DNA of 64,000 bases from Bacteroides fragilis. Its GTDB lineage: Bacteria > Bacteroidota > Bacteroidia > Bacteroidales > DTGW01. Below the pieces are notes generated by a model. The model worked only from the letters and a program-made list of their open reading frames with translations. It was not told the DNA's origin and did no database searches. Positions 1 through 64,000 of the stretch are shown in pieces; the stretch's first letter is position 1, and every line of letters starts with the position of its first letter. The translations under genes and the position numbers were made by a program. The DNA is taken from positions 62,001 through 126,000 of the forward strand of contig CAMDBI010000002.1 of assembly GCA_945889005.1 (NCBI GenBank), in the 5' to 3' direction.

Positions 1-1603
1 GTGTAAAGTCTTCGCGACTCACTTGGTAGGCATTGATCGAGTATATATTCTTCATCATCAGGTTCCATGCCTTTGCATATCGGGGCGAGAGGTTTGTTCC
101 TTTTATGAGTTTAAGTACCAGTGTGCTTTTGGGTATGTCCGACGAAAATTCACCCACTTTATAGGTTTGCCCTCTGTATTTATACTCATAAGCAACAGCC
201 ACTATTTCATCGGCATTGAGCGATGTGTTTAGCGATATAAACCCGAGCTCTTTGTTGTAGGTGTATTCTCGTTCGGGAGTCAACTTGCGTGCGCTTTCTA
301 CTTTTTCAAAGTCGCGACCTTCAACATATTTCATGCTTTTTAACATGGAGGAAATTTTCCCATATTCTCTTATATCGTTGTTGGCTATAACCGACGAGTA
401 AATGTTATTGACTTTATTGTCTGGCACTTCAGAATTGTATACATTAACATTTACCGAATCGCGATTGCGTTGTAGGTATCCTTCCTTGTTTTCGCCCAAA
501 TCCATAAAGGCAACAATATCCCTGTTTTCGATAAAGTTGCTGTTTTTGTTGGTAACCCAAACCTCCATTTTCTCAATTACGACACCCGACTGTAAAAGAG
601 GGAGGTTTGAAAGAGCATTGTCGTAATTTTCGGCAAAATGTTGCGACAAGAAAAAGTGCTTGTTGGCATCGTAATCGTCGGCATTTATTTCGAAATCGCT
701 AACCTGTGCCCCGCCTTGAATAGATATTGATTTCGATTCGCTTCGTTGTTGCGATAGAACGGTGCTAACAAAGAGTTTGCCAAATTGCAGCTCTGTTTTG
801 ACCCCAAACAAACTCTGGCTACCCGATATGAGCGATCCCGACAATGGCAAGCTTACATCGCCCAATTCAATTTTTTTAATAATCTCGTCCTCGTCGCCCG
901 CGTACGACAGGTTGGTTTTGTTTTCGAACTCAAACATAGCATCGGTATTGTACGATATGCCTAGTTTTACGCGTTCACCAATGCTGCCTTCGACATTCAT
1001 TTGTATGCGCATGTCGAAATTGAAAGAGGTCAAGGTACGAAGCTTTGGCGAAACTTGTGGGTTGTCGGTAGTGGCAATATTGACGCCAAATATCAGTTCT
1101 GCTTGTCCTTTAGGTACAATGTTTATGGTATTTCCGCCAAATATTTTATCGAAAGTTTCGCCGCCAATATTAAAGCTCGAGCGTAGTCCTCTTTGACCAC
1201 CTGCAGCACGACCTGTGGCTTGTTCGCGCCAGTAGTCCTGAACCGATCTGTTGAGCTCATATTTGCGATACTCTTTGAGCGACATTGACCATGGGTAGCG
1301 GTAATGTAAACCTCCAATTTTGTTTTCGATTACATATTCTCGATTTTCCGGGTCGTATTGAACATCGGATTTGAAATTGGTAGGATTGAGCAATTGAACT
1401 CCTTCCGGGTCTTTTATAGCACCGGTTGCAACTTTGGGCTCTTTGCGAAGTTTGAAATTGGCATTATATTCTTTTGTCGAATCAATGTTATCGACCTGAT
1501 CTTGTCCCGAAAAGCTGCTGTACGAGGCTTTTGACTCGATTAACAGTGCACTTAACGAAAACAATATGCTAAGCAAAAATATATTTCTCGCGAAACGGAT
1601 CAA
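1..1603 (-). CDS. sprA: SprA/Sov cell-surface protein, N-terminal part (gene runs off the left edge)
   Basis: This is the first 534 codons of a very large protein that continues beyond position 1. I read an uninterrupted minus-strand frame starting at a TTG at 1603-1601. It opens with a signal-peptide-like stretch (IRFARNIFLLSILFSLSALL) and continues with features I recognise from SprA, including GGLHYRYPWSMSLKEYRKYE, the YWREQA segment, FDMRIQMNVEGSIGERVKLG and IKKIELGDVSLPLSGSLI. SprA is the giant outer-membrane beta-barrel that forms the type IX secretion translocon in Bacteroidota and is needed for gliding and secretion. The ruvA neighbour matches the usual order in this phylum. No in-frame ATG precedes the signal peptide; the first in-frame ATG is about residue 97, so TTG is the only sensible start. 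Confidence 0.9.
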   Translation of the reverse strand, partial: MIRFARNIFLLSILFSLSALLIESKASYSSFSGQDQVDNIDSTKEYNANFKLRKEPKVATGAIKDPEGVQLLNPTNFKSDVQYDPENREYVIENKIGGLHYRYPWSMSLKEYRKYELNRSVQDYWREQATGRAAGGQRGLRSSFNIGGETFDKIFGGNTINIVPKGQAELIFGVNIATTDNPQVSPKLRTLTSFNFDMRIQMNVEGSIGERVKLGISYNTDAMFEFENKTNLSYAGDEDEIIKKIELGDVSLPLSGSLISGSQSLFGVKTELQFGKLFVSTVLSQQRSESKSISIQGGAQVSDFEINADDYDANKHFFLSQHFAENYDNALSNLPLLQSGVVIEKMEVWVTNKNSNFIENRDIVAFMDLGENKEGYLQRNRDSVNVNVYNSEVPDNKVNNIYSSVIANNDIREYGKISSMLKSMKYVEGRDFEKVESARKLTPEREYTYNKELGFISLNTSLNADEIVAVAYEYKYRGQTYKVGEFSSDIPKSTLVLKLIKGTNLSPRYAKAWNLMMKNIYSINAYQVSREDFT

Positions 1604-1619
1604 TTCTTTCTGGGTTAAA

Positions 1620-2201
1620 TTACAATACTTTCAATGCTTGTTTCACTATCTCTTCAACTGTAAGGCTTTTGTTATCTTTAGTAATTTGCTCCAATGCCTT
1701 TTGAACATTGTTTCGGGCAAAGCCTAACATTACCAATGCAGATAACGCTTCATCGCGCAAAGTATTGTTTTGTACAACAGAAATTTTATTTTCAAGTTGT
1801 ATTTTATTCACTTTATCTCTCAATTCTACAATCATTCGTTGGGCAGTTTTCAAACCAATACCTTTAACTCCCTGAAGCATTTTAACATTCTCGTGGGCAA
1901 TTGCAGAGGCCAACTCGTCGGGTGTGAGCGACGACAGTATGATTCGGGCTGTATTAGCACCAATGCCCGATACCGAAATCAGCAAACGAAAAAGTTCTCG
2001 TTCGTCGGTTTCAATAAATCCAAAGAATTGGTGGGCATCTTCTTTTATTATTTGATGAATCAACATACGGCATTTGCCTTCGACCTTCAATTTAGAGTAG
2101 GTGTTTACCGTGATATTGACAAAATATCCTATCCCATTGTTTTCTAGTATGGTATAAGCTGGTGTTAGCTCAACTACGGTTCCTTGAATAAATTCGTACA
2201 T
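1620..2201 (-). CDS. ruvA: Holliday junction branch migration protein RuvA
   Basis: The product is 193 residues, normal for RuvA. It forms the tetramer that holds Holliday junctions and recruits the RuvB motor during recombination repair. Residues 1-62 match the N-terminal OB fold. Two helix-hairpin-helix motifs follow at about 78-82 (SGIGA) and 111-116 (GVKGIG), and the C-terminal domain that contacts RuvB occupies about 148-193. The stop lies only 16 bases before the presumed sprA start, so the two are probably co-transcribed. No ruvB or ruvC is in the window. Confidence 0.96.
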   Translation of the reverse strand: MYEFIQGTVVELTPAYTILENNGIGYFVNITVNTYSKLKVEGKCRMLIHQIIKEDAHQFFGFIETDERELFRLLISVSGIGANTARIILSSLTPDELASAIAHENVKMLQGVKGIGLKTAQRMIVELRDKVNKIQLENKISVVQNNTLRDEALSALVMLGFARNNVQKALEQITKDNKSLTVEEIVKQALKVL

Positions 2202-2270
2202 AGATTTGAATTTGAGCCGCTAAATTAATATTTTTTGACAACTCAAAATACATTATTTTCGCAATTGAAC

Positions 2271-2300
2271 ATTGTTTTTCATATTAATAATTTAATTTTG
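2271..2300 (+). promoter_or_regulatory. Bacteroidota-type promoter for the small coiled-coil membrane protein
   Basis: An ATTG at 2271-2274 is followed after 18 bases by TAATTTTG at 2293-2300. This fits the phylum consensus TTTG-N19-TAnnTTTG closely. The ATG at 2317 is 16 bases downstream of the -7 box. Seen directly; activity is inferred. Confidence 0.5.
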
Positions 2301-2316
2301 TAAAAAGACAGATATA

Positions 2317-2577
2317 ATGATTGCTATTAGCGAAATACAATTGTTTAACATTCTGAAAGCCCGATTGGGCGAAAAAGAAGCCCAAACTTTAGTCGAATTT
2401 GTCGATTTTCGTTTGAAAGAGCAAAATGATCAAAATCTCAAAGTGCTGGCTACTAGAGAAGTTATTGAAAAACTAAGAACTGAAATAAGAGAATCTAAAC
2501 TTGACACTATTAAATGGCTCTTTGGCTTTTTTGTAGTTATGATGCTTTCAATAATTGGTCTTTATTTTAAAATGTAA
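2317..2577 (+). CDS. Small coiled-coil protein with C-terminal membrane anchor (DUF1640-like)
   Basis: The 86-residue product has a charged amphipathic helical body and one hydrophobic segment at the C terminus (about residues 66-84, WLFGFFVVMMLSIIGLYF). This layout resembles DUF1640/CCDC90-like bacterial proteins, which are coiled coils anchored by a C-terminal membrane helix and often lie near mobile or nuclease genes. Function is unknown. It has its own promoter-like sequence just upstream and converges on the next gene, whose stop is immediately adjacent at 2578. The family assignment rests on length and architecture only. Confidence 0.7.
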   Translation: MIAISEIQLFNILKARLGEKEAQTLVEFVDFRLKEQNDQNLKVLATREVIEKLRTEIRESKLDTIKWLFGFFVVMMLSIIGLYFKM

Positions 2578-3555
2578 TTATTGATAGTAGTTGTCAAGTC
2601 GTTTTTGGAACGACTGTTTGTTGTAGTCGTTTATTTTTGTAATCACTTTATATATTTCATCGACCCTTTGTGAGGCTTCTTCAGCTCTGATTTCATATTT
2701 TGGGTTAAATACAATTTTTTCGATATAGTACCCGTCCACATCCAATTTCATCATTGCTGCAGCATTGTATTGGTCAAAGATAATAACTGAGGGGAGTTTG
2801 TTGTTTGAATACTTGCTTATAGAAGCAATTACGGCGTTTTTTATAAAATCTATCTGAACTTTACTCAAATAATTGGTTCCCAAGAAGAGCTTAACCAAAT
2901 CAATTTTTGCAATCAGATGACGGCGACCTTCATTTTTTATATTGTCGTATTCTTTTTGATTGGTTTGGTTAAAAACCGAAACAAATGAATTGGGTAAGCT
3001 GGCTATATCGCCCAGTTTGCCTTCTTTTACCCTTATTTTGTATTCCTTCATCGCCTCTTTTTGCGATACAGGCACATAGAACTTCCAATTTCTAGTTCTT
3101 TTGTAGCTCTCGGTCATTGGGCTGGGTTTCCATTTTGTTTCGGGGCGCTTCATAAGTTCAGCATCGAGTTTGAGAGTGCCAGATTCAAGGGCAAATAGCA
3201 AACAATTAGCAAAATGCACCCATCCGCCTCCAATTTCGTTGTGAATGCTGCTCCAAAGAGTGGTGGCATTGTTTTTCTGGGCAGTGTCTTTGTTTTGGTT
3301 GAGTTTGTCGATATACGATTGGTCAAAATCGGCCGGATAATAAACAAATTCAGAAGTAAAATCGGTTATTTTATTTTGTGGTACGTGAAAGAGCTCTCGA
3401 ACATCCATGGTATAGGTCGAATCGTTCTCGAGTTTAAGAAACATTTCGTTGTCTAATCCCCATTTCATCTCACATACAGATGTGAGCCTGCGTTGCGACA
3501 TAAGCTGAATGCATAAAGCAGCAAACAACAAACTCAAAAAAACCGATTTTTTCAT
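2578..3555 (-). CDS. Exported protein of unknown function
   Basis: The 325-residue product starts with a clear signal peptide (KKSVFLSLLFAALCIQLMS) and then has no further membrane segment, so it is probably periplasmic or secreted. The mature part is rich in Lys, Asn and Tyr and carries no motif that I recognise. It has no lipobox cysteine at the cleavage site and no recognisable type IX C-terminal sorting domain. It converges with the small membrane protein on the other strand and is followed upstream by a decayed rhuM-like gene. I do not assign a function. Confidence 0.75.
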   Translation of the reverse strand: MKKSVFLSLLFAALCIQLMSQRRLTSVCEMKWGLDNEMFLKLENDSTYTMDVRELFHVPQNKITDFTSEFVYYPADFDQSYIDKLNQNKDTAQKNNATTLWSSIHNEIGGGWVHFANCLLFALESGTLKLDAELMKRPETKWKPSPMTESYKRTRNWKFYVPVSQKEAMKEYKIRVKEGKLGDIASLPNSFVSVFNQTNQKEYDNIKNEGRRHLIAKIDLVKLFLGTNYLSKVQIDFIKNAVIASISKYSNNKLPSVIIFDQYNAAAMMKLDVDGYYIEKIVFNPKYEIRAEEASQRVDEIYKVITKINDYNKQSFQKRLDNYYQ

Positions 3556-3668
3556 ATTACAAATTATGTTTTGATCAAATACGTATTGTCACAAAAATAT
3601 ATAAATTAATGTTTTCGATAGTAGCAATAAAGCATATTTATTTTGGCACTATTGTTCTTTCTGACATA

Positions 3669-3941
3669 TTATTTCTTTAAAAGTTTTTTTAATTCTTTAT
3701 CAAAATCGCTTTCAAAGAATTTATCTTGGATTGGTTTGTATTTTTTTGTATTCTTTTTCGGCAAACTCTTTTGCTATTTCCGAGTTGTAATCGTAGTCAA
3801 TACTACATTCGGCATAAATATCTGTTATTTGTTGGTAGAACCTTCGTTCCGAGCTTCGGATGTCGCGGATCTTTTCGAGCTGCTCTTTAAAATAATCTTG
3901 CCCAAAAATTGGCTGCTAGGGTTGTATTTAGACAAATCCAT
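3669..3941 (-). pseudogene. Remnant of a RhuM-family gene (internally deleted and frameshifted)
   Basis: Three minus-strand frames carry consecutive parts of one protein. MDLSKYNPSSQFLG starts at 3941. QDYFKEQLEKIRDIRSSERR and then FYQQITDIYAE follow in another frame, down to a stop at 3721. FFESDFDKELKKLLKK ends at 3669. These match the conserved middle and C terminus of RhuM-family proteins (Virulence_RhuM), which are over 300 residues long. The text jumps from NSEIAKEF to AEKEYKKIQ, consistent with an internal deletion of well over 100 codons. RhuM-type genes are typical of mobile or defence-associated regions. The plus-strand open frame here looks like a shadow of this remnant. Confidence 0.75.
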
Positions 3942-4075
3942 ATTATTTCTGCTTTTTATGAACGATTGCTTTCATTTTGCACTGAGTTATTATCAGTTAA
4001 TTATTTTTAATAATTAATGCTCCGCAAGATACATTAGATTTGCCACTTCCGTATATCTGAATTCCAAATTTATCG

Positions 4076-4083
4076 TATTTTTG
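4076..4083 (+). promoter_or_regulatory. -7 box for the mnmH-selD operon, very close to the start codon
   Basis: TATTTTTG matches the TAnnTTTG consensus exactly. Only five bases separate it from the ATG at 4089, so a transcript starting at the usual distance would have almost no leader. No TTTG was found at the right distance upstream. Confidence 0.4.
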
Positions 4084-4088
4084 CCCTC

Positions 4089-5120
4089 ATGGTTCAAGAA
4101 ATCGACATTGTAAAATTTTTAGGCTCAAATACACCTTTGATCGATGTTCGTTCGCCAGGAGAATTCGATAAGGGACACATTCCGGGGGCTGTGAATATTC
4201 CGCTTTTTTCTGACGATGAACGTGCTCAGGTAGGAACTGTTTATGTGCAACGATCGAAGGATAAAGCCATAGAGCTAGGACTTCAATTTGTCGAACCCAA
4301 ACTTGATGATTTTATTGCAAAATCGAAAAAGGTTGCGCCCAACGGAAAACTTGTAGTACATTGCTGGCGAGGTGGTATGCGCAGTCGCTCATTTGCTAAA
4401 CACCTCAACAACAATGGACTTGTCGATGTGTCGGTCGTAACTGGCGGTTACAAAGCTTACAGAACACATCTCCATAACACTTTTGATATTTCATTTAAGC
4501 TAAATATTGTAGGTGGCTACACAGGCAGTGCAAAGACACTTGTAATAAAACACCTTATGAAAATCGGGTTTCAGGCAGTAGATCTCGAAGCATTAGCAAA
4601 ACATAAAGGCTCGGCTTTTGGCAGTGTCGAAAATCAAACTCAGCCAACGGTCGAACAATTCGAAAACAATTTATTTGAAGTTTGGCGCAAGTTAGATTAC
4701 TCTCAAGCTATTTGGCTCGAAGACGAAAGCCACAATATTGGCTCGGTCTGTATACCAATGAATCTATTCAAACAAATGAGAAATAGCCCTGTCTTTTTTC
4801 TCGAAATTCCCAGAAACGAAAGGGTAAAGCATTTAGTGTCGGAATATGCCGATACCGATCCCGAAAAACTGGCTGTTTCGATAGGTAAAATAGCTAAACG
4901 ACTCGATGGTCAAAAAGTGAAAGATGCTTTAAAATCATTAAGCGAGAAAAAATTCGACGAAGTAGCTGCTATTGCCCTTGAGTATTACGATAAAGTTTAT
5001 ACAAAAGGGCTCTATATGCGCGACTCAAATAATATATTTACTTTACAAAGAAATAATACGAATCCTGCGGAAAACGCAAAATCATTGATGCAATTTTATG
5101 AACAACTTGAACGACATTAA
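4089..5120 (+). CDS. mnmH: tRNA 2-selenouridine synthase (MnmH/SelU)
   Basis: The 343-residue product replaces sulfur by selenium in 2-thiouridine at the wobble position of certain tRNAs, through a geranylated intermediate, using selenophosphate. Residues 14-125 form a rhodanese domain ([10 protein letters not shown]; catalytic Cys92 in HCWRGGMRS). A P-loop follows at about 142-150 (GGYTGSAKT). Length and domain order are those of the E. coli enzyme, and the N terminus aligns with it, which supports this start. The 3' end overlaps selD by 23 bases, so the selenium donor and its user are made together. Confidence 0.95.
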
Positions 5121-6138
5121 ATTAACCCAGTTTAGCCATGGCGCTGGTTGTGGGTGCAAAATCTCTCCAAAGGTATTAAGTACCATTTTACGCAGTAACA
5201 TAGAGCCAATTATAGACAAAAATTTGCTTGTAGGAAACGAAAGCCTCGACGATGCTGCCGTTTACGACATGGGCAATGGCACAGCTATTATTTCTACTAC
5301 CGATTTTTTTATGCCTATTGTCGACGACCCTTTTACATTCGGAAAAATTGCTGCCACCAATGCCATTAGCGATATATATGCTATGGGCGGTAAACCATTG
5401 TTGGCAATTGCCATTTTGGGATGGCCTATCAATAAAATTGATCCGGCAATTGCGCAATTGGTCGTCGATGGCGGCCGACAGACATGCAAAGAAGCCGGAA
5501 TTCTCTTGGCTGGCGGGCATAGTATCGACAGTCCCGAACCTATTTTTGGCTTGGCTGTTACCGGACAGGTCGATATTGCTCAACTGAAATGCAACAATAC
5601 AGCAACCAAGGGGTGCAAACTTTACCTTACAAAACCACTTGGTGTAGGAATTTTTACAACTGCCCAAAAAAAAGGTATACTCAAAGACAAACATGCCGAT
5701 ATTGCCATTGAGTCAATGACGGCTTTAAATGTTCTTGGACTTGAATTTGCAAAAATAAAAGGTGTTACCGCAATGACCGATGTTACGGGTTTTGGCTTGT
5801 TGGGTCATCTCACCGAAATGTGCAACGGAAGCAATCTGTCGGCTATTGTCGAATTCGACAAAGTGCCAAAGTTTCCAAATATTGAAGAATATATTGCTCA
5901 AGGATCTATGCCTGGCGGAACGCATCGAAACTGGGACAGCTATGGACATCAAATAAATCTAAAAGACGAAGCTTTCAAAGCCATTCTATGCGATCCGCAA
6001 ACTAGTGGAGGTCTGTTAATTGCAGTTGAAGAAACTGCCATTAACGATGTTGAAAAAATATTGAAAGAAAATAATATTGAAGCTCAGCCATTGGGCTATT
6101 TGACAAATCGAAAAGATTACTTAATTGAAGTAGTTTAA
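5098..6138 (+). CDS. selD: Selenide, water dikinase (selenophosphate synthetase)
   Basis: The 346-residue enzyme makes selenophosphate from selenide and ATP. The N terminus holds the active-site motif GAGCGCKI with Cys18 and Lys21, both standard (Cys rather than selenocysteine). AIRS-type ATP-binding elements are visible further on, including [26 protein letters not shown] and DPQTSGGLL. The ATG at 5098 lies inside the end of mnmH in another frame, indicating translational coupling. No selA, selB or selC is in the window, so the only use of selenium supported here is tRNA modification. Confidence 0.96.
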
Positions 6139-6312
6139 AAATCGTGACTTTTACAAACTTACCCTCCTTGCAAACACTCGTTTTGAGTAATGTGGCAAGA
6201 TGTTTTGAAAAATGTCAAAAAATATTTTTTATTTATTAACTTATTAACAAGCATCAGTCATTTGCATTTATTTATTATTTTTGAACAGTATTGTAGCCAA
6301 ACTGCATTGTTA

Positions 6313-6374
6313 GGGCTGCTCTAAAAACTCAATTATTTGAGGCGAGCAAGTTTTTAAAAACCGGTGTTTACTAC
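6313..6374 (+). repeat. Truncated left half of the GGGCTTCTCTAAAAACT inverted-repeat element
   Basis: The sequence from GGGCTGCTCTAAAAACTC to GTTTACTACT matches the first 60 or so bases of the full copies at 54017-54191 and 56330-56501, including GAGGCGAGC and AGTTTTTAAAAA. The match stops abruptly where the rmuC-like remnant begins; the right half and its terminal repeat are missing. Confidence 0.8.
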
Positions 6375-7039
6375 TATCGAAGAAAATAATAAAACAAACC
6401 GTTTGAAGCTATCCAAAAATATTACTAATTTTTCTGGTGCCAATATTATTCAACTCGAAAAAATATATACACAATTTAAAGAAGTTAACATATTAATCTG
6501 CGAATCATTAGTTACTGATTTTAAAGAATTTCAAGAAACTTTCGACAAAAACGCAGATTCATTCAATGAATTGCAGAAAAAAAAGTTTGGACAGTTAGAA
6601 ACCAAACAAAATAATTTGGTTAAAAACACAGTAACCAAACTGAAATCCACAAAAGTAACCATTGAAGAAAAATTGGGAAAAACGCTGAGCGAGCGTTTAG
6701 GTCAAAGTTTCGAAACAGTTGTAAAACAATTAATGGAAGTGCAAAAAGGCTTGGGCGAAATGCAAACCCTTGCACAAGATGTTGGCGGTCTTAAAAAAGT
6801 GTTGAACAATGTAAAATACGGAAAGGGGAGGCATTGGCGAAGTGCAATTGACCATGTTGCATGAGCAAGTATTGGCACCCAAGCAATATCAGGCAAATGT
6901 AAACACCAAAAAGAAATACGGCCTGGCATGGGAAGTCAAACCCGAGGATGTGGAAGAACAACTCCGCAACAACTTTAATGTTTTGCGCGAAGTGGTCGAA
7001 AAAAAAAATTATAGCAAAAGACCTACCTCAATGACCTAA
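6364..7039 (+). pseudogene. Decayed rmuC-like gene (DNA recombination protein family)
   Basis: The first frame (6364-6864) is a coiled-coil segment followed by LSERLGQSFETVVKQLMEVQ and GLGEMQTLAQDVGGLKKVL, which are hallmarks of RmuC. The conserved continuation, GGIGEVQLTMLHEQVLAP then KQYQANVNTKK, lies in a different frame from about 6826 to 7039, so there is a one-base-type frameshift near 6815-6835. The nuclease-like core that should follow is missing; the tail (GLAWEVKPEDVEEQ and onward) is unlike RmuC. The apparent GTG start lies inside a repeat fragment, so the true 5' end is lost too. RmuC proteins limit inversions and affect recombination. Confidence 0.8.
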
Positions 7040-7124
7040 AACCTGCGATGAAATAAATATTATTGTTATTAAACTAATTATTTTCAAAATACCGATTATT
7101 TTCGGGTTTCAAAATTTTATTAAA

Positions 7125-8570
7125 ATGAAGTATAACAGGCTAATTATTGGATTGCTATTATTTTTTATTTTAGCAGACACCCTTTATTCATCTTTACAAC
7201 ATTTTTACCTTCCCTTGGATGGAGACTTGGTAAATGCAATGTCAGACCCATTCCATTTCAAATACATTTGGAACGATTTATTAGGAATTAAGGCTCTAAC
7301 AGGAGAAGAGGTACACCCCGACCCTAACAGATTTATGATACCAATGATTATTTACGGCTACTTCTACTATGTTCCTATTTGGTTACAATCGTTTTCCGAT
7401 CCTGTTACAAGTGTATATCTGGCATGTTCGTTGTTTAAAACACTAATCCAATTGTCTATTTCTCTACTAGTTGCCCAAGCAGTTAGCCAGTTTAACAAAA
7501 CCAGAAATTCCTTTATTATTGCACTTGTTTTAATAGTTCCACTTTTCCAGACTTGGGGTTATAGTGGGTCTATTGGAATTATAGATGGCTCAATAACTTA
7601 TACTTTTTTCTATGCATTCCCTTTAGCCTTACTTTTGCTTTTCTTCATGTCCTTTTTCCCAATGCTTTTTCAAAAAAAAGAAGTTAAAATTACATGGTTG
7701 AAAGTTTTCTTTCTCTCAATATTGGCTGTAATTTTAAGTTTTAGTGGACCATTGATTCCTGGAGTAGTTTCAATTTTATGTCCTATGATTATATTAAAAA
7801 TATGGTACAACAAGTTTTGTCAATCTAACAGTCAAAATTTATTCCCCAAAACCATCGATGCTATTAAACAAATACCATTTAAAATTATATTTGTTTTTTT
7901 GTTTATTTGCTTCTTATCCATATATTCAACATATATTGGCTTAGCTCATTCAAAATATTTCGATTCTATTTCCATTCCTTTGCACGAGAGATTCTTCAAA
8001 CTCTTAATAGGCATATATGAGCTTTTTACAAATTCGATAGGTTTTGCTCTCATTTTATTTGTAATTGTTTTAAACATAGTTTTACTCAAACGAAATGCTC
8101 AAAAACCCGAACTCAAATCAATTATTGTAATATCAAGATGGGTATTGGCGTTTTCGGTTTTGTACCTGTTGCTTCTTCCCTTTGGAGGTTATCGGACATG
8201 GAGGCCCAATATCGTCAGATACGACACGTTTATGCCCGTAACTATTTCGCTTATATTTCTTTTTGGACTGTCGACAAATCAATGTATTTTAATTCTTAAA
8301 AACAAGGCAAGAATATATTACTTATTGGGCATAACAAGTGTTTTACTAATATTTACCTTTGCCGACAAACCTCACTTTCATTATAATGATTGTGAACGCA
8401 GTAAGCTCAATGAGTTGGCTGTTTCTAGCGATAGTATTGTAGTCTTAAATGCCGATTGCACAGTATTATCATGGGGCATTACCTCCAATATTAATGACTC
8501 AGAGCTCAAAGCGCGGATTATTAAAAACTGGCGAATTACCAAAGAAGAAAAACGTTTTTATCAAAAATAA
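7125..8570 (+). CDS. Multi-span membrane protein of the glycan region
   Basis: The 481-residue product has about ten hydrophobic segments starting at residue 6, with a hydrophilic C-terminal end of about 60 residues that is probably extracytoplasmic. The long first loop after the first helix (LYSSLQHFYLPLDGDLVN) and the overall layout resemble GT-C-fold glycosyltransferases or their accessory proteins, but no catalytic motif is clear. It is 22 bases upstream of a DUF2079 gene in the same direction, so the two are probably one unit. I infer a role in cell-surface glycan or glycoprotein assembly from context only. Confidence 0.7.
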   Translation: MKYNRLIIGLLLFFILADTLYSSLQHFYLPLDGDLVNAMSDPFHFKYIWNDLLGIKALTGEEVHPDPNRFMIPMIIYGYFYYVPIWLQSFSDPVTSVYLACSLFKTLIQLSISLLVAQAVSQFNKTRNSFIIALVLIVPLFQTWGYSGSIGIIDGSITYTFFYAFPLALLLLFFMSFFPMLFQKKEVKITWLKVFFLSILAVILSFSGPLIPGVVSILCPMIILKIWYNKFCQSNSQNLFPKTIDAIKQIPFKIIFVFLFICFLSIYSTYIGLAHSKYFDSISIPLHERFFKLLIGIYELFTNSIGFALILFVIVLNIVLLKRNAQKPELKSIIVISRWVLAFSVLYLLLLPFGGYRTWRPNIVRYDTFMPVTISLIFLFGLSTNQCILILKNKARIYYLLGITSVLLIFTFADKPHFHYNDCERSKLNELAVSSDSIVVLNADCTVLSWGITSNINDSELKARIIKNWRITKEEKRFYQK

Positions 8571-8592
8571 TTTGAATTGCAACAAATTTTAA

Positions 8593-10047
8593 ATGAAAAC
8601 AATACTAAATAAATACCAGCTTAGTATTACATTAATGATTTTTGGACTTTTATATGCCTCCATTTCATTTGTAAACAATTATTTATTTCGCACTTATGCA
8701 TTTGATCTGGGACTCTTCAACAATGCGCTTTACGACTATGCACGATTTCAAAACAACGAAATAACCTTAGCCTTACCCAATATACGACCTAGTTTTCTTG
8801 GCGACCACTTTTCGCTCTATGTAATACTGTTCTCGCCATTGAGCTGGATATTGGGCTCCTATACCATGCTCGTCGTTCAAATTTTTTCGATATTGGCAGG
8901 AGGTATTGGCATTTATCGATTATTTAAATTTCAAACAAACAATAATGGCATTGCCACTGCTGCATTGGTTCATTTTTTTAGTATGTGGGGAATTTTTTCA
9001 GCTTTAGCTTTCGACTACCACGACAATGTAGTTGCGGCCATGCTAGTCCCCTGGCTGTTTTTATATGTTTCAAAAGAAAAATATCTCAAAGCAGCATTAT
9101 TCATCGCATTGATTTTAATTGCCAAAGAAAACATGGCATTTTGGGCAACTTTTATTTGCTTAGGATTGGCCATACAATACAGAAAAAGAACTTCAATTAG
9201 AAACTTCTTAATTATTGCAATGGTTGTTTCTATGCTTTACTTTTTGCTAGTTATTAAAATTATTATCCCTTTTATAAATGGAGGAAATGGCGGTTATCTT
9301 CATTTTAGCTTTAGTGCTTTAGGTTCAAATTTTGGAGAGGCTATAGTATCAGTTTTCACTAAACCACTTTTGGTTTTAGAACTATTGTTCCGCAACACTA
9401 CTAATGATCCAGTTTTAAATGGCATAAAAGCCGAATTGTGGATTGTTGTTCTATTTTCGGGAGGTTTTGCATTGATAAGAAAACCTTATTATTTAATAAT
9501 GTTGCTTCCAATTTTTGCCCAAAAACTTTTTAACGACGATCCTCTTAAATGGGGAATCAACTACCATTATTCAATCGAATACGCCCCAATACTATGCGTG
9601 GCAGCATTTTCTCTTTTGAAAAAACAAGACAACAAAAAAATCCAAATATTTGCTTACATCTTTGCATTATTATCAATTACGACAACTATTAGAGTAATGG
9701 ACAGCCGAAAATCTATTTGGTATGGAGGGCCTTTGGTGCGTTTTTATGATAAAAGCCACTACATGAATGAATTTAATGTTTCGAAGGTTTATAAAGGTTT
9801 AAAAAATGTTGACAAAAATGCTACAATTTCTTCTCAAAGTATTTTAGTGCCCCATTTAGCTTTGAGAGACAGAATATACAATTTTCCTTTTATTGGCGAT
9901 GCTCAATATATAGTATTAATCCCTAAGGCTTTCAATAAATGGCCTATGAATGAAGAAACATATAAAATTCAATTAGATAGCATTTATAAAAATTCCAGTT
10001 GGCAAGAAATATATAACGATGAAGTATTAATATTTAAACGTAATTAA
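8593..10047 (+). CDS. DUF2079-family integral membrane protein
   Basis: The 484-residue product carries the DUF2079 hallmarks near its N terminus: FDLGLFNNALYDYAR and, after a short gap, GDHFSLYVILFSPLSWI. Eight to ten membrane helices follow, then a soluble C-terminal region of about 120 residues ending in a small alpha/beta-like domain. DUF2079 proteins resemble GT-C glycosyltransferases in topology, and His or Asp residues in the early loops are candidate catalytic or lipid-phosphate-binding residues, but no activity is established. It follows a related membrane protein and precedes a nested palindrome that separates it from a convergent GT-C gene. Confidence 0.82.
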   Translation: MKTILNKYQLSITLMIFGLLYASISFVNNYLFRTYAFDLGLFNNALYDYARFQNNEITLALPNIRPSFLGDHFSLYVILFSPLSWILGSYTMLVVQIFSILAGGIGIYRLFKFQTNNNGIATAALVHFFSMWGIFSALAFDYHDNVVAAMLVPWLFLYVSKEKYLKAALFIALILIAKENMAFWATFICLGLAIQYRKRTSIRNFLIIAMVVSMLYFLLVIKIIIPFINGGNGGYLHFSFSALGSNFGEAIVSVFTKPLLVLELLFRNTTNDPVLNGIKAELWIVVLFSGGFALIRKPYYLIMLLPIFAQKLFNDDPLKWGINYHYSIEYAPILCVAAFSLLKKQDNKKIQIFAYIFALLSITTTIRVMDSRKSIWYGGPLVRFYDKSHYMNEFNVSKVYKGLKNVDKNATISSQSILVPHLALRDRIYNFPFIGDAQYIVLIPKAFNKWPMNEETYKIQLDSIYKNSSWQEIYNDEVLIFKRN

Positions 10048-10131
10048 CACATTGTCATTTAGTAGATTGATTGCAATTTTCTTATAACACTATAACCTAT
10101 TTGTCTTTGATGGTGGCTAAATTAAAAAATT

Positions 10132-10300
10132 AGGTATAGGCGTTTAGGTCGCCTTCGATATTATTGAAATCTATATATTTTTATTTGTCAGGGGCGTTTG
10201 TTTATATATTTATTACAATTATGGAAGGTCTACGACCTTCAAAACCTCGTAGAGGTTTCATAATTGTAATGAAACAGTAGATACCTAAACGCCTTTACCT
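10132..10300. repeat. Nested palindromic element between convergent genes
   Basis: Outer arms at 10132-10149 and 10283-10300 are inverted repeats matching at 17 of 18 positions (AGGTATAGGCGTTTAGGT). Inside, ATTACAATTATG at 10212-10223 pairs perfectly with 10259-10270. That stem encloses two perfect hairpins, GAAGGTC-TAC-GACCTTC (10224-10240) and AAACCTC-GTA-GAGGTTT (10242-10258). The structure is seen directly. It may be a repeat-family member or a bidirectional terminator, but no long T tract follows it. Confidence 0.85.
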
Positions 10301-10303
10301 ATG

Positions 10304-11734
10304 TTATTTGTGGCAAAAAAAACCAAATTGAAAACATTGAGGATAGAATGCACTATCTTTTCTTACATATAAACTATCTAAATAATTATATATTTTATTA
10401 TCGCCAAGTTGCCCATCCTGAATATATAATACATCCTTATTTGAAAAACTATCTATATATTCTTTTGCACTTTCAAAATTCCAAACATGTAAAATTTCGT
10501 TTTTGTACAATAATGAATCGTAATTTTTAAAATCTTTAAAAATATCTCTGTTATAATAATACATAAAACCTAAATCGGCCCAATATGGGTAAATTAAAAT
10601 TATACTATTATCAGTTTTACTATCATTTACCTTTGATACTAAGTTCTTAACCTCTCGATAATAAAATTCTTTAGAATTTATTTGAAGATTTAAATAAAAA
10701 AACAGAACTATCAAAACACTTGATATATATAACAATACCCCCTTATAGGTATACGATACGACTATTGCAATAAATAGATAAAGCCCAATTGTATTAAACA
10801 ATATATATCTATTTAAAAACATTGGGATTTCAAAAGAAACTAAAAACATAATTGTATAAGGAACAAACCACCAAAGAAACATAATAATATAATCCTTTTT
10901 AATTGAATGAGGCTTGTGTTTTAGTATATAATAGACAATACCTAAAAACAATACAATTGATATGATTTTAAAATTACTTTTTGAATTCAAAAACCAATAA
11001 ATCTGATTAAGATATTCTGATGATGCAGGAGGTTGTAGCCAAGTGCCAGCACTCGAGGAAAGCAATTGTTTCACAAATACTGCTGCTAATGGAATATATA
11101 AAATGCTTGTTATCAATGTCGAAAAAAATATTATTTTTAAAATCTTTATTTCTTTAAAATACATCAACCCAGCTGCAAATTGAACAAATACAACAAACCA
11201 TCCAAAATAATGACTGTAAATAAGGATCAAATTAGAAATAATTAAAGCTATAGATTGAATAAGTGAATTGGGTTTATTTATTATTTTTAAATAAAAATAT
11301 AAAGAAGCGGCTGTAGCAAATGAAAATAATGAATACGTTCTTGTTTCCAACCCAAAATAAAAATGATACGTAGAAAAAATAAATAAAAACGAAGCCAAAA
11401 CACCAACGCTAACTTTAAAATAATTTTTGCCAATGAAATATATTACTAATACTGTCAATGAGTTAAATATCAAAGGCAATAAGCGTACTGAAAAGGGACT
11501 TATTCCAAAAAGCTTAATCCAGAAATGCAGTATTATTTCGAAAAGAGGTGGATTATTACCTTTTGTTAAAATTGAAATTATTTCTGAAACTTCCATTTGA
11601 GCATGAAAAATCGAAAATGGCTCGTCAAGACAAATATCTCGGGTATTGATAAAATTCAATTTCCATAAGAATGAAATTAAAAACAACAATATTGGAAGAA
11701 TGTAATTATAAGTAAATTCTTTTGTTAATTTCAT
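10304..11734 (-). CDS. GT-C-type membrane glycosyltransferase (PMT/ArnT-like)
   Basis: The 476-residue product has about ten membrane helices. The first periplasmic loop contains the acidic motif CLDEPFSIFHA and a little further NNPPLFEIILHFW, the pattern of the lipid-phosphate-sugar-using transferases of the PMT/ArnT type (PMT_2). The C-terminal 110 residues are soluble. Such enzymes move a sugar from an undecaprenyl- or dolichyl-phosphate carrier onto protein, lipid or glycan on the outer face of the inner membrane. The polyprenyl-phosphate GT2 at 13821 could supply its donor. By eye it is more AT-rich than its neighbours, consistent with acquisition. Confidence 0.82.
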   Translation of the reverse strand: MKLTKEFTYNYILPILLFLISFLWKLNFINTRDICLDEPFSIFHAQMEVSEIISILTKGNNPPLFEIILHFWIKLFGISPFSVRLLPLIFNSLTVLVIYFIGKNYFKVSVGVLASFLFIFSTYHFYFGLETRTYSLFSFATAASLYFYLKIINKPNSLIQSIALIISNLILIYSHYFGWFVVFVQFAAGLMYFKEIKILKIIFFSTLITSILYIPLAAVFVKQLLSSSAGTWLQPPASSEYLNQIYWFLNSKSNFKIISIVLFLGIVYYILKHKPHSIKKDYIIMFLWWFVPYTIMFLVSFEIPMFLNRYILFNTIGLYLFIAIVVSYTYKGVLLYISSVLIVLFFYLNLQINSKEFYYREVKNLVSKVNDSKTDNSIILIYPYWADLGFMYYYNRDIFKDFKNYDSLLYKNEILHVWNFESAKEYIDSFSNKDVLYIQDGQLGDNKIYNYLDSLYVRKDSAFYPQCFQFGFFCHK

Positions 11735-11789
11735 TTTGATTTTTTATACATTTAAAACCTTTTTCAAATGTCAAATGTAAATATTTTTC

Positions 11790-12917
11790 ATGAAAATAGC
11801 CATAAACACACGTTTCTTACTCACCGGCAAGCTCGAAGGCATCGGTTGGTTTACCTACGAAACTGTAAAAAAAATCGTATTAGACCATCCCGAACACCAG
11901 TTCTATTTCTTGTTTGACAGACCTTACGACAAGCAATACATTTTTTCCGATAATGTTACACCGGTTGTTTTGTTTCCCCCAGCCCGTCATCCTTTTTTGT
12001 GGTTTTGGTGGTTCGACTACTCTGTTTTCAATGCACTAAAAAAAATAAAACCCGATATTTTTGTTTCGACCGATGGATATCTTTCGTTACGTTCAAGAGT
12101 GAAAACGATTCCAGTTATTCACGACCTAAATTTTAAACACTACCCCGAAAATATGAGGTGGCTGGTCAAAAAGTATTACTTATACTTCTTCCCTCGTTTT
12201 GCCCGACGAGCCGACCGAATTGTAACTGTTTCGGAATATTCGAAACAAGACATTGTATATACCTATAAAATAAACCCCGACAAAATCGATGTTGCCTACA
12301 ACGGCGCCAATACAATATACAAACCCTTATCAGACGAAGAGAAACAGTTGGTTCGCGATGAGTTTACTGACGGGAAACCTTATTTCATTTATGTAGGAGC
12401 ATTGTTGCCTCGCAAAAATGTAGCACGTATGCTCGAGGCATTCGACTTGTTTAAAGATAGAAGTTCTTCAGATTTGAAAATGCTTATTGTTGGCTCCAAA
12501 ATGTTCAATACCGGCGATATTGAAAAAACTTATAGTGGCATGAAACATAAGAACGACGTCGTTTTTGCGGGTCGCCTTTCGCCCGGAAAGATCGAAAAAG
12601 CTATGGGAGGTGCATTAGCATTGACCTACGTGTCGTACTTCGAAGGCTTTGGAATTCCGCTTGTCGAAGCCATGTATGCCGATGTTCCAGTTATCACTTC
12701 AGACAAAACTGCATTGCCCGAAGTTGCAGGCAATGCTGCGCTTATCGTCGACCCTTTCTCGGTTCAAAGCATTGCAGATGCCATGAACGAAATGTACTCA
12801 AATAAGTCGCTTAGAAATGAACTTATTGAAAAAGGCCGCATTCAACGTCAAAAATTTACGTGGAACAATACGGCTAAAGATCTTTGGATGAGTATAGAAA
12901 AGTGCGTTAAATCTTAA
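11790..12917 (+). CDS. GT4-family glycosyltransferase
   Basis: The 375-residue product is a GT-B-fold retaining glycosyltransferase. It has an N-terminal acceptor domain, the VIHDLNF segment, then RADRIVTVSEYSKQDIV. The donor domain has YVGALLPRKNV, FAGRLSPGK and EGFGIPLVEAMYADVPVI, whose Glu residues bind the nucleotide sugar. These are GT4 (Glycos_transf_1) features. It has no membrane segment and probably acts at the inner face of the inner membrane in making a surface glycan. It begins a plus-strand run of glycan genes, 17 bases before the next gene. Confidence 0.93.
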   Translation: MKIAINTRFLLTGKLEGIGWFTYETVKKIVLDHPEHQFYFLFDRPYDKQYIFSDNVTPVVLFPPARHPFLWFWWFDYSVFNALKKIKPDIFVSTDGYLSLRSRVKTIPVIHDLNFKHYPENMRWLVKKYYLYFFPRFARRADRIVTVSEYSKQDIVYTYKINPDKIDVAYNGANTIYKPLSDEEKQLVRDEFTDGKPYFIYVGALLPRKNVARMLEAFDLFKDRSSSDLKMLIVGSKMFNTGDIEKTYSGMKHKNDVVFAGRLSPGKIEKAMGGALALTYVSYFEGFGIPLVEAMYADVPVITSDKTALPEVAGNAALIVDPFSVQSIADAMNEMYSNKSLRNELIEKGRIQRQKFTWNNTAKDLWMSIEKCVKS

Positions 12918-12934
12918 TTTTTAAAAAATATCAC

Positions 12935-13741
12935 ATGCCACTTATCAGCATTTGCATTCCTTCATACAACAGCGAAAAGTTTATTGCCAAAACAATCGAA
13001 TCGATCCTAAATCAATCGCTTCAGGATTTTGAAATTGTTGTATGCGACGATGGATCGACCGACCAGACCGCTGAGATTGTCAAAAGCTATGCAGATAGTC
13101 GTATAAAATTATATATAAACGAAAAAAACCTTGGCATTACAGGAAACTGGAACAAATCAGTATCGCTTGCCACTGGAAAATACGTTAAACTGGTCTGTGG
13201 CGACGATATTTTGTACCCCCAGTGCCTCGAAGAACAAACTCGAATACTCGAAGCAGATACAAAACAAGAGATTGCACTTGTTGTTTCGCAAAGTTGTATT
13301 ATTAATAGTGCAGGCAAGGTATTGTTCGATCGAAAATCGAAACTTAAAGTGGGTATCAATGAGTCTAAAAAAGTATACAATAAGTGCATAGCATCTGGCA
13401 CCAATATTATTGGCGAACCAATGTCCGGATTGTTTCGCAGAGAATTGTTTTCATCTAAAATATCATTCGATGGCTTAAACCAATATTTAATCGATCTCGA
13501 TTTTTGGTTTAAATTGCTGCAACATGGCAACCTTTATTCAATACACAAAACACATGCAGCTTTCCGCATTTCGAACCGATCGTTGAGCTCAAAATTGAGT
13601 TTCAAACAACCATTGTTGTACCAACAATTTATCAGAAAAGCCGGAAAAAAATACCATGTATCTGTAGTTTTTATTATATTTGGACATATAAACTCTTCGA
13701 TATTAGGAGTATTAAGAAATATTGTATTTTTATTTGCCTAG
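12935..13741 (+). CDS. GT2-family glycosyltransferase
   Basis: The 268-residue product has a GT-A fold. It opens with ISICIPSYNSEKFI, then CDDGSTDQTAEIV for nucleotide binding, and KLVCGDDILYP as the probable metal-binding DXD-like site. The acceptor-side motif DLDFWFKLLQHG follows at about 190. It lacks the C-terminal membrane helices of the polyprenyl-phosphate type. The substrate cannot be read from the sequence. It sits between a GT4 enzyme and a polyprenyl-phosphate GT2 in one direction. Confidence 0.92.
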   Translation: MPLISICIPSYNSEKFIAKTIESILNQSLQDFEIVVCDDGSTDQTAEIVKSYADSRIKLYINEKNLGITGNWNKSVSLATGKYVKLVCGDDILYPQCLEEQTRILEADTKQEIALVVSQSCIINSAGKVLFDRKSKLKVGINESKKVYNKCIASGTNIIGEPMSGLFRRELFSSKISFDGLNQYLIDLDFWFKLLQHGNLYSIHKTHAAFRISNRSLSSKLSFKQPLLYQQFIRKAGKKYHVSVVFIIFGHINSSILGVLRNIVFLFA

Positions 13742-13754
13742 TGTCAATTCTTAA

Positions 13755-13787
13755 CACATGCTTCGACTAAACTCAGCAACCGTAACT
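13755..13787. repeat. Short CTTCGACTAAACTCAGCA-type intergenic repeat fragment
   Basis: The gap between the two GT2 genes holds CACATGCTTCGACTAAACTC followed by AGCAACCG. This resembles the TTCGACTnnnCTCAGnnA motif dispersed in intergenic DNA of many Bacteroidota, and it is similar on the other strand to the ACTGAGCGAAAGCCGAAGT core of the elements at 54017 and 56330. Only one partial unit is seen here. Confidence 0.4.
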
Positions 13788-13820
13788 CATTACTAATTTT
13801 TCAATACTAATAACCTTTCA

Positions 13821-14756
13821 ATGAATTTATCAGTTATTATTCCATGCTATAACGAAGAACTTGTATTGCACGAAACGTACAAGCGCTTAATCGCTGTTCT
13901 AAAGCAAACATCGACTATAGAAGCTTATGAAGTTATATTTATCAACGATGGAAGTAAAGACAGAACTCTTGATATATTGCAATCGTTTGCCCAATCGGAC
14001 AATTGTATAAAAATAATAAATTTCTCTCGAAATTTTGGGCATCAACCGGCCGTTACTGCAGGTATTAATCATTGTAACGGCGATATTGCCATTATTATCG
14101 ATGCCGATCTTCAAGATCCTCCTGAAGTAATTCCCGAAATGATAGACACTTACCTCATGAATTCATGCAACGTGGTATATGGAGTTAGAAAAACTCGAAA
14201 AGGCGATTCCTCATTCAAGAAAGTAACAGCAAAGTACTTCTACCGTATGCTCAACAACCTATCCGACGTTCACATTCCTATAGATACTGGCGATTTCCGT
14301 CTGTTAGACCGCAGTATTATCAACAATTTCAACAACCTAAAAGAGAACAACAAGTACATTAGAGGGTTAATAAGTTGGCTAGGTTTCAAACAACAAGCCT
14401 TTTATTACGACCGCGATGCTCGTTTTGCAGGCGAAACTAAATATCCATTGCGCAAAATGTTGCGTTTTGCCTCTATGGCTGTTTTTTACTTCTCCAAAAA
14501 ACCGCTAAAACTGGCTACCAATCTTGGGTTTTTAAGTATACTTGCCGGCTTATTCCTTTCGATTTGGATCGTTGCTAACAAAATCATATATCCCGAATAC
14601 CTTATCAATGGCTGGACATCGCTAATTCTTGTCGTAATTTTCTTTGGTGGTGTTCAATTGCTTACCATCGGAGTTCTGGGTCAGTACATTGGAAGCCTTT
14701 TTGACGAAAGCAAACATCGTCCGGAATATATTGTAGAAAGTAAAATGAATTTTTAA
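13821..14756 (+). CDS. Polyprenyl-phosphate glycosyltransferase (GtrB/ArnC/DPM1-like GT2)
   Basis: The 311-residue product has a GT-A domain (SVIIPCYNEE, FINDGSKDRT, IIIDADLQDPPEVI with the DXD, and DTGDFRLLDR). Two C-terminal membrane helices follow at about 233-257 and 267-292, then QYIGSLFDESKHRPEYIVE. This is the layout of enzymes that load a sugar onto undecaprenyl phosphate for later use by GT-C enzymes outside the membrane. The PMT/ArnT-like enzyme at 10304 is a plausible user. Stop and next start are only two bases apart. Confidence 0.93.
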   Translation: MNLSVIIPCYNEELVLHETYKRLIAVLKQTSTIEAYEVIFINDGSKDRTLDILQSFAQSDNCIKIINFSRNFGHQPAVTAGINHCNGDIAIIIDADLQDPPEVIPEMIDTYLMNSCNVVYGVRKTRKGDSSFKKVTAKYFYRMLNNLSDVHIPIDTGDFRLLDRSIINNFNNLKENNKYIRGLISWLGFKQQAFYYDRDARFAGETKYPLRKMLRFASMAVFYFSKKPLKLATNLGFLSILAGLFLSIWIVANKIIYPEYLINGWTSLILVVIFFGGVQLLTIGVLGQYIGSLFDESKHRPEYIVESKMNF

Positions 14757-14758
14757 AA

Positions 14759-15367
14759 ATGCAAACAGAAACAAAAGAATACCAAGAATACCTGGGAAAC
14801 AAATATTTACCAGGTCGCAGCATCTATATGTCTAAGTTTTTCTATCCAAAAATTTTTAAAGAATTTGGAAAAAATGGCATTATTGCCGATCTTGGCTGTG
14901 GATATGGCGAATTTCTTAATTATTGCAAAAAAAAGAACAGACAATCTATTGGAATCGACTCAAACAAGCAATTAATAGATATTTGTTTAAAAAATGGACA
15001 TCAAGCATTGGTCGATAATATATGTGAACTAAATGGGCTTAAAGACAAAAATATTCAGCACTTTATCTCCGACAATGTATTAGAACATCTTAGCACTCCT
15101 GAAATTGACACTTTTTTTGAGAAACTCTCAAAATTAATTCCCGAAAATGGATTATTTGTTTGCATTGTTCCAGGACCTAAAGGTTTTGAGAAAGATCCTA
15201 CTCACAAAACTTTTGTTACAAAACAATTAATTGAAAATACAATCTCAAAATATAGATTAAAAATCAAAAAGCATTACAAACATCCTATAAATTTAGGCAT
15301 AGTTAGTCGCTTACTATATTTAAATATGGATGTTTTTGTAATTTCAAGAACCAAATATCAATATTGA
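14759..15367 (+). CDS. SAM-dependent class I methyltransferase
   Basis: The 202-residue product has the SAM-binding glycine loop IADLGCGYGEFLNYC at about residue 41-55. The acidic end of strand 2 is GIDSNKQLID, and motif IV-like sequence is SDNVLEHLSTPEI. It fits the Methyltransf_11/23 group. In this setting it may cap or decorate a glycan, or modify a lipid-linked sugar. The start directly follows the GT2 stop, indicating the same transcript. The acceptor is not identifiable. Confidence 0.88.
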   Translation: MQTETKEYQEYLGNKYLPGRSIYMSKFFYPKIFKEFGKNGIIADLGCGYGEFLNYCKKKNRQSIGIDSNKQLIDICLKNGHQALVDNICELNGLKDKNIQHFISDNVLEHLSTPEIDTFFEKLSKLIPENGLFVCIVPGPKGFEKDPTHKTFVTKQLIENTISKYRLKIKKHYKHPINLGIVSRLLYLNMDVFVISRTKYQY

Positions 15368-15378
15368 AAACGATCAAA

Positions 15379-15546
15379 ATGAAAATAGCTCAAAATTTAT
15401 TTGCGAAATCTGACTATGAACTAACAAAAAGATCAAAAGCTTCTCTAGACTCTATAAAAGCTGGACGAACTAGAAGTATTAAATCATTTAAACAAGAAAT
15501 TGATACTTGGAAAACCAACAAATTTCACGAAAGAAATAGTATCTGA
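15379..15546 (+). CDS. Small unknown protein, weakly antitoxin-like
   Basis: This frame encodes 55 residues from ATG 15379; a TTG at 15364 overlapping the methyltransferase stop could extend it by five. It is basic and helical, with a segment SLDSIKAGRTRSIKSFKQEI that faintly resembles the C termini of small antitoxins (an x-AGR-x-hydrophobic turn before a last helix). No toxin gene is adjacent; the next gene is on the opposite strand 9 bases away. It may be a remnant rather than a functional gene. Confidence 0.35.
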   Translation: MKIAQNLFAKSDYELTKRSKASLDSIKAGRTRSIKSFKQEIDTWKTNKFHERNSI

Positions 15547-15555
15547 AATAAAAAA

Positions 15556-16155
15556 CTAGAGATATTTTTCAATCCATACCTTCAGTTCATCATAATTATT
15601 AACCACCGGAAACATCGGGTAATCGGCTATTACATTGTGAGGTGGGCGAAAAAGAATGCCTTGCTCCGATTCTTGCAACATGCTTATGTCGTTGTACGAA
15701 TCGCCAAACGACACAACCCTGTATTTGAGCTGTTTCAACGACTTTACCACTTCACGTTTTTGGTCGGGTTGACGAAGGTTATAACCCGTAACCATTTGTT
15801 GTTCTGAAATAGTCAAATAATTGCAAAACAATGTTGGTCTACTCAACTGTGCCATAAGCGGCTCAGCAAATTCGGTAAATGTATCGGAAACAATCACAAT
15901 CTGAGCAACCGAACGAATCCAATTGAGCATTTCCAATGCTCCTGGCAATGGTTCAATCTGGGATATTACATGCTGAATATCTTTTATGGTTAGCTTATGT
16001 TGTTCGAGTATGGCTATCCGACGCTTCATAAGCACATCGTAATCATTAATATCGCGTGTGGTAAGCTTTAGCTCTTCGATGCCGGTTTTCTTTGCAACAT
16101 TGACCCATACTTCGGGAACCCAAACGCCTTCTAAATCTGAACAAAATAGTACCAT
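15556..16155 (-). CDS. thrH: ThrH-like HAD phosphatase (phosphoserine:homoserine phosphotransferase type)
   Basis: The 199-residue HAD-superfamily protein aligns closely with Pseudomonas ThrH: CSDLEGVWVPEVW with nucleophile Asp7, IEELKLTTRDINDYDVLMK, then IVSDTFTEF and FGDSYNDISML. ThrH dephosphorylates phosphoserine and can pass the phosphate to homoserine, which gives the substrate of threonine synthase. Threonine synthase is encoded just upstream on the same strand, which supports that role. The intervening 138 bases hold a 7-bp tandem repeat. Note that the first acidic motif is DLEG rather than DxDxT, as in ThrH. Confidence 0.9.
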   Translation of the reverse strand: MVLFCSDLEGVWVPEVWVNVAKKTGIEELKLTTRDINDYDVLMKRRIAILEQHKLTIKDIQHVISQIEPLPGALEMLNWIRSVAQIVIVSDTFTEFAEPLMAQLSRPTLFCNYLTISEQQMVTGYNLRQPDQKREVVKSLKQLKYRVVSFGDSYNDISMLQESEQGILFRPPHNVIADYPMFPVVNNYDELKVWIEKYL

Positions 16156-16183
16156 AAAAAATAAAAGTTGACAGTAGACAATT

Positions 16184-16252
16184 GAACAGTGAACAGTGAA
16201 CGTGAACAGTAAACAGTGGACAGTGAACAGTGGACAGTGGACAGTGGACAGT
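16184..16252. repeat. 7-bp tandem repeat (GAACAGT/GGACAGT)
   Basis: About nine units of the type (A/G)ACAGTG lie in tandem with small variations, for example GAACAGTGAACAGTGAAC then GGACAGTGGACAGTGGACAG. It sits between thrC and the thrH-like gene. Copy number is likely to vary between strains. Similar AACAGTG repeats are known from intergenic DNA of Bacteroidota. Confidence 0.85.
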
Positions 16253-16293
16253 TTTCCATTGTCAATTATCCTTGATCAATTGCCTCCCTTTTG

Positions 16294-17664
16294 TTATTTA
16301 TAATTATTTATTAAAAACTTTTTAAAATCGGCATAGTCTATAGACATATCTTGCACAATCTCCTTCTTACCTTCTAATCCTTTAAGGCTTTCGGGCATTT
16401 CGGGGTCAATGTCTAATATATCAATTATTTCCTGCGGAAATTTTGCCGGATGAGCGGTTTCTAATGCAACTGCAAGTTGGTTAGGATTTTCATCGACCGG
16501 ATTGGCTTTATAATAGTTCATCAAACCAGCCCATGCCACTGCACCATGAGGCTCGAGCAACACTTTGTGTTTCAGCCAGGTTTGGCGAATAGTATCGATG
16601 GTTTCGTAATCTGAGATACTTACAGCATACATATCGTTGCGCAAAAACTCTAGATTAGGCATTTGCAGTATTTCGCCTTTCTCGCTCATTTCGCCTCCAT
16701 AAAGTGTAACAATACGAGCCATATTGCTCGGATGCCCAACATTCATGGCACTTGATATACAATTACGCGATGGTTCAATAGTGTTGTACAATCCTGTTTT
16801 GAAAAAAACCGGAACTTCGTCGTTTTCGTTCGTAGCAATTACAAATTTTTTCACAGGCAGGCCCATTTTCTTTGCAAAAAGTCCGCCCATAAGATCGCCA
16901 AAATTGCCCGATGGCACCGAGAAAATAACTTCATCGCTGTGATTCATTGCCAAACGAGACCAAGCATAGAAATAATACATTGCTTGAGGCAACAGACGTC
17001 CAATATTTATCGAATTTGCCGACGACAACTGCAAATAGTCCAAATCTCTGTCAGAAAAAGCTTGCTTAACCATTGCCTGACAATCGTCAAATTTCCCGTC
17101 GAGTGCAAGTACAGTTATATTTTCATGTAAAGTAGTCATTTGTTTGCGCTGACGGTCTGTAACTTCTTTGCGTGGGTATAGAATTACTACTTTAATATTG
17201 TCTAAACCATAGAATGCATTTGCAATGGCACTTCCAGTATCGCCCGATGTTGCAGTAAGAATAAGCATTTTGCGATTTTCCTGTTTCAAAAAATATTGCA
17301 TTAAACGACCCATCATACGTGCTGCAAAGTCTTTGAACGATGCTGTTGGACCTTGGTCAAGCCTCATTATGTGATTTCGATGCGTAATTTTTTCGAGCGG
17401 AACTGCATAGTTATATGCATCTATTACTATAGCTTTCAAATCGCTTGCAGGTATTTCATCTTTCAGAAAATAACTTGCAACAATATAGGCTATTTCGTGA
17501 TACTCTTTTTTCGAAAGGCTTTGTAAGTCTTCAACAGTCATCAAAGGAATATTGTCGGGCATATATAAGCCCCTGTCGGGAGCCAAGCCTTGCAACAACG
17601 CCTCTCTGAAACTCACCTTGGGCGACCGCAAATTGGTCGAATAATAACGAATTGATTCTGACAT
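16294..17664 (-). CDS. thrC: Threonine synthase
   Basis: The 456-residue PLP enzyme converts O-phosphohomoserine to threonine. The N terminus (IRYYSTNLRSPKVSFREALLQG) is typical of the long bacterial type. The PLP lysine lies in GPTASFKDFAARMMG near residue 110, and the cofactor phosphate loop is represented by TATSGDTGSAIA. It is followed on the same strand by a ThrH-like phosphatase, so homoserine activation and the last step may be co-expressed. No thrA or thrB is present in the window. Confidence 0.96.
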   Translation of the reverse strand: MSESIRYYSTNLRSPKVSFREALLQGLAPDRGLYMPDNIPLMTVEDLQSLSKKEYHEIAYIVASYFLKDEIPASDLKAIVIDAYNYAVPLEKITHRNHIMRLDQGPTASFKDFAARMMGRLMQYFLKQENRKMLILTATSGDTGSAIANAFYGLDNIKVVILYPRKEVTDRQRKQMTTLHENITVLALDGKFDDCQAMVKQAFSDRDLDYLQLSSANSINIGRLLPQAMYYFYAWSRLAMNHSDEVIFSVPSGNFGDLMGGLFAKKMGLPVKKFVIATNENDEVPVFFKTGLYNTIEPSRNCISSAMNVGHPSNMARIVTLYGGEMSEKGEILQMPNLEFLRNDMYAVSISDYETIDTIRQTWLKHKVLLEPHGAVAWAGLMNYYKANPVDENPNQLAVALETAHPAKFPQEIIDILDIDPEMPESLKGLEGKKEIVQDMSIDYADFKKFLINNYK

Positions 17665-17755
17665 TATTTAAAATATTTGAATTGTAAAGAAACAAATAAT
17701 TTGGCAAAACAGGCAACTTGGCATTCAATTTACCTGTAATAACTTTTAAAATAAA

Positions 17756-18433
17756 TCAAAAAACTACAACATCTTTTTTATCCATCATTGCTAATTGTTC
17801 GATCGGAAATTCAGTAAAGTTTTTCAAACGTATTTGAGCGTGTGTATATTCTTCACGATGCTCAAAAATTGGGATTGGCATAACTGCCACAAACATTCCT
17901 GCCGCCAAACCTGCTTTCATTCCAGTTATAGAATCTTCTATAGCCAAACAATTAGAAGGTTTTACGCCCATAATACGTGCAGCTCCCAAATATACTGCCG
18001 GATGTGGCTTGCCTGCTATTTCAAATTCGGCCGAATGAGCAACTTCAAAATAATGCCTTAAATTAAGCTTATCCAAAACTGTATCTATAAGGTGTTTGGG
18101 CGACGACGATGCCAATCCAATTCTTATCCCTTTCGATTTCAAATTCAAAATAAGTTCAACAACCCCAGGAATAGGCTCCCCTCGTTCAATTACAATTCGT
18201 CGAACCTCTGCTTCTATTTCGCTACAAACTTCTTTAATAGTTTTTCCCTGCCAAGGCATTATTCGATACCAATACGAAACTGCTTCGTGGGTTCCAAGCC
18301 CAGTCGTTTCTACACACATTTCCTGTGTTATATTCAAACCCAATGAATTATAAACCTTTTCCTCTGCTTCTTTCCAGTATGGCTCAGAATCGATAATAAT
18401 TCCATCCATATCAAAAATCACTGCCTCAACCAT
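17756..18433 (-). CDS. HAD-family sugar-phosphate phosphatase (HxpB/YniC-like)
   Basis: The 225-residue product has HAD motif I FDMDGIIIDSEPYW, motif II LASSSPKHLI, the lysine GKPHPAVYLGAA, and motif IV AIEDSITGMKAGLAAGM. The cap insertion between residues 18 and 85 is of the beta-phosphoglucomutase/hexitol-phosphatase subfamily, closest by eye to E. coli YniC (HxpB), which removes phosphate from 2-deoxyglucose-6-phosphate and related sugars. The real substrate is unknown. It lies 91 bases upstream of thrC on the same strand. Confidence 0.88.
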   Translation of the reverse strand: MVEAVIFDMDGIIIDSEPYWKEAEEKVYNSLGLNITQEMCVETTGLGTHEAVSYWYRIMPWQGKTIKEVCSEIEAEVRRIVIERGEPIPGVVELILNLKSKGIRIGLASSSPKHLIDTVLDKLNLRHYFEVAHSAEFEIAGKPHPAVYLGAARIMGVKPSNCLAIEDSITGMKAGLAAGMFVAVMPIPIFEHREEYTHAQIRLKNFTEFPIEQLAMMDKKDVVVF

Positions 18434-18551
18434 CTATCTATAAAATTTTTATACAAAATTAAGCCTTGTTCTTTATAAAAAAAAGTGGATGATTGAATAT
18501 TACTCTCAAAATCACTAAGACGCTAAATTTGTATTAGTTAAAAATACCAAC

Positions 18552-20186
18552 CTATTTTTTTTCCAATTCTCGAAGATGTTCCATTTTTTTGTTTTGAAGA
18601 AATTCCTTTATACCACACAAATGCTCTTTTACTCGTTTATTGCCAAATTCATAAACCTTACTTACCAATCCATCTAAAAAATCTCGATCGTGTGACACTA
18701 AAATTAGTGTACCATCGAAATCTTTGAGAGCCGCTTTTAATATATCTTTGGTCTTGAGATCGAGGTGGTTGGTTGGTTCGTCGAGAATAAGCAAATTGAC
18801 CGGCTCGAGCAATAGCTTGATCATTGCCAAACGTGTGCGTTCGCCACCCGATAGCACCTTTACTTTCTTGGTCGAGTTGTCGCCTCCAAACATAAATGCG
18901 CCTAATATATCTTTTATCTTATTTCGAATGTCTCCCTTAGCCACATCGTCGATGGTTTGAAAAACGGTTATTTCCTCGTCGAGCAACGATGCTTGATTTT
19001 GTGCAAAATAACCAATCATCACATTGTGACCCAAGGTAAGTGTTCCATCGTGCTCAATTTCTTTCATTATAGATTTGACCAAAGTCGATTTTCCTTCGCC
19101 ATTTTTACCTACAAAAGCAACTTTTTGCCCTCGCTCAATGGTAAACGAAGCATTGGCAAACACATTGTGCGATCCGTAACTTTTCGAGACCCCATCAGCT
19201 ATTACCGGATAGTTGCCCGAACGTGGCGAAGGCGGAAATTTAAGGCGTAATGCGGAGTTGTCTTCTTCGTCTACCTCTACAATTTGTAGCTTCTCAAGCA
19301 TTTTTACGCGCGACTGAACTTGCAGGGTTTTTGAATAAGTGCCTTTGAATCGTTCGATAAACTCGGTGTTATCGGCAATCATTTTTTGTTGCTCTTCGAA
19401 CTGTTTTTGTTGCTGCTCTCGTCGTTCTTTTCGAAGCTGTAAGTACGACGAGTAATTTACTTTATAATCGTATATACGCCCCATGGTCACTTCTATGGTT
19501 CGGGTTGTAATATTGTCGACAAATGCGCGGTCGTGCGATATTACTATAACGGCTTTTGCGCTATTTATGAGAAACTCCTCGAGCCACTGCACCGATTCAA
19601 TGTCGAGGTGGTTGGTAGGCTCATCGAGCAATATCAGATCGGGTTTTTGAAGCAGTATTTTTGCCAGTTCAATACGCATACGCCATCCTCCGCTATATTC
19701 GCTGGTGGGTCTTGTAAAGTCTTCCCGAACAAAACCCAAACCCATCAGTATCTTTTCTACTTCTGCATCGTAGTTGATTTCTTCAATGGAATAATATTTT
19801 TCGCTAAGCGTCGAAACCTTTTCTATAAGCTGGTAGTAAGCGTCCGATTCGTAGTCGGTTCGTATCGAAAGCTCGTTGTTGAGCGCTTCAATTTCAGCTT
19901 TCATATTTAATACCGAAGAAAAAGCGAGCGCGGTCTCCTCAAATACAGTTCTTTCGTTTTCGGTCATTAAATGCTGCGGCAAGTAGGCAATAACAGCCTC
20001 TTTTGGAGCCGAAACCTTTCCCGCCGAAGGTGTACGCGCTCCTGCTATGATTTTGAGCAGTGTCGACTTGCCGGCTCCATTTTTGCCCATTAGGGCTATG
20101 CGATCGTTGTCGTTTATTGCAAACGATATATCTTTAAAAAGTGTTGTCCCACCAAACTCAACTGCCAAGCCATCTACCGAAATCAT
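18552..20186 (-). CDS. ABC-F family ATPase (ribosome-associated type)
   Basis: The product has two ABC domains and no membrane segments, the ABC-F layout. Domain 1 has GKNGAGKST, SGGWRMRIELAKILL and LLDEPTNHLD; domain 2 has GKNGEGKST, SGGERTRLAMIKLL and LILDEPTNHLD. Between them a charged linker (about residues 240-320) forms the P-site tRNA interaction motif region. ABC-F proteins act on the ribosome, in translation control or antibiotic protection. I chose ATG 20186 because the family begins MISVDGLAVEFGG; an upstream ATG at 20213 would add nine non-conserved residues. Confidence 0.93.
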   Translation of the reverse strand: MISVDGLAVEFGGTTLFKDISFAINDNDRIALMGKNGAGKSTLLKIIAGARTPSAGKVSAPKEAVIAYLPQHLMTENERTVFEETALAFSSVLNMKAEIEALNNELSIRTDYESDAYYQLIEKVSTLSEKYYSIEEINYDAEVEKILMGLGFVREDFTRPTSEYSGGWRMRIELAKILLQKPDLILLDEPTNHLDIESVQWLEEFLINSAKAVIVISHDRAFVDNITTRTIEVTMGRIYDYKVNYSSYLQLRKERREQQQKQFEEQQKMIADNTEFIERFKGTYSKTLQVQSRVKMLEKLQIVEVDEEDNSALRLKFPPSPRSGNYPVIADGVSKSYGSHNVFANASFTIERGQKVAFVGKNGEGKSTLVKSIMKEIEHDGTLTLGHNVMIGYFAQNQASLLDEEITVFQTIDDVAKGDIRNKIKDILGAFMFGGDNSTKKVKVLSGGERTRLAMIKLLLEPVNLLILDEPTNHLDLKTKDILKAALKDFDGTLILVSHDRDFLDGLVSKVYEFGNKRVKEHLCGIKEFLQNKKMEHLRELEKK

Positions 20187-20334
20187 CCTGTTCTTTTTTA
20201 AAATAAAGCGCAAAGATATAGATTTTGAAGAATGTAAAAAGGGCTTTATGCAAAGACGATCTTTTTATCTTTTATAAAAGAAATTAAATAGCATTTTTAT
20301 CTTTTTTATAAGATATTATTTAAACAATATTCCT

Positions 20335-20342
20335 TATATTTG
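20335..20342 (+). promoter_or_regulatory. -7 box upstream of the AAA/DUF4143 gene
   Basis: TATATTTG fits TAnnTTTG and lies 16 bases before ATG 20359. No good -33 TTTG was found at the expected distance, so only the -7 element is supported. Confidence 0.35.
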
Positions 20343-20358
20343 AGGAAATATTTAAAAT

Positions 20359-21606
20359 ATGGAAAAGAATACTTTAATGAAAATAATACTTGAGAGTGCC
20401 GATTTTGTAGACTCTCAGGCAATGTTTGCTCGGAATTACGTATTAGACAGCAATGCCAATTACGTATTTTGCGGTATAAGAAGGTGTGGCAAGAGCTTTT
20501 TGCAGTTTCAACAAATAATGGCACTTTCGAAAAGTAAAAAAACAGGACACTATGTTTATCTAAACTTTGAGGACGAACGTTTTATAGAATTCAACTCAAA
20601 GCATTTTGACCTTATTTTGGAATGTGCTCAGGAGCTATATAGCGAAAAGCCGGCCTTGTTTTTCGATGAAATACAGAATATTGAGCATTGGGAAAAGTTT
20701 GCCCGTCGACTAGCCGATACTGGCTACAAAGTATGTATTACAGGCAGTAACGCCAAAATGCTTAGCAAGGAAATAGCCACCACTTTGGGAGGTCGTTACC
20801 TAATAAAAGAAGTACATCCGCTTACATTCGATGAGTTTTTATTGTTCCATTCGGTTACTATTCTAAAAAACTTTGAAATTTCGAAACAGCGATTTGAAAT
20901 AAAAAAACATTTTGAATCTTTTTTTCAATATGGCGGTTTTCCCGAAATGTTTAAATATCAGAACCGTAAGGAATATTTAAGCAGTATTTTTATGAAAGTA
21001 TTTTATGGCGATTTGGTGGCTCGCAATCATATACAAAACGAACATGTGCTAAAATTACTCATAAAGAAACTAGCCGAAAGTGTTAACAACGAAACATCGC
21101 TCAATCGCATACGAAACCTAATACAAAGTACAGGACATAAAATTGGCAGCAACACCATTAACGAGTATTTGGGTTATTTGTTCGACTCATATCTAATTTT
21201 CCCACTAAACAACTATGTTTCGAAATATACCGAGCGCGAAACCAAAAAGAAATACTACTTTAACGATCAAGGTATTTTAAATCTTTTTATTACCGACCAA
21301 GATACCAAATTGCTCGAGAATATTGTATTTCTTCATCTTTACAAAATACATGGTGAGCAGTTGTTCTATTACAAACGTAATGTAGAAGTAGACTTTTATA
21401 TACCGGACAAAAACTTCTTAATACAGGTTTGCTACTCGTTGTCCGATATTGAGACTCGTAAACGCGAAATAGCAGCGATAAAAGTTGCTTCGAAGGAGCT
21501 CAATGTCACAAATGCTCAAATAATTACTTACGACGAAGTGGACTCCATCATCGATGATCAATTAAAAATTGAGGTACTGCCTGTTTGGCAATGGTTGTTG
21601 AAATAG
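20359..21606 (+). CDS. AAA ATPase with DUF4143 domain
   Basis: The 415-residue product has an N-terminal AAA_14-type ATPase with a Walker A variant GIRRCGKSFL (about residue 40), Walker B ALFFDEIQNIEHW and sensor CITGSNAKML. A C-terminal DUF4143 domain follows at about 200-400, ending in a PD-(D/E)XK-like pattern (VEVDFYIPD then FLIQVCYS). These proteins are common in Bacteroidota and archaea; their role is unknown, and some resemble nuclease-linked ATPases. It is a single gene with its own promoter, facing the caspase operon tail to tail. Confidence 0.9.
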   Translation: MEKNTLMKIILESADFVDSQAMFARNYVLDSNANYVFCGIRRCGKSFLQFQQIMALSKSKKTGHYVYLNFEDERFIEFNSKHFDLILECAQELYSEKPALFFDEIQNIEHWEKFARRLADTGYKVCITGSNAKMLSKEIATTLGGRYLIKEVHPLTFDEFLLFHSVTILKNFEISKQRFEIKKHFESFFQYGGFPEMFKYQNRKEYLSSIFMKVFYGDLVARNHIQNEHVLKLLIKKLAESVNNETSLNRIRNLIQSTGHKIGSNTINEYLGYLFDSYLIFPLNNYVSKYTERETKKKYYFNDQGILNLFITDQDTKLLENIVFLHLYKIHGEQLFYYKRNVEVDFYIPDKNFLIQVCYSLSDIETRKREIAAIKVASKELNVTNAQIITYDEVDSIIDDQLKIEVLPVWQWLLK

Positions 21607-21619
21607 TTTTGTGCTATAA

Positions 21620-22573
21620 TTACTCATTTATTTTCCAGTTTTTCCATGTATTTTCAATATATGGACTCACTATGGTTTGGGGGTTTTGTTCTTTCGAATT
21701 GATCATTACCGAATTAAGTGTTGTTTGTTTTCTTACATAATTGCTCAATTCTTCGAGAGACATATCGCCTTGGCTAGTTTTTAGGGCTTTTAGCAAATAA
21801 TAGGTAAACATACCATGCCCCTTTTCTTCGTACGGTAGGGCTGTTTGCGATTCGCTGGTTGCAGTTAGCACAAGCAAGTTGCCTTGTTTTACTTCATTAT
21901 TTTTGGGCTTTATTTTTGCAGCACGAGCCGACACCAAACCTTGCTTACGACCACCACCGCTAAAACAAGCATCTAAAAACACGACCACTTTTTTCGAAGG
22001 GTATTCGGTAAGTTTGTCGTACAACTCCTGAGTTTTAATGGCATATTTAATATCGGCACCACTAACATCGACAGGCATAATGTAGGCTTCTTTGGTTGCT
22101 TCTTCTGGCAAACCATGACCGGCATAATAGACATACACTTCGGCCTGACCATCGAGGTTTTTTATAATGTTATTAAATTTGTCGATGGCACTGCGCATCT
22201 CGACCAACTTGGCATTGATAAGCAACACGGCATTTTCGTCGGGTACACCAAGTATTTTTGTGGCATATTCTTTAAACACACTTGCATCGTTTTGGGCAAA
22301 CTCTACATCGGCTTCTTTGTCTATGCCTTTTTGAAACGAACTATAATCTTGATTGCCAATTATTAGGGCGTAGCGGTCGACGTTGGGCTTTGCCACCCGA
22401 GGAATATCCATATCGACATCCGATACCGTAGCCGTTGCATAAGCAAGCGATGCTTGTCCCGATGTTGCTTTCTTGGGCGGCAAATTCACTTTTACATATT
22501 CGCTTTCGCCTGTTTTTTGTGCTATAGTCGAAAGACTAATAAGCACAAATACCAACAAATAAATTACTTTCAT
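21620..22573 (-). CDS. Exported caspase-like protease (peptidase C14 family)
   Basis: The 317-residue product has a signal peptide (residues 1-19, VIYLLVFVLISLSTIA), a short linker, and a caspase p20 domain from about residue 67. The catalytic dyad is intact: His153 in YVYYAGHG and Cys203 in VFLDACFSGGG. The start of the fold, RYALIIGNQDYSS, and the C-terminal GMFTYYLLKAL are also typical. It should act outside the cytoplasm, unlike the cytosolic caspases of abortive-infection systems. It is the last gene of a four-gene operon, 18 bases after the kelch-like lipoprotein. Substrate and activation mechanism are unknown. Confidence 0.92.
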   Translation of the reverse strand: MKVIYLLVFVLISLSTIAQKTGESEYVKVNLPPKKATSGQASLAYATATVSDVDMDIPRVAKPNVDRYALIIGNQDYSSFQKGIDKEADVEFAQNDASVFKEYATKILGVPDENAVLLINAKLVEMRSAIDKFNNIIKNLDGQAEVYVYYAGHGLPEEATKEAYIMPVDVSGADIKYAIKTQELYDKLTEYPSKKVVVFLDACFSGGGRKQGLVSARAAKIKPKNNEVKQGNLLVLTATSESQTALPYEEKGHGMFTYYLLKALKTSQGDMSLEELSNYVRKQTTLNSVMINSKEQNPQTIVSPYIENTWKNWKINE

Positions 22574-22591
22574 GTTCTTATGTTTTAGGGG

Positions 22592-24568
22592 TTATCTAAA
22601 ATTGGTTTTATACACGTCATAATAAAAGTCCTCTGGAGTTGGACTTACAGTATTCAGATAATAAAAATCTGACCCGATTTCGAATTTTGTGGGATACCTC
22701 ATTAAAGTGTAAAAAGATATAATTGTACTTCCAATTTTTTTATACAAATTGCTCCCGTCGAAGGTATATTCGATTGTTCCTGTAGTATTTCCCAATATAA
22801 GTGCCAGCCCGTTATTATCGGTAATAATTTCTCCTGGCGAACCACTATATGTAAGATATTTAAGAACTGTACTCCATTTATTATCATCGGGATTATATTT
22901 AAGCATACTATAAAAAGTTTTTGAACCGTAACCTCCATAAATATATCCGGTGTCTTTCAATGCAAAAGCAGAATTAACATTGCTCCTGGGTTCCGGTAAA
23001 TCGGCTATACGCTCCCAATTGTTCGTTGATTTTACATATTTGTATACTATTGATGAAGGGGAACTTGTACTATTCTCTTCCTGGATATAAGGAATATCTT
23101 TAACAACAAACCAAAAACCATAATATGTAGAGGGAAAGTCGGCTACAGATGTCCAATTAGAACCATCGAACAAATAATGTTTACTATTATCTGAATTGTG
23201 CATAGCCAAAACATAGTTTGAGGTAGAAATAAAAGTATATTTTAAATCATTCCAATAATTACCTGCATAGAAACCAACGGGAAAAGATGGATTTAATATT
23301 TTCTCCCATGAATCTGATAAAGGAGTATATTTATATAAGCTAAAAGTATTGTCGCTATTTTTATAAATCATATATCCAAATCCTTTACAGCTAAAACCTG
23401 CCAACATATAACTTCCAGGGCAACTCAGTTTGCTCATTTTAGTTTCGTAATCCCTGCCATCTAACTTTAAATCGGCAAGTGTCCAACTATATGATTTATT
23501 ATTACCAGAAATTCTTTTGTCATAAACATCTTTTGTTAAAAGAAAGCCAGAAAGTTCAATTTTATTTGTTTTTGACAACTCGCTGTACTGATAATACTTT
23601 GTTTCATAATTATTTAATTGAAATTTAACTGAATCTGTTTTAGGCAATTGACTTGGATTATAACTAATTTCGAGAGATGGCCTGAACCCATTGTTGGTTA
23701 ACTGCTTAAGTTTGAATATGGGTTCAATGGCAATTGTGTCAAATATTTTTAATGAAAAATTCAAATTGTTATTTTGACTATTATTTGAAATCAAAAATGT
23801 ATCAACAGGCTCATTGATAACAACATTCCCTTGTTTATTTTTAGGTATTATAATCTGATTATTGTTTCCTTGTATAAAGTGTAAATAAAACTGTTCATTT
23901 TGCATCCAATTAAGAGATTTCGTATTGTAATATAACTTAACTGAAGAGTATGATTCATGCTTAATAGAATCAATATATGTTGCAAAATAACTTTCAGGGA
24001 ATTGAATAGAGAACAATTCTTGAGCAAAACTAGTCCCATATTCATAAGATTTTGATTTATACGAAATATATAAATCATATTGTTTTTTTGAAATTTCTAA
24101 AAGAGGCATTTCTATAATTGGTTTTTGCTTCGTAAATTCCATTTTCCAATCCCCTCTATATGTATATGTTATAAAACCATCAATACTTGTTGTACCAAAC
24201 CCACTTTCATGAATTCCCATACTTGATCCAAATAAAACTTTATCAACTAAATCACTATAGTATACATCACTATAATTAATATCATAATAAGAACCATCAT
24301 ATTGTATTTGTTCATTAAAGGGAGTCAAAAACAACTTTGCATCTTCCCCAACAAGTACCTTCGTTGCATCGAAACGCAAAATAATAGTATCGTTTCTTTT
24401 AAACCACTTGATGCTGACTTTATTTTTTTCTAAATCAATATAGCTACTCGATTCACTATCGAACGGATTATCCCTTTCGGGTTTGAGCTCTTTGTCAATT
24501 GTTTCGCATGAGTAAAGTATACTTATCAAACTCAGGAGAAATGCTATTTTAGATTTCATTTTTTTCAT
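22592..24568 (-). CDS. Kelch-like beta-propeller lipoprotein
   Basis: The 658-residue product begins with a lipoprotein signal ending in the lipobox ILYSC (Cys about residue 21), so it is membrane-anchored. The following NPFDSES is a motif common just after the lipid anchor in such proteins. The N-terminal 380 residues are beta-rich and unassigned. The C-terminal 270 residues contain kelch-like repeats, for example FALKDTGYIYGGYGS then LKYNPDDNKWS, with recurrent YKYxxxxNxW patterns. A propeller usually binds other proteins or glycans. It sits between the DUF5683-like gene (12 bases) and the caspase gene (18 bases), suggesting a substrate or partner platform. Confidence 0.85.
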   Translation of the reverse strand: MKKMKSKIAFLLSLISILYSCETIDKELKPERDNPFDSESSSYIDLEKNKVSIKWFKRNDTIILRFDATKVLVGEDAKLFLTPFNEQIQYDGSYYDINYSDVYYSDLVDKVLFGSSMGIHESGFGTTSIDGFITYTYRGDWKMEFTKQKPIIEMPLLEISKKQYDLYISYKSKSYEYGTSFAQELFSIQFPESYFATYIDSIKHESYSSVKLYYNTKSLNWMQNEQFYLHFIQGNNNQIIIPKNKQGNVVINEPVDTFLISNNSQNNNLNFSLKIFDTIAIEPIFKLKQLTNNGFRPSLEISYNPSQLPKTDSVKFQLNNYETKYYQYSELSKTNKIELSGFLLTKDVYDKRISGNNKSYSWTLADLKLDGRDYETKMSKLSCPGSYMLAGFSCKGFGYMIYKNSDNTFSLYKYTPLSDSWEKILNPSFPVGFYAGNYWNDLKYTFISTSNYVLAMHNSDNSKHYLFDGSNWTSVADFPSTYYGFWFVVKDIPYIQEENSTSSPSSIVYKYVKSTNNWERIADLPEPRSNVNSAFALKDTGYIYGGYGSKTFYSMLKYNPDDNKWSTVLKYLTYSGSPGEIITDNNGLALILGNTTGTIEYTFDGSNLYKKIGSTIISFYTLMRYPTKFEIGSDFYYLNTVSPTPEDFYYDVYKTNFR

Positions 24569-24580
24569 TTTTGTAATGGT

Positions 24581-25342
24581 TTAAAAATTATAATTCCATA
24601 CCAATTGACCACCTTTGAACTGGTTTGGAGCCATGTAAAAAACAGATTGCTTCTGGGGGTGTTTTTCGAAGCGTTTTTTGTAATAGGGGTGCTTCCGCTT
24701 GTTCATCGCCCCTTTGATAGAGACAAAGAGAATGTCGCCCACATAAATACCGGCTGCGGCAAACATCAAGTACTTTGTGTTTTGGTAATACTGCAGGTCT
24801 TGCTTGTATGCAGCGTCTAAAGCAGACTGGTCGTAACTTTCAATACTGTTATATTCCCTCCCAATCATTTCGGAATTGGCAAATGCACCCCATGCAGTTC
24901 CCAAAAAGCTAATATGAGTTAACCAAGGTTGCCAACGGTTTTTCACTACAAAGTAGTCGCCCAAGCCCGGCAGCAATGCCGATAGAAATGCAGCCCTGGG
25001 TCTGCCAAGGTACTTTATTCTTTTACCCTTTTCAACTTCAATCTCAGCTTTCAGATTGCCCGAAAGACCGTCGATATCCTGATAGAGATCCCACACTATT
25101 TTCAAATCTTTACCGGCAACTATATCGCTACCCACATCGCCACTCAGGGCAAATGGTGTAATTTTTGTGGTACTTTGGAAAGATATTTTTACATTATAAA
25201 GCCTTTTGGTGCTGTATTTGTCTATGTCGTAATGTACTACAACTTTATCGCCTTCTATACCGAGCTTCACATTTGTCACTTTTTGGGCACCGGCATACCC
25301 AAAAGCAAAGAGAAGTATAAATTTTAATAGTGTTCTCATCAA
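24581..25342 (-). CDS. DUF5683-like membrane protein with signal peptide
   Basis: The 253-residue product has a signal peptide (LLKFILLFAFGYAGA), a beta-rich periplasmic domain (about 20-110), and then RPRAAFLSALLPGLGDYFV, the conserved entry of the DUF5683-type domain. Hydrophobic segments follow at about 145-160 and 190-215. Its start codon overlaps the stop of the preceding gene as ATGA, so the two are translationally coupled. Role unknown; the architecture suggests an inner-membrane or envelope partner for the operon's exported proteins. Confidence 0.8.
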   Translation of the reverse strand: MMRTLLKFILLFAFGYAGAQKVTNVKLGIEGDKVVVHYDIDKYSTKRLYNVKISFQSTTKITPFALSGDVGSDIVAGKDLKIVWDLYQDIDGLSGNLKAEIEVEKGKRIKYLGRPRAAFLSALLPGLGDYFVVKNRWQPWLTHISFLGTAWGAFANSEMIGREYNSIESYDQSALDAAYKQDLQYYQNTKYLMFAAAGIYVGDILFVSIKGAMNKRKHPYYKKRFEKHPQKQSVFYMAPNQFKGGQLVWNYNF

Positions 25343-26298
25343 TTATTGCGTTTTCTTATTGTGATATCAAAATTTTTTAGTGCTATCTGTGTTTTTTTGT
25401 AACTGCGGTTTTGCATCAGCCATTTCTGAAATTCTTCAGAAGGTAACGATTTGGGAGCTGCATAGTTTGCAATCTGCTCATCTTTGCTCAAAATCGACTG
25501 ATTGGTATTATCGAGTCGTGGTTTTGCAAGTGGTTTTTCTGAGAAAATTATAAAACAGCGGTTCAAATCTTCTTGTTTCTCTGCTCCTAATTGATAGGTA
25601 TCTATAGTAAAATTGAGCTTTTCAATATTATGATTTTTAGTAGAGTTCGAAAAGAAAATATATTCAGCATCGGCTTTTACCCAAAAGCCGCCTTCCTGTT
25701 CAGTTGGCATATCGCGATAGGGCAAAAGGCACTGTGCATTTGTCCCATCGTCGAGGTATATCCACAAATAACCACTTACGGGACTGTTGAAATAAAAATA
25801 AAAATCGTCTCCGTCATTAAATTCGGTTGTTTTGCATTTTTTTGAATCGCAAACTAATGGATAGGCATCGAATTGAATTGGAGGCGCTACAAGTTCCTTT
25901 GCTTTTATCTCAATTGTACAAATCATAAAACGCACTTTTAGCGTGTCTTTGCCCGAAATTATTGGTTTAATTGTTGTTTGATATTTTTCTGATACAACTT
26001 CGAGCACTTCGCCATTTACAGCATGGTTTGAAATGAAATTGTAAACACTTTTAGACTCTAAAAGCTTGTTGTTTTGTGAATTGGATATGTAAGTTGAACT
26101 ACCATCGACAACTATAGTTCCAAAAGCAGCTTCAAGAGCAGCAATTGATGCTTGTTCTTTGGCAAGTTTTTTAGTTCGATCTTCCGATAAACTTATGGGA
26201 AATTCGACTTCTCCAGCTCCTGAGCTTTTTACAATCTGCTGAGCTTTTAAAGTATTGCAAAAAAACAAGAATAGTAAAATATATTTAATAACTTCCAT
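25339..26298 (-). CDS. Exported DUF4384-domain protein, first gene of the caspase operon
   Basis: The 319-residue product has a signal peptide (residues 1-19) and an N-terminal alpha/beta domain with a helix KLAKEQASIAALEAAFG, of the LPP20/FlgO-like type. A DUF4384-like domain follows, visible as FYFYFNSPVSGYLWIYLDD and LLPYRDMP. DUF4384 domains occur with caspase domains in several bacteria, sometimes fused; here the parts are on separate genes. A -7 box (26328-26335) lies upstream. A protein of the same layout is encoded at 62850-63686. Confidence 0.85.
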   Translation of the reverse strand: MEVIKYILLFLFFCNTLKAQQIVKSSGAGEVEFPISLSEDRTKKLAKEQASIAALEAAFGTIVVDGSSTYISNSQNNKLLESKSVYNFISNHAVNGEVLEVVSEKYQTTIKPIISGKDTLKVRFMICTIEIKAKELVAPPIQFDAYPLVCDSKKCKTTEFNDGDDFYFYFNSPVSGYLWIYLDDGTNAQCLLPYRDMPTEQEGGFWVKADAEYIFFSNSTKNHNIEKLNFTIDTYQLGAEKQEDLNRCFIIFSEKPLAKPRLDNTNQSILSKDEQIANYAAPKSLPSEEFQKWLMQNRSYKKTQIALKNFDITIRKRNN

Positions 26299-26327
26299 AG
26301 GCTATACAGTTAATGGGCTGTTTGTTA

Positions 26328-26335
26328 CAAAATTA
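26328..26335 (-). promoter_or_regulatory. -7 box of the caspase operon
   Basis: Read on the minus strand, this is TAATTTTG, an exact TAnnTTTG match, 29 bases before the ATG of the first operon gene. The -33 region is only weakly TTTG-like. Confidence 0.45.
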
Positions 26336-26396
26336 ATTATTTAATTGAATTTAAAAAACTTGCTTAATATTTTAGAATAAGAAAAAACACAAAAAA

Positions 26397-26432
26397 GCCG
26401 CTAATCAGCATTTTTCTCTGCTTCTTAGCGGC
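26397..26432 (-). terminator. Rho-independent terminator of the saccharopine-dehydrogenase-like gene
   Basis: GCCGCTAA at 26397-26404 pairs perfectly with TTAGCGGC at 26425-26432. Read on the minus strand, the stem is followed by TTTTTTG. It lies 13 bases after the stop at 26446. Confidence 0.9.
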
Positions 26433-26445
26433 CTTACTTTATTTT

Positions 26446-27639
26446 TTATAGTTCCAAATCTATATTATGTTTTTCGACCCATGGCAAGCCATATTTGTTG
26501 AGGTCGGCCATAAACGGATCGGGATCAAACTCCTCGACATTAAACACCCCGGGCTTTTTCCACTTTCCTTCCATAAACATTTTGGCGCCAATCATAGCTG
26601 GCACACCAGTTGTGTAACTTACGGCTTGTGTACCAGTTTCTTTATAAGCTACTTCATGGCTACAGTTATTGTATACATAGTAGGTCTTTTCTTTTCCGTC
26701 TTTGAGTCCTTTTATACGACAACCGATAGAAGTCCAGCCGGTATAATTTTCGCCCAAATCGCCGGGGTTAGGCAATACAGCTTTTAGAAATTGTATAGGT
26801 ATTATTTCCACTCCATTGTACATAACCGGATCGATACGAGACATTCCAATATTTTGAATCACTCGAAGGTGTGTAAGATATTCCTGTCCAAAGGTCATCC
26901 AAAAACGTGCACGTTTGAGAGTTGGGTAGTTTTTGACCAACGACTCCAATTCTTCGTGGTAAATAACATACGATTCTTTGGGCCCAATTTCGGGGTAATT
27001 GATGGGTTGGTGTATTTCGTGAGGATTTGTTTCGATCCACTGTCCGTTTTCCCAATACTTGCCTCGCTGAGTTACCTCACGAATATTGATTTCGGGGTTA
27101 AAATTTGTTGCAAATGCTTTTCCATGGTCGCCTGCATTGCAATCGACTATATCGAGATATTGTATTTCGTCGAAATGATGCTTGGCAGCATAGGCTGTAA
27201 ACACACCCGAAACTCCCGGATCGAAACCACAACCAAGAATGGCTGTTATACCGGCATTTTTGAACTTTTCTTGGTAAGCCCATTGCCAACTGTATTGGAA
27301 TTTGGCTTCATCTTTTGGCTCGTAATTGGCGGTATCCAGATAGCTGGTTTTTGTTTCCAAACAGGCATCCATAATGGTAAGGTCTTGGTAGGGAAGCGCC
27401 ACATTTACAACAAGGTCTGGCTTATGAGCTTTTATTAGCTCAACCAACTGAGGCACATTGTCGGCATCGACCGATGCTGTTTTAATACGATTGCCGCCTA
27501 TAGCTTGTGCAATGGCATCGCATTTCGATTTTGTGCGACTTGCCAACACCACTTCCGTAAATACTTCAGGCAATTGAGCAATTTTGTGTGCCACTACGGT
27601 TCCCACACCGCCTGCTCCTATTATCAGAACTTTTCCCAT
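26446..27639 (-). CDS. Saccharopine dehydrogenase-family protein, probable carboxynorspermidine synthase
   Basis: The 397-residue product has a Rossmann NAD(P)-binding start (VLIIGAGGVGTVVAHKIA) and family motifs ILGCGFDPGVSGVFTAYA, IDCNAGDHG-like VDCNAGDHGKAF and HEVAYKETGTQAVSYTTGVP. Length and motifs match the carboxynorspermidine/carboxyspermidine dehydrogenase group, common in Bacteroidota, which makes carboxy(nor)spermidine from aspartate semialdehyde and a diamine. A lysine-pathway saccharopine enzyme is less likely because Bacteroidota make lysine from diaminopimelate. No nspC (the decarboxylase) lies in this window. The gene stands alone with a strong terminator. Confidence 0.85.
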   Translation of the reverse strand: MGKVLIIGAGGVGTVVAHKIAQLPEVFTEVVLASRTKSKCDAIAQAIGGNRIKTASVDADNVPQLVELIKAHKPDLVVNVALPYQDLTIMDACLETKTSYLDTANYEPKDEAKFQYSWQWAYQEKFKNAGITAILGCGFDPGVSGVFTAYAAKHHFDEIQYLDIVDCNAGDHGKAFATNFNPEINIREVTQRGKYWENGQWIETNPHEIHQPINYPEIGPKESYVIYHEELESLVKNYPTLKRARFWMTFGQEYLTHLRVIQNIGMSRIDPVMYNGVEIIPIQFLKAVLPNPGDLGENYTGWTSIGCRIKGLKDGKEKTYYVYNNCSHEVAYKETGTQAVSYTTGVPAMIGAKMFMEGKWKKPGVFNVEEFDPDPFMADLNKYGLPWVEKHNIDLEL

Positions 27640-27757
27640 TTTTTATTTCCTTTTAGCTATTTTACTAATGAAAAACTTTATAAAAATAATGCGAACAAAG
27701 ATAAAGATCATTAATTTAAAATGAATTTTTCAGTTTACAAATTTTGTTCAACAAATT

Positions 27758-29506
27758 TTAATGTATACACTCTGGTATACTAACATAAAAACGGCTTCCT
27801 TGAACAGGATCGCTCTCTGCCCATATTTTACCATTATGGCGCGAAACAAAATCTTTGCAAAGCACAAGTCCCAGTCCACTACCAGTCTCATTAGCGGTAC
27901 CGTTCTTAGATCGCACTTTGCCCAAAACAAATATTTTCTTTATCATTTCGGGCGATATACCTATTCCTTTATCAATAACCGAAAGTTTTACAGCTCCTTC
28001 TTCTTTTGCACATTCAATATCTACGATACCTCCGGCATAACTAAACTTTATGGCATTCGATATTAAATTTCGTATTACCGATGCTAGCATATTTTTGTCC
28101 ACAACCAATATATTGCCCAATTCACAATGGTTTTTTATACTTATACTTTTTTCTAATGCTATGGGCTGAAGTAGCTTTACAGCCTGAGCAACCAAAAGGT
28201 TTAAATCGACAGGTTCAGGATCAAATTTAATTGTACCCTTTTGGCTTTGAGACCACAACAAAATATTTTCAAGCAATTTTGCCGAATTGGACGACCCTTC
28301 TTTGATAAGTTTAATGGCATTTTGTCTATACTCGTCGGTCTGAATCGAATAATCGGCATATAGCATATCGGACAATAACGCTATATTGCCAATAGGACCT
28401 CGCAAGTCATGACCTAAAATTGAAATAAATTTCTCGCGTGTTGCCAATAAATCTCTTAGTTTCTCTTCATTTTGAAGCAATTTTATTTCATAATTTTTTC
28501 TTTTTGTAAAATCGTGAATGAGCAATGTATTGCCAATTTGCTCATTGTTTTTACTATTTATACTATTTATCCTAATGCTATAGTATTTCTTGTCGTTTTC
28601 GACAGGCACTTCCAATTCAAAACTTTTATTTTCATTTAATCTCGTAACAATATCGGGGTAGGTTTTAAACACTTCATTTAAAGGCTTACCTATCGAATCG
28701 TGGTCTAAATGATTAAAAATACTAATTGCCGCTTTATTGAAATTGATTACTCGCCATTTTTCATCACAAATAATTACGCCATCGTCGAGACTTTCAAATA
28801 CGCTTTCGAGTGCCAAAGGTTTAAAGTCTCCAAACTTGAAACGAAACATAGACCATGCCCATATAATTCCGACAAACGAATATGAAAATGGTATAATATC
28901 GATACCAAAAGGACTATTGCCTGTAAGATAAATTAAATACGTTACCCAAACAATCATAGAACTTCCTAGCATTACAATTGCTTGTAAACGAAGTATTTTT
29001 TGGTGACTTATAGCCATTTTTACAAACGCTACAACCAACACCGTATATGAAATAGTCAAAACTATTTGATGCACCCAATACCATGGCCCTTTAATTGTAT
29101 CTAAAATATAGAGCGAACCTTGTTGTACAAGTTTTATTTCTTTGTAAAACAATCCAAATATTGGATTTGTATAAAGAAAAAATAAAGTTGCTAAACTAAT
29201 TGAAAGAAGGATTACCTTTATTCGCCAATTAAACAAATCGCTCTTCCCAATGTATTCATAAGTAAAATTAACTACCAAAAAAGGAATAAAAGCAATACCA
29301 AAGTATTCTATTTTGACCCAAAAAAGAACATCTACTAAGGTAGTAGAATTTAGCTCAAACCCATAACCCAACGAATACAAAGTGTTTGACAACAATATAA
29401 AACCAATTGCTCGCCCAACAGGAGTATTAAATCTGTACAAAAAAATAAATGCTAAAAAACCATTTAGCATAGCAATTGCAAAAAGAATGACAAAGAAAAA
29501 GTTCAT
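27758..29506 (-). CDS. Sensor histidine kinase with 7TM N-terminal domain and PAS domain
   Basis: From ATG 29506 the product is 582 residues. The first 225 residues form seven membrane helices of the histidine-kinase N-terminal 7TM type. A PAS domain (SLDDGVIICDEKWRVINFN) follows. The HisKA domain has the phospho-acceptor His in ILGHDLRGPIG, and the HATPase domain has NLISNAIKFS, DKGIGI and GSGLGLVLCK. It senses a signal in or outside the membrane and phosphorylates a response regulator, which is not encoded nearby. An upstream ATG at 29578 would add 24 residues rich in polar residues before the first helix; I prefer 29506. Confidence 0.9.
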   Translation of the reverse strand: MNFFFVILFAIAMLNGFLAFIFLYRFNTPVGRAIGFILLSNTLYSLGYGFELNSTTLVDVLFWVKIEYFGIAFIPFLVVNFTYEYIGKSDLFNWRIKVILLSISLATLFFLYTNPIFGLFYKEIKLVQQGSLYILDTIKGPWYWVHQIVLTISYTVLVVAFVKMAISHQKILRLQAIVMLGSSMIVWVTYLIYLTGNSPFGIDIIPFSYSFVGIIWAWSMFRFKFGDFKPLALESVFESLDDGVIICDEKWRVINFNKAAISIFNHLDHDSIGKPLNEVFKTYPDIVTRLNENKSFELEVPVENDKKYYSIRINSINSKNNEQIGNTLLIHDFTKRKNYEIKLLQNEEKLRDLLATREKFISILGHDLRGPIGNIALLSDMLYADYSIQTDEYRQNAIKLIKEGSSNSAKLLENILLWSQSQKGTIKFDPEPVDLNLLVAQAVKLLQPIALEKSISIKNHCELGNILVVDKNMLASVIRNLISNAIKFSYAGGIVDIECAKEEGAVKLSVIDKGIGISPEMIKKIFVLGKVRSKNGTANETGSGLGLVLCKDFVSRHNGKIWAESDPVQGSRFYVSIPECIH

Positions 29507-29647
29507 AGAGCTTACTTTCTGATTAAAATTCGCAATAAAGGTAATAGAAATACAATAAATAATCCGATTTTTCACCAATCAAACATTTCAACAAAAAGCA
29601 TTTTATCTTTACACTAAATAAATATTTTTTTAGAAACAAAAAAATAT

Positions 29648-29655
29648 TAACTTTG
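29648..29655 (+). promoter_or_regulatory. -7 box of the tRNA-Leu gene
   Basis: TAACTTTG matches TAnnTTTG exactly and ends 18 bases before the mature tRNA. A T-rich stretch lies at the -33 distance. Confidence 0.55.
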
Positions 29656-29673
29656 CGCTTCGATTTTCGGAAA

Positions 29674-29755
29674 GCGGATGTGTCGTAATTGGTAGCCGAG
29701 CCAGACTTAGGATCTGGTGCTGTAAGGCGTGGGGGTTCGAGTCCCTTCATCCGCA
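29674..29755 (+). tRNA. tRNA-Leu (anticodon UAG)
   Basis: The acceptor stem GCGGATG (29674-29680) pairs with CATCCGC (29748-29754), and A29755 is the discriminator. The anticodon arm is CCAGA-CTTAGGA-TCTGG, giving UAG, which reads CUN leucine codons. The longer variable arm (TGCTGTAAGGCGT region) fits a class II tRNA. The T arm has GGTTCGAGTCCC. CCA is not encoded. Confidence 0.95.
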
Positions 29756-29900
29756 CATAATTTTTTTACTTCAATATTTGAACGTGTTCAGGATTTATTG
29801 TAAAAATTCTTTTTGTTCTGTATCAGTGTTTTCAACTGACTTCCTGAATAGCTTTTTTCCTATAAATAATCAATTATATTATTTTTAAATATTTCGTAAA

Positions 29901-31259
29901 ATGAATATTACAAAGACGAACAGCAACGATTTAACCGCAGTTATTAGCCTGCAAGTAGTAAAAGCCGACTATCAACCCAATGTCGATAAAGCACTTAAAG
30001 ATTATCGTAAAAAAGCGAATATCCACGGCTTCCGTGCAGGTATGGCTCCAATGGGAATGATCCAAAAAATGTATGGTAAACACGTGTTGCTCGACGAAAT
30101 CAACAAACTCGTTAGCGAATCGCTCAACAATTATATTCAAGATAACAAAATCAAATTATTAGGCGAACCTCTTCCCAAAAACGACCAGGAACCTATCGAT
30201 TTCGATACACAAAGCGATTTTACCATCTCTTTCGAAATTGGCCTTTCGCCCGAAGTGTCTGTTGAACCTAGCTCAAAAGACAAAGTAACGTTCTTCAATA
30301 TCGAAATCACCAACGAAATGCTATCGAAAACCAAAGACAACCACGCCCGTCGATTTGGTAGCTTTGTCGAAAAAAGCGAAATAGCCGGAAACGAAATGCT
30401 TAAAGGCGCAATTGCCCAAATAGATGCAAAAGGCAACTTAATCGAAAATGGCATTGCAGTTGAAGAAGCTTCTATATACTTAGACCTTTCGAAAGACGAA
30501 TCGGAAACTAAAAAGTTTATTGGAGCGAAAAAGGGCGAAAAAGTTAACTTCGATATTAAAAAAGCATTCCCTAATGATTTCGAAGTGTCCAATATTCTAA
30601 AAATCGAAAAAGACAAGGTAGCCGAAATTGAAGGCAATTTCCAATTCGAAATAGGCGCAATTTCTAAATTCATAAATGCCGAATACAACAAAGACCTTTT
30701 CGACAAAATATATGGTACCGAAAACACCATCGAAACCGAAGCTCAATTCGACGAAAAAATAAATGCTGAAATAAAAGTAAGTTTAGACGACAACGCCAAT
30801 TACAAGTTCTTAATCGATACCAAAGAATATTTTATTAAAAAAGCTGAAATAAAAGTTCCTTCCGACTTTCTCAAACGTTGGTTGAAATACGCTAACGAAG
30901 GTAAAATAACCGACGAACAAATCGAAAAAGAATTCGACATGTTCGAAAACGACCTCAAATGGCAATTGATTCGAACCAAACTCATCGAAAAAGCTGGTAT
31001 TAAAGTTGAAGAAACCGAAGTGATCGATTATGCCAAAAAAATTGCCCTTTCGCAATTCCAAAATTATGGCATCATGAACATCCCCGACGAATATTTGAAC
31101 AACTATGCTGCCGATATGTTAAAGAAAGAAGGAGAAGTTCGCCGAATTATGGAACGAGTTGCCGACGATAAAGTTTTGGCTTTTATAAAAGAAAATATAA
31201 CTTTACAAGAAAAGAGCATCAGCATCGAAGAATTCAACAAATTTTTCGACAAACACTAA
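29901..31259 (+). CDS. tig: Trigger factor
   Basis: The 452-residue product is the ribosome-bound chaperone for nascent chains. The N-terminal ribosome-binding domain is recognisable, with the signature region HGFRAGMAPMGMIQKMYG (canonical GFRxGKxP is altered to GFRAGMAP). The PPIase-like insertion (about 150-235) is divergent, as usual in Bacteroidota, and a helical C-terminal domain completes it. It precedes clpP and clpX with gaps of 13 and 2 bases, the standard tig-clpP-clpX order. Confidence 0.93.
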   Translation: MNITKTNSNDLTAVISLQVVKADYQPNVDKALKDYRKKANIHGFRAGMAPMGMIQKMYGKHVLLDEINKLVSESLNNYIQDNKIKLLGEPLPKNDQEPIDFDTQSDFTISFEIGLSPEVSVEPSSKDKVTFFNIEITNEMLSKTKDNHARRFGSFVEKSEIAGNEMLKGAIAQIDAKGNLIENGIAVEEASIYLDLSKDESETKKFIGAKKGEKVNFDIKKAFPNDFEVSNILKIEKDKVAEIEGNFQFEIGAISKFINAEYNKDLFDKIYGTENTIETEAQFDEKINAEIKVSLDDNANYKFLIDTKEYFIKKAEIKVPSDFLKRWLKYANEGKITDEQIEKEFDMFENDLKWQLIRTKLIEKAGIKVEETEVIDYAKKIALSQFQNYGIMNIPDEYLNNYAADMLKKEGEVRRIMERVADDKVLAFIKENITLQEKSISIEEFNKFFDKH

Positions 31260-31272
31260 AAAACAAAAAATC

Positions 31273-31962
31273 ATGGATGTTAAAAAAGAATTTGACCAAT
31301 ATGCCATTAAACATTTGGGTATAAGCAGTCTTTCGCTGCACCGTGTACAGTCGGTCTATGCCAGTTATATTTCTCCTACCATTATAGAGGAGCGCCAATT
31401 GAATGTTGCCTCTATGGATGTATTCTCGCGCCTTATGATGGATCGAATAATCTTCCTGGGCCTACCTATCGACGACTACGTATCGAACATTGTTCAAGCC
31501 CAATTATTGTTTTTAGACTCTGTCGATCACAACAAAGACATCCAGATATACCTCAACTCTCCCGGAGGCTCTGTAAGTGCCGGATTGGGCATTTACGACA
31601 CCATGCAATTTGTCAATAGCGATGTATCGACTATTTGTACTGGCATGGCGGCTTCTATGGGCGCTGTATTGCTTGCTGCCGGTCAAAAAGGCAAACGCTC
31701 TGCGCTCAAACACGCAAGGGTTATGATTCACCAACCTATGGGTGGCGCTCAAGGTCAAGCTACCGACATGGAAATAACCGTTCGCGAAATACAAAAATTG
31801 AAAAAAGAATTGTACGAAATATTAGCCGACCATTCGGGCAAACCATACAAAACCATAGAGAAAGATTCGGATCGAGACTATTGGATGACTGCTATTGAAG
31901 CCAAAGATTATGGCATGATTGACGAAGTATTGGAAAGAAAAAAATTAGTTAGTAACGATTAA
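31273..31962 (+). CDS. clpP: ATP-dependent Clp protease proteolytic subunit
   Basis: The 229-residue serine protease forms the degradation chamber that works with ClpX. Ser128 lies in GMAASMGAVLLAAG and His153 in ARVMIHQPMGG. The IYLNSPGGSVSAGLGIYDTM segment is typical. The N-terminal extension of about 30 residues is longer than in E. coli ClpP and may be processed. The gene lies between tig and clpX in one operon. Confidence 0.97.
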   Translation: MDVKKEFDQYAIKHLGISSLSLHRVQSVYASYISPTIIEERQLNVASMDVFSRLMMDRIIFLGLPIDDYVSNIVQAQLLFLDSVDHNKDIQIYLNSPGGSVSAGLGIYDTMQFVNSDVSTICTGMAASMGAVLLAAGQKGKRSALKHARVMIHQPMGGAQGQATDMEITVREIQKLKKELYEILADHSGKPYKTIEKDSDRDYWMTAIEAKDYGMIDEVLERKKLVSND

Positions 31963-31964
31963 TA

Positions 31965-33194
31965 ATGGATCAAAATAAATGTTCGTTTTGCGGACGTCAC
32001 AAACGCGACGTTGGCCTTTTAATTACAGGAACTAATGCACAGATTTGCAACGATTGTGTGCAACAAGCCTTCGACATTGTTAACGAAGACAAAAAGCAAA
32101 AACCTTCGTTCGATATTAAAGGCTTGAAATTGCACAAACCGATGGAAATTAAAAAATTTCTCGATCAGTTCGTTGTTGGTCAAGACGAAGCAAAAAAATT
32201 TCTTTCTGTAGCTGTATACAATCACTACAAACGTTTGTTGCACGTAAACCGCAAAGGCGATGTCGAAATCGATATCGAAAAATCGAACATTCTTTTAGTT
32301 GGTCGCACAGGAACGGGCAAAACTCTGTTGGCACGAACCATTGCCAAAATGCTTAATGTACCTTTTACAATAGTTGATGCAACCGTTCTTACCGAAGCAG
32401 GTTACGTGGGCGAAGATGTTGAAAGTATACTCACACGCTTGCTTCAGGTTGCCGACTACAATGTAGAAGCAGCTGAGCGAGGCATTGTATTTATCGACGA
32501 AATAGACAAAATTGCCCGCAAAGGCGACAACCCATCTATTACCCGCGATGTGTCGGGCGAAGGTGTTCAACAAGGTATGCTCAAATTGCTCGAAGGGGCT
32601 ATTGTTAATGTGCCTCCACAAGGAGGTCGCAAACACCCCGATCAGAAAATGGTGCCTGTAAATACCAAAAATATTCTTTTTATTTGTGGCGGAGCTTTCG
32701 AAGGTATTGAACGCAAAATAGCCCAACGACTCAATACGCAAGTGGTCGGATTTAATGCATCACTCAAACAGGCAGTTATTGATCGCGACAACTTGCTGCA
32801 ATACATAGCTCCACAAGACTTACGCTCGTTTGGACTTATTCCCGAAATTATTGGTCGTTTACCAGTACTCACTTACCTCGAACCGCTCAACAAAGCTACC
32901 TTGCGCCGTATTCTTACCGAACCTAAAGATGCTATTATTAAGCAATATACCAAACTTTTCGAGATGGACAAAGTAACACTTCAAATCGATGACGAAGTAC
33001 TCGATTACATTGTCGAAAAGGCTATCGAATTTAAACTTGGAGCCCGTGGTTTGCGCACCATTTGCGAAACTATAATGATCGACAGCATGTTCGACATTCC
33101 ATCTAATACAACCAAAAGCGAGCTGCAAATTACAATCGAATATGCTCGCGAAAAGCTTGAAAAAGGTCATCAGGAAAGGTTAAAAGCAGCATAA
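31965..33194 (+). CDS. clpX: ATP-dependent Clp protease ATP-binding subunit ClpX
   Basis: The 409-residue AAA+ unfoldase feeds tagged proteins to ClpP. The N-terminal zinc-binding domain has Cys6, Cys9, Cys28 and Cys31. Walker A is GRTGTGKT, followed by the pore loop GYVGEDVES, Walker [11 protein letters not shown], and the IGF-type contact region around [13 protein letters not shown]. The start is two bases after the clpP stop, so translation is coupled. Arg in place of the usual Pro in Walker A (GRTGTGKT) is a small deviation. Confidence 0.97.
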
Positions 33195-33262
33195 TCCTAT
33201 CGGATTTTAGACAAAATACCTTGTGTTATGCTTAGCCCAGGAATTGGAGTGCGGTTCTAACG

Positions 33263-33299
33263 AAAAAACCTGAAAGCTTTTATATTTGCTCTCAGGTTT
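33263..33299 (-). terminator. Rho-independent terminator of the Spy/CpxP-like gene
   Basis: AAACCTGA (33266-33273) pairs with TCAGGTTT (33292-33299). On the minus strand the stem is followed by a T run (TTTTTT). It lies 28 bases beyond the stop at 33328. On the plus strand no T run follows, so it serves the minus gene rather than clpX. Confidence 0.8.
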
Positions 33300-33327
33300 A
33301 AACTAAATAAACTATATGAATAAATAC

Positions 33328-33777
33328 TTATTTATCTAAACAGCAACAACATCTTTTACCATGTTTACCTTTTTTACCTTCTCCTTTATGGATACCTTTG
33401 TGCTCTTTACCATCTTTTCGAGACATTAATGTATCGAACTTCGATTTTTGTTGATCGTTCAAAAGTGCTTTAATCTCGACTTGAAATTTATCCCGTTCTT
33501 GCTCCATTTCGGCTCTAAAAGCTATCATTTGAGCTTCGTGAGCTTTCAATATTGGGGCAATATCGGCCATGTGTTTTACATGAATGGCTTTAATTTTTGT
33601 TTTTTGATCAGCCGAAAGTCCAAGTTTTTTTTCCATAAAATCTAGTCTTTTAGCAAATTTTACAGTATCATTTCCTTCAAAATGAGGTTTACATCCTCGA
33701 CCTGGCTGTGCCGAAATTGCCAAAACTGCCAAAACAACAATAAGAGTCGCGAGTAATTTCTTTGCAAGTGTTTTCAT
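33328..33777 (-). CDS. Spy/CpxP-like periplasmic protein with Cys-rich C terminus
   Basis: The 149-residue product has a signal peptide (LLATLIVVLAVLAISA) and a helical body with the pattern LGLSADQKTKIKAI and later LLNDQQKSKFDTLM, which is the LTxxQ-type repeat of Spy/CpxP envelope-stress proteins. The C terminus is lysine- and histidine-rich and ends GKRCCCCLDK, with four Cys in a row after a GKKGKHGK stretch; this could bind metal or form disulfides. Spy is a periplasmic chaperone, and related proteins in metal-response operons bind copper or zinc. Function here is inferred. It is a single gene with its own terminator. Confidence 0.8.
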   Translation of the reverse strand: MKTLAKKLLATLIVVLAVLAISAQPGRGCKPHFEGNDTVKFAKRLDFMEKKLGLSADQKTKIKAIHVKHMADIAPILKAHEAQMIAFRAEMEQERDKFQVEIKALLNDQQKSKFDTLMSRKDGKEHKGIHKGEGKKGKHGKRCCCCLDK

Positions 33778-33903
33778 ATTTCTTTTTATTTAATTTATGA
33801 AACAAAAATAAAACTACCTTCTACTTTTTGCAATAAAAATCAACCAACAGGGTAAAAACATCAATAAAAACGCAAAGCCCATATACCGATATGATTAAAT
33901 GCT

Positions 33904-33911
33904 TAAATTTG
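33904..33911 (+). promoter_or_regulatory. -7 box of pyrE
   Basis: TAAATTTG fits TAnnTTTG and ends 14 bases before ATG 33926. It overlaps the first codons of the longer reading frame starting at 33899, which argues for the shorter start. Confidence 0.45.
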
Positions 33912-33925
33912 CAAAAACAATACAC

Positions 33926-34555
33926 ATGAATACCGAAAAACAAATTTCAGCATTTCTTTTACAATGTGGCGCTGTAAAATTGCAGCCCGAACATCCATTT
34001 ACCTGGGCATCGGGCTGGAAGTCGCCTATATATTGCGACAATCGAATTACACTATCGTTCCCCGAAGTTCGAACATTTATTCGCGATTCATTTGCCAACT
34101 TAATAAAACGAGAGTTTGGCACACCCGATATAATTGCCGGAGTAGCAACGGGAGCCATCGCTCAAGGGGCACTAGTAGCCGACAAAATGGGCATTGCAAT
34201 GGCTTATGTTCGTTCGGCTCCAAAAGGACATGGTATGGAAAACTTAATAGAAGGTAAAATTGAAAAAGAACAAAAAGTTGTTGTTATCGAAGACCTTATT
34301 TCGACTGGCGGGAGCAGTTTAAAAGCAGTTGAAGCCCTTCGAAATCATGGCTGCGAGGTTCTTGGAATGTGTGCAATATTCTCTTACAACTTTCCTGCAG
34401 CTCAGCAAGCATTTGCAGAAGCCAATGTAAAACTATTTACTCTAAGCAATTACAACACACTTATCGAACAAGCTATAGAGTCGGGCTATGTAAAAACCGA
34501 ACAATTGGAACTACTCAAAAAATGGCGCGAAGCACCCGATAAATGGGGAATTTAA
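33926..34555 (+). CDS. pyrE: Orotate phosphoribosyltransferase
   Basis: The product from ATG 33926 is 209 residues. It makes orotidine monophosphate from orotate and PRPP in pyrimidine synthesis. The PRPP-binding motif VVVIEDLISTGGSSLKAVEAL is clear, as are FTWASGWKSPIYCDNR and the AYVRSAPKGHG flexible loop. An ATG nine codons upstream (33899) would add MLKFAKTIH, but the promoter -7 box lies there. The following SRPBCC gene is 81 bases away. Confidence 0.95.
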   Translation: MNTEKQISAFLLQCGAVKLQPEHPFTWASGWKSPIYCDNRITLSFPEVRTFIRDSFANLIKREFGTPDIIAGVATGAIAQGALVADKMGIAMAYVRSAPKGHGMENLIEGKIEKEQKVVVIEDLISTGGSSLKAVEALRNHGCEVLGMCAIFSYNFPAAQQAFAEANVKLFTLSNYNTLIEQAIESGYVKTEQLELLKKWREAPDKWGI

Positions 34556-34559
34556 TGTG

Positions 34560-34630
34560 TACATTTTCAAATGTGAAAATGTGAAAATAATAATCTATTG
34601 ACAATTGTCAATAATCAATAATCAATTAAA
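34560..34630. repeat. Low-complexity intergenic repeats
   Basis: The gap after pyrE contains direct repeats AAATGTGAAAATGTGAAAAT and TCAATAATCAATAATCAATT, and the palindrome TTGACAATTGTCAA. Similar AATGTGGAAATGTGG repeats lie at 61533-61555. No coding or regulatory role is evident. Confidence 0.6.
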
Positions 34631-34636
34631 AAAGTC

Positions 34637-35044
34637 TTGGAAACAAAATTTGAGAGTAAAATAGGACAGATTGCATCAACACCCGAAAGGATATACAATT
34701 TTTTGAGCAATTTCAATAATTTTAAAAATCTAGTTCCTCCCGACAAAGTAAAAAACTGGCAATCGGGCGAAGATTGGTGCCGATTCGAAGTTGATATGAT
34801 CGGACAGGCGGGAATGCGTATTGTAGAAAAAGAACCTTACAAAACCATAAAAATAGTTGGAGAAGAAGGCTCTAAATTCGATTTTGGCTTTTGGATTCAA
34901 CTCAAGGAAGCTGCTCCATATCAAACTCATATAAAACTCACTATGAAGGTCGATCTCAACCCCATGATGAAAATAATGGCATCTAAACCCATACAAAACA
35001 TGCTCGACACTTTGGTCGATCAAGTTTCGAGATTGCCTTTGTAA
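34637..35044 (+). CDS. SRPBCC (START-like) family protein
   Basis: The 135-residue product starts at TTG 34637; the first Met codon inside would remove the conserved beginning. It has the START-like pattern FESKIGQIASTPERIYNFLS, then NFNNFKNLVPPDK, and a last helix PIQNMLDTLVDQVSRLP. Small SRPBCC proteins bind hydrophobic ligands in a deep cavity; some relatives act in heme or quinone pathways. The ligand is unknown. A bidirectional hairpin separates it from korB. Confidence 0.8.
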   Translation: METKFESKIGQIASTPERIYNFLSNFNNFKNLVPPDKVKNWQSGEDWCRFEVDMIGQAGMRIVEKEPYKTIKIVGEEGSKFDFGFWIQLKEAAPYQTHIKLTMKVDLNPMMKIMASKPIQNMLDTLVDQVSRLPL

Positions 35045-35103
35045 TTAGCTTTTATTATACATAAACAAAACAAACAAACGGGTTCATACAAAATTTACAA
35101 CAA

Positions 35104-35138
35104 AAAAGTCTGCTAAGATTACACTCTTGCAGACTTTT
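35104..35138. terminator. Bidirectional terminator between SRPBCC gene and korB
   Basis: AAAAGTCTGC at 35104-35113 pairs with GCAGACTTTT at 35129-35138, with AAGA/TCTT extending the stem. A- and T-rich flanks fit termination of both convergent genes. Confidence 0.85.
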
Positions 35139-35160
35139 CAATATTTTTAAAGAAAAACAT

Positions 35161-36201
35161 TTAATTTACCTCAAACACATCGCCACTGTTCAACAAATCG
35201 TCCATACATTTAATCTTTGAATTTTTCTTTACATTTTCGATTTGCGCTACCATAAGATCGTCGTATGTTGGTTTTTTCACTTTTCTTATAACACCAATTG
35301 CCAATGGCAAGGTTGGTGGAGCCATTTGAACCAATGCCATTTGCAAAAATAAATTGTCGTCGGTTGGGTCGTGTGTGAGTATATCGTCTATTGTGATTCC
35401 GTTTTTACCAATCTCAACAGCCTCGAGACCTTTGTTTGTAAAACGCAAACCTTTATTGGCATCTTTTCCAAAAACCATTCGTTCGCCAGCTTTTAGCAAA
35501 ATAGTATTTTCATCGCGATTCTCACGTCCTGCTACAGTTTGGTGGGCTTTATCGTTAAAAATAATACAATTTTGTAAAACTTCTATAATCGAAGTACCAT
35601 CGTGACCAGCAGCTTCTACCATCAAATCGGTCATTAACTTAGGCAATACATCCAATCCCCTTGCAAAAAAAGAACCTTGTGCACCTAATACAAGATCACC
35701 TACATTAAACGAACTTTCTATGGTTCCATAAGGCGATGTTTTAGTTATACTTCCTATAGGTGTAGTTGGCGAAAACTGACCTTTGGTTAGACCATAAATC
35801 TGGTTGTTGAACAATATTACATTGGTGTCGATATTGCGACGAATGTGGTGTATAAAATGATTTCCTCCAATAGCCAACGAATCGCCGTCGCCGGTGGCTA
35901 TCCATACGCTAAGGTCGGTATTGGCAAGTTTTACACCTGTAGCTATTGCAGCAGCACGACCATGTATGCCGTGAAAACCATATACATTCATATAATATGG
36001 AAAACGCGACGAACAGCCAATGCCCGATACAAAAGTGTAATTTTCTTTTTTATAACCTATTGCAGGAAAAGCATTTGCTACACTATTTAAAATGGCATGC
36101 GCTCCACATCCAGGGCACCATTTTACCATTTGGTCGCTTACAAAATCACTTTTATCTAATGTGTGTGTCGATTTTGGAATACTATTTTCGATTTTCATCA
36201 T
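35161..36201 (-). CDS. korB: 2-oxoacid:ferredoxin oxidoreductase, beta subunit (KorB-like)
   Basis: The 346-residue subunit binds thiamine diphosphate: KWCPGCGAHAIL near the N terminus, GIGCSSRFPYYMN, and the TPP motif WIATGDGDSLAIGGNHFIH then LFNNQIYGLTKGQFSPT. It works with the alpha subunit encoded just upstream in oxidative decarboxylation of a 2-oxoacid, most likely 2-oxoglutarate, using ferredoxin. Two-subunit enzymes of this class couple carbon flow to low-potential electrons. It is 95 bases after korA, with a hairpin in the gap. Confidence 0.93.
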   Translation of the reverse strand: MMKIENSIPKSTHTLDKSDFVSDQMVKWCPGCGAHAILNSVANAFPAIGYKKENYTFVSGIGCSSRFPYYMNVYGFHGIHGRAAAIATGVKLANTDLSVWIATGDGDSLAIGGNHFIHHIRRNIDTNVILFNNQIYGLTKGQFSPTTPIGSITKTSPYGTIESSFNVGDLVLGAQGSFFARGLDVLPKLMTDLMVEAAGHDGTSIIEVLQNCIIFNDKAHQTVAGRENRDENTILLKAGERMVFGKDANKGLRFTNKGLEAVEIGKNGITIDDILTHDPTDDNLFLQMALVQMAPPTLPLAIGVIRKVKKPTYDDLMVAQIENVKKNSKIKCMDDLLNSGDVFEVN

Positions 36202-36229
36202 ATTTATTCTTTGTTTATTAAGGTATGAT

Positions 36230-36293
36230 GGAACCTCACATGTTTGTGAAATAAATACATATTTGTTTGAATTTTACAAAACATGTGGGTTTC
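36230..36293 (-). other. Imperfect hairpin between korA and korB
   Basis: AACCTCACATGTTTGT (36232-36247) and its partner ACAAAACATGTGGGTTT (36276-36292) form a long imperfect stem just after the korA stop. No T run follows it, so it is more likely an mRNA-stabilising or partial-attenuation structure than a full terminator. Confidence 0.6.
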
Positions 36294-36296
36294 ATG

Positions 36297-38141
36297 TTAT
36301 TTTTCTTCTATACAGGCATTAATTTTATCTTTAATCTCTTTAATGGTAAAAGGCAAACCTTGAACCTTATTGTACTGCAACCAATTGTGGTGAGGGTAAA
36401 ATCCTTTGAGGTAATTGGCAAACTGACCCATATTTAACTCGCATACCAATATTTTCTTATATTTTTCAAGAATTGCTTCGGTGTTTTTTGGCAAAGGCAT
36501 TATGTAGTTAAATTGTGCATGACCAACTTTTTTACCTTCTTGCAATGCTTGCTCTACTGCATAAGTTATAGAACCGTTTGTGCTTCCCCAACCAATTACG
36601 AGAAGGTCGCCTTCTTGTTCGCCCGAAACAATCTGCTCGGGAAGTTTATTGGCTACACGTTGTACTTTTTCAGCTCGCAATTGAACCATCAATTGGTGGT
36701 TTGGACCGTCGGTGGTAACAATACCACTTACGTTTTCTTTTTCTAATCCACCAATTCGGTGTCGCAAACCATCCATACCGGGAACCGCCCATTGACGTGC
36801 AAGTGTTTCGGGATCGCGTTTATATGGTTTGTATTCTGTATCGTTAGCTTTTGCTATAGGGGGATTTATTACAGGCAAATCGGACATTTTGGGTATACGG
36901 AACAATTGCGAGCCATTGCCCAAAAATCCATCTGTCAATAACAAAACAGGGGTCATGTGCTCAACAGCTATTTTTGCGGCCTGAAAAGCAAAATTGAAAC
37001 AATCGGATGGAGACGAAGCTGCAATAACTACCAATGGAGCTTCTCCATTGCGACCATAAAGTGCCTGAACAAGATCACTTTGTTCCGATTTTGTAGGAAG
37101 TCCTGTAGATGGTCCACCTCGTTGAACATTTACAATTACCAATGGAAGTTCTGTCATCACTGCCAAACCCATTGCTTCGCTTTTAAGCGATAAACCTGGC
37201 CCCGATGTTGTTGTAACGGCGAGCGAACCAGCATAAGCGGCTCCGATAGCCGAACAAATACCAGCTATTTCGTCTTCGGCCTGAAATACCCTTGCTCCTA
37301 ACGATTTCTGGTTTGTTATTTCAACCAATATGTCGGTTGCTGGCGTAATAGGATATGAACCCAAAAACAATTGTAAACCCGACTTCTCTGCAGCAGCTAA
37401 TAATCCCCATGCGGTGGCTACGTTTCCTGTTATATTGCGGTATTTCCCTTTTTCGAGTTTCGCTGGTTCGACCTGATACGATTCGAGGGCTTCTATGGTA
37501 TCGGCAAAATCATAACCAGCTTGCAACACCATACGATTCATCTTAATAAGCTCAGGCTTTTTGCCAAATTTCTTTTCAAAATAATCGAAACTATGTTCTA
37601 AACTCCTATTGAAAAGATAGTATATAATACCCAGCGCAAACATGTTTTTCGATTTGTCGGCTGTTTTTTGATCAATACCAGTATCTTTAAGAGTTGCCCT
37701 TGTCAAAGTAGTTATAGGTGCTTTTATAATATTATAGTCTTTCAAAGAACCATCTTCCAAAGGATTGACCTTATATCCAGCTTTTTTCAACGAATCGTCG
37801 TCGTACGAGTCAATATCGGTAATAATGGTAGCCCCCTTTTTGGCCCATTTGAGATTGCCTTTAAGCGAAGCTGGGTTCATTGCAACCAATACATCGCAGG
37901 CATCGCCAAATGTAAGAATCTTTTGCTTACCTATATGAACCTGAAATCCCGATACTCCTGCTACAGTATTTTGTGGGGCTCGTATTTCCGACGGATAATC
38001 GGGAAAAGTTGAAAGATCGTTCCCAAAAATAGCAGATGTGTCGGAAAATAGTGTGCCTGTAAGCTGCATTCCATCTCCAGAGTCTCCTACAAATTTGACC
38101 ACTACACTATCGAGGTCTTTTATTATTTTTTTTACTCCCAT
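36297..38141 (-). CDS. korA: 2-oxoacid:ferredoxin oxidoreductase, fused gamma-alpha subunit (KorA-like)
   Basis: The 614-residue product fuses the gamma domain (about 1-190: VVKFVGDSGDGMQLTGTLF, FPDYPSEIRAPQNTVAGVSG) to the alpha domain (from about 220: GLQLFLGSYPITPATDIL, AVTTTSGPGLSLKSEAMG). This is the common two-subunit arrangement with the beta subunit encoded downstream. The 2-oxoglutarate assignment is by family resemblance; other 2-oxoacids are possible. The protein lacks a fused ferredoxin domain, so electrons go to a separate carrier. Confidence 0.93.
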   Translation of the reverse strand: MGVKKIIKDLDSVVVKFVGDSGDGMQLTGTLFSDTSAIFGNDLSTFPDYPSEIRAPQNTVAGVSGFQVHIGKQKILTFGDACDVLVAMNPASLKGNLKWAKKGATIITDIDSYDDDSLKKAGYKVNPLEDGSLKDYNIIKAPITTLTRATLKDTGIDQKTADKSKNMFALGIIYYLFNRSLEHSFDYFEKKFGKKPELIKMNRMVLQAGYDFADTIEALESYQVEPAKLEKGKYRNITGNVATAWGLLAAAEKSGLQLFLGSYPITPATDILVEITNQKSLGARVFQAEDEIAGICSAIGAAYAGSLAVTTTSGPGLSLKSEAMGLAVMTELPLVIVNVQRGGPSTGLPTKSEQSDLVQALYGRNGEAPLVVIAASSPSDCFNFAFQAAKIAVEHMTPVLLLTDGFLGNGSQLFRIPKMSDLPVINPPIAKANDTEYKPYKRDPETLARQWAVPGMDGLRHRIGGLEKENVSGIVTTDGPNHQLMVQLRAEKVQRVANKLPEQIVSGEQEGDLLVIGWGSTNGSITYAVEQALQEGKKVGHAQFNYIMPLPKNTEAILEKYKKILVCELNMGQFANYLKGFYPHHNWLQYNKVQGLPFTIKEIKDKINACIEEK

Positions 38142-38316
38142 TTTAATTCACTAAAACATTTTAAAAATCTATATTTGACAAATTTTTTACTCTTTAAAAA
38201 TGTAATATTTATGCAATGGTTTTGTATAAATATTACAAAAGCAAAAATAATAATTTGCTAATTATAATTAACATTAAAATAATATATTTTTGAAAAATTG
38301 AAATTTACATTGTAAT

Positions 38317-38832
38317 ATGGCACTTATTAAAGAAGTTAGAGGATTTACTCCACAAATAGGAGAAAATTGTTTTTTGGCCGAAAATGCAACTATTGTAGGC
38401 GATGTTGTAATTGGCAACGATTGTAGTATATGGTTCAATGCTGTTTTGCGAGGCGATGTAAATTCCATTCGCATTGGAAACAATGTAAATATTCAAGATG
38501 GAGCGGTTTTGCACACACTTTACCAAAAGTCGGTGGTAGAAATTGGAAACAATGTTTCGGTGGCACACAATGCTGTGATACATGGCGCCAAATTAAGTTC
38601 CAATGTACTAATAGGCATGGGTGCTATAGTTATGGATCATGCAGTTATTGGCGAAAATTCAATTATTGCTGCCGGAGCAGTTGTGCTATCGAATACTATT
38701 GTAGAACCGGGCTCGGTATGGGGAGGCAATCCTGCAAAAAAAATTAAAGATATTGAGCCTGCTCAAACCTCTGAAATGATTAATAAAATAGCCAATAATT
38801 ATTCGATGTATGCAGGATGGTATAAAGAGTAA
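38317..38832 (+). CDS. Gamma-class carbonic anhydrase-like protein (left-handed beta-helix)
   Basis: The 171-residue product is built of hexapeptide repeats forming a left-handed beta-helix (for example ATIVGDVVIGNDCSIW). Three candidate zinc ligands are visible: the His in AVLHTL, the His in VAHNAVIHGA and its second His. It resembles YrdA/PaaY gamma carbonic anhydrase-like proteins, of which only some are active. It is a single gene with its start 175 bases from the divergent korA. Confidence 0.9.
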   Translation: MALIKEVRGFTPQIGENCFLAENATIVGDVVIGNDCSIWFNAVLRGDVNSIRIGNNVNIQDGAVLHTLYQKSVVEIGNNVSVAHNAVIHGAKLSSNVLIGMGAIVMDHAVIGENSIIAAGAVVLSNTIVEPGSVWGGNPAKKIKDIEPAQTSEMINKIANNYSMYAGWYKE

Positions 38833-38838
38833 TTGGTT

Positions 38839-39045
38839 TTAAGCAGCTTTTAGATTAATTGAAACAGGAATATTTGAAATGGCAGATACATTCATGATCG
38901 AAAATCCAAGAATTCGCCCATCCAAACTTACTTTTTCCATAATATTCTCGTTTTCAGTTTCGATAAAGTATCCATCCGATATTTCAAAAACAACTTCTAA
39001 ATAATCGGCAGCTTTATCGAAATATATATTTAATGCTTTTTCCAT
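38839..39045 (-). CDS. DUF2283-family small protein
   Basis: The 68-residue product has the DUF2283 pattern: IYFDKAADYLEVVF at the start and DGRILGFSIMNVS in the second half. Such proteins are often encoded with a small nuclease-like or DUF4258-like partner and have been proposed as antitoxin-like. Here its ATG overlaps by 16 bases with the end of an upstream frameshifted gene of that kind, which supports pairing. No function is proven. Confidence 0.85.
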   Translation of the reverse strand: MEKALNIYFDKAADYLEVVFEISDGYFIETENENIMEKVSLDGRILGFSIMNVSAISNIPVSINLKAA

Positions 39046-39346
39046 ATTATTGCTCCTTTTTTTAATTTGTCTGTAAAGTAAACTGCAATTATATAACTGT
39101 CATTTTCAATCACTTTAACAACAACACACAACCATTTATTTCCTACACTTGTCGAAACAAAATACTGATAATACAAATCAACTGTCTGATCTGAATTTGA
39201 CTTAATAATATATTCAGGTTCCTGAATTGTTTTCTTTATTAATTCAATAGATACAGTAACTTCAGGATGATATTGAAAATATGATTATAGCGCTCTTCAG
39301 TTACTCGAATCCGACGACCCTGATTATCAATAAATATTTGCTCCAT
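39030..39346 (-). pseudogene. Frameshifted partner of DUF2283 (PBECR/DUF4258-like small protein)
   Basis: From ATG 39346 the frame reads MEQIFIDNQGRRIRVTEERY then NHIF and soon stops. The expected continuation, QYHPEVTVSIELIKKTIQEP and then VVVKVIEND, AVYFTDKLKKGAIIW, is intact in another frame down to the stop at 39030. Restoring one T in the run of four at 39276-39279 (A on the plus strand) would rejoin them as NHIFQYHPEV. The reconstructed product of about 105 residues resembles phage-barnase-like small nucleases that lie with DUF2283 genes. A sequencing error in the short run is a real alternative to true inactivation. Confidence 0.75.
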
Positions 39347-39419
39347 TTAATCCCAAAAATAACAATAAAAACTTGCAAATGCAAATAGATTTGCAACAGG
39401 CACAATTGTTAACTTGTTA

Positions 39420-40247
39420 TTATGCAATAGAAACCTTTTCCGATTGAACTTCGTGGCCCATAAAGATGCCTGCCATTTGGTTAAATTTTTCGGCATTGTC
39501 GGTTGTATAATATTTAATAGAACATCCTTTTGTCAATCTTGCTTCCATATCACGATGTCTGAGCAAATAATTTACCAAACTTACCGATACAATTTCGCCT
39601 TGCGATATAATTGAATATTTACAGGCAAGATATTTTCTTATTTTATCGAGCAACAAAGGGTAATGTGTACATCCCAATATAATGGTATCGATCTTGGGAT
39701 CGTTTCTTAGAATTTCATCGATATATTTTTTTACAAAAAAATCGGCTCCATCGCTATGGTGTTCGTTGTTTTCGACCAAGGGAACCCACATAGGGCATGC
39801 CTGTTGAGTAACCTTTATATCTGGAAAAAATTTATTAATCTCTATTTGATACGAACCCGAAGTAACTGTTCCTACTGTTCCAAACACTCCAACATGCTTT
39901 GAATGAGTATATTTATCGACACTTTCTGTTAAAGGCCTTATTACACCTAATACTCTAAGAGTTGGATCAATATGATTCAAGTCTTTTTGTTGAATATTGC
40001 GCAATGCTTTTGCCGACGAAGTATTGCATGCAATAATAACAAGCGGGCAATCGCAGTCGAACAAATATTTCACAGCTTCAAGTGTATATTTATACACAGT
40101 TTCGAACGAACGAGGCCCATAAGGCGATCGAGCATTGTCTCCCAAGTATATATAGTCATAATCTGGCAGTAACTTTACAATTTCTTTTAAAACGGTAAGT
40201 CCTCCATATCCCGAATCAAACACTCCTATGGCTTGCTTTTTATTCAT
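39420..40247 (-). CDS. murI: Glutamate racemase
   Basis: The 275-residue enzyme supplies D-glutamate for peptidoglycan. The two catalytic cysteines are present in IACNTSSA and ILGCTHYPLL. The N terminus (IGVFDSGYGGLTVLKEI) and YLGDNARSPYG are standard. It ends the long minus-strand envelope block and is separated from the skp-like gene by a hairpin terminator, so it may have its own promoter. Confidence 0.97.
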   Translation of the reverse strand: MNKKQAIGVFDSGYGGLTVLKEIVKLLPDYDYIYLGDNARSPYGPRSFETVYKYTLEAVKYLFDCDCPLVIIACNTSSAKALRNIQQKDLNHIDPTLRVLGVIRPLTESVDKYTHSKHVGVFGTVGTVTSGSYQIEINKFFPDIKVTQQACPMWVPLVENNEHHSDGADFFVKKYIDEILRNDPKIDTIILGCTHYPLLLDKIRKYLACKYSIISQGEIVSVSLVNYLLRHRDMEARLTKGCSIKYYTTDNAEKFNQMAGIFMGHEVQSEKVSIA

Positions 40248-40260
40248 AGTATCAAAAAAG

Positions 40261-40293
40261 AAAAAGCCACTCGGATATACCCAATGACTTTTC
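40261..40293 (-). terminator. Terminator after the second OmpH/Skp-like gene
   Basis: AAAAGCCACTCGG and CCCAATGACTTTT form a stem with some G-U pairs, followed on the minus strand by CTTTTTCTTTTTT. It lies 23 bases beyond the stop at 40316. Confidence 0.7.
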
Positions 40294-40315
40294 TATATCG
40301 ATTAATATTAAATAT

Positions 40316-40831
40316 TTAATTTAACTTCAATTTAATTTTTACCAACGGCAAAATATCGCTGCTATTTTCTGCATGATATATTACTGCTCCGGCACTTACA
40401 TCAAAAACATAAGTAAATCCGTTCTCTTTAGCAACATCGACAATAGCTTTGTTTGCTTTGTCCAATACTGGTTTATAAATCTCTGCTCGAAGTTTTTGAA
40501 TTTCTTGTTCGGCAGTTCCCTGAAATGATTGAATTCTTTGTTGCATGTCTTGCAATTCGGCTTGTTTGGTTTGTTTAATCAAATCCGAAAAAGTTTTTTC
40601 TTTTGCCAAATAATCTTGGTATTTTTTATTCAATTCAACTTGCATCACTTCCAATTCTTCTTGAAGCTTTTTTGCTTCGGTTTCCATTTTTATCTGAGCG
40701 CTATCGCTTTCGGGCATTGCTTGAAGCAAATCCTGTGTATTGATATGACCTAACTTAAGAGGTGATGTTGCTTGCGAAAATAATAAAGAACAAACTAAAG
40801 CGGCGATTACGAATAATAGTGTTTTTTTCAT
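40316..40831 (-). CDS. OmpH/Skp-family periplasmic chaperone (second copy)
   Basis: The 171-residue product has a signal peptide (LLFVIAALVCSLLFSQA) and the Skp-like coiled coil with ending KIKLKLN. LGHINTQDLLQAMPE is the typical start of the mature domain. Skp holds unfolded outer-membrane proteins in the periplasm before BamA inserts them. It is paired with a second skp-like gene 92 bases upstream, the usual situation in Bacteroidota. Confidence 0.92.
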   Translation of the reverse strand: MKKTLLFVIAALVCSLLFSQATSPLKLGHINTQDLLQAMPESDSAQIKMETEAKKLQEELEVMQVELNKKYQDYLAKEKTFSDLIKQTKQAELQDMQQRIQSFQGTAEQEIQKLRAEIYKPVLDKANKAIVDVAKENGFTYVFDVSAGAVIYHAENSSDILPLVKIKLKLN

Positions 40832-40923
40832 TTTATTGATTTAATAATATTTAATACAAATTTATAAAGCTATTTTAATATTCAAAATAAAAATTTGCTA
40901 TTTACATCTTAATTAATAATTTA

Positions 40924-41436
40924 TTAATTTTTATATCCCATTTTTTGTAAAATAAGGTCACTCTTGTCGTATTTAGGATCTGAAAACAAGACTGTTGCAC
41001 CTGCCGATGTATCTAAAATAATGGCATAAGCACCATCGAGCGACAATTCTTTAATAGCTTTATATACTTCTTCCTGAATGGGTTTTACCAATTCTTCGCG
41101 TTTTTTGAACAATAAACCTTCAGCACCGAAGTATTTTTTTTGCAATTCTTTTACTTCTTTTTCCTTGGCAGTAATCTCTTCTTCACGTTTTCTCTTCATT
41201 TCCTCAGAAAGCAGCACTTTTTCGGTTTGATAGTCTTTATACATTTTATCGACTTGTGCATAAAAACCTTCAACCTCATTCTGCCAGGTGTCCGAAAATT
41301 TGTCGAGTTGCTCTTGTGCCGACTTGTACGATGGTATATTGTTTAGAATATATTCGGTATCGACATACGCAAACTTTTGCGCCGAAATCGAGATACTTAG
41401 TAATACTAAGACGATTATTGCTATTTTTTGTTTCAT
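40924..41436 (-). CDS. OmpH/Skp-family periplasmic chaperone (first copy)
   Basis: The 170-residue product has a signal peptide (IAIIVLVLLSISISA), then FAYVDTEYILNNIPSYKSAQ and a long charged coiled coil (MKRKREEEITAKEKEVKEL) as in Skp. It lies 42 bases after bamA, matching its role in delivering barrel proteins. The two copies are diverged in sequence, so they may differ in clients or form hetero-oligomers. Confidence 0.92.
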   Translation of the reverse strand: MKQKIAIIVLVLLSISISAQKFAYVDTEYILNNIPSYKSAQEQLDKFSDTWQNEVEGFYAQVDKMYKDYQTEKVLLSEEMKRKREEEITAKEKEVKELQKKYFGAEGLLFKKREELVKPIQEEVYKAIKELSLDGAYAIILDTSAGATVLFSDPKYDKSDLILQKMGYKN

Positions 41437-41478
41437 ATCCTTTTGTTTTTCTATCGATTAACAAGAATTGTTCCAAAA

Positions 41479-44019
41479 TTATAATTGTTGTCCAAAAATA
41501 AAATGAAATTCACCTTCTCCGGGTGTTGTTGCCCCAGGAATAGGATCGAATGGTATACCATAGTCGAATCCTATGGTTCCCAAAAATGGCAACATAGCAC
41601 GCAAACCAATACCAGCAGAGCGTTTTAGTACAAATGGATTGTAATCGCTAAATTTAGCCCACGAATTTCCGGCATCGGCAAAAATATATGCAAATATGAT
41701 TGCTTGTTCCTTTAACGATATTGGATAGCGAAGCTCCATGGTAAATTTGTTGTAAATATTACCAGCCTGATTCCCTAGGTTTGGCGAATTAAGCACATTG
41801 CCAAATTCATCTATTCGTGGAGTAAGTGCCTCCTCTTTGTAACCTCTTAATGGCACAATGTCATTTGGTAAGTATGAATATGACATTGGCATTCCGCCAC
41901 CACCCAGTACAAACTTCTCGAAAAGCGAATAACCAACATCTTTGTTGTACATACCCAATAAACCAAAATGTGCACGTTGCATAAGTACCAGATCCTGAAC
42001 AATTCTAAAAAACCAGTCTCCTTTAAATACAAATTTATTGTATTCGACTAACTTAGATTTTTGAACCTCGTTCAATGCTTTGTAATCCTTACCATTAAAC
42101 AACGAATATGGCGGAGTTAATTGAACTAAAAACGAAAAGTTAGATCCAGAGCGCGGGTAAATAGGCCGATCGGTCGATACCCTGCTAATTGTAGTAGACA
42201 GGTTGAAATTATTTGCATTAACGGCATTATTTCCGACTATAGCAGAATTAAAAAAACCAGGTATATTTTTTATTAAATAATTATCAAAACCTAAACTGTT
42301 AGAAATCATAAAATAGTCGTCGGGCCATGTAAGCCTACGACCCAAACCTATATTTACGCTTTTTGTAATCATATAGCTGCTTGCATCGCGCCAATCTTTC
42401 AATTGATATGCTCCGGGCGCATATCTCGAATAACTAATGCCTGTCGAAAATGAATTGGGGCGTTTACCTCCCAGCCAAGGTTCTACAAATTGTATTCCAA
42501 ATTGTGTGTAAATGGGGCCACTGGTTCTTGCATTAATGCTCAAAGTTTGTCCGTCGCCACTTGGAAGAGGTCTCCATGAATCTTTTTGAAACATGCTTCT
42601 TGTCGAGAAATTGGAAAAACGCAATCCGACACTCCCAATAAACATGCCAGCTCCCCAGCCACCCGAAATTTCGAGCTGATCATTGGCTCGTTCTACTAAA
42701 TTGAATTCAATATCTACCGTATTGTTTGTTTGATCGGGCAGTGGATTTGGAACAATTTTTTCGGGCTCGAAATATCCCAAACTTGCCAATTCACGTACCG
42801 ATCTAATAATATCAGATTTGCTAAACAAGTTGCCGGGCAAGGTGCGCAATTCGCGACGAACAACATTTTCGTTCGTTTTGGTATTTCCTTTTATTATAAT
42901 TTCGTTTATTGTAAACTGCGATCCTTCATAAATTCGCATTTCATAATCAATAGAATCGTTTTCGACTCTCAATTCTACGGGATTAACATTAAATGCCAAA
43001 TATCCATTATCCATATACAACGAACTCACGGCATCTTCGTCGCTTTGCAATCGCTTGTCGAGTTCTTCCTGGTTAAACACATCACCCTTTTTAATACCTA
43101 GAGTCTGATCTAGCGCGTCTGTTGGATATTTTGTATTGCCGACCCATGTTATGTTTCTAAAGTAATACTTTTTCCCTTCATATAGATTAATGTAAAGATT
43201 TACTCGCTTTTCGCTAACAATTGAAATCGAATCTGATAGTATTTTTGCATCGCGATAGCCATTTTTGTTATAATAATCTATGAGTAAGCTCTTATCTTCC
43301 TTATAGTCGGCCGAAATAAGCTTTGATGTATTAAAAATATTCCAATCGCGACGTTTGGTCTTCTTCATCGATTTTCGCAGCTTCGATGCTTTTACCTGAA
43401 CATTGCCGTCAAAATATATTTCACTAATCTTTACACGCTTATTTTTTGAAATCTTAATAAGTAAATTTGTCTTATATGTTGAAGCAGAATCCGGCTTTTG
43501 TTCGATATCAATTTTTACATTATAATATCCTTTATCTATATAGTGTTTGGTAATTATGGTACGAATACTGCTAATAACATCGTCTGTAACCTGACTACCC
43601 GATCTCAGTTTAAGTTTTTCTTTTAAGTCTGAAAGCTCCGATTTCTTAACTCCTTCATAATCAACTTTCGATAGTCGTGGACGTTCTTTAAGGTATAGAT
43701 CTATAAAAACTTTATCACCTTCTATTTTAGTAATGTTAAACTTTACATCGGAAAATAAACCATGGTTCCAGAATTTTTTTACAATTTTGGTAACTTCGTC
43801 TCCAGGAATGGTAATTTTATCACCAACATTGATCCCTGCCATACTTTGAATCATATTTTTGTCGATTACCTGTACCCCAGAAATTAAGAATTCGGCAATT
43901 TCGTATTCTTTTGGATTAGAATAATCTACAATATTTGAATTGGCAGAAGACTGAGAAAAAATTGTATATGGAGAAATTAGAGAAAAAAGAAAAAGTAATA
44001 AAAAACTATAAAATTTCAT
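41479..44019 (-). CDS. bamA: Outer membrane assembly factor BamA
   Basis: The 846-residue product has a signal peptide, POTRA repeats over about residues 35-430 (for example FLISGVQVIDKNMI, KVDYEGVKKSELSDLK, ITWVGNTKYPTDAL, IIIKGNTKTNENVVRREL) and a C-terminal Omp85 barrel. The barrel carries LRGYKEE, the conserved (V/L)RG(F/Y) motif of the inward loop, and the last strand GEFHFIFGQQL. It inserts outer-membrane proteins. It sits between uppS and skp genes, the normal order in this phylum. Confidence 0.96.
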   Translation of the reverse strand: MKFYSFLLLFLFSLISPYTIFSQSSANSNIVDYSNPKEYEIAEFLISGVQVIDKNMIQSMAGINVGDKITIPGDEVTKIVKKFWNHGLFSDVKFNITKIEGDKVFIDLYLKERPRLSKVDYEGVKKSELSDLKEKLKLRSGSQVTDDVISSIRTIITKHYIDKGYYNVKIDIEQKPDSASTYKTNLLIKISKNKRVKISEIYFDGNVQVKASKLRKSMKKTKRRDWNIFNTSKLISADYKEDKSLLIDYYNKNGYRDAKILSDSISIVSEKRVNLYINLYEGKKYYFRNITWVGNTKYPTDALDQTLGIKKGDVFNQEELDKRLQSDEDAVSSLYMDNGYLAFNVNPVELRVENDSIDYEMRIYEGSQFTINEIIIKGNTKTNENVVRRELRTLPGNLFSKSDIIRSVRELASLGYFEPEKIVPNPLPDQTNNTVDIEFNLVERANDQLEISGGWGAGMFIGSVGLRFSNFSTRSMFQKDSWRPLPSGDGQTLSINARTSGPIYTQFGIQFVEPWLGGKRPNSFSTGISYSRYAPGAYQLKDWRDASSYMITKSVNIGLGRRLTWPDDYFMISNSLGFDNYLIKNIPGFFNSAIVGNNAVNANNFNLSTTISRVSTDRPIYPRSGSNFSFLVQLTPPYSLFNGKDYKALNEVQKSKLVEYNKFVFKGDWFFRIVQDLVLMQRAHFGLLGMYNKDVGYSLFEKFVLGGGGMPMSYSYLPNDIVPLRGYKEEALTPRIDEFGNVLNSPNLGNQAGNIYNKFTMELRYPISLKEQAIIFAYIFADAGNSWAKFSDYNPFVLKRSAGIGLRAMLPFLGTIGFDYGIPFDPIPGATTPGEGEFHFIFGQQL

Positions 44020-44026
44020 CTGAAAA

Positions 44027-44779
44027 TTATTTTAATTCATCGTGCATTTGTTCGCTAGTCTTCCCAAAACGTCTTTCCCTGCTTTGGAAATCGACTATTG
44101 CTTTATGAAAGTCGTTTTTCCGAAAATCGGGCCAAAGAGTATCAGTAAAGTGAAATTCGGCATAAGCAAGTTGCCACAGCAAGAAGTTGCTTATTCGATA
44201 TTCGCCACTAGTACGGATCATCAATTCGGGATCGGGAATATTTGCAGTTTGCAAATATCTACATATTAACGATTCATTTATATCGTTAATTGTAATTTCT
44301 TTTGTTAAAAATTGTTCAGAAATCTTTTTAATAGCATCGACAATCTCCCACCGACCGCTATAATTCAATGCAAGCAAGAGGGTGAGCCCTGAATTATTTT
44401 CTGTTTTTTTAATTGTATTTTTTAATTCCTTAGATACTTTTTGTGGAAGATTGTCGATATCGCCTATTGCAGATAAGCGCACATTGTTATTCATCAATGT
44501 ATCGAGTTCGGCATCGAGGGTCGAAATAAGTAGCGACATCAAAGCATCTACTTCATATTTTGGTCTGCTCCAGTTTTCGGTAGAAAAAGCATACAACGTT
44601 AAATATTTAATACCCAATTCTGCGGCGGCCTCTACAGTTTCGCGAACTGCAATTACACCGTTTTTATGTCCAAAAATGCGTTGGTTTCCTTTTTTCTTGG
44701 CCCAACGTCCATTCCCATCCATTATAACTGCAACATGCAGAGGCATTTTGTCGTCTTGTATTTTTTCTTTATATTCCAT
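44027..44779 (-). CDS. uppS: Isoprenyl transferase (undecaprenyl diphosphate synthase)
   Basis: From ATG 44779 the product is 250 residues. It makes the C55 lipid carrier for cell-wall and glycan synthesis. The cis-prenyltransferase motifs are intact: HVAVIMDGNGRWAKK with the catalytic Asp, GHKNGVIAVRETV, YAFSTENWSRP, and near the end RTSGEYRISNFLLWQLAYAE then WPDF. A longer start at 44815 would overlap the preceding gene by 35 bases; 44779 gives a start directly after that gene's stop. Confidence 0.96.
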   Translation of the reverse strand: MEYKEKIQDDKMPLHVAVIMDGNGRWAKKKGNQRIFGHKNGVIAVRETVEAAAELGIKYLTLYAFSTENWSRPKYEVDALMSLLISTLDAELDTLMNNNVRLSAIGDIDNLPQKVSKELKNTIKKTENNSGLTLLLALNYSGRWEIVDAIKKISEQFLTKEITINDINESLICRYLQTANIPDPELMIRTSGEYRISNFLLWQLAYAEFHFTDTLWPDFRKNDFHKAIVDFQSRERRFGKTSEQMHDELK

Positions 44780-44780
44780 T

Positions 44781-45443
44781 TTAGTTATAAACAGGACAAT
44801 CGATTTTGTTTGCAAAAAGTCTTACTGCCACAAATACACCGGCAAAGTAATACCAGTCGTTTGCATAAAACATACTTGTATTATTAATACTACCAATATT
44901 AGTTTGATTATCGATCTTGTCGCTAAACAATTTTCGAGCATTCCATTCAAACCCAATGCTCCACATATTGCCTAACGCAAATCGACCTCCCAACGTAAAT
45001 GGCAAAACAACTTTATTTGTAGAACTCGATCCAATAAAAGCAGCAAAGCCCAATCCGGTTGAAATAAAAGGGGTAAACGACCTTTTATGTTCGGCAAATT
45101 TAAGTGGTAAAAAATTAAATTCAAACTGTGGGGTCAGATCAAATGCATTTGAAGCAAAAGAATTATTTCTAAATTGCTGGTATTTATCAGTAGACAATGC
45201 ATCGCTTGCCGAGAGCATTAACCAATTAAAAGATGCTTTAACGACATACCGTTGGTTGATATTGTATCTATAATTTAAACCACATGTAACGCCTGGAGAC
45301 CGAAATAATCCTGTAGGGTTTAAATCGCCCAAATAATAAGTGCCACCAATTAACAAACCTAAATCACCCTTTGCTTTCGAAAAAATACATGATGAAATGA
45401 AAATGAATATACCTAAAATAAGACTTCTAATATTAGAAAACAC
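44781..45443 (-). CDS. Outer-membrane beta-barrel protein, DUF6089-like
   Basis: The 220-residue product has a signal peptide and then amphipathic beta strands (GDLGLLIGGTYYLGDLNP, FTPFISTGLGFAAFIG, PFTLGGRFALGNMWSIGFEW). The YYLGDLNPTGLF entry is typical of DUF6089-type proteins that accompany uppS and bamA in Bacteroidota. It starts 11 bases inside the end of the preceding barrel gene. Role in the envelope is unknown; no loop or catalytic motif stands out. Confidence 0.8.
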   Translation of the reverse strand: MFSNIRSLILGIFIFISSCIFSKAKGDLGLLIGGTYYLGDLNPTGLFRSPGVTCGLNYRYNINQRYVVKASFNWLMLSASDALSTDKYQQFRNNSFASNAFDLTPQFEFNFLPLKFAEHKRSFTPFISTGLGFAAFIGSSSTNKVVLPFTLGGRFALGNMWSIGFEWNARKLFSDKIDNQTNIGSINNTSMFYANDWYYFAGVFVAVRLFANKIDCPVYN

Positions 45444-46248
45444 CTAATTTCCCTCCAAATTTTAACCAATCGGGTCTTCCATTAGGAAAAATAATGGGCC
45501 ATCCATTACGACCTGTCCTGAGTTTGTAACTAAGAGTAGCTGCAAAGAAATAATAAACATCGTTATATTTTGAATATTGAGAAGCATAACCATCGACAAA
45601 GTCTGAAAAGGTATAACGCCCCCCCAGTTCAAGATTAATGCTTATTCTTGGTTGAATATTAGTTTTAAATCCAATTCCGGCAGGAATAACCAATGTATTA
45701 CCAGCAAACTGCTGAACACCAACATTTCCGATTGCACTATTGCCCGAAACACTTGGAGCATAAAATAAATTTCCGAAACCTGTAAAAACATATAAATTAA
45801 ATATGTTTTGACTATTTAACATCCCTTTACTGTTGAAACGAGCAAAAGAAGTTTTACGGTTAACATCAGTAATAATCGAATACTCTATTTGAGTCGAAGT
45901 TTCAATGGCATTTGTTCTAAACACGAGGTCTCGTCCATTAAGTCCGTTCAAAGAACCCTCATCGTTTCCCATCATATAGCCATACACCACATCTATTTTT
46001 GCAGTAAATGAAGGATTGATCCGGTAACTGGCTGCAAAATACATGGAAGGCCCGGTAGTATTTATTTTCAAATCTTTAAGACCAAACATATTATTAACAT
46101 CTGCCGACCCTCCAATATCTCCAAAAAAATTTGCACTACCCAATCCACCATATATCTCGTAACGGTTTAGTTTCCATTTCTGACCAAAAACAGTTAGAGA
46201 AAATGCTAATAGCAAAATAGCTAGCAATATAGATTGTTTATTATACAT
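45433..46248 (-). CDS. Outer-membrane beta-barrel protein
   Basis: The 271-residue product has a signal peptide (SILLAILLLAFSLTVFGQ) and beta-barrel-type alternation. EIYGGLGSANFFGDIGG is a recurrent start of this Bacteroidota family, and PAGIGFKTNIQPRISINLEL is typical for later strands. It overlaps the next barrel gene by 11 bases, and the two may be related by old duplication. It may belong to the DUF6089 group itself. Function unknown. Confidence 0.82.
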   Translation of the reverse strand: MYNKQSILLAILLLAFSLTVFGQKWKLNRYEIYGGLGSANFFGDIGGSADVNNMFGLKDLKINTTGPSMYFAASYRINPSFTAKIDVVYGYMMGNDEGSLNGLNGRDLVFRTNAIETSTQIEYSIITDVNRKTSFARFNSKGMLNSQNIFNLYVFTGFGNLFYAPSVSGNSAIGNVGVQQFAGNTLVIPAGIGFKTNIQPRISINLELGGRYTFSDFVDGYASQYSKYNDVYYFFAATLSYKLRTGRNGWPIIFPNGRPDWLKFGGKLGVF

Positions 46249-46324
46249 AATGAATAGTTCTTGTTTACCTATATAAAAGTAACAAAAAAATAAATAAATA
46301 TTTTACAAATATATAAAAATTTGA

Positions 46325-47221
46325 TCAATTTCTTTTATCTATACCCCACAAAAGCTTATTTCTTATTGTATTATAAAAGCCGTTTCCTTCTAGTTGTAAC
46401 ATCTTTATAGCAAAATCGGCAACTTTCAATTTTATTTCAATTTCTTTATCAATTTCGAAATGGCGCGAATCGAGCGTTACTTGAAACGATTTGTCGCGCG
46501 ACTCTACTTTAAGTGTTATTTCTTTATCGTCGTTAATAACGATTGGGCGTACCGACAAATTGTGCGATGCAATAGGCGAAATGATAAAATTTTTGCAATC
46601 GGGAGAAACTATTGGTCCTCCAACACTCATTGAATAAGCAGTAGAACCTGTAGGTGTCGACACAATGAGACCATCGGTCCAATATGAATTCAAAAATTGT
46701 TCGCCAATATATACATGAACCGTAACCATCGATGTTCCTTTTTTCTGAATCGAAATTTCGTTCAAAGCATAAGGAAAGTCGGTGAAGGGATTTTCGTCAC
46801 AAGTTAATTGGAGCAACCGACGCTCTTCAATATAAAATTGTTTGTTAAACAACTTATTGACCGATTGTTCTATTTCTTCTTTACAAATATTGGCAAGGAA
46901 ACCCAAACGACCTGTATTGATGCCAATAATTGGAATTTTCTTGTCTCTAACTAGGTTTACAGCCTCCAGAAATGTACCGTCGCCGCCAAAACTAAACATA
47001 AAATCGAAGTCATGTGTAATTTCAGATTCATTTGTAAAAACTCCCGATATATTAAATTCTTTATTGAGTCGATCTTTAATAAAAGTATTAAATGTCCCAA
47101 ATACAAACACACGAATACCGCGCTGAGTAATAACCTCTAAAAATGTTTGTAGATATTCGTCGAATACTTGATCGAACTTTCGTCCAAAAAGGGCAATTTT
47201 CATAGTTTTTTTGTTAAACAT
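46325..47221 (-). CDS. nadK: NAD kinase
   Basis: The 298-residue enzyme phosphorylates NAD to NADP. It carries the signature FSFGGDGTFLEAVN with the catalytic Asp, NTGRLGFLANI, and DGLIVSTPTGSTAYSMSVGGPIV. It overlaps the upstream CBS gene by eight bases, so the two are coupled. An ATG five codons downstream (MKIALFGRKFD) could be the real start; it would still give a full-length enzyme. Confidence 0.95.
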   Translation of the reverse strand: MFNKKTMKIALFGRKFDQVFDEYLQTFLEVITQRGIRVFVFGTFNTFIKDRLNKEFNISGVFTNESEITHDFDFMFSFGGDGTFLEAVNLVRDKKIPIIGINTGRLGFLANICKEEIEQSVNKLFNKQFYIEERRLLQLTCDENPFTDFPYALNEISIQKKGTSMVTVHVYIGEQFLNSYWTDGLIVSTPTGSTAYSMSVGGPIVSPDCKNFIISPIASHNLSVRPIVINDDKEITLKVESRDKSFQVTLDSRHFEIDKEIEIKLKVADFAIKMLQLEGNGFYNTIRNKLLWGIDKRN

Positions 47222-47879
47222 CGAGGTATCTCAGGAACATTTCATAACGATCTTCATACATTTCGGTCAACATATCCGAATCGCTGTACGATGCTTTAAC
47301 ATTGTAATTGTATCGATCGAAGGTTTTCAAAATGCCCGACAAATCGGTTCTATTCAACTTCAAAGTCACCTCTATTCGGGTAGTTTCGGGTATCGACGAG
47401 ACGTATAAGCTTATTATTTTTGCATCGTTACCTTCAACAATTTGAGCAATTTGCGACAATGAATAGTCGTTAATATTAAGATCGAGTACAATAATTGCAC
47501 CGGGGTTTTTCAAAGCAAGCAATTGAGCAAATGTACGTATGAGATCTTGCTGGGTAATTACTCCAAGATAATTGTTATTGTCGTCCAAAACAGGAACAAG
47601 TGTCAAATCTTGAGTAGCAACCAATTCGATGGCATCGTAAATGTGTTGACCTTGCAACACAAATGGACGCAACAACGACAGGGTATGATTACCAATAGGC
47701 TCTTCGGCCATATTGAGGTCAAAAATATCTTTATCTGAAATCAAACCCAAAAATTCAGAATTATTAACAATTGGCAAATGCGATATACGGAATATATCCA
47801 TATACGAAAGCGCCTTCATTCCTGTATCTGAGGTACGAAGAGATGGGACTACATCTGATATTAATTCTTTTACCAACAT
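47214..47879 (-). CDS. CBS-domain protein
   Basis: The 221-residue product has a CBS pair over about residues 1-125 (LISDVVPSLRTSDTGMKALS; LTLVPVLDDNNNYLGVITQQDL) and a C-terminal ACT-like region (ALKNPGAIIVLDLNINDYSL). CBS pairs bind adenine nucleotides as energy sensors. It begins the conserved minus-strand block and is coupled to nadK, which suggests a possible link to nucleotide levels. It diverges from pdxJ. Confidence 0.88.
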   Translation of the reverse strand: MLVKELISDVVPSLRTSDTGMKALSYMDIFRISHLPIVNNSEFLGLISDKDIFDLNMAEEPIGNHTLSLLRPFVLQGQHIYDAIELVATQDLTLVPVLDDNNNYLGVITQQDLIRTFAQLLALKNPGAIIVLDLNINDYSLSQIAQIVEGNDAKIISLYVSSIPETTRIEVTLKLNRTDLSGILKTFDRYNYNVKASYSDSDMLTEMYEDRYEMFLRYLDV

Positions 47880-47950
47880 TTATGGTTCGAATAAAATTCA
47901 GTAACTACATTTGCAAAATTACAAATTGATATAACAAATAGAATACCAAA

Positions 47951-48664
47951 ATGACAAAGTTAAGTGTAAATATAAACAAAATTGCAACAATAAGAAATTC
48001 TCGAGGCGGTTTATTGCCCGATGTTATTCAGGCAGCAATAAATATCGAAGGTTATGGCGCCGATGGAATCACTGTGCATCCTCGTCCCGACGAACGTCAC
48101 ATAAGGCGAGCCGATGTATATGAATTGATTAAAGTTATAAAAACAGAGTTTAATATTGAGGGAAACCCTTCGGACTCATTTGTTGAGCTTGTTACAAAGG
48201 TGAAACCAACCCAGGTTACTTTAGTGCCCGATGCACACAATGCCATTACTTCAAATGCTGGATGGAACACTATAAATAATAAAACATTCCTGACCAATAT
48301 CGTTAAAATATTTAAAGATTTAGGTATTAGAGTTTCAATATTTGTCGATCCTTTAGACGAAATGGTAAAAGCAGCAGCTGAAACAGGAGCCGACAGGGTA
48401 GAGTTATTTACAGAACCTTATGCAGTTGAATATACCGAAAATCGGGAAAAAGCAATTGCTCCATTTATTAGTGCTGCCAAAGTAGCCGAAAAATACGGCT
48501 TAGGAGTCAATGCCGGTCACGATCTCAATCTGCAAAACCTCTCCTATTTTAAAAATCAAATACCAAACCTTTTGGAAGTATCTATTGGTCACGCTTTAAT
48601 TTCCGATGCCTTGTATTTTGGACTCGAAAGCACTGTAAAGAAATATAAAGATTGTTTGAAATAG
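47951..48664 (+). CDS. pdxJ: Pyridoxine 5'-phosphate synthase
   Basis: The 237-residue TIM-barrel enzyme joins 1-deoxyxylulose 5-phosphate and 3-amino-2-oxopropyl phosphate in vitamin B6 synthesis. Motifs include LSVNINKIATIRNSRGG, GITVHPRPDERHIR with the phosphate-binding Arg/His, and GLGVNAGHDLNLQNL. It is followed after three to nine bases by an alpha/beta hydrolase in the same direction. Confidence 0.96.
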   Translation: MTKLSVNINKIATIRNSRGGLLPDVIQAAINIEGYGADGITVHPRPDERHIRRADVYELIKVIKTEFNIEGNPSDSFVELVTKVKPTQVTLVPDAHNAITSNAGWNTINNKTFLTNIVKIFKDLGIRVSIFVDPLDEMVKAAAETGADRVELFTEPYAVEYTENREKAIAPFISAAKVAEKYGLGVNAGHDLNLQNLSYFKNQIPNLLEVSIGHALISDALYFGLESTVKKYKDCLK

Positions 48665-48673
48665 ACTTTGGCA

Positions 48674-49474
48674 ATGAAACTCTTTTATAAAAAACTGGGT
48701 CAAGGTTTTCCCATAATAATTGTACATGGTCTATATGGCTCGTCCGACAATTGGTATTCGATAGCAAAGGTATTGTCGCACAATTACAAAGTTTTCATGA
48801 TCGATGTTCGCAATCATGGGCAATCGCCTCATGCCGACAGCATGACTTTTGACGATATGTGCTCTGACCTATGGGAGTTTTACCAACATCACAATATTAC
48901 AAAAGCTATTTTAATAGGACATTCGATGGGAGGGAAAATTGCCATGCAGTTTGCGCTTCACAATCAGGAATTGATCGAAAAGCTTATTGTAGTTGATATT
49001 GCTCCTCGTTCGTATATGCAATTAATGGAAATGTCGCGTCAGGTTCTCGATCACTTAAATATCATTAACAGTTTAAGCAATCTCGATCTCAATCAATATC
49101 AAACACGAGACGCTATAGACAAAGAATTGGCAAATAAAATAATAGATTTAAAAACCCGCCAGTTTTTGTTAAAAAATATCGAAAGGTCAGCCGAAAAAAA
49201 ACTTCAATGGCGCATCAATATCGATGCTATTCGCGATCAATTGCCCAATATAATGAACGGGATAAACCTTCCCAAAGAACTGACACCCCAACAATTCCAA
49301 ACACTATTTATTAAAGGCGAAAAATCGGACTATGTGGAAGAACGAGATTTGATTGAAATAAAAAAAATATTTCCAAAGTCGGATGTTGTTACTATATTTG
49401 ACGCAAGCCATTGGGTGCATGCCGAACAACCCGAGTTATTCCTAAAAACAGTAGAATATTTTCTTGAAAACTAA
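48674..49474 (+). CDS. Alpha/beta hydrolase (YbfF-like)
   Basis: The product from ATG 48674 is 266 residues; a TTG two codons upstream (48668) is also possible. It has the oxyanion-hole IIVHGLYGSSDNW, the nucleophile elbow LIGHSMGGKIAMQ with Ser, an acid in the late part, and His in FDASHWVHAEQP. The closest known relatives by eye are YbfF-type esterases. It is co-directional with pdxJ and lptB. Confidence 0.9.
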   Translation: MKLFYKKLGQGFPIIIVHGLYGSSDNWYSIAKVLSHNYKVFMIDVRNHGQSPHADSMTFDDMCSDLWEFYQHHNITKAILIGHSMGGKIAMQFALHNQELIEKLIVVDIAPRSYMQLMEMSRQVLDHLNIINSLSNLDLNQYQTRDAIDKELANKIIDLKTRQFLLKNIERSAEKKLQWRINIDAIRDQLPNIMNGINLPKELTPQQFQTLFIKGEKSDYVEERDLIEIKKIFPKSDVVTIFDASHWVHAEQPELFLKTVEYFLEN

Positions 49475-49486
49475 AAAATAGAGCAG

Positions 49487-50209
49487 ATGTTACTTCGAAC
49501 AGATAATCTGGTAAAGAGATACAAAAACCGGACAGTTGTAAAAGGCGTATCGGTAGAGCTTCACGAAGGAGAAATTGTAGGTTTACTGGGTCCTAATGGA
49601 GCCGGCAAAACAACTACTTTCTATATGATCGTAGGGCTTATTGTCCCCAACGAAGGCGAAATCTACCTCGACAACGAGATTATAACCAAACAACCCATGT
49701 ACAAAAGGGCTCAAAAAGGCTTGGGCTATCTGGCTCAAGAAGCATCGGTTTTTCGCAAGCTAAGTGTTGAAGACAATATTAAGTCAGTACTCGAAATGAC
49801 CAATATTTCGAAACACGAGCAACTCGAAAAGGTCGAAACCTTGTTAGATGAATTTGGTTTGCAAAAAATACGAAAAAGTCTAGGCATTCAATTGTCGGGT
49901 GGCGAGCGCCGCAGAACAGAAATAGCAAGGGCTTTAGCAATAAACCCAAGTTTCATTCTACTCGACGAACCATTTGCTGGCGTAGACCCTATTGCTGTTG
50001 AAGACATTCAGGAAATTGTAAAAAAACTTAAAAGCAAAAATATTGGGGTATTGATTACCGATCACAATGTACACGAAACACTAACTATAACCGACAGAGC
50101 TTATCTCCTTTACGAGGGCTCAATATTGAAATCGGGCACTGCTCAAGAACTAGCCGACGACGAACAAGTAAGACGCGTGTATTTGGGTAAAAATTTCGAA
50201 CTTCGTTAA
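49487..50209 (+). CDS. lptB: LPS export ABC transporter ATP-binding protein
   Basis: The 240-residue ATPase powers extraction of lipopolysaccharide from the inner membrane with LptFG. Walker A is LLGPNGAGKTT, the Q-loop region is LGYLAQEASVFRKL, the signature LSGGERRRTEIARAL, and Walker B LLDEPFAGVDP. LptB-type features such as the VFRKLSVEDNI segment are present. It follows the hydrolase gene by 12 bases. No lptF, lptG or lptA lies in the window. Confidence 0.95.
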   Translation: MLLRTDNLVKRYKNRTVVKGVSVELHEGEIVGLLGPNGAGKTTTFYMIVGLIVPNEGEIYLDNEIITKQPMYKRAQKGLGYLAQEASVFRKLSVEDNIKSVLEMTNISKHEQLEKVETLLDEFGLQKIRKSLGIQLSGGERRRTEIARALAINPSFILLDEPFAGVDPIAVEDIQEIVKKLKSKNIGVLITDHNVHETLTITDRAYLLYEGSILKSGTAQELADDEQVRRVYLGKNFELR

Positions 50210-50295
50210 AAATGGGCTTCTCTCTTAAATAACATCTTTTCAAGCAGTTATTTTTCAAAGGGCTACAACCCCTATTGCTAAGAGACTAGATGCTC

Positions 50296-51438
50296 TTAAG
50301 ATCCTAAAAAACCAGCTGCAGGTTGATATACTTTTAAAAATGCATCGTCGACCAATCCCGAAATTTTTTTGTACAAAACAGGAAACGGATTCTCATGTGT
50401 GTATTCATAGTCGAAGTGCAACACCTTTAGTTTGCCTTGTTTAACAATATTTTCACCTATTGTAGAAATAATATCCTTAAGTGGCATTATTACATCGTCT
50501 CTCAAAGCAAAAAACATCATTCGTTCCTGAAATTTGGTAAAAACTTTTTCACGAAGCAATTGCAATTTATTGGGTAGCAACATGGCATTAAAAGCAATAC
50601 CCAATTTTTGCTCATTGAGCACAGAAACCAAATCGTTACGCTTACTCAAGCCGTCGGGTTCCAAGTCCTTGGTATAAAACTGGTGAATACGACCAAACGC
50701 TTTGCTATCGAGAATCAGCTTCGAAACACCATTCATTCCGCTAAACACGCTTCCTCCAGCAAAAAATACGAATTTCGATTTGTCGAAAAAATTATCGGGC
50801 ATAGCAATCATAAGTGTTTGCACTATAAAACAACCTATCGAATAAGAAAAAAAGTCGACATTAGTTCCTTTCTCAAATAATAAATGATCGCCGTTTTGAA
50901 TTTGCTTGGCAAGTGCAATAATATCGTGTGCGCTTTGATAGCCCGATGCAAAAAAACGTTCAGGCATCTCAGTAAACCGTTCGCTAAGTGCAGCATTGAA
51001 AAACGAAGCACCCTGAAGATCTTTGTATTTAAGCATTCGGTTTTCGGCAAGTTTCTCCATCTCGGTATTGTTGGACCATTGTGGCAACCCCCTATTGATA
51101 TGATAGGAAAGCGGAAACATGATAACACTCTTACCTGTAGTTTGGGCGAGATATTGAGCGCCGTATAAGTGCTTAGACCACGAACGCTCGTTGAGACCAT
51201 GCAAATATATTATTGCCTGATTGTTTTTTGCTTTTCCGTTGGGAATTATTATGGGATAGTTAAACGAGAGGTTCTCAGCAATATTCGAATCTTCGTTTAA
51301 AAATGATTGTCCCAAAAATTGATGTTGACTTTTAAAATTACAATTTACAATTCTCGAATTGCTTTCAGGAATTAAAATAAATTCTTCGTCTTCACGAAAA
51401 ATATTTTTCAATGTCGAATATTGTTCGGTGTAGGTCAT
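50296..51438 (-). CDS. DUF6051-like alpha/beta-hydrolase-fold protein
   Basis: The 380-residue product has an oxyanion-type AIIYLHGLNERSW, a nucleophile-elbow-like FFSYSIGCFIVQTLM (Ser in SYSIG) and a late His in YTHENPFPVLYKK. These place it in the alpha/beta hydrolase superfamily, resembling a Bacteroidota family annotated DUF6051. No signal peptide is present, so it is cytoplasmic. It converges with lptB. Substrate unknown. Confidence 0.75.
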   Translation of the reverse strand: MTYTEQYSTLKNIFREDEEFILIPESNSRIVNCNFKSQHQFLGQSFLNEDSNIAENLSFNYPIIIPNGKAKNNQAIIYLHGLNERSWSKHLYGAQYLAQTTGKSVIMFPLSYHINRGLPQWSNNTEMEKLAENRMLKYKDLQGASFFNAALSERFTEMPERFFASGYQSAHDIIALAKQIQNGDHLLFEKGTNVDFFSYSIGCFIVQTLMIAMPDNFFDKSKFVFFAGGSVFSGMNGVSKLILDSKAFGRIHQFYTKDLEPDGLSKRNDLVSVLNEQKLGIAFNAMLLPNKLQLLREKVFTKFQERMMFFALRDDVIMPLKDIISTIGENIVKQGKLKVLHFDYEYTHENPFPVLYKKISGLVDDAFLKVYQPAAGFLGS

Positions 51439-51642
51439 GGCAGTTTTTTTTCAAATGTAATATGACATAACACCAACTGCCAATTTATGTTGTTTAAAGT
51501 CTGCCATTGTGGCAAAAAAACGAATAAAGGGGTAAATACTTTTTATGAGGGGTGAATATGGAAATGTAAATAAAATTTGTTTTAACTATTTGCTTTGTTT
51601 TTTTGTAAAAAACACTTAGGTTTGTTAACTATTTTTTCGATT

Positions 51643-52527
51643 ATGTTATTTTACGACTACAAAATACCAACTTATCTAACTGAAAAGAAAAACATTACAA
51701 GTTTTGTAGTATTTACTGCAATATTTGCCTTGGTATTTATCAATGTATATTCACCTTTTGGCTCCGATAAGTGGCTCAAAATCAACTCCATTCAATTTGT
51801 TTTATACTCTAGCATTGTGGTGCTTATTGGTGTTTTGGTAATTGCAGTAAGTAGGTTTATTTTGTATTTTTATCAAAAAAACAAAGCAATAACTTACAAA
51901 GTATATGGACTTTGGATATTAATCGAAATTTTTTCAATGGCTTTGGTATATGCCGCTATACAATATTATAATATAAATATAGGTGTAGATATTATCGAAG
52001 TAATAAATAAATCGTTTAAAATAACAGCTTTGGTATTGCTACCATCGTATGTAATATACTGGCTTTATGCTTCACTTATCGACAAGTATAAAACTATAGA
52101 ACTTCTTCAATCGAAAAAAGAACAATTTACGACACAAAGCAAAAACATCAACACAGCTGGAAACCAAACAAGTATGCAGCCATTTTACGACAATAAAAAT
52201 ATTTTAAAATTCTCTGTCAAAAAGGACGACTTGTTGTATGTTGAGGCCGACGACAATTATATAGTTGTTCACTATGTTGAGCAAAACAAAATAAATAAGT
52301 ACATGATTCGCAACTCCTTAAAACGGATAGAAGAAGAATTGAGCGGATCGGGATTGGTGCGTTGTCACAGATCGTTTATGGTCAATTTCGAAAAAGTTAA
52401 AGTGATAAAAAAAGCTAAAGAAGGAATGATGATTGAATTCGATCATCCATCGGCAAGCTCTTTACCTGTTTCTAAAACCTATGTAGAGCAAGTTGTTAAG
52501 TGTTTTTACGAAAATTCGAACGAATAA
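51643..52527 (+). CDS. LytTR-family membrane-bound transcription regulator
   Basis: From ATG 51643 the product is 294 residues. About four membrane helices (residues 18-155) precede a linker and a C-terminal LytTR DNA-binding domain, recognisable as LLYVEADDNYIVVHY, MIRNSLKRIEEEL, and LVRCHRSFMVNFEKVK. LytTR domains bind direct repeats upstream of target genes. No receiver domain is present, so this is a one-component membrane regulator. An in-frame TTG at 51595 would add 16 residues. The next gene starts nine bases after its stop. Confidence 0.88.
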   Translation: MLFYDYKIPTYLTEKKNITSFVVFTAIFALVFINVYSPFGSDKWLKINSIQFVLYSSIVVLIGVLVIAVSRFILYFYQKNKAITYKVYGLWILIEIFSMALVYAAIQYYNINIGVDIIEVINKSFKITALVLLPSYVIYWLYASLIDKYKTIELLQSKKEQFTTQSKNINTAGNQTSMQPFYDNKNILKFSVKKDDLLYVEADDNYIVVHYVEQNKINKYMIRNSLKRIEEELSGSGLVRCHRSFMVNFEKVKVIKKAKEGMMIEFDHPSASSLPVSKTYVEQVVKCFYENSNE

Positions 52528-52536
52528 TACTAAGCC

Positions 52537-53169
52537 TTGGAATATATTAAAAAGCTGATAACAGAAGGCGAACATCAGCAACTGGATTTTAAATTCGAGA
52601 TTAAAGACTCACGAAAAATTGCACGTAGCATATCGGCATTTGCCAATACCGACGGAGGGCAATTACTCATTGGTGTAAAAGACAATGGACGAATTTCGGG
52701 TATACGAAGCGACGAAGAATACTACATGATAGAATCTGCAGCCCAACTCTATTGCAAACCAGAAGTTGAGATACGAGCTACAAAATGGATGGTCGATAAC
52801 AAAACGGTTCTTGAAATAAATATAGCAAAAGCTCCTGTACTACCTGTATATGTTAAAGAAGAAGGCAATAAGTGGATAGCTTATACCCGTGTAAAAGACA
52901 GCAATATAAAAGCTGGCACTGTTCAAATGCAAGTATGGAAAAGAAAATTGCAAAAAAAAGGAACATTTATTCAAATTTCAGATTCAGAAAATAAACTCCT
53001 GAAATATCTAGAAGAAAACGAAGTTATTACGCTTTCGAAAACCATCAAATTGCTGCATCTTACAAAAAAGGAAGCAGAAAAAGTATTGGTCAATCTTATT
53101 TGTTTCAATGTAATTGAGATGCTTCATGGCGAAAAAGGAATGATATACAAAATGCTTAAAAACAGTTAA
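52537..53169 (+). CDS. AlbA_2/Schlafen-like putative DNA-binding protein
   Basis: The 210-residue product, from TTG 52537, has the AlbA_2 (formerly AAA_4) pattern: EHQQLDFKFEIKDSRKIARS, then ISAFANTDGGQLLIGVKDNG. A winged-helix-like C-terminal part follows (about 150-210). Such proteins are often regulators, and Schlafen-type relatives can act as RNA or DNA nucleases. It is tightly linked to the LytTR regulator (nine-base gap). An alternative start at an internal Met would remove the conserved N-terminal part. Confidence 0.85.
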   Translation: MEYIKKLITEGEHQQLDFKFEIKDSRKIARSISAFANTDGGQLLIGVKDNGRISGIRSDEEYYMIESAAQLYCKPEVEIRATKWMVDNKTVLEINIAKAPVLPVYVKEEGNKWIAYTRVKDSNIKAGTVQMQVWKRKLQKKGTFIQISDSENKLLKYLEENEVITLSKTIKLLHLTKKEAEKVLVNLICFNVIEMLHGEKGMIYKMLKNS

Positions 53170-53234
53170 ACAATACAATTTTTACAAAATAATTTGCACA
53201 TTTGCACATTATTTGAAAGTTTAAAAACGTCAAT

Positions 53235-53945
53235 ATGTTAAAATACAAAAGAGTGCTGCTAAAGCTAAGTGGAGAATCTTTACAAGGTGAGCAAAAATAT
53301 GGCATTGATACTGTTCGTCTCAACGAATATGCTGAACAAATAAAAGAAATTTCTGAGAAAGGAGTTGAAATAGCCATTGTAATAGGTGGAGGAAATATTT
53401 TCAGAGGCTTAAAAGGTGTCGATAAAGGATTCGATCGTGTTAAGGGCGACCAAATGGGCATGTTGGCAACAGTAATCAACAGCATTGCTATTCAATCGGC
53501 ACTCGAAAGTATCGGAATGCCCGCAAGAGTTCTAACAGCAATAAGAATGGAACCCATTGGCGAAGGATATTCGAAACAGAAGGCTATTGAATGCTTAAAA
53601 AAAGGTGAAGTAGTAATTATTGCAGCAGGTACGGGCAATCCATTTTTTACAACCGACACCGCCTCGTCGTTACGTGCAGTTGAACTCGAAACAGAAGTAA
53701 TGCTAAAAGGCACTCGTGTAGATGGCGTATATACAGCCGACCCCGAAAAAGATCCGAATGCTGTTAAATTTGATGAAATCACTTTTGACGAAACATACAA
53801 GCGTGGGCTCAATGTAATGGACCATACTGCAGTAATTATGTGTAAAGAAAACAATATTCCTATTGTGGTGTTCGATATGAATAAAAAAGGCAATTTACAT
53901 AAATTGATACATGGAGAGAAAATTGGAACTTTGGTTAAAAATTAG
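53235..53945 (+). CDS. pyrH: UMP kinase
   Basis: The 236-residue hexameric kinase makes UDP. Motifs include VLLKLSGESLQGEQKYGID, IVIGGGNIFRG, DQMGMLATVIN, and the Thr-rich TGNPFFTTDTAS. The gene is the usual neighbour of frr, but here an inverted-repeat element sits between the stop and the terminator hairpin, then frr. Confidence 0.97.
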   Translation: MLKYKRVLLKLSGESLQGEQKYGIDTVRLNEYAEQIKEISEKGVEIAIVIGGGNIFRGLKGVDKGFDRVKGDQMGMLATVINSIAIQSALESIGMPARVLTAIRMEPIGEGYSKQKAIECLKKGEVVIIAAGTGNPFFTTDTASSLRAVELETEVMLKGTRVDGVYTADPEKDPNAVKFDEITFDETYKRGLNVMDHTAVIMCKENNIPIVVFDMNKKGNLHKLIHGEKIGTLVKN

Positions 53946-54016
53946 CATGAAGTTATTCTGTTGCTATACAATACTCCATCTTTAATTTGGCTAAAGCCTA
54001 ATTAGTATCTAATTAA

Positions 54017-54191
54017 GGGCTTCTCTAAAAACTCGTTTTTTTTGAGGCGAGCGAGTTTTTAAAAAACCGGAGTTTACTACTGTAAATGTGTTATACTGAG
54101 CGAAAGCCGAAGTGAGGATTTTTAAAAATGAAGCTCAACGAAGAACGCCGAAGGGCTCAGTGTAGCTAAAAAGCAGTTTTTAGAGATGCCC
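54017..54191. mobile_element. MITE-like inverted-repeat element, full copy 1
   Basis: The element is 175 bp. Its ends are GGGCTTCTCTAAAAACT and AGTTTTTAGAGATGCCC, which are inverted repeats with 16 of 17 matches. TTAA stands on both sides (54013-54016, 54192-54195), either a target duplication or part of the repeat. Inside are further inverted pairs, AAAACTCG/CGAGTTTT and ACTGAG/CTCAGT. It carries no open frame of note. A second full copy lies at 56330-56501. Confidence 0.82.
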
Positions 54192-54200
54192 TTAAGTTAC

Positions 54201-54227
54201 CGTCGGATGATACCGACAGTTTTTTTA
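54201..54227 (+). terminator. Rho-independent terminator of pyrH
   Basis: GTCGG (54202-54206) and CCGAC (54213-54217) form a short GC stem followed by a run of seven T. The repeat element lies between pyrH and this hairpin. Confidence 0.75.
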
Positions 54228-54306
54228 ACATACATATATGAGGGCTAAAAACTCAAAATAATTGCAAATTAATTTAAAATTTTAATAATTTAAAATCAAC
54301 AAAACC

Positions 54307-54870
54307 ATGAACGAAGATGTTCAACTATTTATAGACGATGCGAAAGATAGCATGCAAAAAGCTGTTGCGCATTTAGAAACCGAACTTTTGAAAGTTAGAG
54401 CTGGCAAAGCATCGCCAGCAATGCTCGATGGCATAATGGTCGATTACTATGGAGCCAACACTCCACTTAAACAATTAGCTAATATTAGCACTACCGATGC
54501 TCGAACCATAGTAGTTCAGCCATGGGAGAAAAAAATAATTGCCTCAATCGAGAAAGCAATATTTGCGGCAAATATAGGGCTTACCCCTGTAAATAATGGA
54601 GAATTGATACGCCTCAATGTTCCACCCCTTACCGAAGAACGCCGTCGCGACATTGTAAAAAACGTGAAACACGAAGGCGAAACGGCTAAAGTTAGCATTC
54701 GCAATACTCGCCGCGATGCTATTGAAGAAATAAAAAAACTTCAAAAATCGGGTGTTGCCGAAGACGAAATTAAAACCGGAGAAGAAGAGATGCAGAAAAT
54801 AACCGATATTTTTTCGAAAAAAGTCGACGAAATTTTAACTAAAAAAGAATCTGAAGTAATGTCTTTATAA
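54307..54870 (+). CDS. frr: Ribosome recycling factor
   Basis: The 187-residue product splits ribosomes after termination with EF-G. The helical and loop motifs are standard: VRAGKASPAMLDGIMVDYYG, ISTTDARTIVVQPWEK, IRLNVPPLTEERRRDIVK and IRNTRRDAIEEIKKL. It follows pyrH, as usual. The gap is unusually long at 361 bases because of the repeat. Confidence 0.97.
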   Translation: MNEDVQLFIDDAKDSMQKAVAHLETELLKVRAGKASPAMLDGIMVDYYGANTPLKQLANISTTDARTIVVQPWEKKIIASIEKAIFAANIGLTPVNNGELIRLNVPPLTEERRRDIVKNVKHEGETAKVSIRNTRRDAIEEIKKLQKSGVAEDEIKTGEEEMQKITDIFSKKVDEILTKKESEVMSL

Positions 54871-54892
54871 TAAAGAACAAACCTTTAAACAA

Positions 54893-55447
54893 TTGAATAT
54901 GAAAATTTTAAAAATTACACTTATTGTATTGGCCTTTATTGGCATAGTTACCATAGGAGGCTTATGGTTTGTTGGTTATTTTTCAAAATTCGAAATAAAA
55001 GAACAACAAACTGGAGGCTATTTGCTAGTCGGCATGGATTTTATCGGACCTTATATGAATGTTGGACCCACTATGAATGCAGTAGACAGCGTATTGCGAA
55101 AAAGCGGAATCGAATGTAACAAAGGATTTGGAATTTATTACGACGATCCAAAGAAAACCCCGAACGAAAAATGCAGGAGTTTTGTTGGAAATATTCTAGA
55201 AAACGCTGATTCTGCAACAATTAATGAAATACGCAACTTAGGACTGAAGATCGATACATTAACCACACGTCAGTCTTCGGTAATAGAATGGAAAATAAGT
55301 AATCCACTATCGTACATGATTGGACCAATGAAAGTATATCCGTCCTTTACTAAGTATTTGAAAGACAAAACATTTACACCTGAACTATTTATCGAGGTGT
55401 ACGATGTACCTGCAAAAAAAATCATGTATATTATGCAGCACAACTAA
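54893..55447 (+). CDS. Membrane-anchored GyrI-like (TEX264-like) domain protein
   Basis: The 184-residue product has one N-terminal membrane helix (about residues 8-30) and a soluble GyrI-like domain. The segment GIYYDDPKKTPNEKCRSFVG closely resembles the core of GyrI-like domains in animal TEX264 proteins and their bacterial relatives. Such domains bind small hydrophobic molecules; here the site is probably in the periplasm or the outer membrane's inner face. It lies 22 bases after frr and 23 bases before an acyltransferase gene. Confidence 0.78.
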   Translation: MNMKILKITLIVLAFIGIVTIGGLWFVGYFSKFEIKEQQTGGYLLVGMDFIGPYMNVGPTMNAVDSVLRKSGIECNKGFGIYYDDPKKTPNEKCRSFVGNILENADSATINEIRNLGLKIDTLTTRQSSVIEWKISNPLSYMIGPMKVYPSFTKYLKDKTFTPELFIEVYDVPAKKIMYIMQHN

Positions 55448-55470
55448 GATTTAAATAAATACTAAGATCA

Positions 55471-56316
55471 TTGGAAAAGTCACAAGAAATTAACATTCGA
55501 AAAGCATTTGCCGACAAAAACCCAAAACTAGCCAAAATGTTGCCGGGGTTTGTTTTTCGTTTTATCGAAAAGATTATTCATCAAGAAGAGATGAATGGCT
55601 TCATTCGTGAGCATGTCGACTACAAAGGAATTGATTATTTAAATGAAGTAATCAAGTTTTTTAAAGTCCGAGTTGAGATCGAAGGTAGAGAAAACCTTCC
55701 GGCAAACGGACGCAACTTTTTTGTTTCGAACCATCCACTTGGGGGTCTCGATGGTTTAATAATCATTCAGGCATTGCACCACCATTATGGAAAATCGCAA
55801 GCATTGGTCAACGATTTACTGATGAATTTCGTAAATCTCCGTCCTTTCTTTCTGCCTTTAAACAAACATGGTTCCAACTCGAGAGAAGTAGCTTTATTGC
55901 TAGACGATGTCTACAAATCGGACATGCCAATTATGTCATTTCCAGCAGGTATGGTTTCTCGAATGCAAAAGGACGGCATTAGAGAAGTAGAGTGGCACAA
56001 AAATTTCATAATAAAATCTGTACAACATCAGCGCGATGTAGTACCCATTTATTTTGTAGGACAAAACAGTTCTAGATTTTACAATACAGCCAAATATAGA
56101 ACCATGTTGGGCATAAATGCAAATTTAGAAATGTTTCTTTTGCCTAGTGAAATGTTCCGTCAACGAAACAAAACAGTAGTAGTTAGAATAGGGAAACCTA
56201 TACCATGGCAAACTTTTGACAAATCGAAATCGCCTTCACAGTGGGCCGAAGAAGTTAAAAACATGGTATATAGCATGGCATCGAAGCCCATCGACAAAAG
56301 AATGTTGCAGAAGTAA
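55471..56316 (+). CDS. PlsC-like O-acyltransferase, GlsA-type aminolipid synthesis
   Basis: The 281-residue product starts at TTG 55471; the first ATG would cut into the conserved N-terminal part. The active site is VSNHPLGGLDG with His88 and Asp94, an H(X)5D spacing rather than the usual H(X)4D. FPAGMVSRMQ provides the acceptor-binding part. Together with the GNAT-fold gene at 56549 it matches the GlsA/GlsB pair of Bacteroides, which makes glycine lipids by N- then O-acylation. The amino acid used here cannot be told from the sequence. Confidence 0.82.
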   Translation: MEKSQEINIRKAFADKNPKLAKMLPGFVFRFIEKIIHQEEMNGFIREHVDYKGIDYLNEVIKFFKVRVEIEGRENLPANGRNFFVSNHPLGGLDGLIIIQALHHHYGKSQALVNDLLMNFVNLRPFFLPLNKHGSNSREVALLLDDVYKSDMPIMSFPAGMVSRMQKDGIREVEWHKNFIIKSVQHQRDVVPIYFVGQNSSRFYNTAKYRTMLGINANLEMFLLPSEMFRQRNKTVVVRIGKPIPWQTFDKSKSPSQWAEEVKNMVYSMASKPIDKRMLQK

Positions 56317-56329
56317 CAAATTAATTAAT

Positions 56330-56501
56330 GGGCTTCTCAAAAAGCTCGATTTTTTGAGGCAAGCGAGTTTCTAAAAACCGAAGCTTAATACTGTAAATGT
56401 GTTACACTGAGCGAAAGTCGAAGTGAGGATTTTAAAAATGAAGCTCAACGAAGAACCCCGAAAGGCTCAGCGTAGCTAAAAAGCAGTTTTTCGAGATACC
56501 C
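56330..56501. mobile_element. MITE-like inverted-repeat element, full copy 2
   Basis: The 172-bp unit runs from GGGCTTCTCAAAAAGCTCG to GTTTTTCGAGATACCC. It matches copy 1 over its whole length with scattered differences, in the same orientation. It separates the glsA-like and glsB-like genes. Flanks are TTAAT on the left and TTCAATTAA on the right; no clean target duplication is visible. Confidence 0.82.
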
Positions 56502-56521
56502 TTCAATTAAAATAAAAAAAT

Positions 56522-56529
56522 TATTTTTG
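56522..56529 (+). promoter_or_regulatory. -7 box upstream of the glsB-like gene
   Basis: TATTTTTG fits TAnnTTTG and ends 19 bases before ATG 56549. It lies just beyond the repeat element, so the gene may be transcribed on its own. Confidence 0.4.
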
Positions 56530-56548
56530 GACAATATAAATCCATTTG

Positions 56549-57523
56549 ATGAAAGAAATAATACCACCAACAGACAAAAGTCTGTTATTGAAAGAACTTA
56601 CAGAAGATAAGTTTATTAGAAAAACGAATTTTGGCGGCAACGATTTATATGTTTTTACCCATCACGAAGCACCTAATTTGATGCGTGAAGTAGGACGCTT
56701 GCGAGAGTTAACATTCAGAGAGGCCGGTGGCGGAACTGGTTTTGAAACCGACATCGACGATTTCGACATATCGGACGATCCTTACCACCAATTGATTGTA
56801 TGGGATCCACAACACAACGAGATTTTGGGAGGATACCGGTTTTACCTACCTCATCCCAATCAGGCCGGAAGCGACATCGCAAAACGTTTGTCGACGTCGC
56901 ACTTATTTACTTTTTCTGAACAGTTTCAGAACGATTATATGCCATTTATGATTGAGCTTGGGCGCTCGTTTGTGCAACCATTGTACCAGAGTACTGCTCG
57001 AGCCCGAAAAGGCATTTTTGCACTAGACAATCTTTGGGACGGTTTAGGCGCATTGGTAGTTGAACACCCCAATATGAAATATTTCTTTGGTAAAGTAACG
57101 ATGTATACTCATTTCAACCAAAATGCACGAAATATCTTACTTTATTTCTTGAAAAAATATTTTCCTGACCCCGATAAATTGGTAACTCCGCTTCATCAAA
57201 TAGAACTTAATTGGGATGAATTGGCAATGAAAAAATTATTTTCGGGTAGTGATTACAAAGAAAACTACAAAATATTGTCGAAAGAAATTAGAGCTTTGAA
57301 AGAGAACATCCCCCCCCTTATCAATGCCTATATGAATTTGTCGCCTTCGATGAAAACATTTGGAACAAGTATCAACAATGAATTTGGCGAAGTTGAAGAA
57401 ACCGGTATATTAGTAACTGTAGCCGACATTTATCCCGAAAAGGTTGAACGTCATGTTTCTAATTACCAAAGAGTGCGTTATTTTCTTAAAAAAGACAAGC
57501 TTTTTCCATCTAAACATAAATAG
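56549..57523 (+). CDS. GNAT-fold N-acyltransferase, GlsB/OlsB-type aminolipid synthesis
   Basis: The 324-residue product (ATG 56549; a TTG directly before is in frame) belongs to the OlsB/hemolysin-type GNAT group. Features include APNLMREVGRLRELTFREAG, IVWDPQHNEILGGYRFYLP, MIELGRSFVQPLYQ and LDNLWDGLGAL. It would transfer a 3-hydroxyacyl group from acyl carrier protein to the amino group of glycine or another amino acid; the preceding PlsC-like enzyme would then add the second chain. The repeat copy 2 lies between them. Confidence 0.85.
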   Translation: MKEIIPPTDKSLLLKELTEDKFIRKTNFGGNDLYVFTHHEAPNLMREVGRLRELTFREAGGGTGFETDIDDFDISDDPYHQLIVWDPQHNEILGGYRFYLPHPNQAGSDIAKRLSTSHLFTFSEQFQNDYMPFMIELGRSFVQPLYQSTARARKGIFALDNLWDGLGALVVEHPNMKYFFGKVTMYTHFNQNARNILLYFLKKYFPDPDKLVTPLHQIELNWDELAMKKLFSGSDYKENYKILSKEIRALKENIPPLINAYMNLSPSMKTFGTSINNEFGEVEETGILVTVADIYPEKVERHVSNYQRVRYFLKKDKLFPSKHK

Positions 57524-57535
57524 AAGTTCATGTTA

Positions 57536-58033
57536 CTATTCGTAAACTGCACTTGCGGTATAAACTTGACCTTTAATAATTACTTCGTTCAAATTAATTT
57601 TATCAATAGCAACTGGCTCAATAAGGAATGAAAGAACTTCTTTAGACCCGTTAAAAATCTTGGTATTAATTTTCTCAGGAGTTTTGCCATTTGCAACTTG
57701 AACAGCCATTTCGGCAGCAACAAAAGCTTGTTCCTTGATCGATTTAAATATAGTAACAGCCTGTGTGCCTTTTGCTACACGCTTACAAGCCAACAATTCG
57801 GCATCTAAACCAGTAACAGGGATACTTCCTGCCCAACCATATTCCTCAAGTGCTTGAATAACACCCGATGCGATACCATCGTTCGAGCAGAAAATAGCAT
57901 CGGGTTTTATTCCAGAAAGATCTATCACTTTTTTGATTTCATAATAACCTTCATCGGCTGACCAATCGGCATAAACATCGTATATATTTTTATAAACAGC
58001 CTTTATAGTAGTATTTTCGTATACTATTGTAAT
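57536..58033 (-). pseudogene. 5'-truncated sugar-binding protein (XylF-like) fragment
   Basis: The frame read upstream from the stop at 57536 reaches back to 58033 without a start codon, beginning ITIVYENTTIKAVYKNIYD, and then hits a stop. The preserved part includes YADWSADEGYYEIKKVID, DAIFCSNDGIASGVIQAL, PVTGLDAELLA and GTQAVTIFKSI, which are hallmarks of the C-terminal lobe of XylF-type periplasmic xylose-binding proteins. The signal peptide and the first lobe are missing. No ABC permease or ATPase is nearby, so this is a leftover. A GTG at 57928 could only start a still shorter product. Confidence 0.82.
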
Positions 58034-58060
58034 TTATTAAATTTAAAAATATTCAATAAA

Positions 58061-58843
58061 TTAAAACTCTTTCAATTTATTATTCATTAAATTACAAATA
58101 TAAACATAATCATCGACAGATAATTGTTCTGGTCGTTTGTCGAAAAATGCATCTGTCATTTTATCTTTTTGATAAAGAGAGCTCAGCGAATTTCGCAATG
58201 TTTTTCGTCTTTGATTAAATGCTGTTTTAACAGTTTTAAAAAACAATTGTTCGTCGCAGCCCAAACTAGTTCTACTGTTTCGCTCAAACCTAATAACTGC
58301 AGACTTTACTTTTGGAGGTGGAATAAACACATTTTCGTTTACCGTAAATAAATACTGAACATTGTAAAAAGCTTGCAAGAGCACGCTTAAAATACCATAC
58401 GTTTTACTTCCCGGAGGGGCTGCTATTCGTTCAGCTACTTCTTTTTGAATCATACAAACAACCTGTGAAATTTGATTGCGATGCTCCAGCACTTTAAAAA
58501 ATATTTGACTAGATATATTATAGGGGAAATTGCCAATTACCGAAAAATTTTCGACAAACAATTTGTCAACTTCAATATCTAAAAAGTCGCCATATATGAG
58601 CTTTTCGGGTGCAATTGAGTAATTTTTTTGAAGATATTCGACCGATTCGCTATCTACTTCTATTAATCGGAAATCGATATCGGGTATATCGAGTAAATAT
58701 CGACTAAGAACACCAGTACCCGGCCCGATTTCCAATATATTCTTACTCAACGACAAATCTAATCCAGCAACAATCTTTCGAGCAATGTTGTGATCGTTCA
58801 AAAAGTGCTGTCCGAGACTTTTTTTAGGACGTACGTATGTCAT
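58061..58843 (-). CDS. rsmA: 16S rRNA dimethyladenosine transferase
   Basis: The 260-residue enzyme dimethylates two adenosines near the 3' end of 16S rRNA. It opens with RPKKSLGQHFLNDHNIA, the SAM motif LEIGPGTGVLSRYLL, and the NFPYNISSQIFFKVLEH catalytic motif (NxPY). The C-terminal helical domain is standard, ending in YVYICNLMNNK. It is separated from pnp by a hairpin terminator. Confidence 0.97.
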   Translation of the reverse strand: MTYVRPKKSLGQHFLNDHNIARKIVAGLDLSLSKNILEIGPGTGVLSRYLLDIPDIDFRLIEVDSESVEYLQKNYSIAPEKLIYGDFLDIEVDKLFVENFSVIGNFPYNISSQIFFKVLEHRNQISQVVCMIQKEVAERIAAPPGSKTYGILSVLLQAFYNVQYLFTVNENVFIPPPKVKSAVIRFERNSRTSLGCDEQLFFKTVKTAFNQRRKTLRNSLSSLYQKDKMTDAFFDKRPEQLSVDDYVYICNLMNNKLKEF

Positions 58844-58860
58844 CTTGAATGGGTTTAAAC

Positions 58861-58893
58861 AAAAAAAGCATAGTAATCACTATGCTTTTTTTT
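58861..58893 (-). terminator. Terminator of pnp (bidirectional form)
   Basis: AGCATAGT (58867-58874) pairs with ACTATGCT (58879-58886), flanked by A and T runs on the two sides, so it can act on either strand. On the minus strand it lies 66 bases after the pnp stop. Confidence 0.9.
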
Positions 58894-58958
58894 GGCATCA
58901 ATATATTAACAAACCTTAAACATTTTCATAATTGAAAATAATTGGTTTGATTTTTAAG

Positions 58959-61082
58959 TTATTCAGGCTTTGGCAATAAAGCTTTACGTGAAAGTTTCAA
59001 CTTTCCGGTTTTCTTATCTACTTCAATAAGCTTAACCTCAATTTCGTCACCTTCTTTGAGAACATCGCGAACTTTTTCGATTCGTTTCCAATCAATTTCT
59101 GAAACATGTAACAATCCGTCTTTACCAGGAAGAATCTCGATAAAAGCGCCATACTCCATAATCGACTTTACTTTACCCTTATAGACTTCACCTTCTTCGG
59201 GTACAGATACAATTCCTTTTATTTTCCTCAAAGCAGCATCAATTGCTTCTTTGTTATCGGCCGAAATATTTATAATGCCTTTATTATCGACTTCTTCAAT
59301 AGTAATTACAGTACCTGTTTCGCGTTGCATTTCTTGAATAACTTTACCTCCAGGTCCAATAATAGCACCAATAAAGTCTTTCGGAATAGTTAATTGTTCA
59401 ATGCGTGGTGCATGTGGTTTGTAATCTTCACGAGGTTCAGAAATGGTTTCAAGTATTTTTCCGAGAATATGTAAACGTCCTTCCTTAGCTTGATTAAGTG
59501 CTTTGGTCATTACTTCAGTTGTAAGACCATTTATTTTAATATCCATTTGAGTAGCAGTAATACCTTTCTCAGTACCAGTTACTTTGAAGTCCATATCGCC
59601 AAGGTGGTCTTCGTCGCCCAAAATATCGGACAATACGGCAAATTTTCCGGTTTTTTCGTCGGTTATCAAACCCATAGCAATACCCGACACTGGACGTTTA
59701 ATTTTTACACCAGCATCCATCAATGCAAGAGTACCTGCACACACAGTAGCCATCGACGACGAACCGTTCGATTCGAGAATATCTGATACTACACGAACTG
59801 TGTAAGGATTGTCGTTTCCTTTCGGAACCATGTTTTTAAGAGCACGATGGGCAAGGTTTCCATGACCAATTTCTCTACGGCTCAATCCACGTGATGCTTT
59901 TGCTTCGCCAGTTGAAAAAGGTGGAAAGTTATAGTGCAGCATAAATTTTTCGTAGCCCTTGAACATCACATCGTCTATCATCTTCTCGTCCATTTTAGTT
60001 CCGAGAGTAACAGTAGTTAGCGATTGAGTTTCGCCACGTGTAAATATTGCAGAACCGTGGGCAGCTGGCAAATAATCGACTTCGCTCCAAATAGGACGAA
60101 TTTCGTTTGTTTTGCGACCATCGAGACGAACACCTTCATCCAAAATCATGTTGCGCATGGCTTCTTTCTCAACTGCATGGTAATAGCGACCTACAAGATT
60201 AGCTTTTGCAGCTCGCTCTTCTTCAGTCAGTTGCGTTTCGAGAAACTCGTTTTTCAAAGATTCGAAAGCATCGCTCCGTTCATGTTTTGGAGCTCCCGAT
60301 TTGGCTATGTTGTATGCTTTGGTATAGCAGTATTCTTTAACTTTTGTACAAAGATCTTCGTCTTTGGTTTCGTGGCAATAAGCACGCTTAGTCGATTTTC
60401 CAACTGCTTCGCTCAATTCCATTTGCATTTTGCATTGAGCTTTAATGGCAGTATGACCAAACTGAATGGCATCTAGCATATCTTGTTCAGACACTTCAAG
60501 CATTTCGCCTTCTACCATCAAAATATTTTCGAAAGTAGCCGCAATCATAATGTCGATATCGGTTTTCTCCATTTGTGAGAAAGTAGGATTTAACACCCAT
60601 TTACCATCGATACGACCAACACGAACTTCAGAAATAGGACCATTGAATGGAATATCTGAAACGGCAAGTGCAGCAGAAGCAGCTAATCCGGCAAGTGCGT
60701 CGGGTTGTTGATCTTTGTCGGCCGAAATCAGATTGACCGTTACGAAAGTTTCGGCATGAAAATCGTCGGGAAACAAAGGACGCAAAGCGCGGTCGATAAG
60801 ACGTGAGACCAACACTTCGTAGTCTGAAGCTTTGCCTTCGCGTTTCATAAAACCACCGGGATAGCGTCCAAGTGCAGCATATTTTTCTTTGTATTCGACC
60901 TGTAAAGGCATGAAATCGACATCTTCTTTGGCATCTTTAGCACAAACTACTGTAGCAAGCAACATGGTTTTACCCATTTTAACTACTACAGATCCATCGG
61001 CTTGTTTGGCCAATTTGCCGGTTTCGATTTCAACTACGCGGCCATCGCCCAAATCTATGGTTTTCTTTACTACGTTTAGCAT
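58959..61082 (-). CDS. pnp: Polyribonucleotide nucleotidyltransferase
   Basis: The 707-residue 3'-5' exoribonuclease has two RNase PH domains (about 10-225 and 320-545), a KH domain ([20 protein letters not shown] around 560-620) and an S1 domain ([20 protein letters not shown] around 625-700). Other motifs: [11 protein letters not shown] and [20 protein letters not shown]. It lies downstream of rpsO with its own start, the common rpsO-pnp order. A hairpin sits at the end of rpsO. Confidence 0.97.
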
Positions 61083-61134
61083 ATTGTATATTGTGAATGT
61101 ATAAAAGGGAAAAAATTGGGTAGTGTATATATAT

Positions 61135-61159
61135 AAAAAAAGGCAATAATAATTGCCTT
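61135..61159 (-). terminator. Terminator at the end of rpsO
   Basis: AAGGCAAT and ATTGCCTT flank a four-base loop; on the minus strand a run of T follows. The hairpin overlaps the stop codon of rpsO at 61158-61160, so transcription into pnp is probably reduced but not blocked. Confidence 0.75.
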
Positions 61160-61427
61160 ATTTTCTTATATTCAGCTGTTTGATAATGTCCCTGTATCGT
61201 GCAATATCAGTATCTTTTAAATAATCGAGCATCTTGCGGCGCTTTCCAACTAGTCGAAGAAGAGCTGTTTGTGTGCTAAAATCTTTTTTATTGACTTTCA
61301 AATGTTCAGTCAAATCGTTGATTCGTTTTGTAAACAATGCAACTTGACTTTCGGGCGAACCGGTGTTTGTTGCTGATTTACCATACTGAGCAAATAAATC
61401 TTGCTTTACCTCTGCTGTTAAATGCAT
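61158..61427 (-). CDS. rpsO: 30S ribosomal protein S15
   Basis: The 89-residue product is the normal length for S15, which binds 16S rRNA early in assembly of the small subunit. Features: SPESQVALFTKRINDLTEHLK, and KRRKMLDYLKDTDIARYRDI. It precedes pnp, as in many bacteria. Confidence 0.97.
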   Translation of the reverse strand: MHLTAEVKQDLFAQYGKSATNTGSPESQVALFTKRINDLTEHLKVNKKDFSTQTALLRLVGKRRKMLDYLKDTDIARYRDIIKQLNIRK

Positions 61428-61532
61428 AATGTGTTATCTTATAAGAGTTTCTTTATTTTTTAAGAATTGCAAAATTACTTATTTTTTTAATATGAACAAA
61501 TTTGCAATGAAAATTATTTTTAGGAAATGTGG

Positions 61533-61555
61533 AAATGTGGAAATTAAAATTTGAT
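61533..61555. repeat. Short tandem GGAAATGT repeat
   Basis: GGAAATGTGGAAATGTGGAA runs as a short tandem in the gap between rpsO and prfA, similar to the AAATGTGAAAATGTG repeat after pyrE. Confidence 0.6.
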
Positions 61556-61567
61556 TTTCACATTCGC

Positions 61568-62653
61568 TTATAGTTCACTTTCTTTCAAACGTTCGGCATT
61601 TTCGGCCATTTGCAATTGGTCAATAAAATCTTGGATATCGCCATCCATAGTAACAGGCAGATTGTGAACGGTATAATTGATGCGATGATCGGTGACTCTA
61701 CCTTGTGGATAATTGTAAGTGCGAATTTTGGCCGATCGGTCGCCTGTGGATACCATGGTTTTACGTTTTGCCGATATTTCGTCGAGATATTTCTGATGTT
61801 CAATATCGTATATACGCGAGCGAAGCTCGACAAGTGCTTTCTCAAAATTTTTTATTTGCGATTTCTCGTCCTGGCACTGAACAACAATACCCGATGGGAT
61901 ATGCGTTAATCGAATAGCAGAATATGTGGTATTTACAGACTGTCCACCTGGCCCCGACGAACAAAATGTATCTTTTCGTATATCGTTCATGTTTATATCT
62001 ACATCGAACTCCTCTGCTTCGGGCAAAACAGCAACCGATGCAGCTGAAGTATGCACCCTACCTTGCGATTCGGTTTTGGGAATACGCTGCACACGATGAA
62101 CACCCGATTCGTATTTAAGAACTCCATACACGCCATCGCCCTTAACATTCATAACCACCTCTTTAAAACCACCGGCAGTACCTTCAGTAAAGCTAGTAAT
62201 TTCAACTTTCCAACCTTTGTTTTCGCAGTAACGGGTATACATACGGTACAAATCGCCTGCAAAAATACTTGCTTCGTCGCCACCGGTACCGGCTCGTACT
62301 TCAAGAATGGCATTTTTCGAGTCTTGGGGGTCTGAAGGAATAAGCATAAGTTTCATTTTCTCTTCCATAGCAGGTAAAGATGTTTCTAGATCTGCCAACT
62401 CCATTTTTGCCATATCGCGAAGCTCGTCGTCCTTTTCGTTTTTAAGAATTTCTTGCGACGAATCGTAGTTCGACAACATATTCTTATATTCCCGAAATGC
62501 ATCGACTATTGGCTGAAGCTCGCGGTACTCCTTGTTGAGCTTAACATAGCGCTTCATGTCCGAAATTACTTCGGGGTCGGTTATTTGTTGCGATATTTCG
62601 TCTAATTTGTGCTGTATGCCTTCTAAACGGCTGATGATTGCGTTGTCGCTCAT
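61568..62653 (-). CDS. prfA: Peptide chain release factor 1
   Basis: The 361-residue factor ends translation at UAA and UAG. The peptidyl-hydrolysis motif GGQ lies in [16 protein letters not shown] at about residue 234. [22 protein letters not shown] and the [19 protein letters not shown] segment are standard; the latter precedes the anticodon-like region of RF1. It follows rpsO in transcription order on the same strand. Confidence 0.96.
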
Positions 62654-62849
62654 AAATTAATTACTAAAGACTAATTACTAATGAAAATAGAAAAAGAGAC
62701 CAATAAAAAATTGGATGAAAAAACTATTGAAGCTAAAGAAAAAAATGAGCCATCGACATTTTGTTTGAGAGTGCAAATATATGATAAAATTCTTTTTGTA
62801 AAAATTGCATTGAATCATTATCTTGCGTTGAATTTTTTAATTGAAAATA

Positions 62850-63686
62850 ATGAAAAGAATACTTCTAATAGCCTTATTAGCAATAGTTTTGAACAACAAT
62901 GCTCAACAAATTATTCATATAAAACAAGCCAAAGGTGAATATATTATGGCTGCCAAATCGGATATTAGCGAAAAAGCAGCATTCGAGAAAGCTCATAACG
63001 AAGCAAAGTTAGAAGCTATGCGCAAAGCGGGTGTTGCCGAAAATATAAGTTCGTCAGACATACTTACTACAAACCAAAGTGGCTCAAACTTTAAACAAGA
63101 CCTGAGCTCTATTCTTTCTGTCGAGATAAATGGAGCAGTGGTTAATGACAGCATCGTTGACGAAAAAAAAATAGTCGACGAATATGGAACTAAATATTAT
63201 GTAACGATTAATGCCGATGTAATAAAATATGAGACTAAAGCAGACCCTTCGTTTATTTTTAAAGTTGAAGGCGTAAAAGAATATTATGAAAACGACAATT
63301 TGATGCGATTTTCGTTTTTACCTTTTTCCGATGGATATTTAAAAATATTCAACATCAACGACAACGAAAATTTTATGGTTTATCCTTATTTCGACAAAAA
63401 AGGCTCGATGCTCAACGACACGCTAAATAGGCTTTTCAGAGCCAATGTAAAGCTACAATTCCCTCTTAACAAGCTTATGGGAAATCCAACAACGCGCGAA
63501 GATGGTTACATGCTCTATACAGAACTTCCTCGCGAAAATAATTACTTGATTTTTGTTTTTACAAAAGATAACATACCATATATCGGAAATTACACCTATA
63601 AAGATGTGATTTCGTGGATATATCGTATTAGCCCAGATAGGCGCAGGGTGCAATTTTTGGACTTTGTAATTGTAAATAAAAAGTAA
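62850..63686 (+). CDS. Second exported DUF4384-like protein
   Basis: From ATG 62850 the product is 278 residues (an in-frame TTG at 62841 adds three). It has a signal peptide (ILLIALLAIVLNNNAQ), an N-terminal helix-rich part EKAAFEKAHNEAKLEAMRKA, and a later beta-rich part with MRFSFLPFSDGYLKIFNIND, which lines up with the FYFYFNSPVSGYLWIYLDD motif of the protein at 25339-26298. The layout is the same, but identity is low. It is a single plus-strand gene with no caspase near it. Confidence 0.8.
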   Translation: MKRILLIALLAIVLNNNAQQIIHIKQAKGEYIMAAKSDISEKAAFEKAHNEAKLEAMRKAGVAENISSSDILTTNQSGSNFKQDLSSILSVEINGAVVNDSIVDEKKIVDEYGTKYYVTINADVIKYETKADPSFIFKVEGVKEYYENDNLMRFSFLPFSDGYLKIFNINDNENFMVYPYFDKKGSMLNDTLNRLFRANVKLQFPLNKLMGNPTTREDGYMLYTELPRENNYLIFVFTKDNIPYIGNYTYKDVISWIYRISPDRRRVQFLDFVIVNKK

Positions 63687-64000
63687 AATAGAAAATTTTT
63701 AATTTATTGCAATTTTTATAAAAAAAGATCTATGCATTGGTGTCGTACCAATATTTTGAGTTTTACTGAATTGTATTGATATTACTAAAATTGAAGATAG
63801 GGATTCTCAAGAGGTTGTTGGATATTTTAAAACATTGGATTTGATATCAGAATCATACGAGGGCATCAGAATAAATGAAAATGGATTATAGAACTTGCAT
63901 AATATACTGATGAAGTATAGTAAGAAGGATGCTTGACACAAGGGTGATTATAAAAAGCATAGCAATGCTGTTGAGGTCACTATGCCGATGATACAAAACA
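63687..64000. other. Unexplained end region
   Basis: No convincing gene starts here. A short frame around 63770-63890 reads IEDRDSQEVVGYFKTLDLIS and ends at a TAG, without a proper start; it could be the tail of a decayed gene. Inverted repeat TTGGT/ACCAA at about 63738-63752. Nothing else was recognised. Confidence 0.4.

Follow-up and report, generated by a model that had tools for sequence, protein, structure and literature searches.

Organisation of the operon

The window analysed here is a stretch of 64,000 nucleotides of Bacteroides fragilis DNA, in which four adjacent genes had been predicted from the sequence alone to encode an exported caspase with lipoprotein and membrane partners. 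A check of the open reading frames in the window bore out all four genes and their order, g4-g3-g2-g1, on the minus strand. The features of the locus, in window positions, are the following:

21620..22573, minus strand: g1, 317 aa, C14 caspase-like protease predicted to be exported (PF00656, E = 1.2e-22; catalytic residues H153 and C203; D96 and D201 as acidic S1 candidates)
22592..24568, minus strand: g2, lipoprotein of 658 aa with lipobox LYSC; its C-terminal half has kelch repeats at about residues 390-640
24581..25342, minus strand: g3, signal peptide, Ig-like beta-sandwich and membrane-helix region; weakly DUF5683-like, below the cut-off; likely ATG start at 25339
25339..26298, minus strand: g4, predicted exported protein of 319 aa with signal peptide, mixed beta-alpha N-terminal domain and C-terminal DUF4384-like Ig-type beta-sandwich
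26388..26436, minus strand: intrinsic terminator of the upstream gene, GGCCGCUAA...UUAGCGGC stem followed by a U-run (-24.2 kcal/mol, z = -6.3)

The intergenic gaps of -4, 12 and 18 bases given in the original prediction hold if g3 begins at its TTG codon, but not if the ATG at 25339 is used. This in-frame ATG beside the TTG is the likelier start of g3 and results in TGATG coupling with g4, with an overlap of 1 base. The operon is set apart from the upstream gene by the strong terminator hairpin. Transcription from a -7 box had also been proposed; however, the motif TAnnTTTG was found to occur at chance frequency (123 copies in the window, both strands counted), and 5' of g4 a -33 element at the correct spacing is lacking. 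Promoter-like sites of the sigma-70 type were about as frequent as in shuffled sequence and were rejected as promoter evidence.

Based on hydropathy and a lipobox check, which underlie all export calls in this work in place of SignalP, export or lipid signals are predicted on all four products as originally claimed, with four of four N-termini being signal-like and g2 having a lipobox. On its far side, the caspase gene is convergent with a gene for an AAA_14/DUF4143 ATPase (window 20359-21606, plus strand), with 13 bases between the two ORFs.

The caspase-like protease g1

In a profile search against PF00656, g1 scored 81.2 bits, well above the curated cut-off of 21.4. The caspase dyad was confirmed to be intact, with H153 lying in the motif YYAGHG and C203 in DACFSG. 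An alignment of 20 sequences revealed the key residues of g1 to be invariant or nearly so, D96 and D201 being invariant. Both of these residues align with the acidic residues by which the Arg pocket (S1) of MALT1 is formed. Among solved structures, MALT1 was also the sole family that the caspase profile reached, at E values of about 1e-5 to 1e-4; a direct PDB sequence search with g1 gave no match. With regard to a p10 domain, which orthocaspases lack, approximately 100 residues lie C-terminal to C203, within the coverage of the C14 profile. Non-caspase C14 enzymes cleave after Arg or Lys (PMC5756287), and g1 is predicted from its sequence to be an orthocaspase-type protease with Arg/Lys specificity.

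The view that export would be exceptional for a caspase was not upheld. A signal-like N-terminus was present in 35 of 35 caspase homologues checked from the neighbourhoods described below, and a survey from 2012 (PMC3501461) already listed 46 prokaryotic metacaspases that have either a signal peptide or one TM helix at the N-terminus, and also covered varied operons. Because all 35 homologues are signal-like, export is the rule in this caspase group and not peculiar to the window operon.

The partner proteins g2, g3 and g4

The assignment of g2 as a kelch-like lipoprotein was substantiated by a match to Kelch_4 (E = 5.3e-7; 29.9 bits versus a cut-off of 21.6 bits) together with the lipobox LYSC. 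Its composition is aberrant, with a GC content of 30.2% and a GC3 of 24.9%, compared with 35-41% GC in the other three genes. No full-length homologue of g2 was found in 393 genomes of the order, and the exact four-gene set is therefore, as searched, specific to this genome. Being lineage-specific and compositionally odd, g2 may thus have an incidental part. A kinship of g2 with the fn3 lipoproteins of related loci was considered and rejected, no relation being detectable beyond the signal peptide.

The DUF5683 label (PF18935) proposed for g3 could not be retained, as the score of 13.7 bits is below the cut-off of 26.7. The AlphaFold model of g3 (pLDDT 80.9) comprises a beta-sandwich (residues 21-108) and long helices (residues 138-159 and 172-217). 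Homologues of g3 are present in 64 of the 393 genomes, with 34 full-length matches. On another contig of the genome from which the window derives (C11, L183:17636-19426, minus strand), a 596-aa protein is encoded in which a g3 domain is N-terminal and a caspase C-terminal; the g3 part matches across the entire g3 profile with E = 1.4e-22. The gene that follows this fusion encodes a lipoprotein of 839 aa for which BACON and fn3-like matches were obtained.

Concerning g4, the DUF4384 label applies to the family, of which 17 of 35 homologues match PF14326 (best E = 2.8e-9), but the protein encoded in the window stays below the cut-off (12.7 versus 27 bits). In the AlphaFold model (pLDDT 88.4), the N-terminal domain is mixed and the C-terminal one is an Ig-like sandwich. 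With Foldseek the top match was weak, namely 9hmf_A, a chain from the flagellar periplasmic scaffold of C. jejuni (E = 6e-3, 116 columns, whole-model TM 0.15). With VIA-align, only common Ig-like sandwiches were recovered for the C-terminal half (Z <= 8), and a PDB sequence search with the g4 profile gave no match. A signal-like N-terminus was seen in 35 of 36 g4-type proteins checked. Outside the order such proteins are rare: a sample of 395 genomes from the phylum gave 2 matches in addition to the own genome.

The window contains one more g4-type (DUF4384-like) gene, a divergent one coding for 281 aa, at 62841-63686 (plus strand), with neither a caspase gene nor a member of the families F2 and F3 (see below) alongside. 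It is 58-59% identical to the g4-type gene of the related genome G004 that adjoins the caspase orthologue there. The caspase seems to have changed its partner.

Linkage of the component genes across the order

In the sample of 393 genomes of the order, a g4-type gene was found in 39 and a caspase of this kind (E <= 1e-20) in at least 82. With the own genome left out, at least 22 of 42 g4-type matches (19 genomes) lay within 5 kb of a caspase, compared with 0.17 expected by random placement; for full-length g3-type genes it was at least 9 of 34, compared with 0.16 expected. Among the caspase matches listed, g4-type and caspase genes also co-occurred at the level of genomes (Fisher p = 7e-17).

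Gene neighbourhoods were examined for 40 loci from the 393-genome set and 23 from named contigs, some genomes being in both; the contig scan for g4-type genes used a seven-member subset of the g4 alignment. A caspase lies at most 6.5 kb from the g4-type gene in 40 of 61 loci and on the same strand in 34 of 61, some of these loci being duplicates of one genome, and many g4-type genes among the 61 loci are without a nearby caspase. Distances among g4-type proteins correlate with those among the neighbouring caspases (Mantel r = 0.36, a value reached in 9 of 5000 shuffles), and part of this correlation could result from shared species history alone.

As to whether the four genes are together merely by chance, the linkage of g4-type and g3-type genes to caspases is not a chance effect, but the exact set was encountered only here. 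In other Bacteroidota, three of the four genes have relatives that are recurrently clustered, and the recurring core is formed by the DUF4384-type and caspase genes. The gene set is tied together by this conserved neighbourhood and by the g3-caspase fusion in the same genome. In G004, the nearest relative with a caspase orthologue, only a g4-type gene and a caspase lipoprotein gene are present, and g3 is absent.

All four component types were found together in four other loci from other genera (L090, L099, L164 and L180). The g4-type, caspase, g3-type and fn3-type lipoprotein genes are on one strand in L090 and L099, which belong to two other families, and in L180 from a Labilibaculum sp. MAG; in L164, a g3-caspase-lipoprotein-lipoprotein run and the g4-type gene are oriented divergently. 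Directly 5' of the caspase, WD40 propeller proteins of about 690-740 aa are encoded in five loci (L078, L080, L082, L083 and L089). A propeller or repeat-domain partner, drawn from different families, recurs beside the caspases.

Two further families of predicted exported proteins, F2 (about 220 aa) and F3 (about 490 or 870 aa), often flank g4-type genes and are absent from the window operon. A signal-like N-terminus is present in 15 of 15 F3 proteins; because C408, H435 and D462 (numbered after the first sequence) are invariant and Transglut_core gives weak matches, F3 is probably transglutaminase-like. F2 was considered as a relative of g4 and discarded, since profile comparison detects no kinship. 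The own genome has a single F3 gene (L193:6667-9288, minus strand, contig C29; 873 aa), which adjoins a gene for an 1131-aa protein with no caspase nearby, and for F2 it yielded a doubtful match only.

A sigma-70-type (ECF-type) gene, followed by a membrane anti-sigma-like gene, is part of the cluster in L090, L097, L099, L179 and L182. The pair lies directly 5' of F3 and a g4-type gene in L099:2732-7151, L090:5583-9428, L179:6111-9879 and L182:6107-9888; beside the window operon there is none. A separate observation concerns L107, where an M23 peptidase gene (L107:4130-5101, plus strand) is situated shortly 5' of the caspase lipoprotein gene.

Proposed function and alternative explanations

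Bacterial caspase relatives have mostly been studied in the cytosol and in the context of cell death. An exported caspase in a conserved gene set, accompanied by lipoprotein, propeller and scaffold proteins and at some loci by an ECF sigma/anti-sigma pair, would provide these proteases with a defined role in the envelope and with partners that can be tested. What the sequences show, as described above, is the gene set with its export signals, the dyad and acidic pocket of the caspase, the recurrent linkage, a g3 domain fused to a caspase, and all four component types recurring in other genera; from these we infer a complex, sensing by the lipoprotein, gating, a substrate and a trigger, such that the operon would most likely constitute a sensor-gated envelope protease module with Arg/Lys specificity (probability about 0.5). 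In such a module, the kelch-propeller lipoprotein g2 would act as the variable ligand- or damage-sensing part; a propeller by itself is no proof of sensing. Counting against the module are the lineage-specific occurrence and odd composition of g2, the lack of g3 in G004 and the many g4-type genes with no caspase close by. Envelope anchoring could be provided by g3, with its Ig-like domain and membrane helices, and by g4 as a DUF4384-type scaffold. Released or activated by these partners, g1 would cut envelope proteins after Arg or Lys, and at those related loci that include an ECF sigma/anti-sigma pair, its output would perhaps be transcriptional.

A more specific version, in which the exported caspase, upon lipoprotein or propeller sensing, cuts the periplasmic part of the membrane anti-sigma factor and thereby feeds an envelope-stress sigma pathway, appears improbable to us; there, the DUF4384-type and g3-type proteins would serve as the scaffold, and the window operon would represent a derived branch in which linked sigma genes are lacking. 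Without any signalling, g1 might instead be a surface or periplasmic maturation protease that constitutively processes exported lipoproteins, including its own partner. That the caspase is repeatedly adjoined by repeat-domain lipoproteins, that the cluster often includes F3 as another probable cysteine enzyme and that the M23 peptidase in L107 is just 5' of the caspase would fit with this, but a cleavage signature was not found in the lipoproteins and the sigma/anti-sigma linkage at some loci suggests regulation, which makes pure maturation unlikely.

Another explanation restricts the function to g4 and the caspase, with g3 and the kelch lipoprotein being passengers between them. It draws on G004, where just a g4-type gene and a caspase are found, on the unique and AT-rich g2 and on the association of g4 with the caspase being the commonest; it is rendered doubtful by the independent enrichment of g3-type genes near caspases, by the fusion of g3 to a caspase in the own genome and by four other loci in which g3-type genes stand alongside g4-type, caspase and lipoprotein genes. 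Caspase-like effectors are, moreover, known from bacterial defence, and the PADLOC caspase model matches g1 (E = 2e-12); both would fit a suicide or anti-phage function in which the caspase is the toxic effector. However, this model is a generic one for caspases, and PADLOC yields no match for the three partners; g1 is predicted to be exported and lacks a sensor NTPase as found with cytosolic defence caspases, and a mobile defence context was not seen. A defence role is, consequently, very improbable, and the sensor-gated envelope module is the reading we prefer. The proteolytic or signalling role in the envelope suggested in the original prediction is thereby retained as the most probable one.

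Relation to known systems

The statement in the original prediction that no system with this exact set has been described agrees with the literature searched, of which few subscription papers were within reach. In the same literature, no exported caspase system was found for Bacteroidetes, DUF4384 was mentioned in passing only and DUF5683 figured in no bacterial study. The four-gene set looks like a real, previously undescribed cell-envelope protease system. Exported or membrane-linked prokaryotic caspases are already known, as is DUF4384 with a caspase-type domain; new is this gene set.

Prokaryotic C14 proteases (orthocaspases/metacaspases; Asplund-Samuelsson 2012; Klemencic and Funk 2017) have in common with g1 the p20 fold, the His-Cys dyad and the acidic S1 pocket; some of them also have a signal or TM segment and are encoded beside varied operon partners. 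Here, in contrast, a defined exported set with a DUF4384-type protein, a g3-type protein and a repeat-domain lipoprotein is concentrated in one order of Bacteroidota. A report from 2019 (PMC6426788) described DUF4384 and a pseudo-orthocaspase, and also trypsin, in one protein of Alphaproteobacteria. DUF4384 and a caspase-type domain are common to both cases, whereas here they are encoded by separate genes, the g4-type protein has its own N-terminal domain and the caspase dyad is intact. As for flagellar periplasmic scaffolds (LPP20/FlgP-like), the weak similarity of g4 to 9hmf_A is resemblance, not membership, and a flagellar context is absent here. The MALT1 paracaspase has the aligned acidic S1 residues, but it is a eukaryotic cytosolic signalling scaffold and has no membrane partners of this type.

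A natural pseudo-enzyme was noted among the related loci: at L098:5740-7581 (plus strand), a caspase homologue adjoining a g4-type gene has lost the dyad, with GLG in place of GHG and DVPFSG in place of DACFSG.
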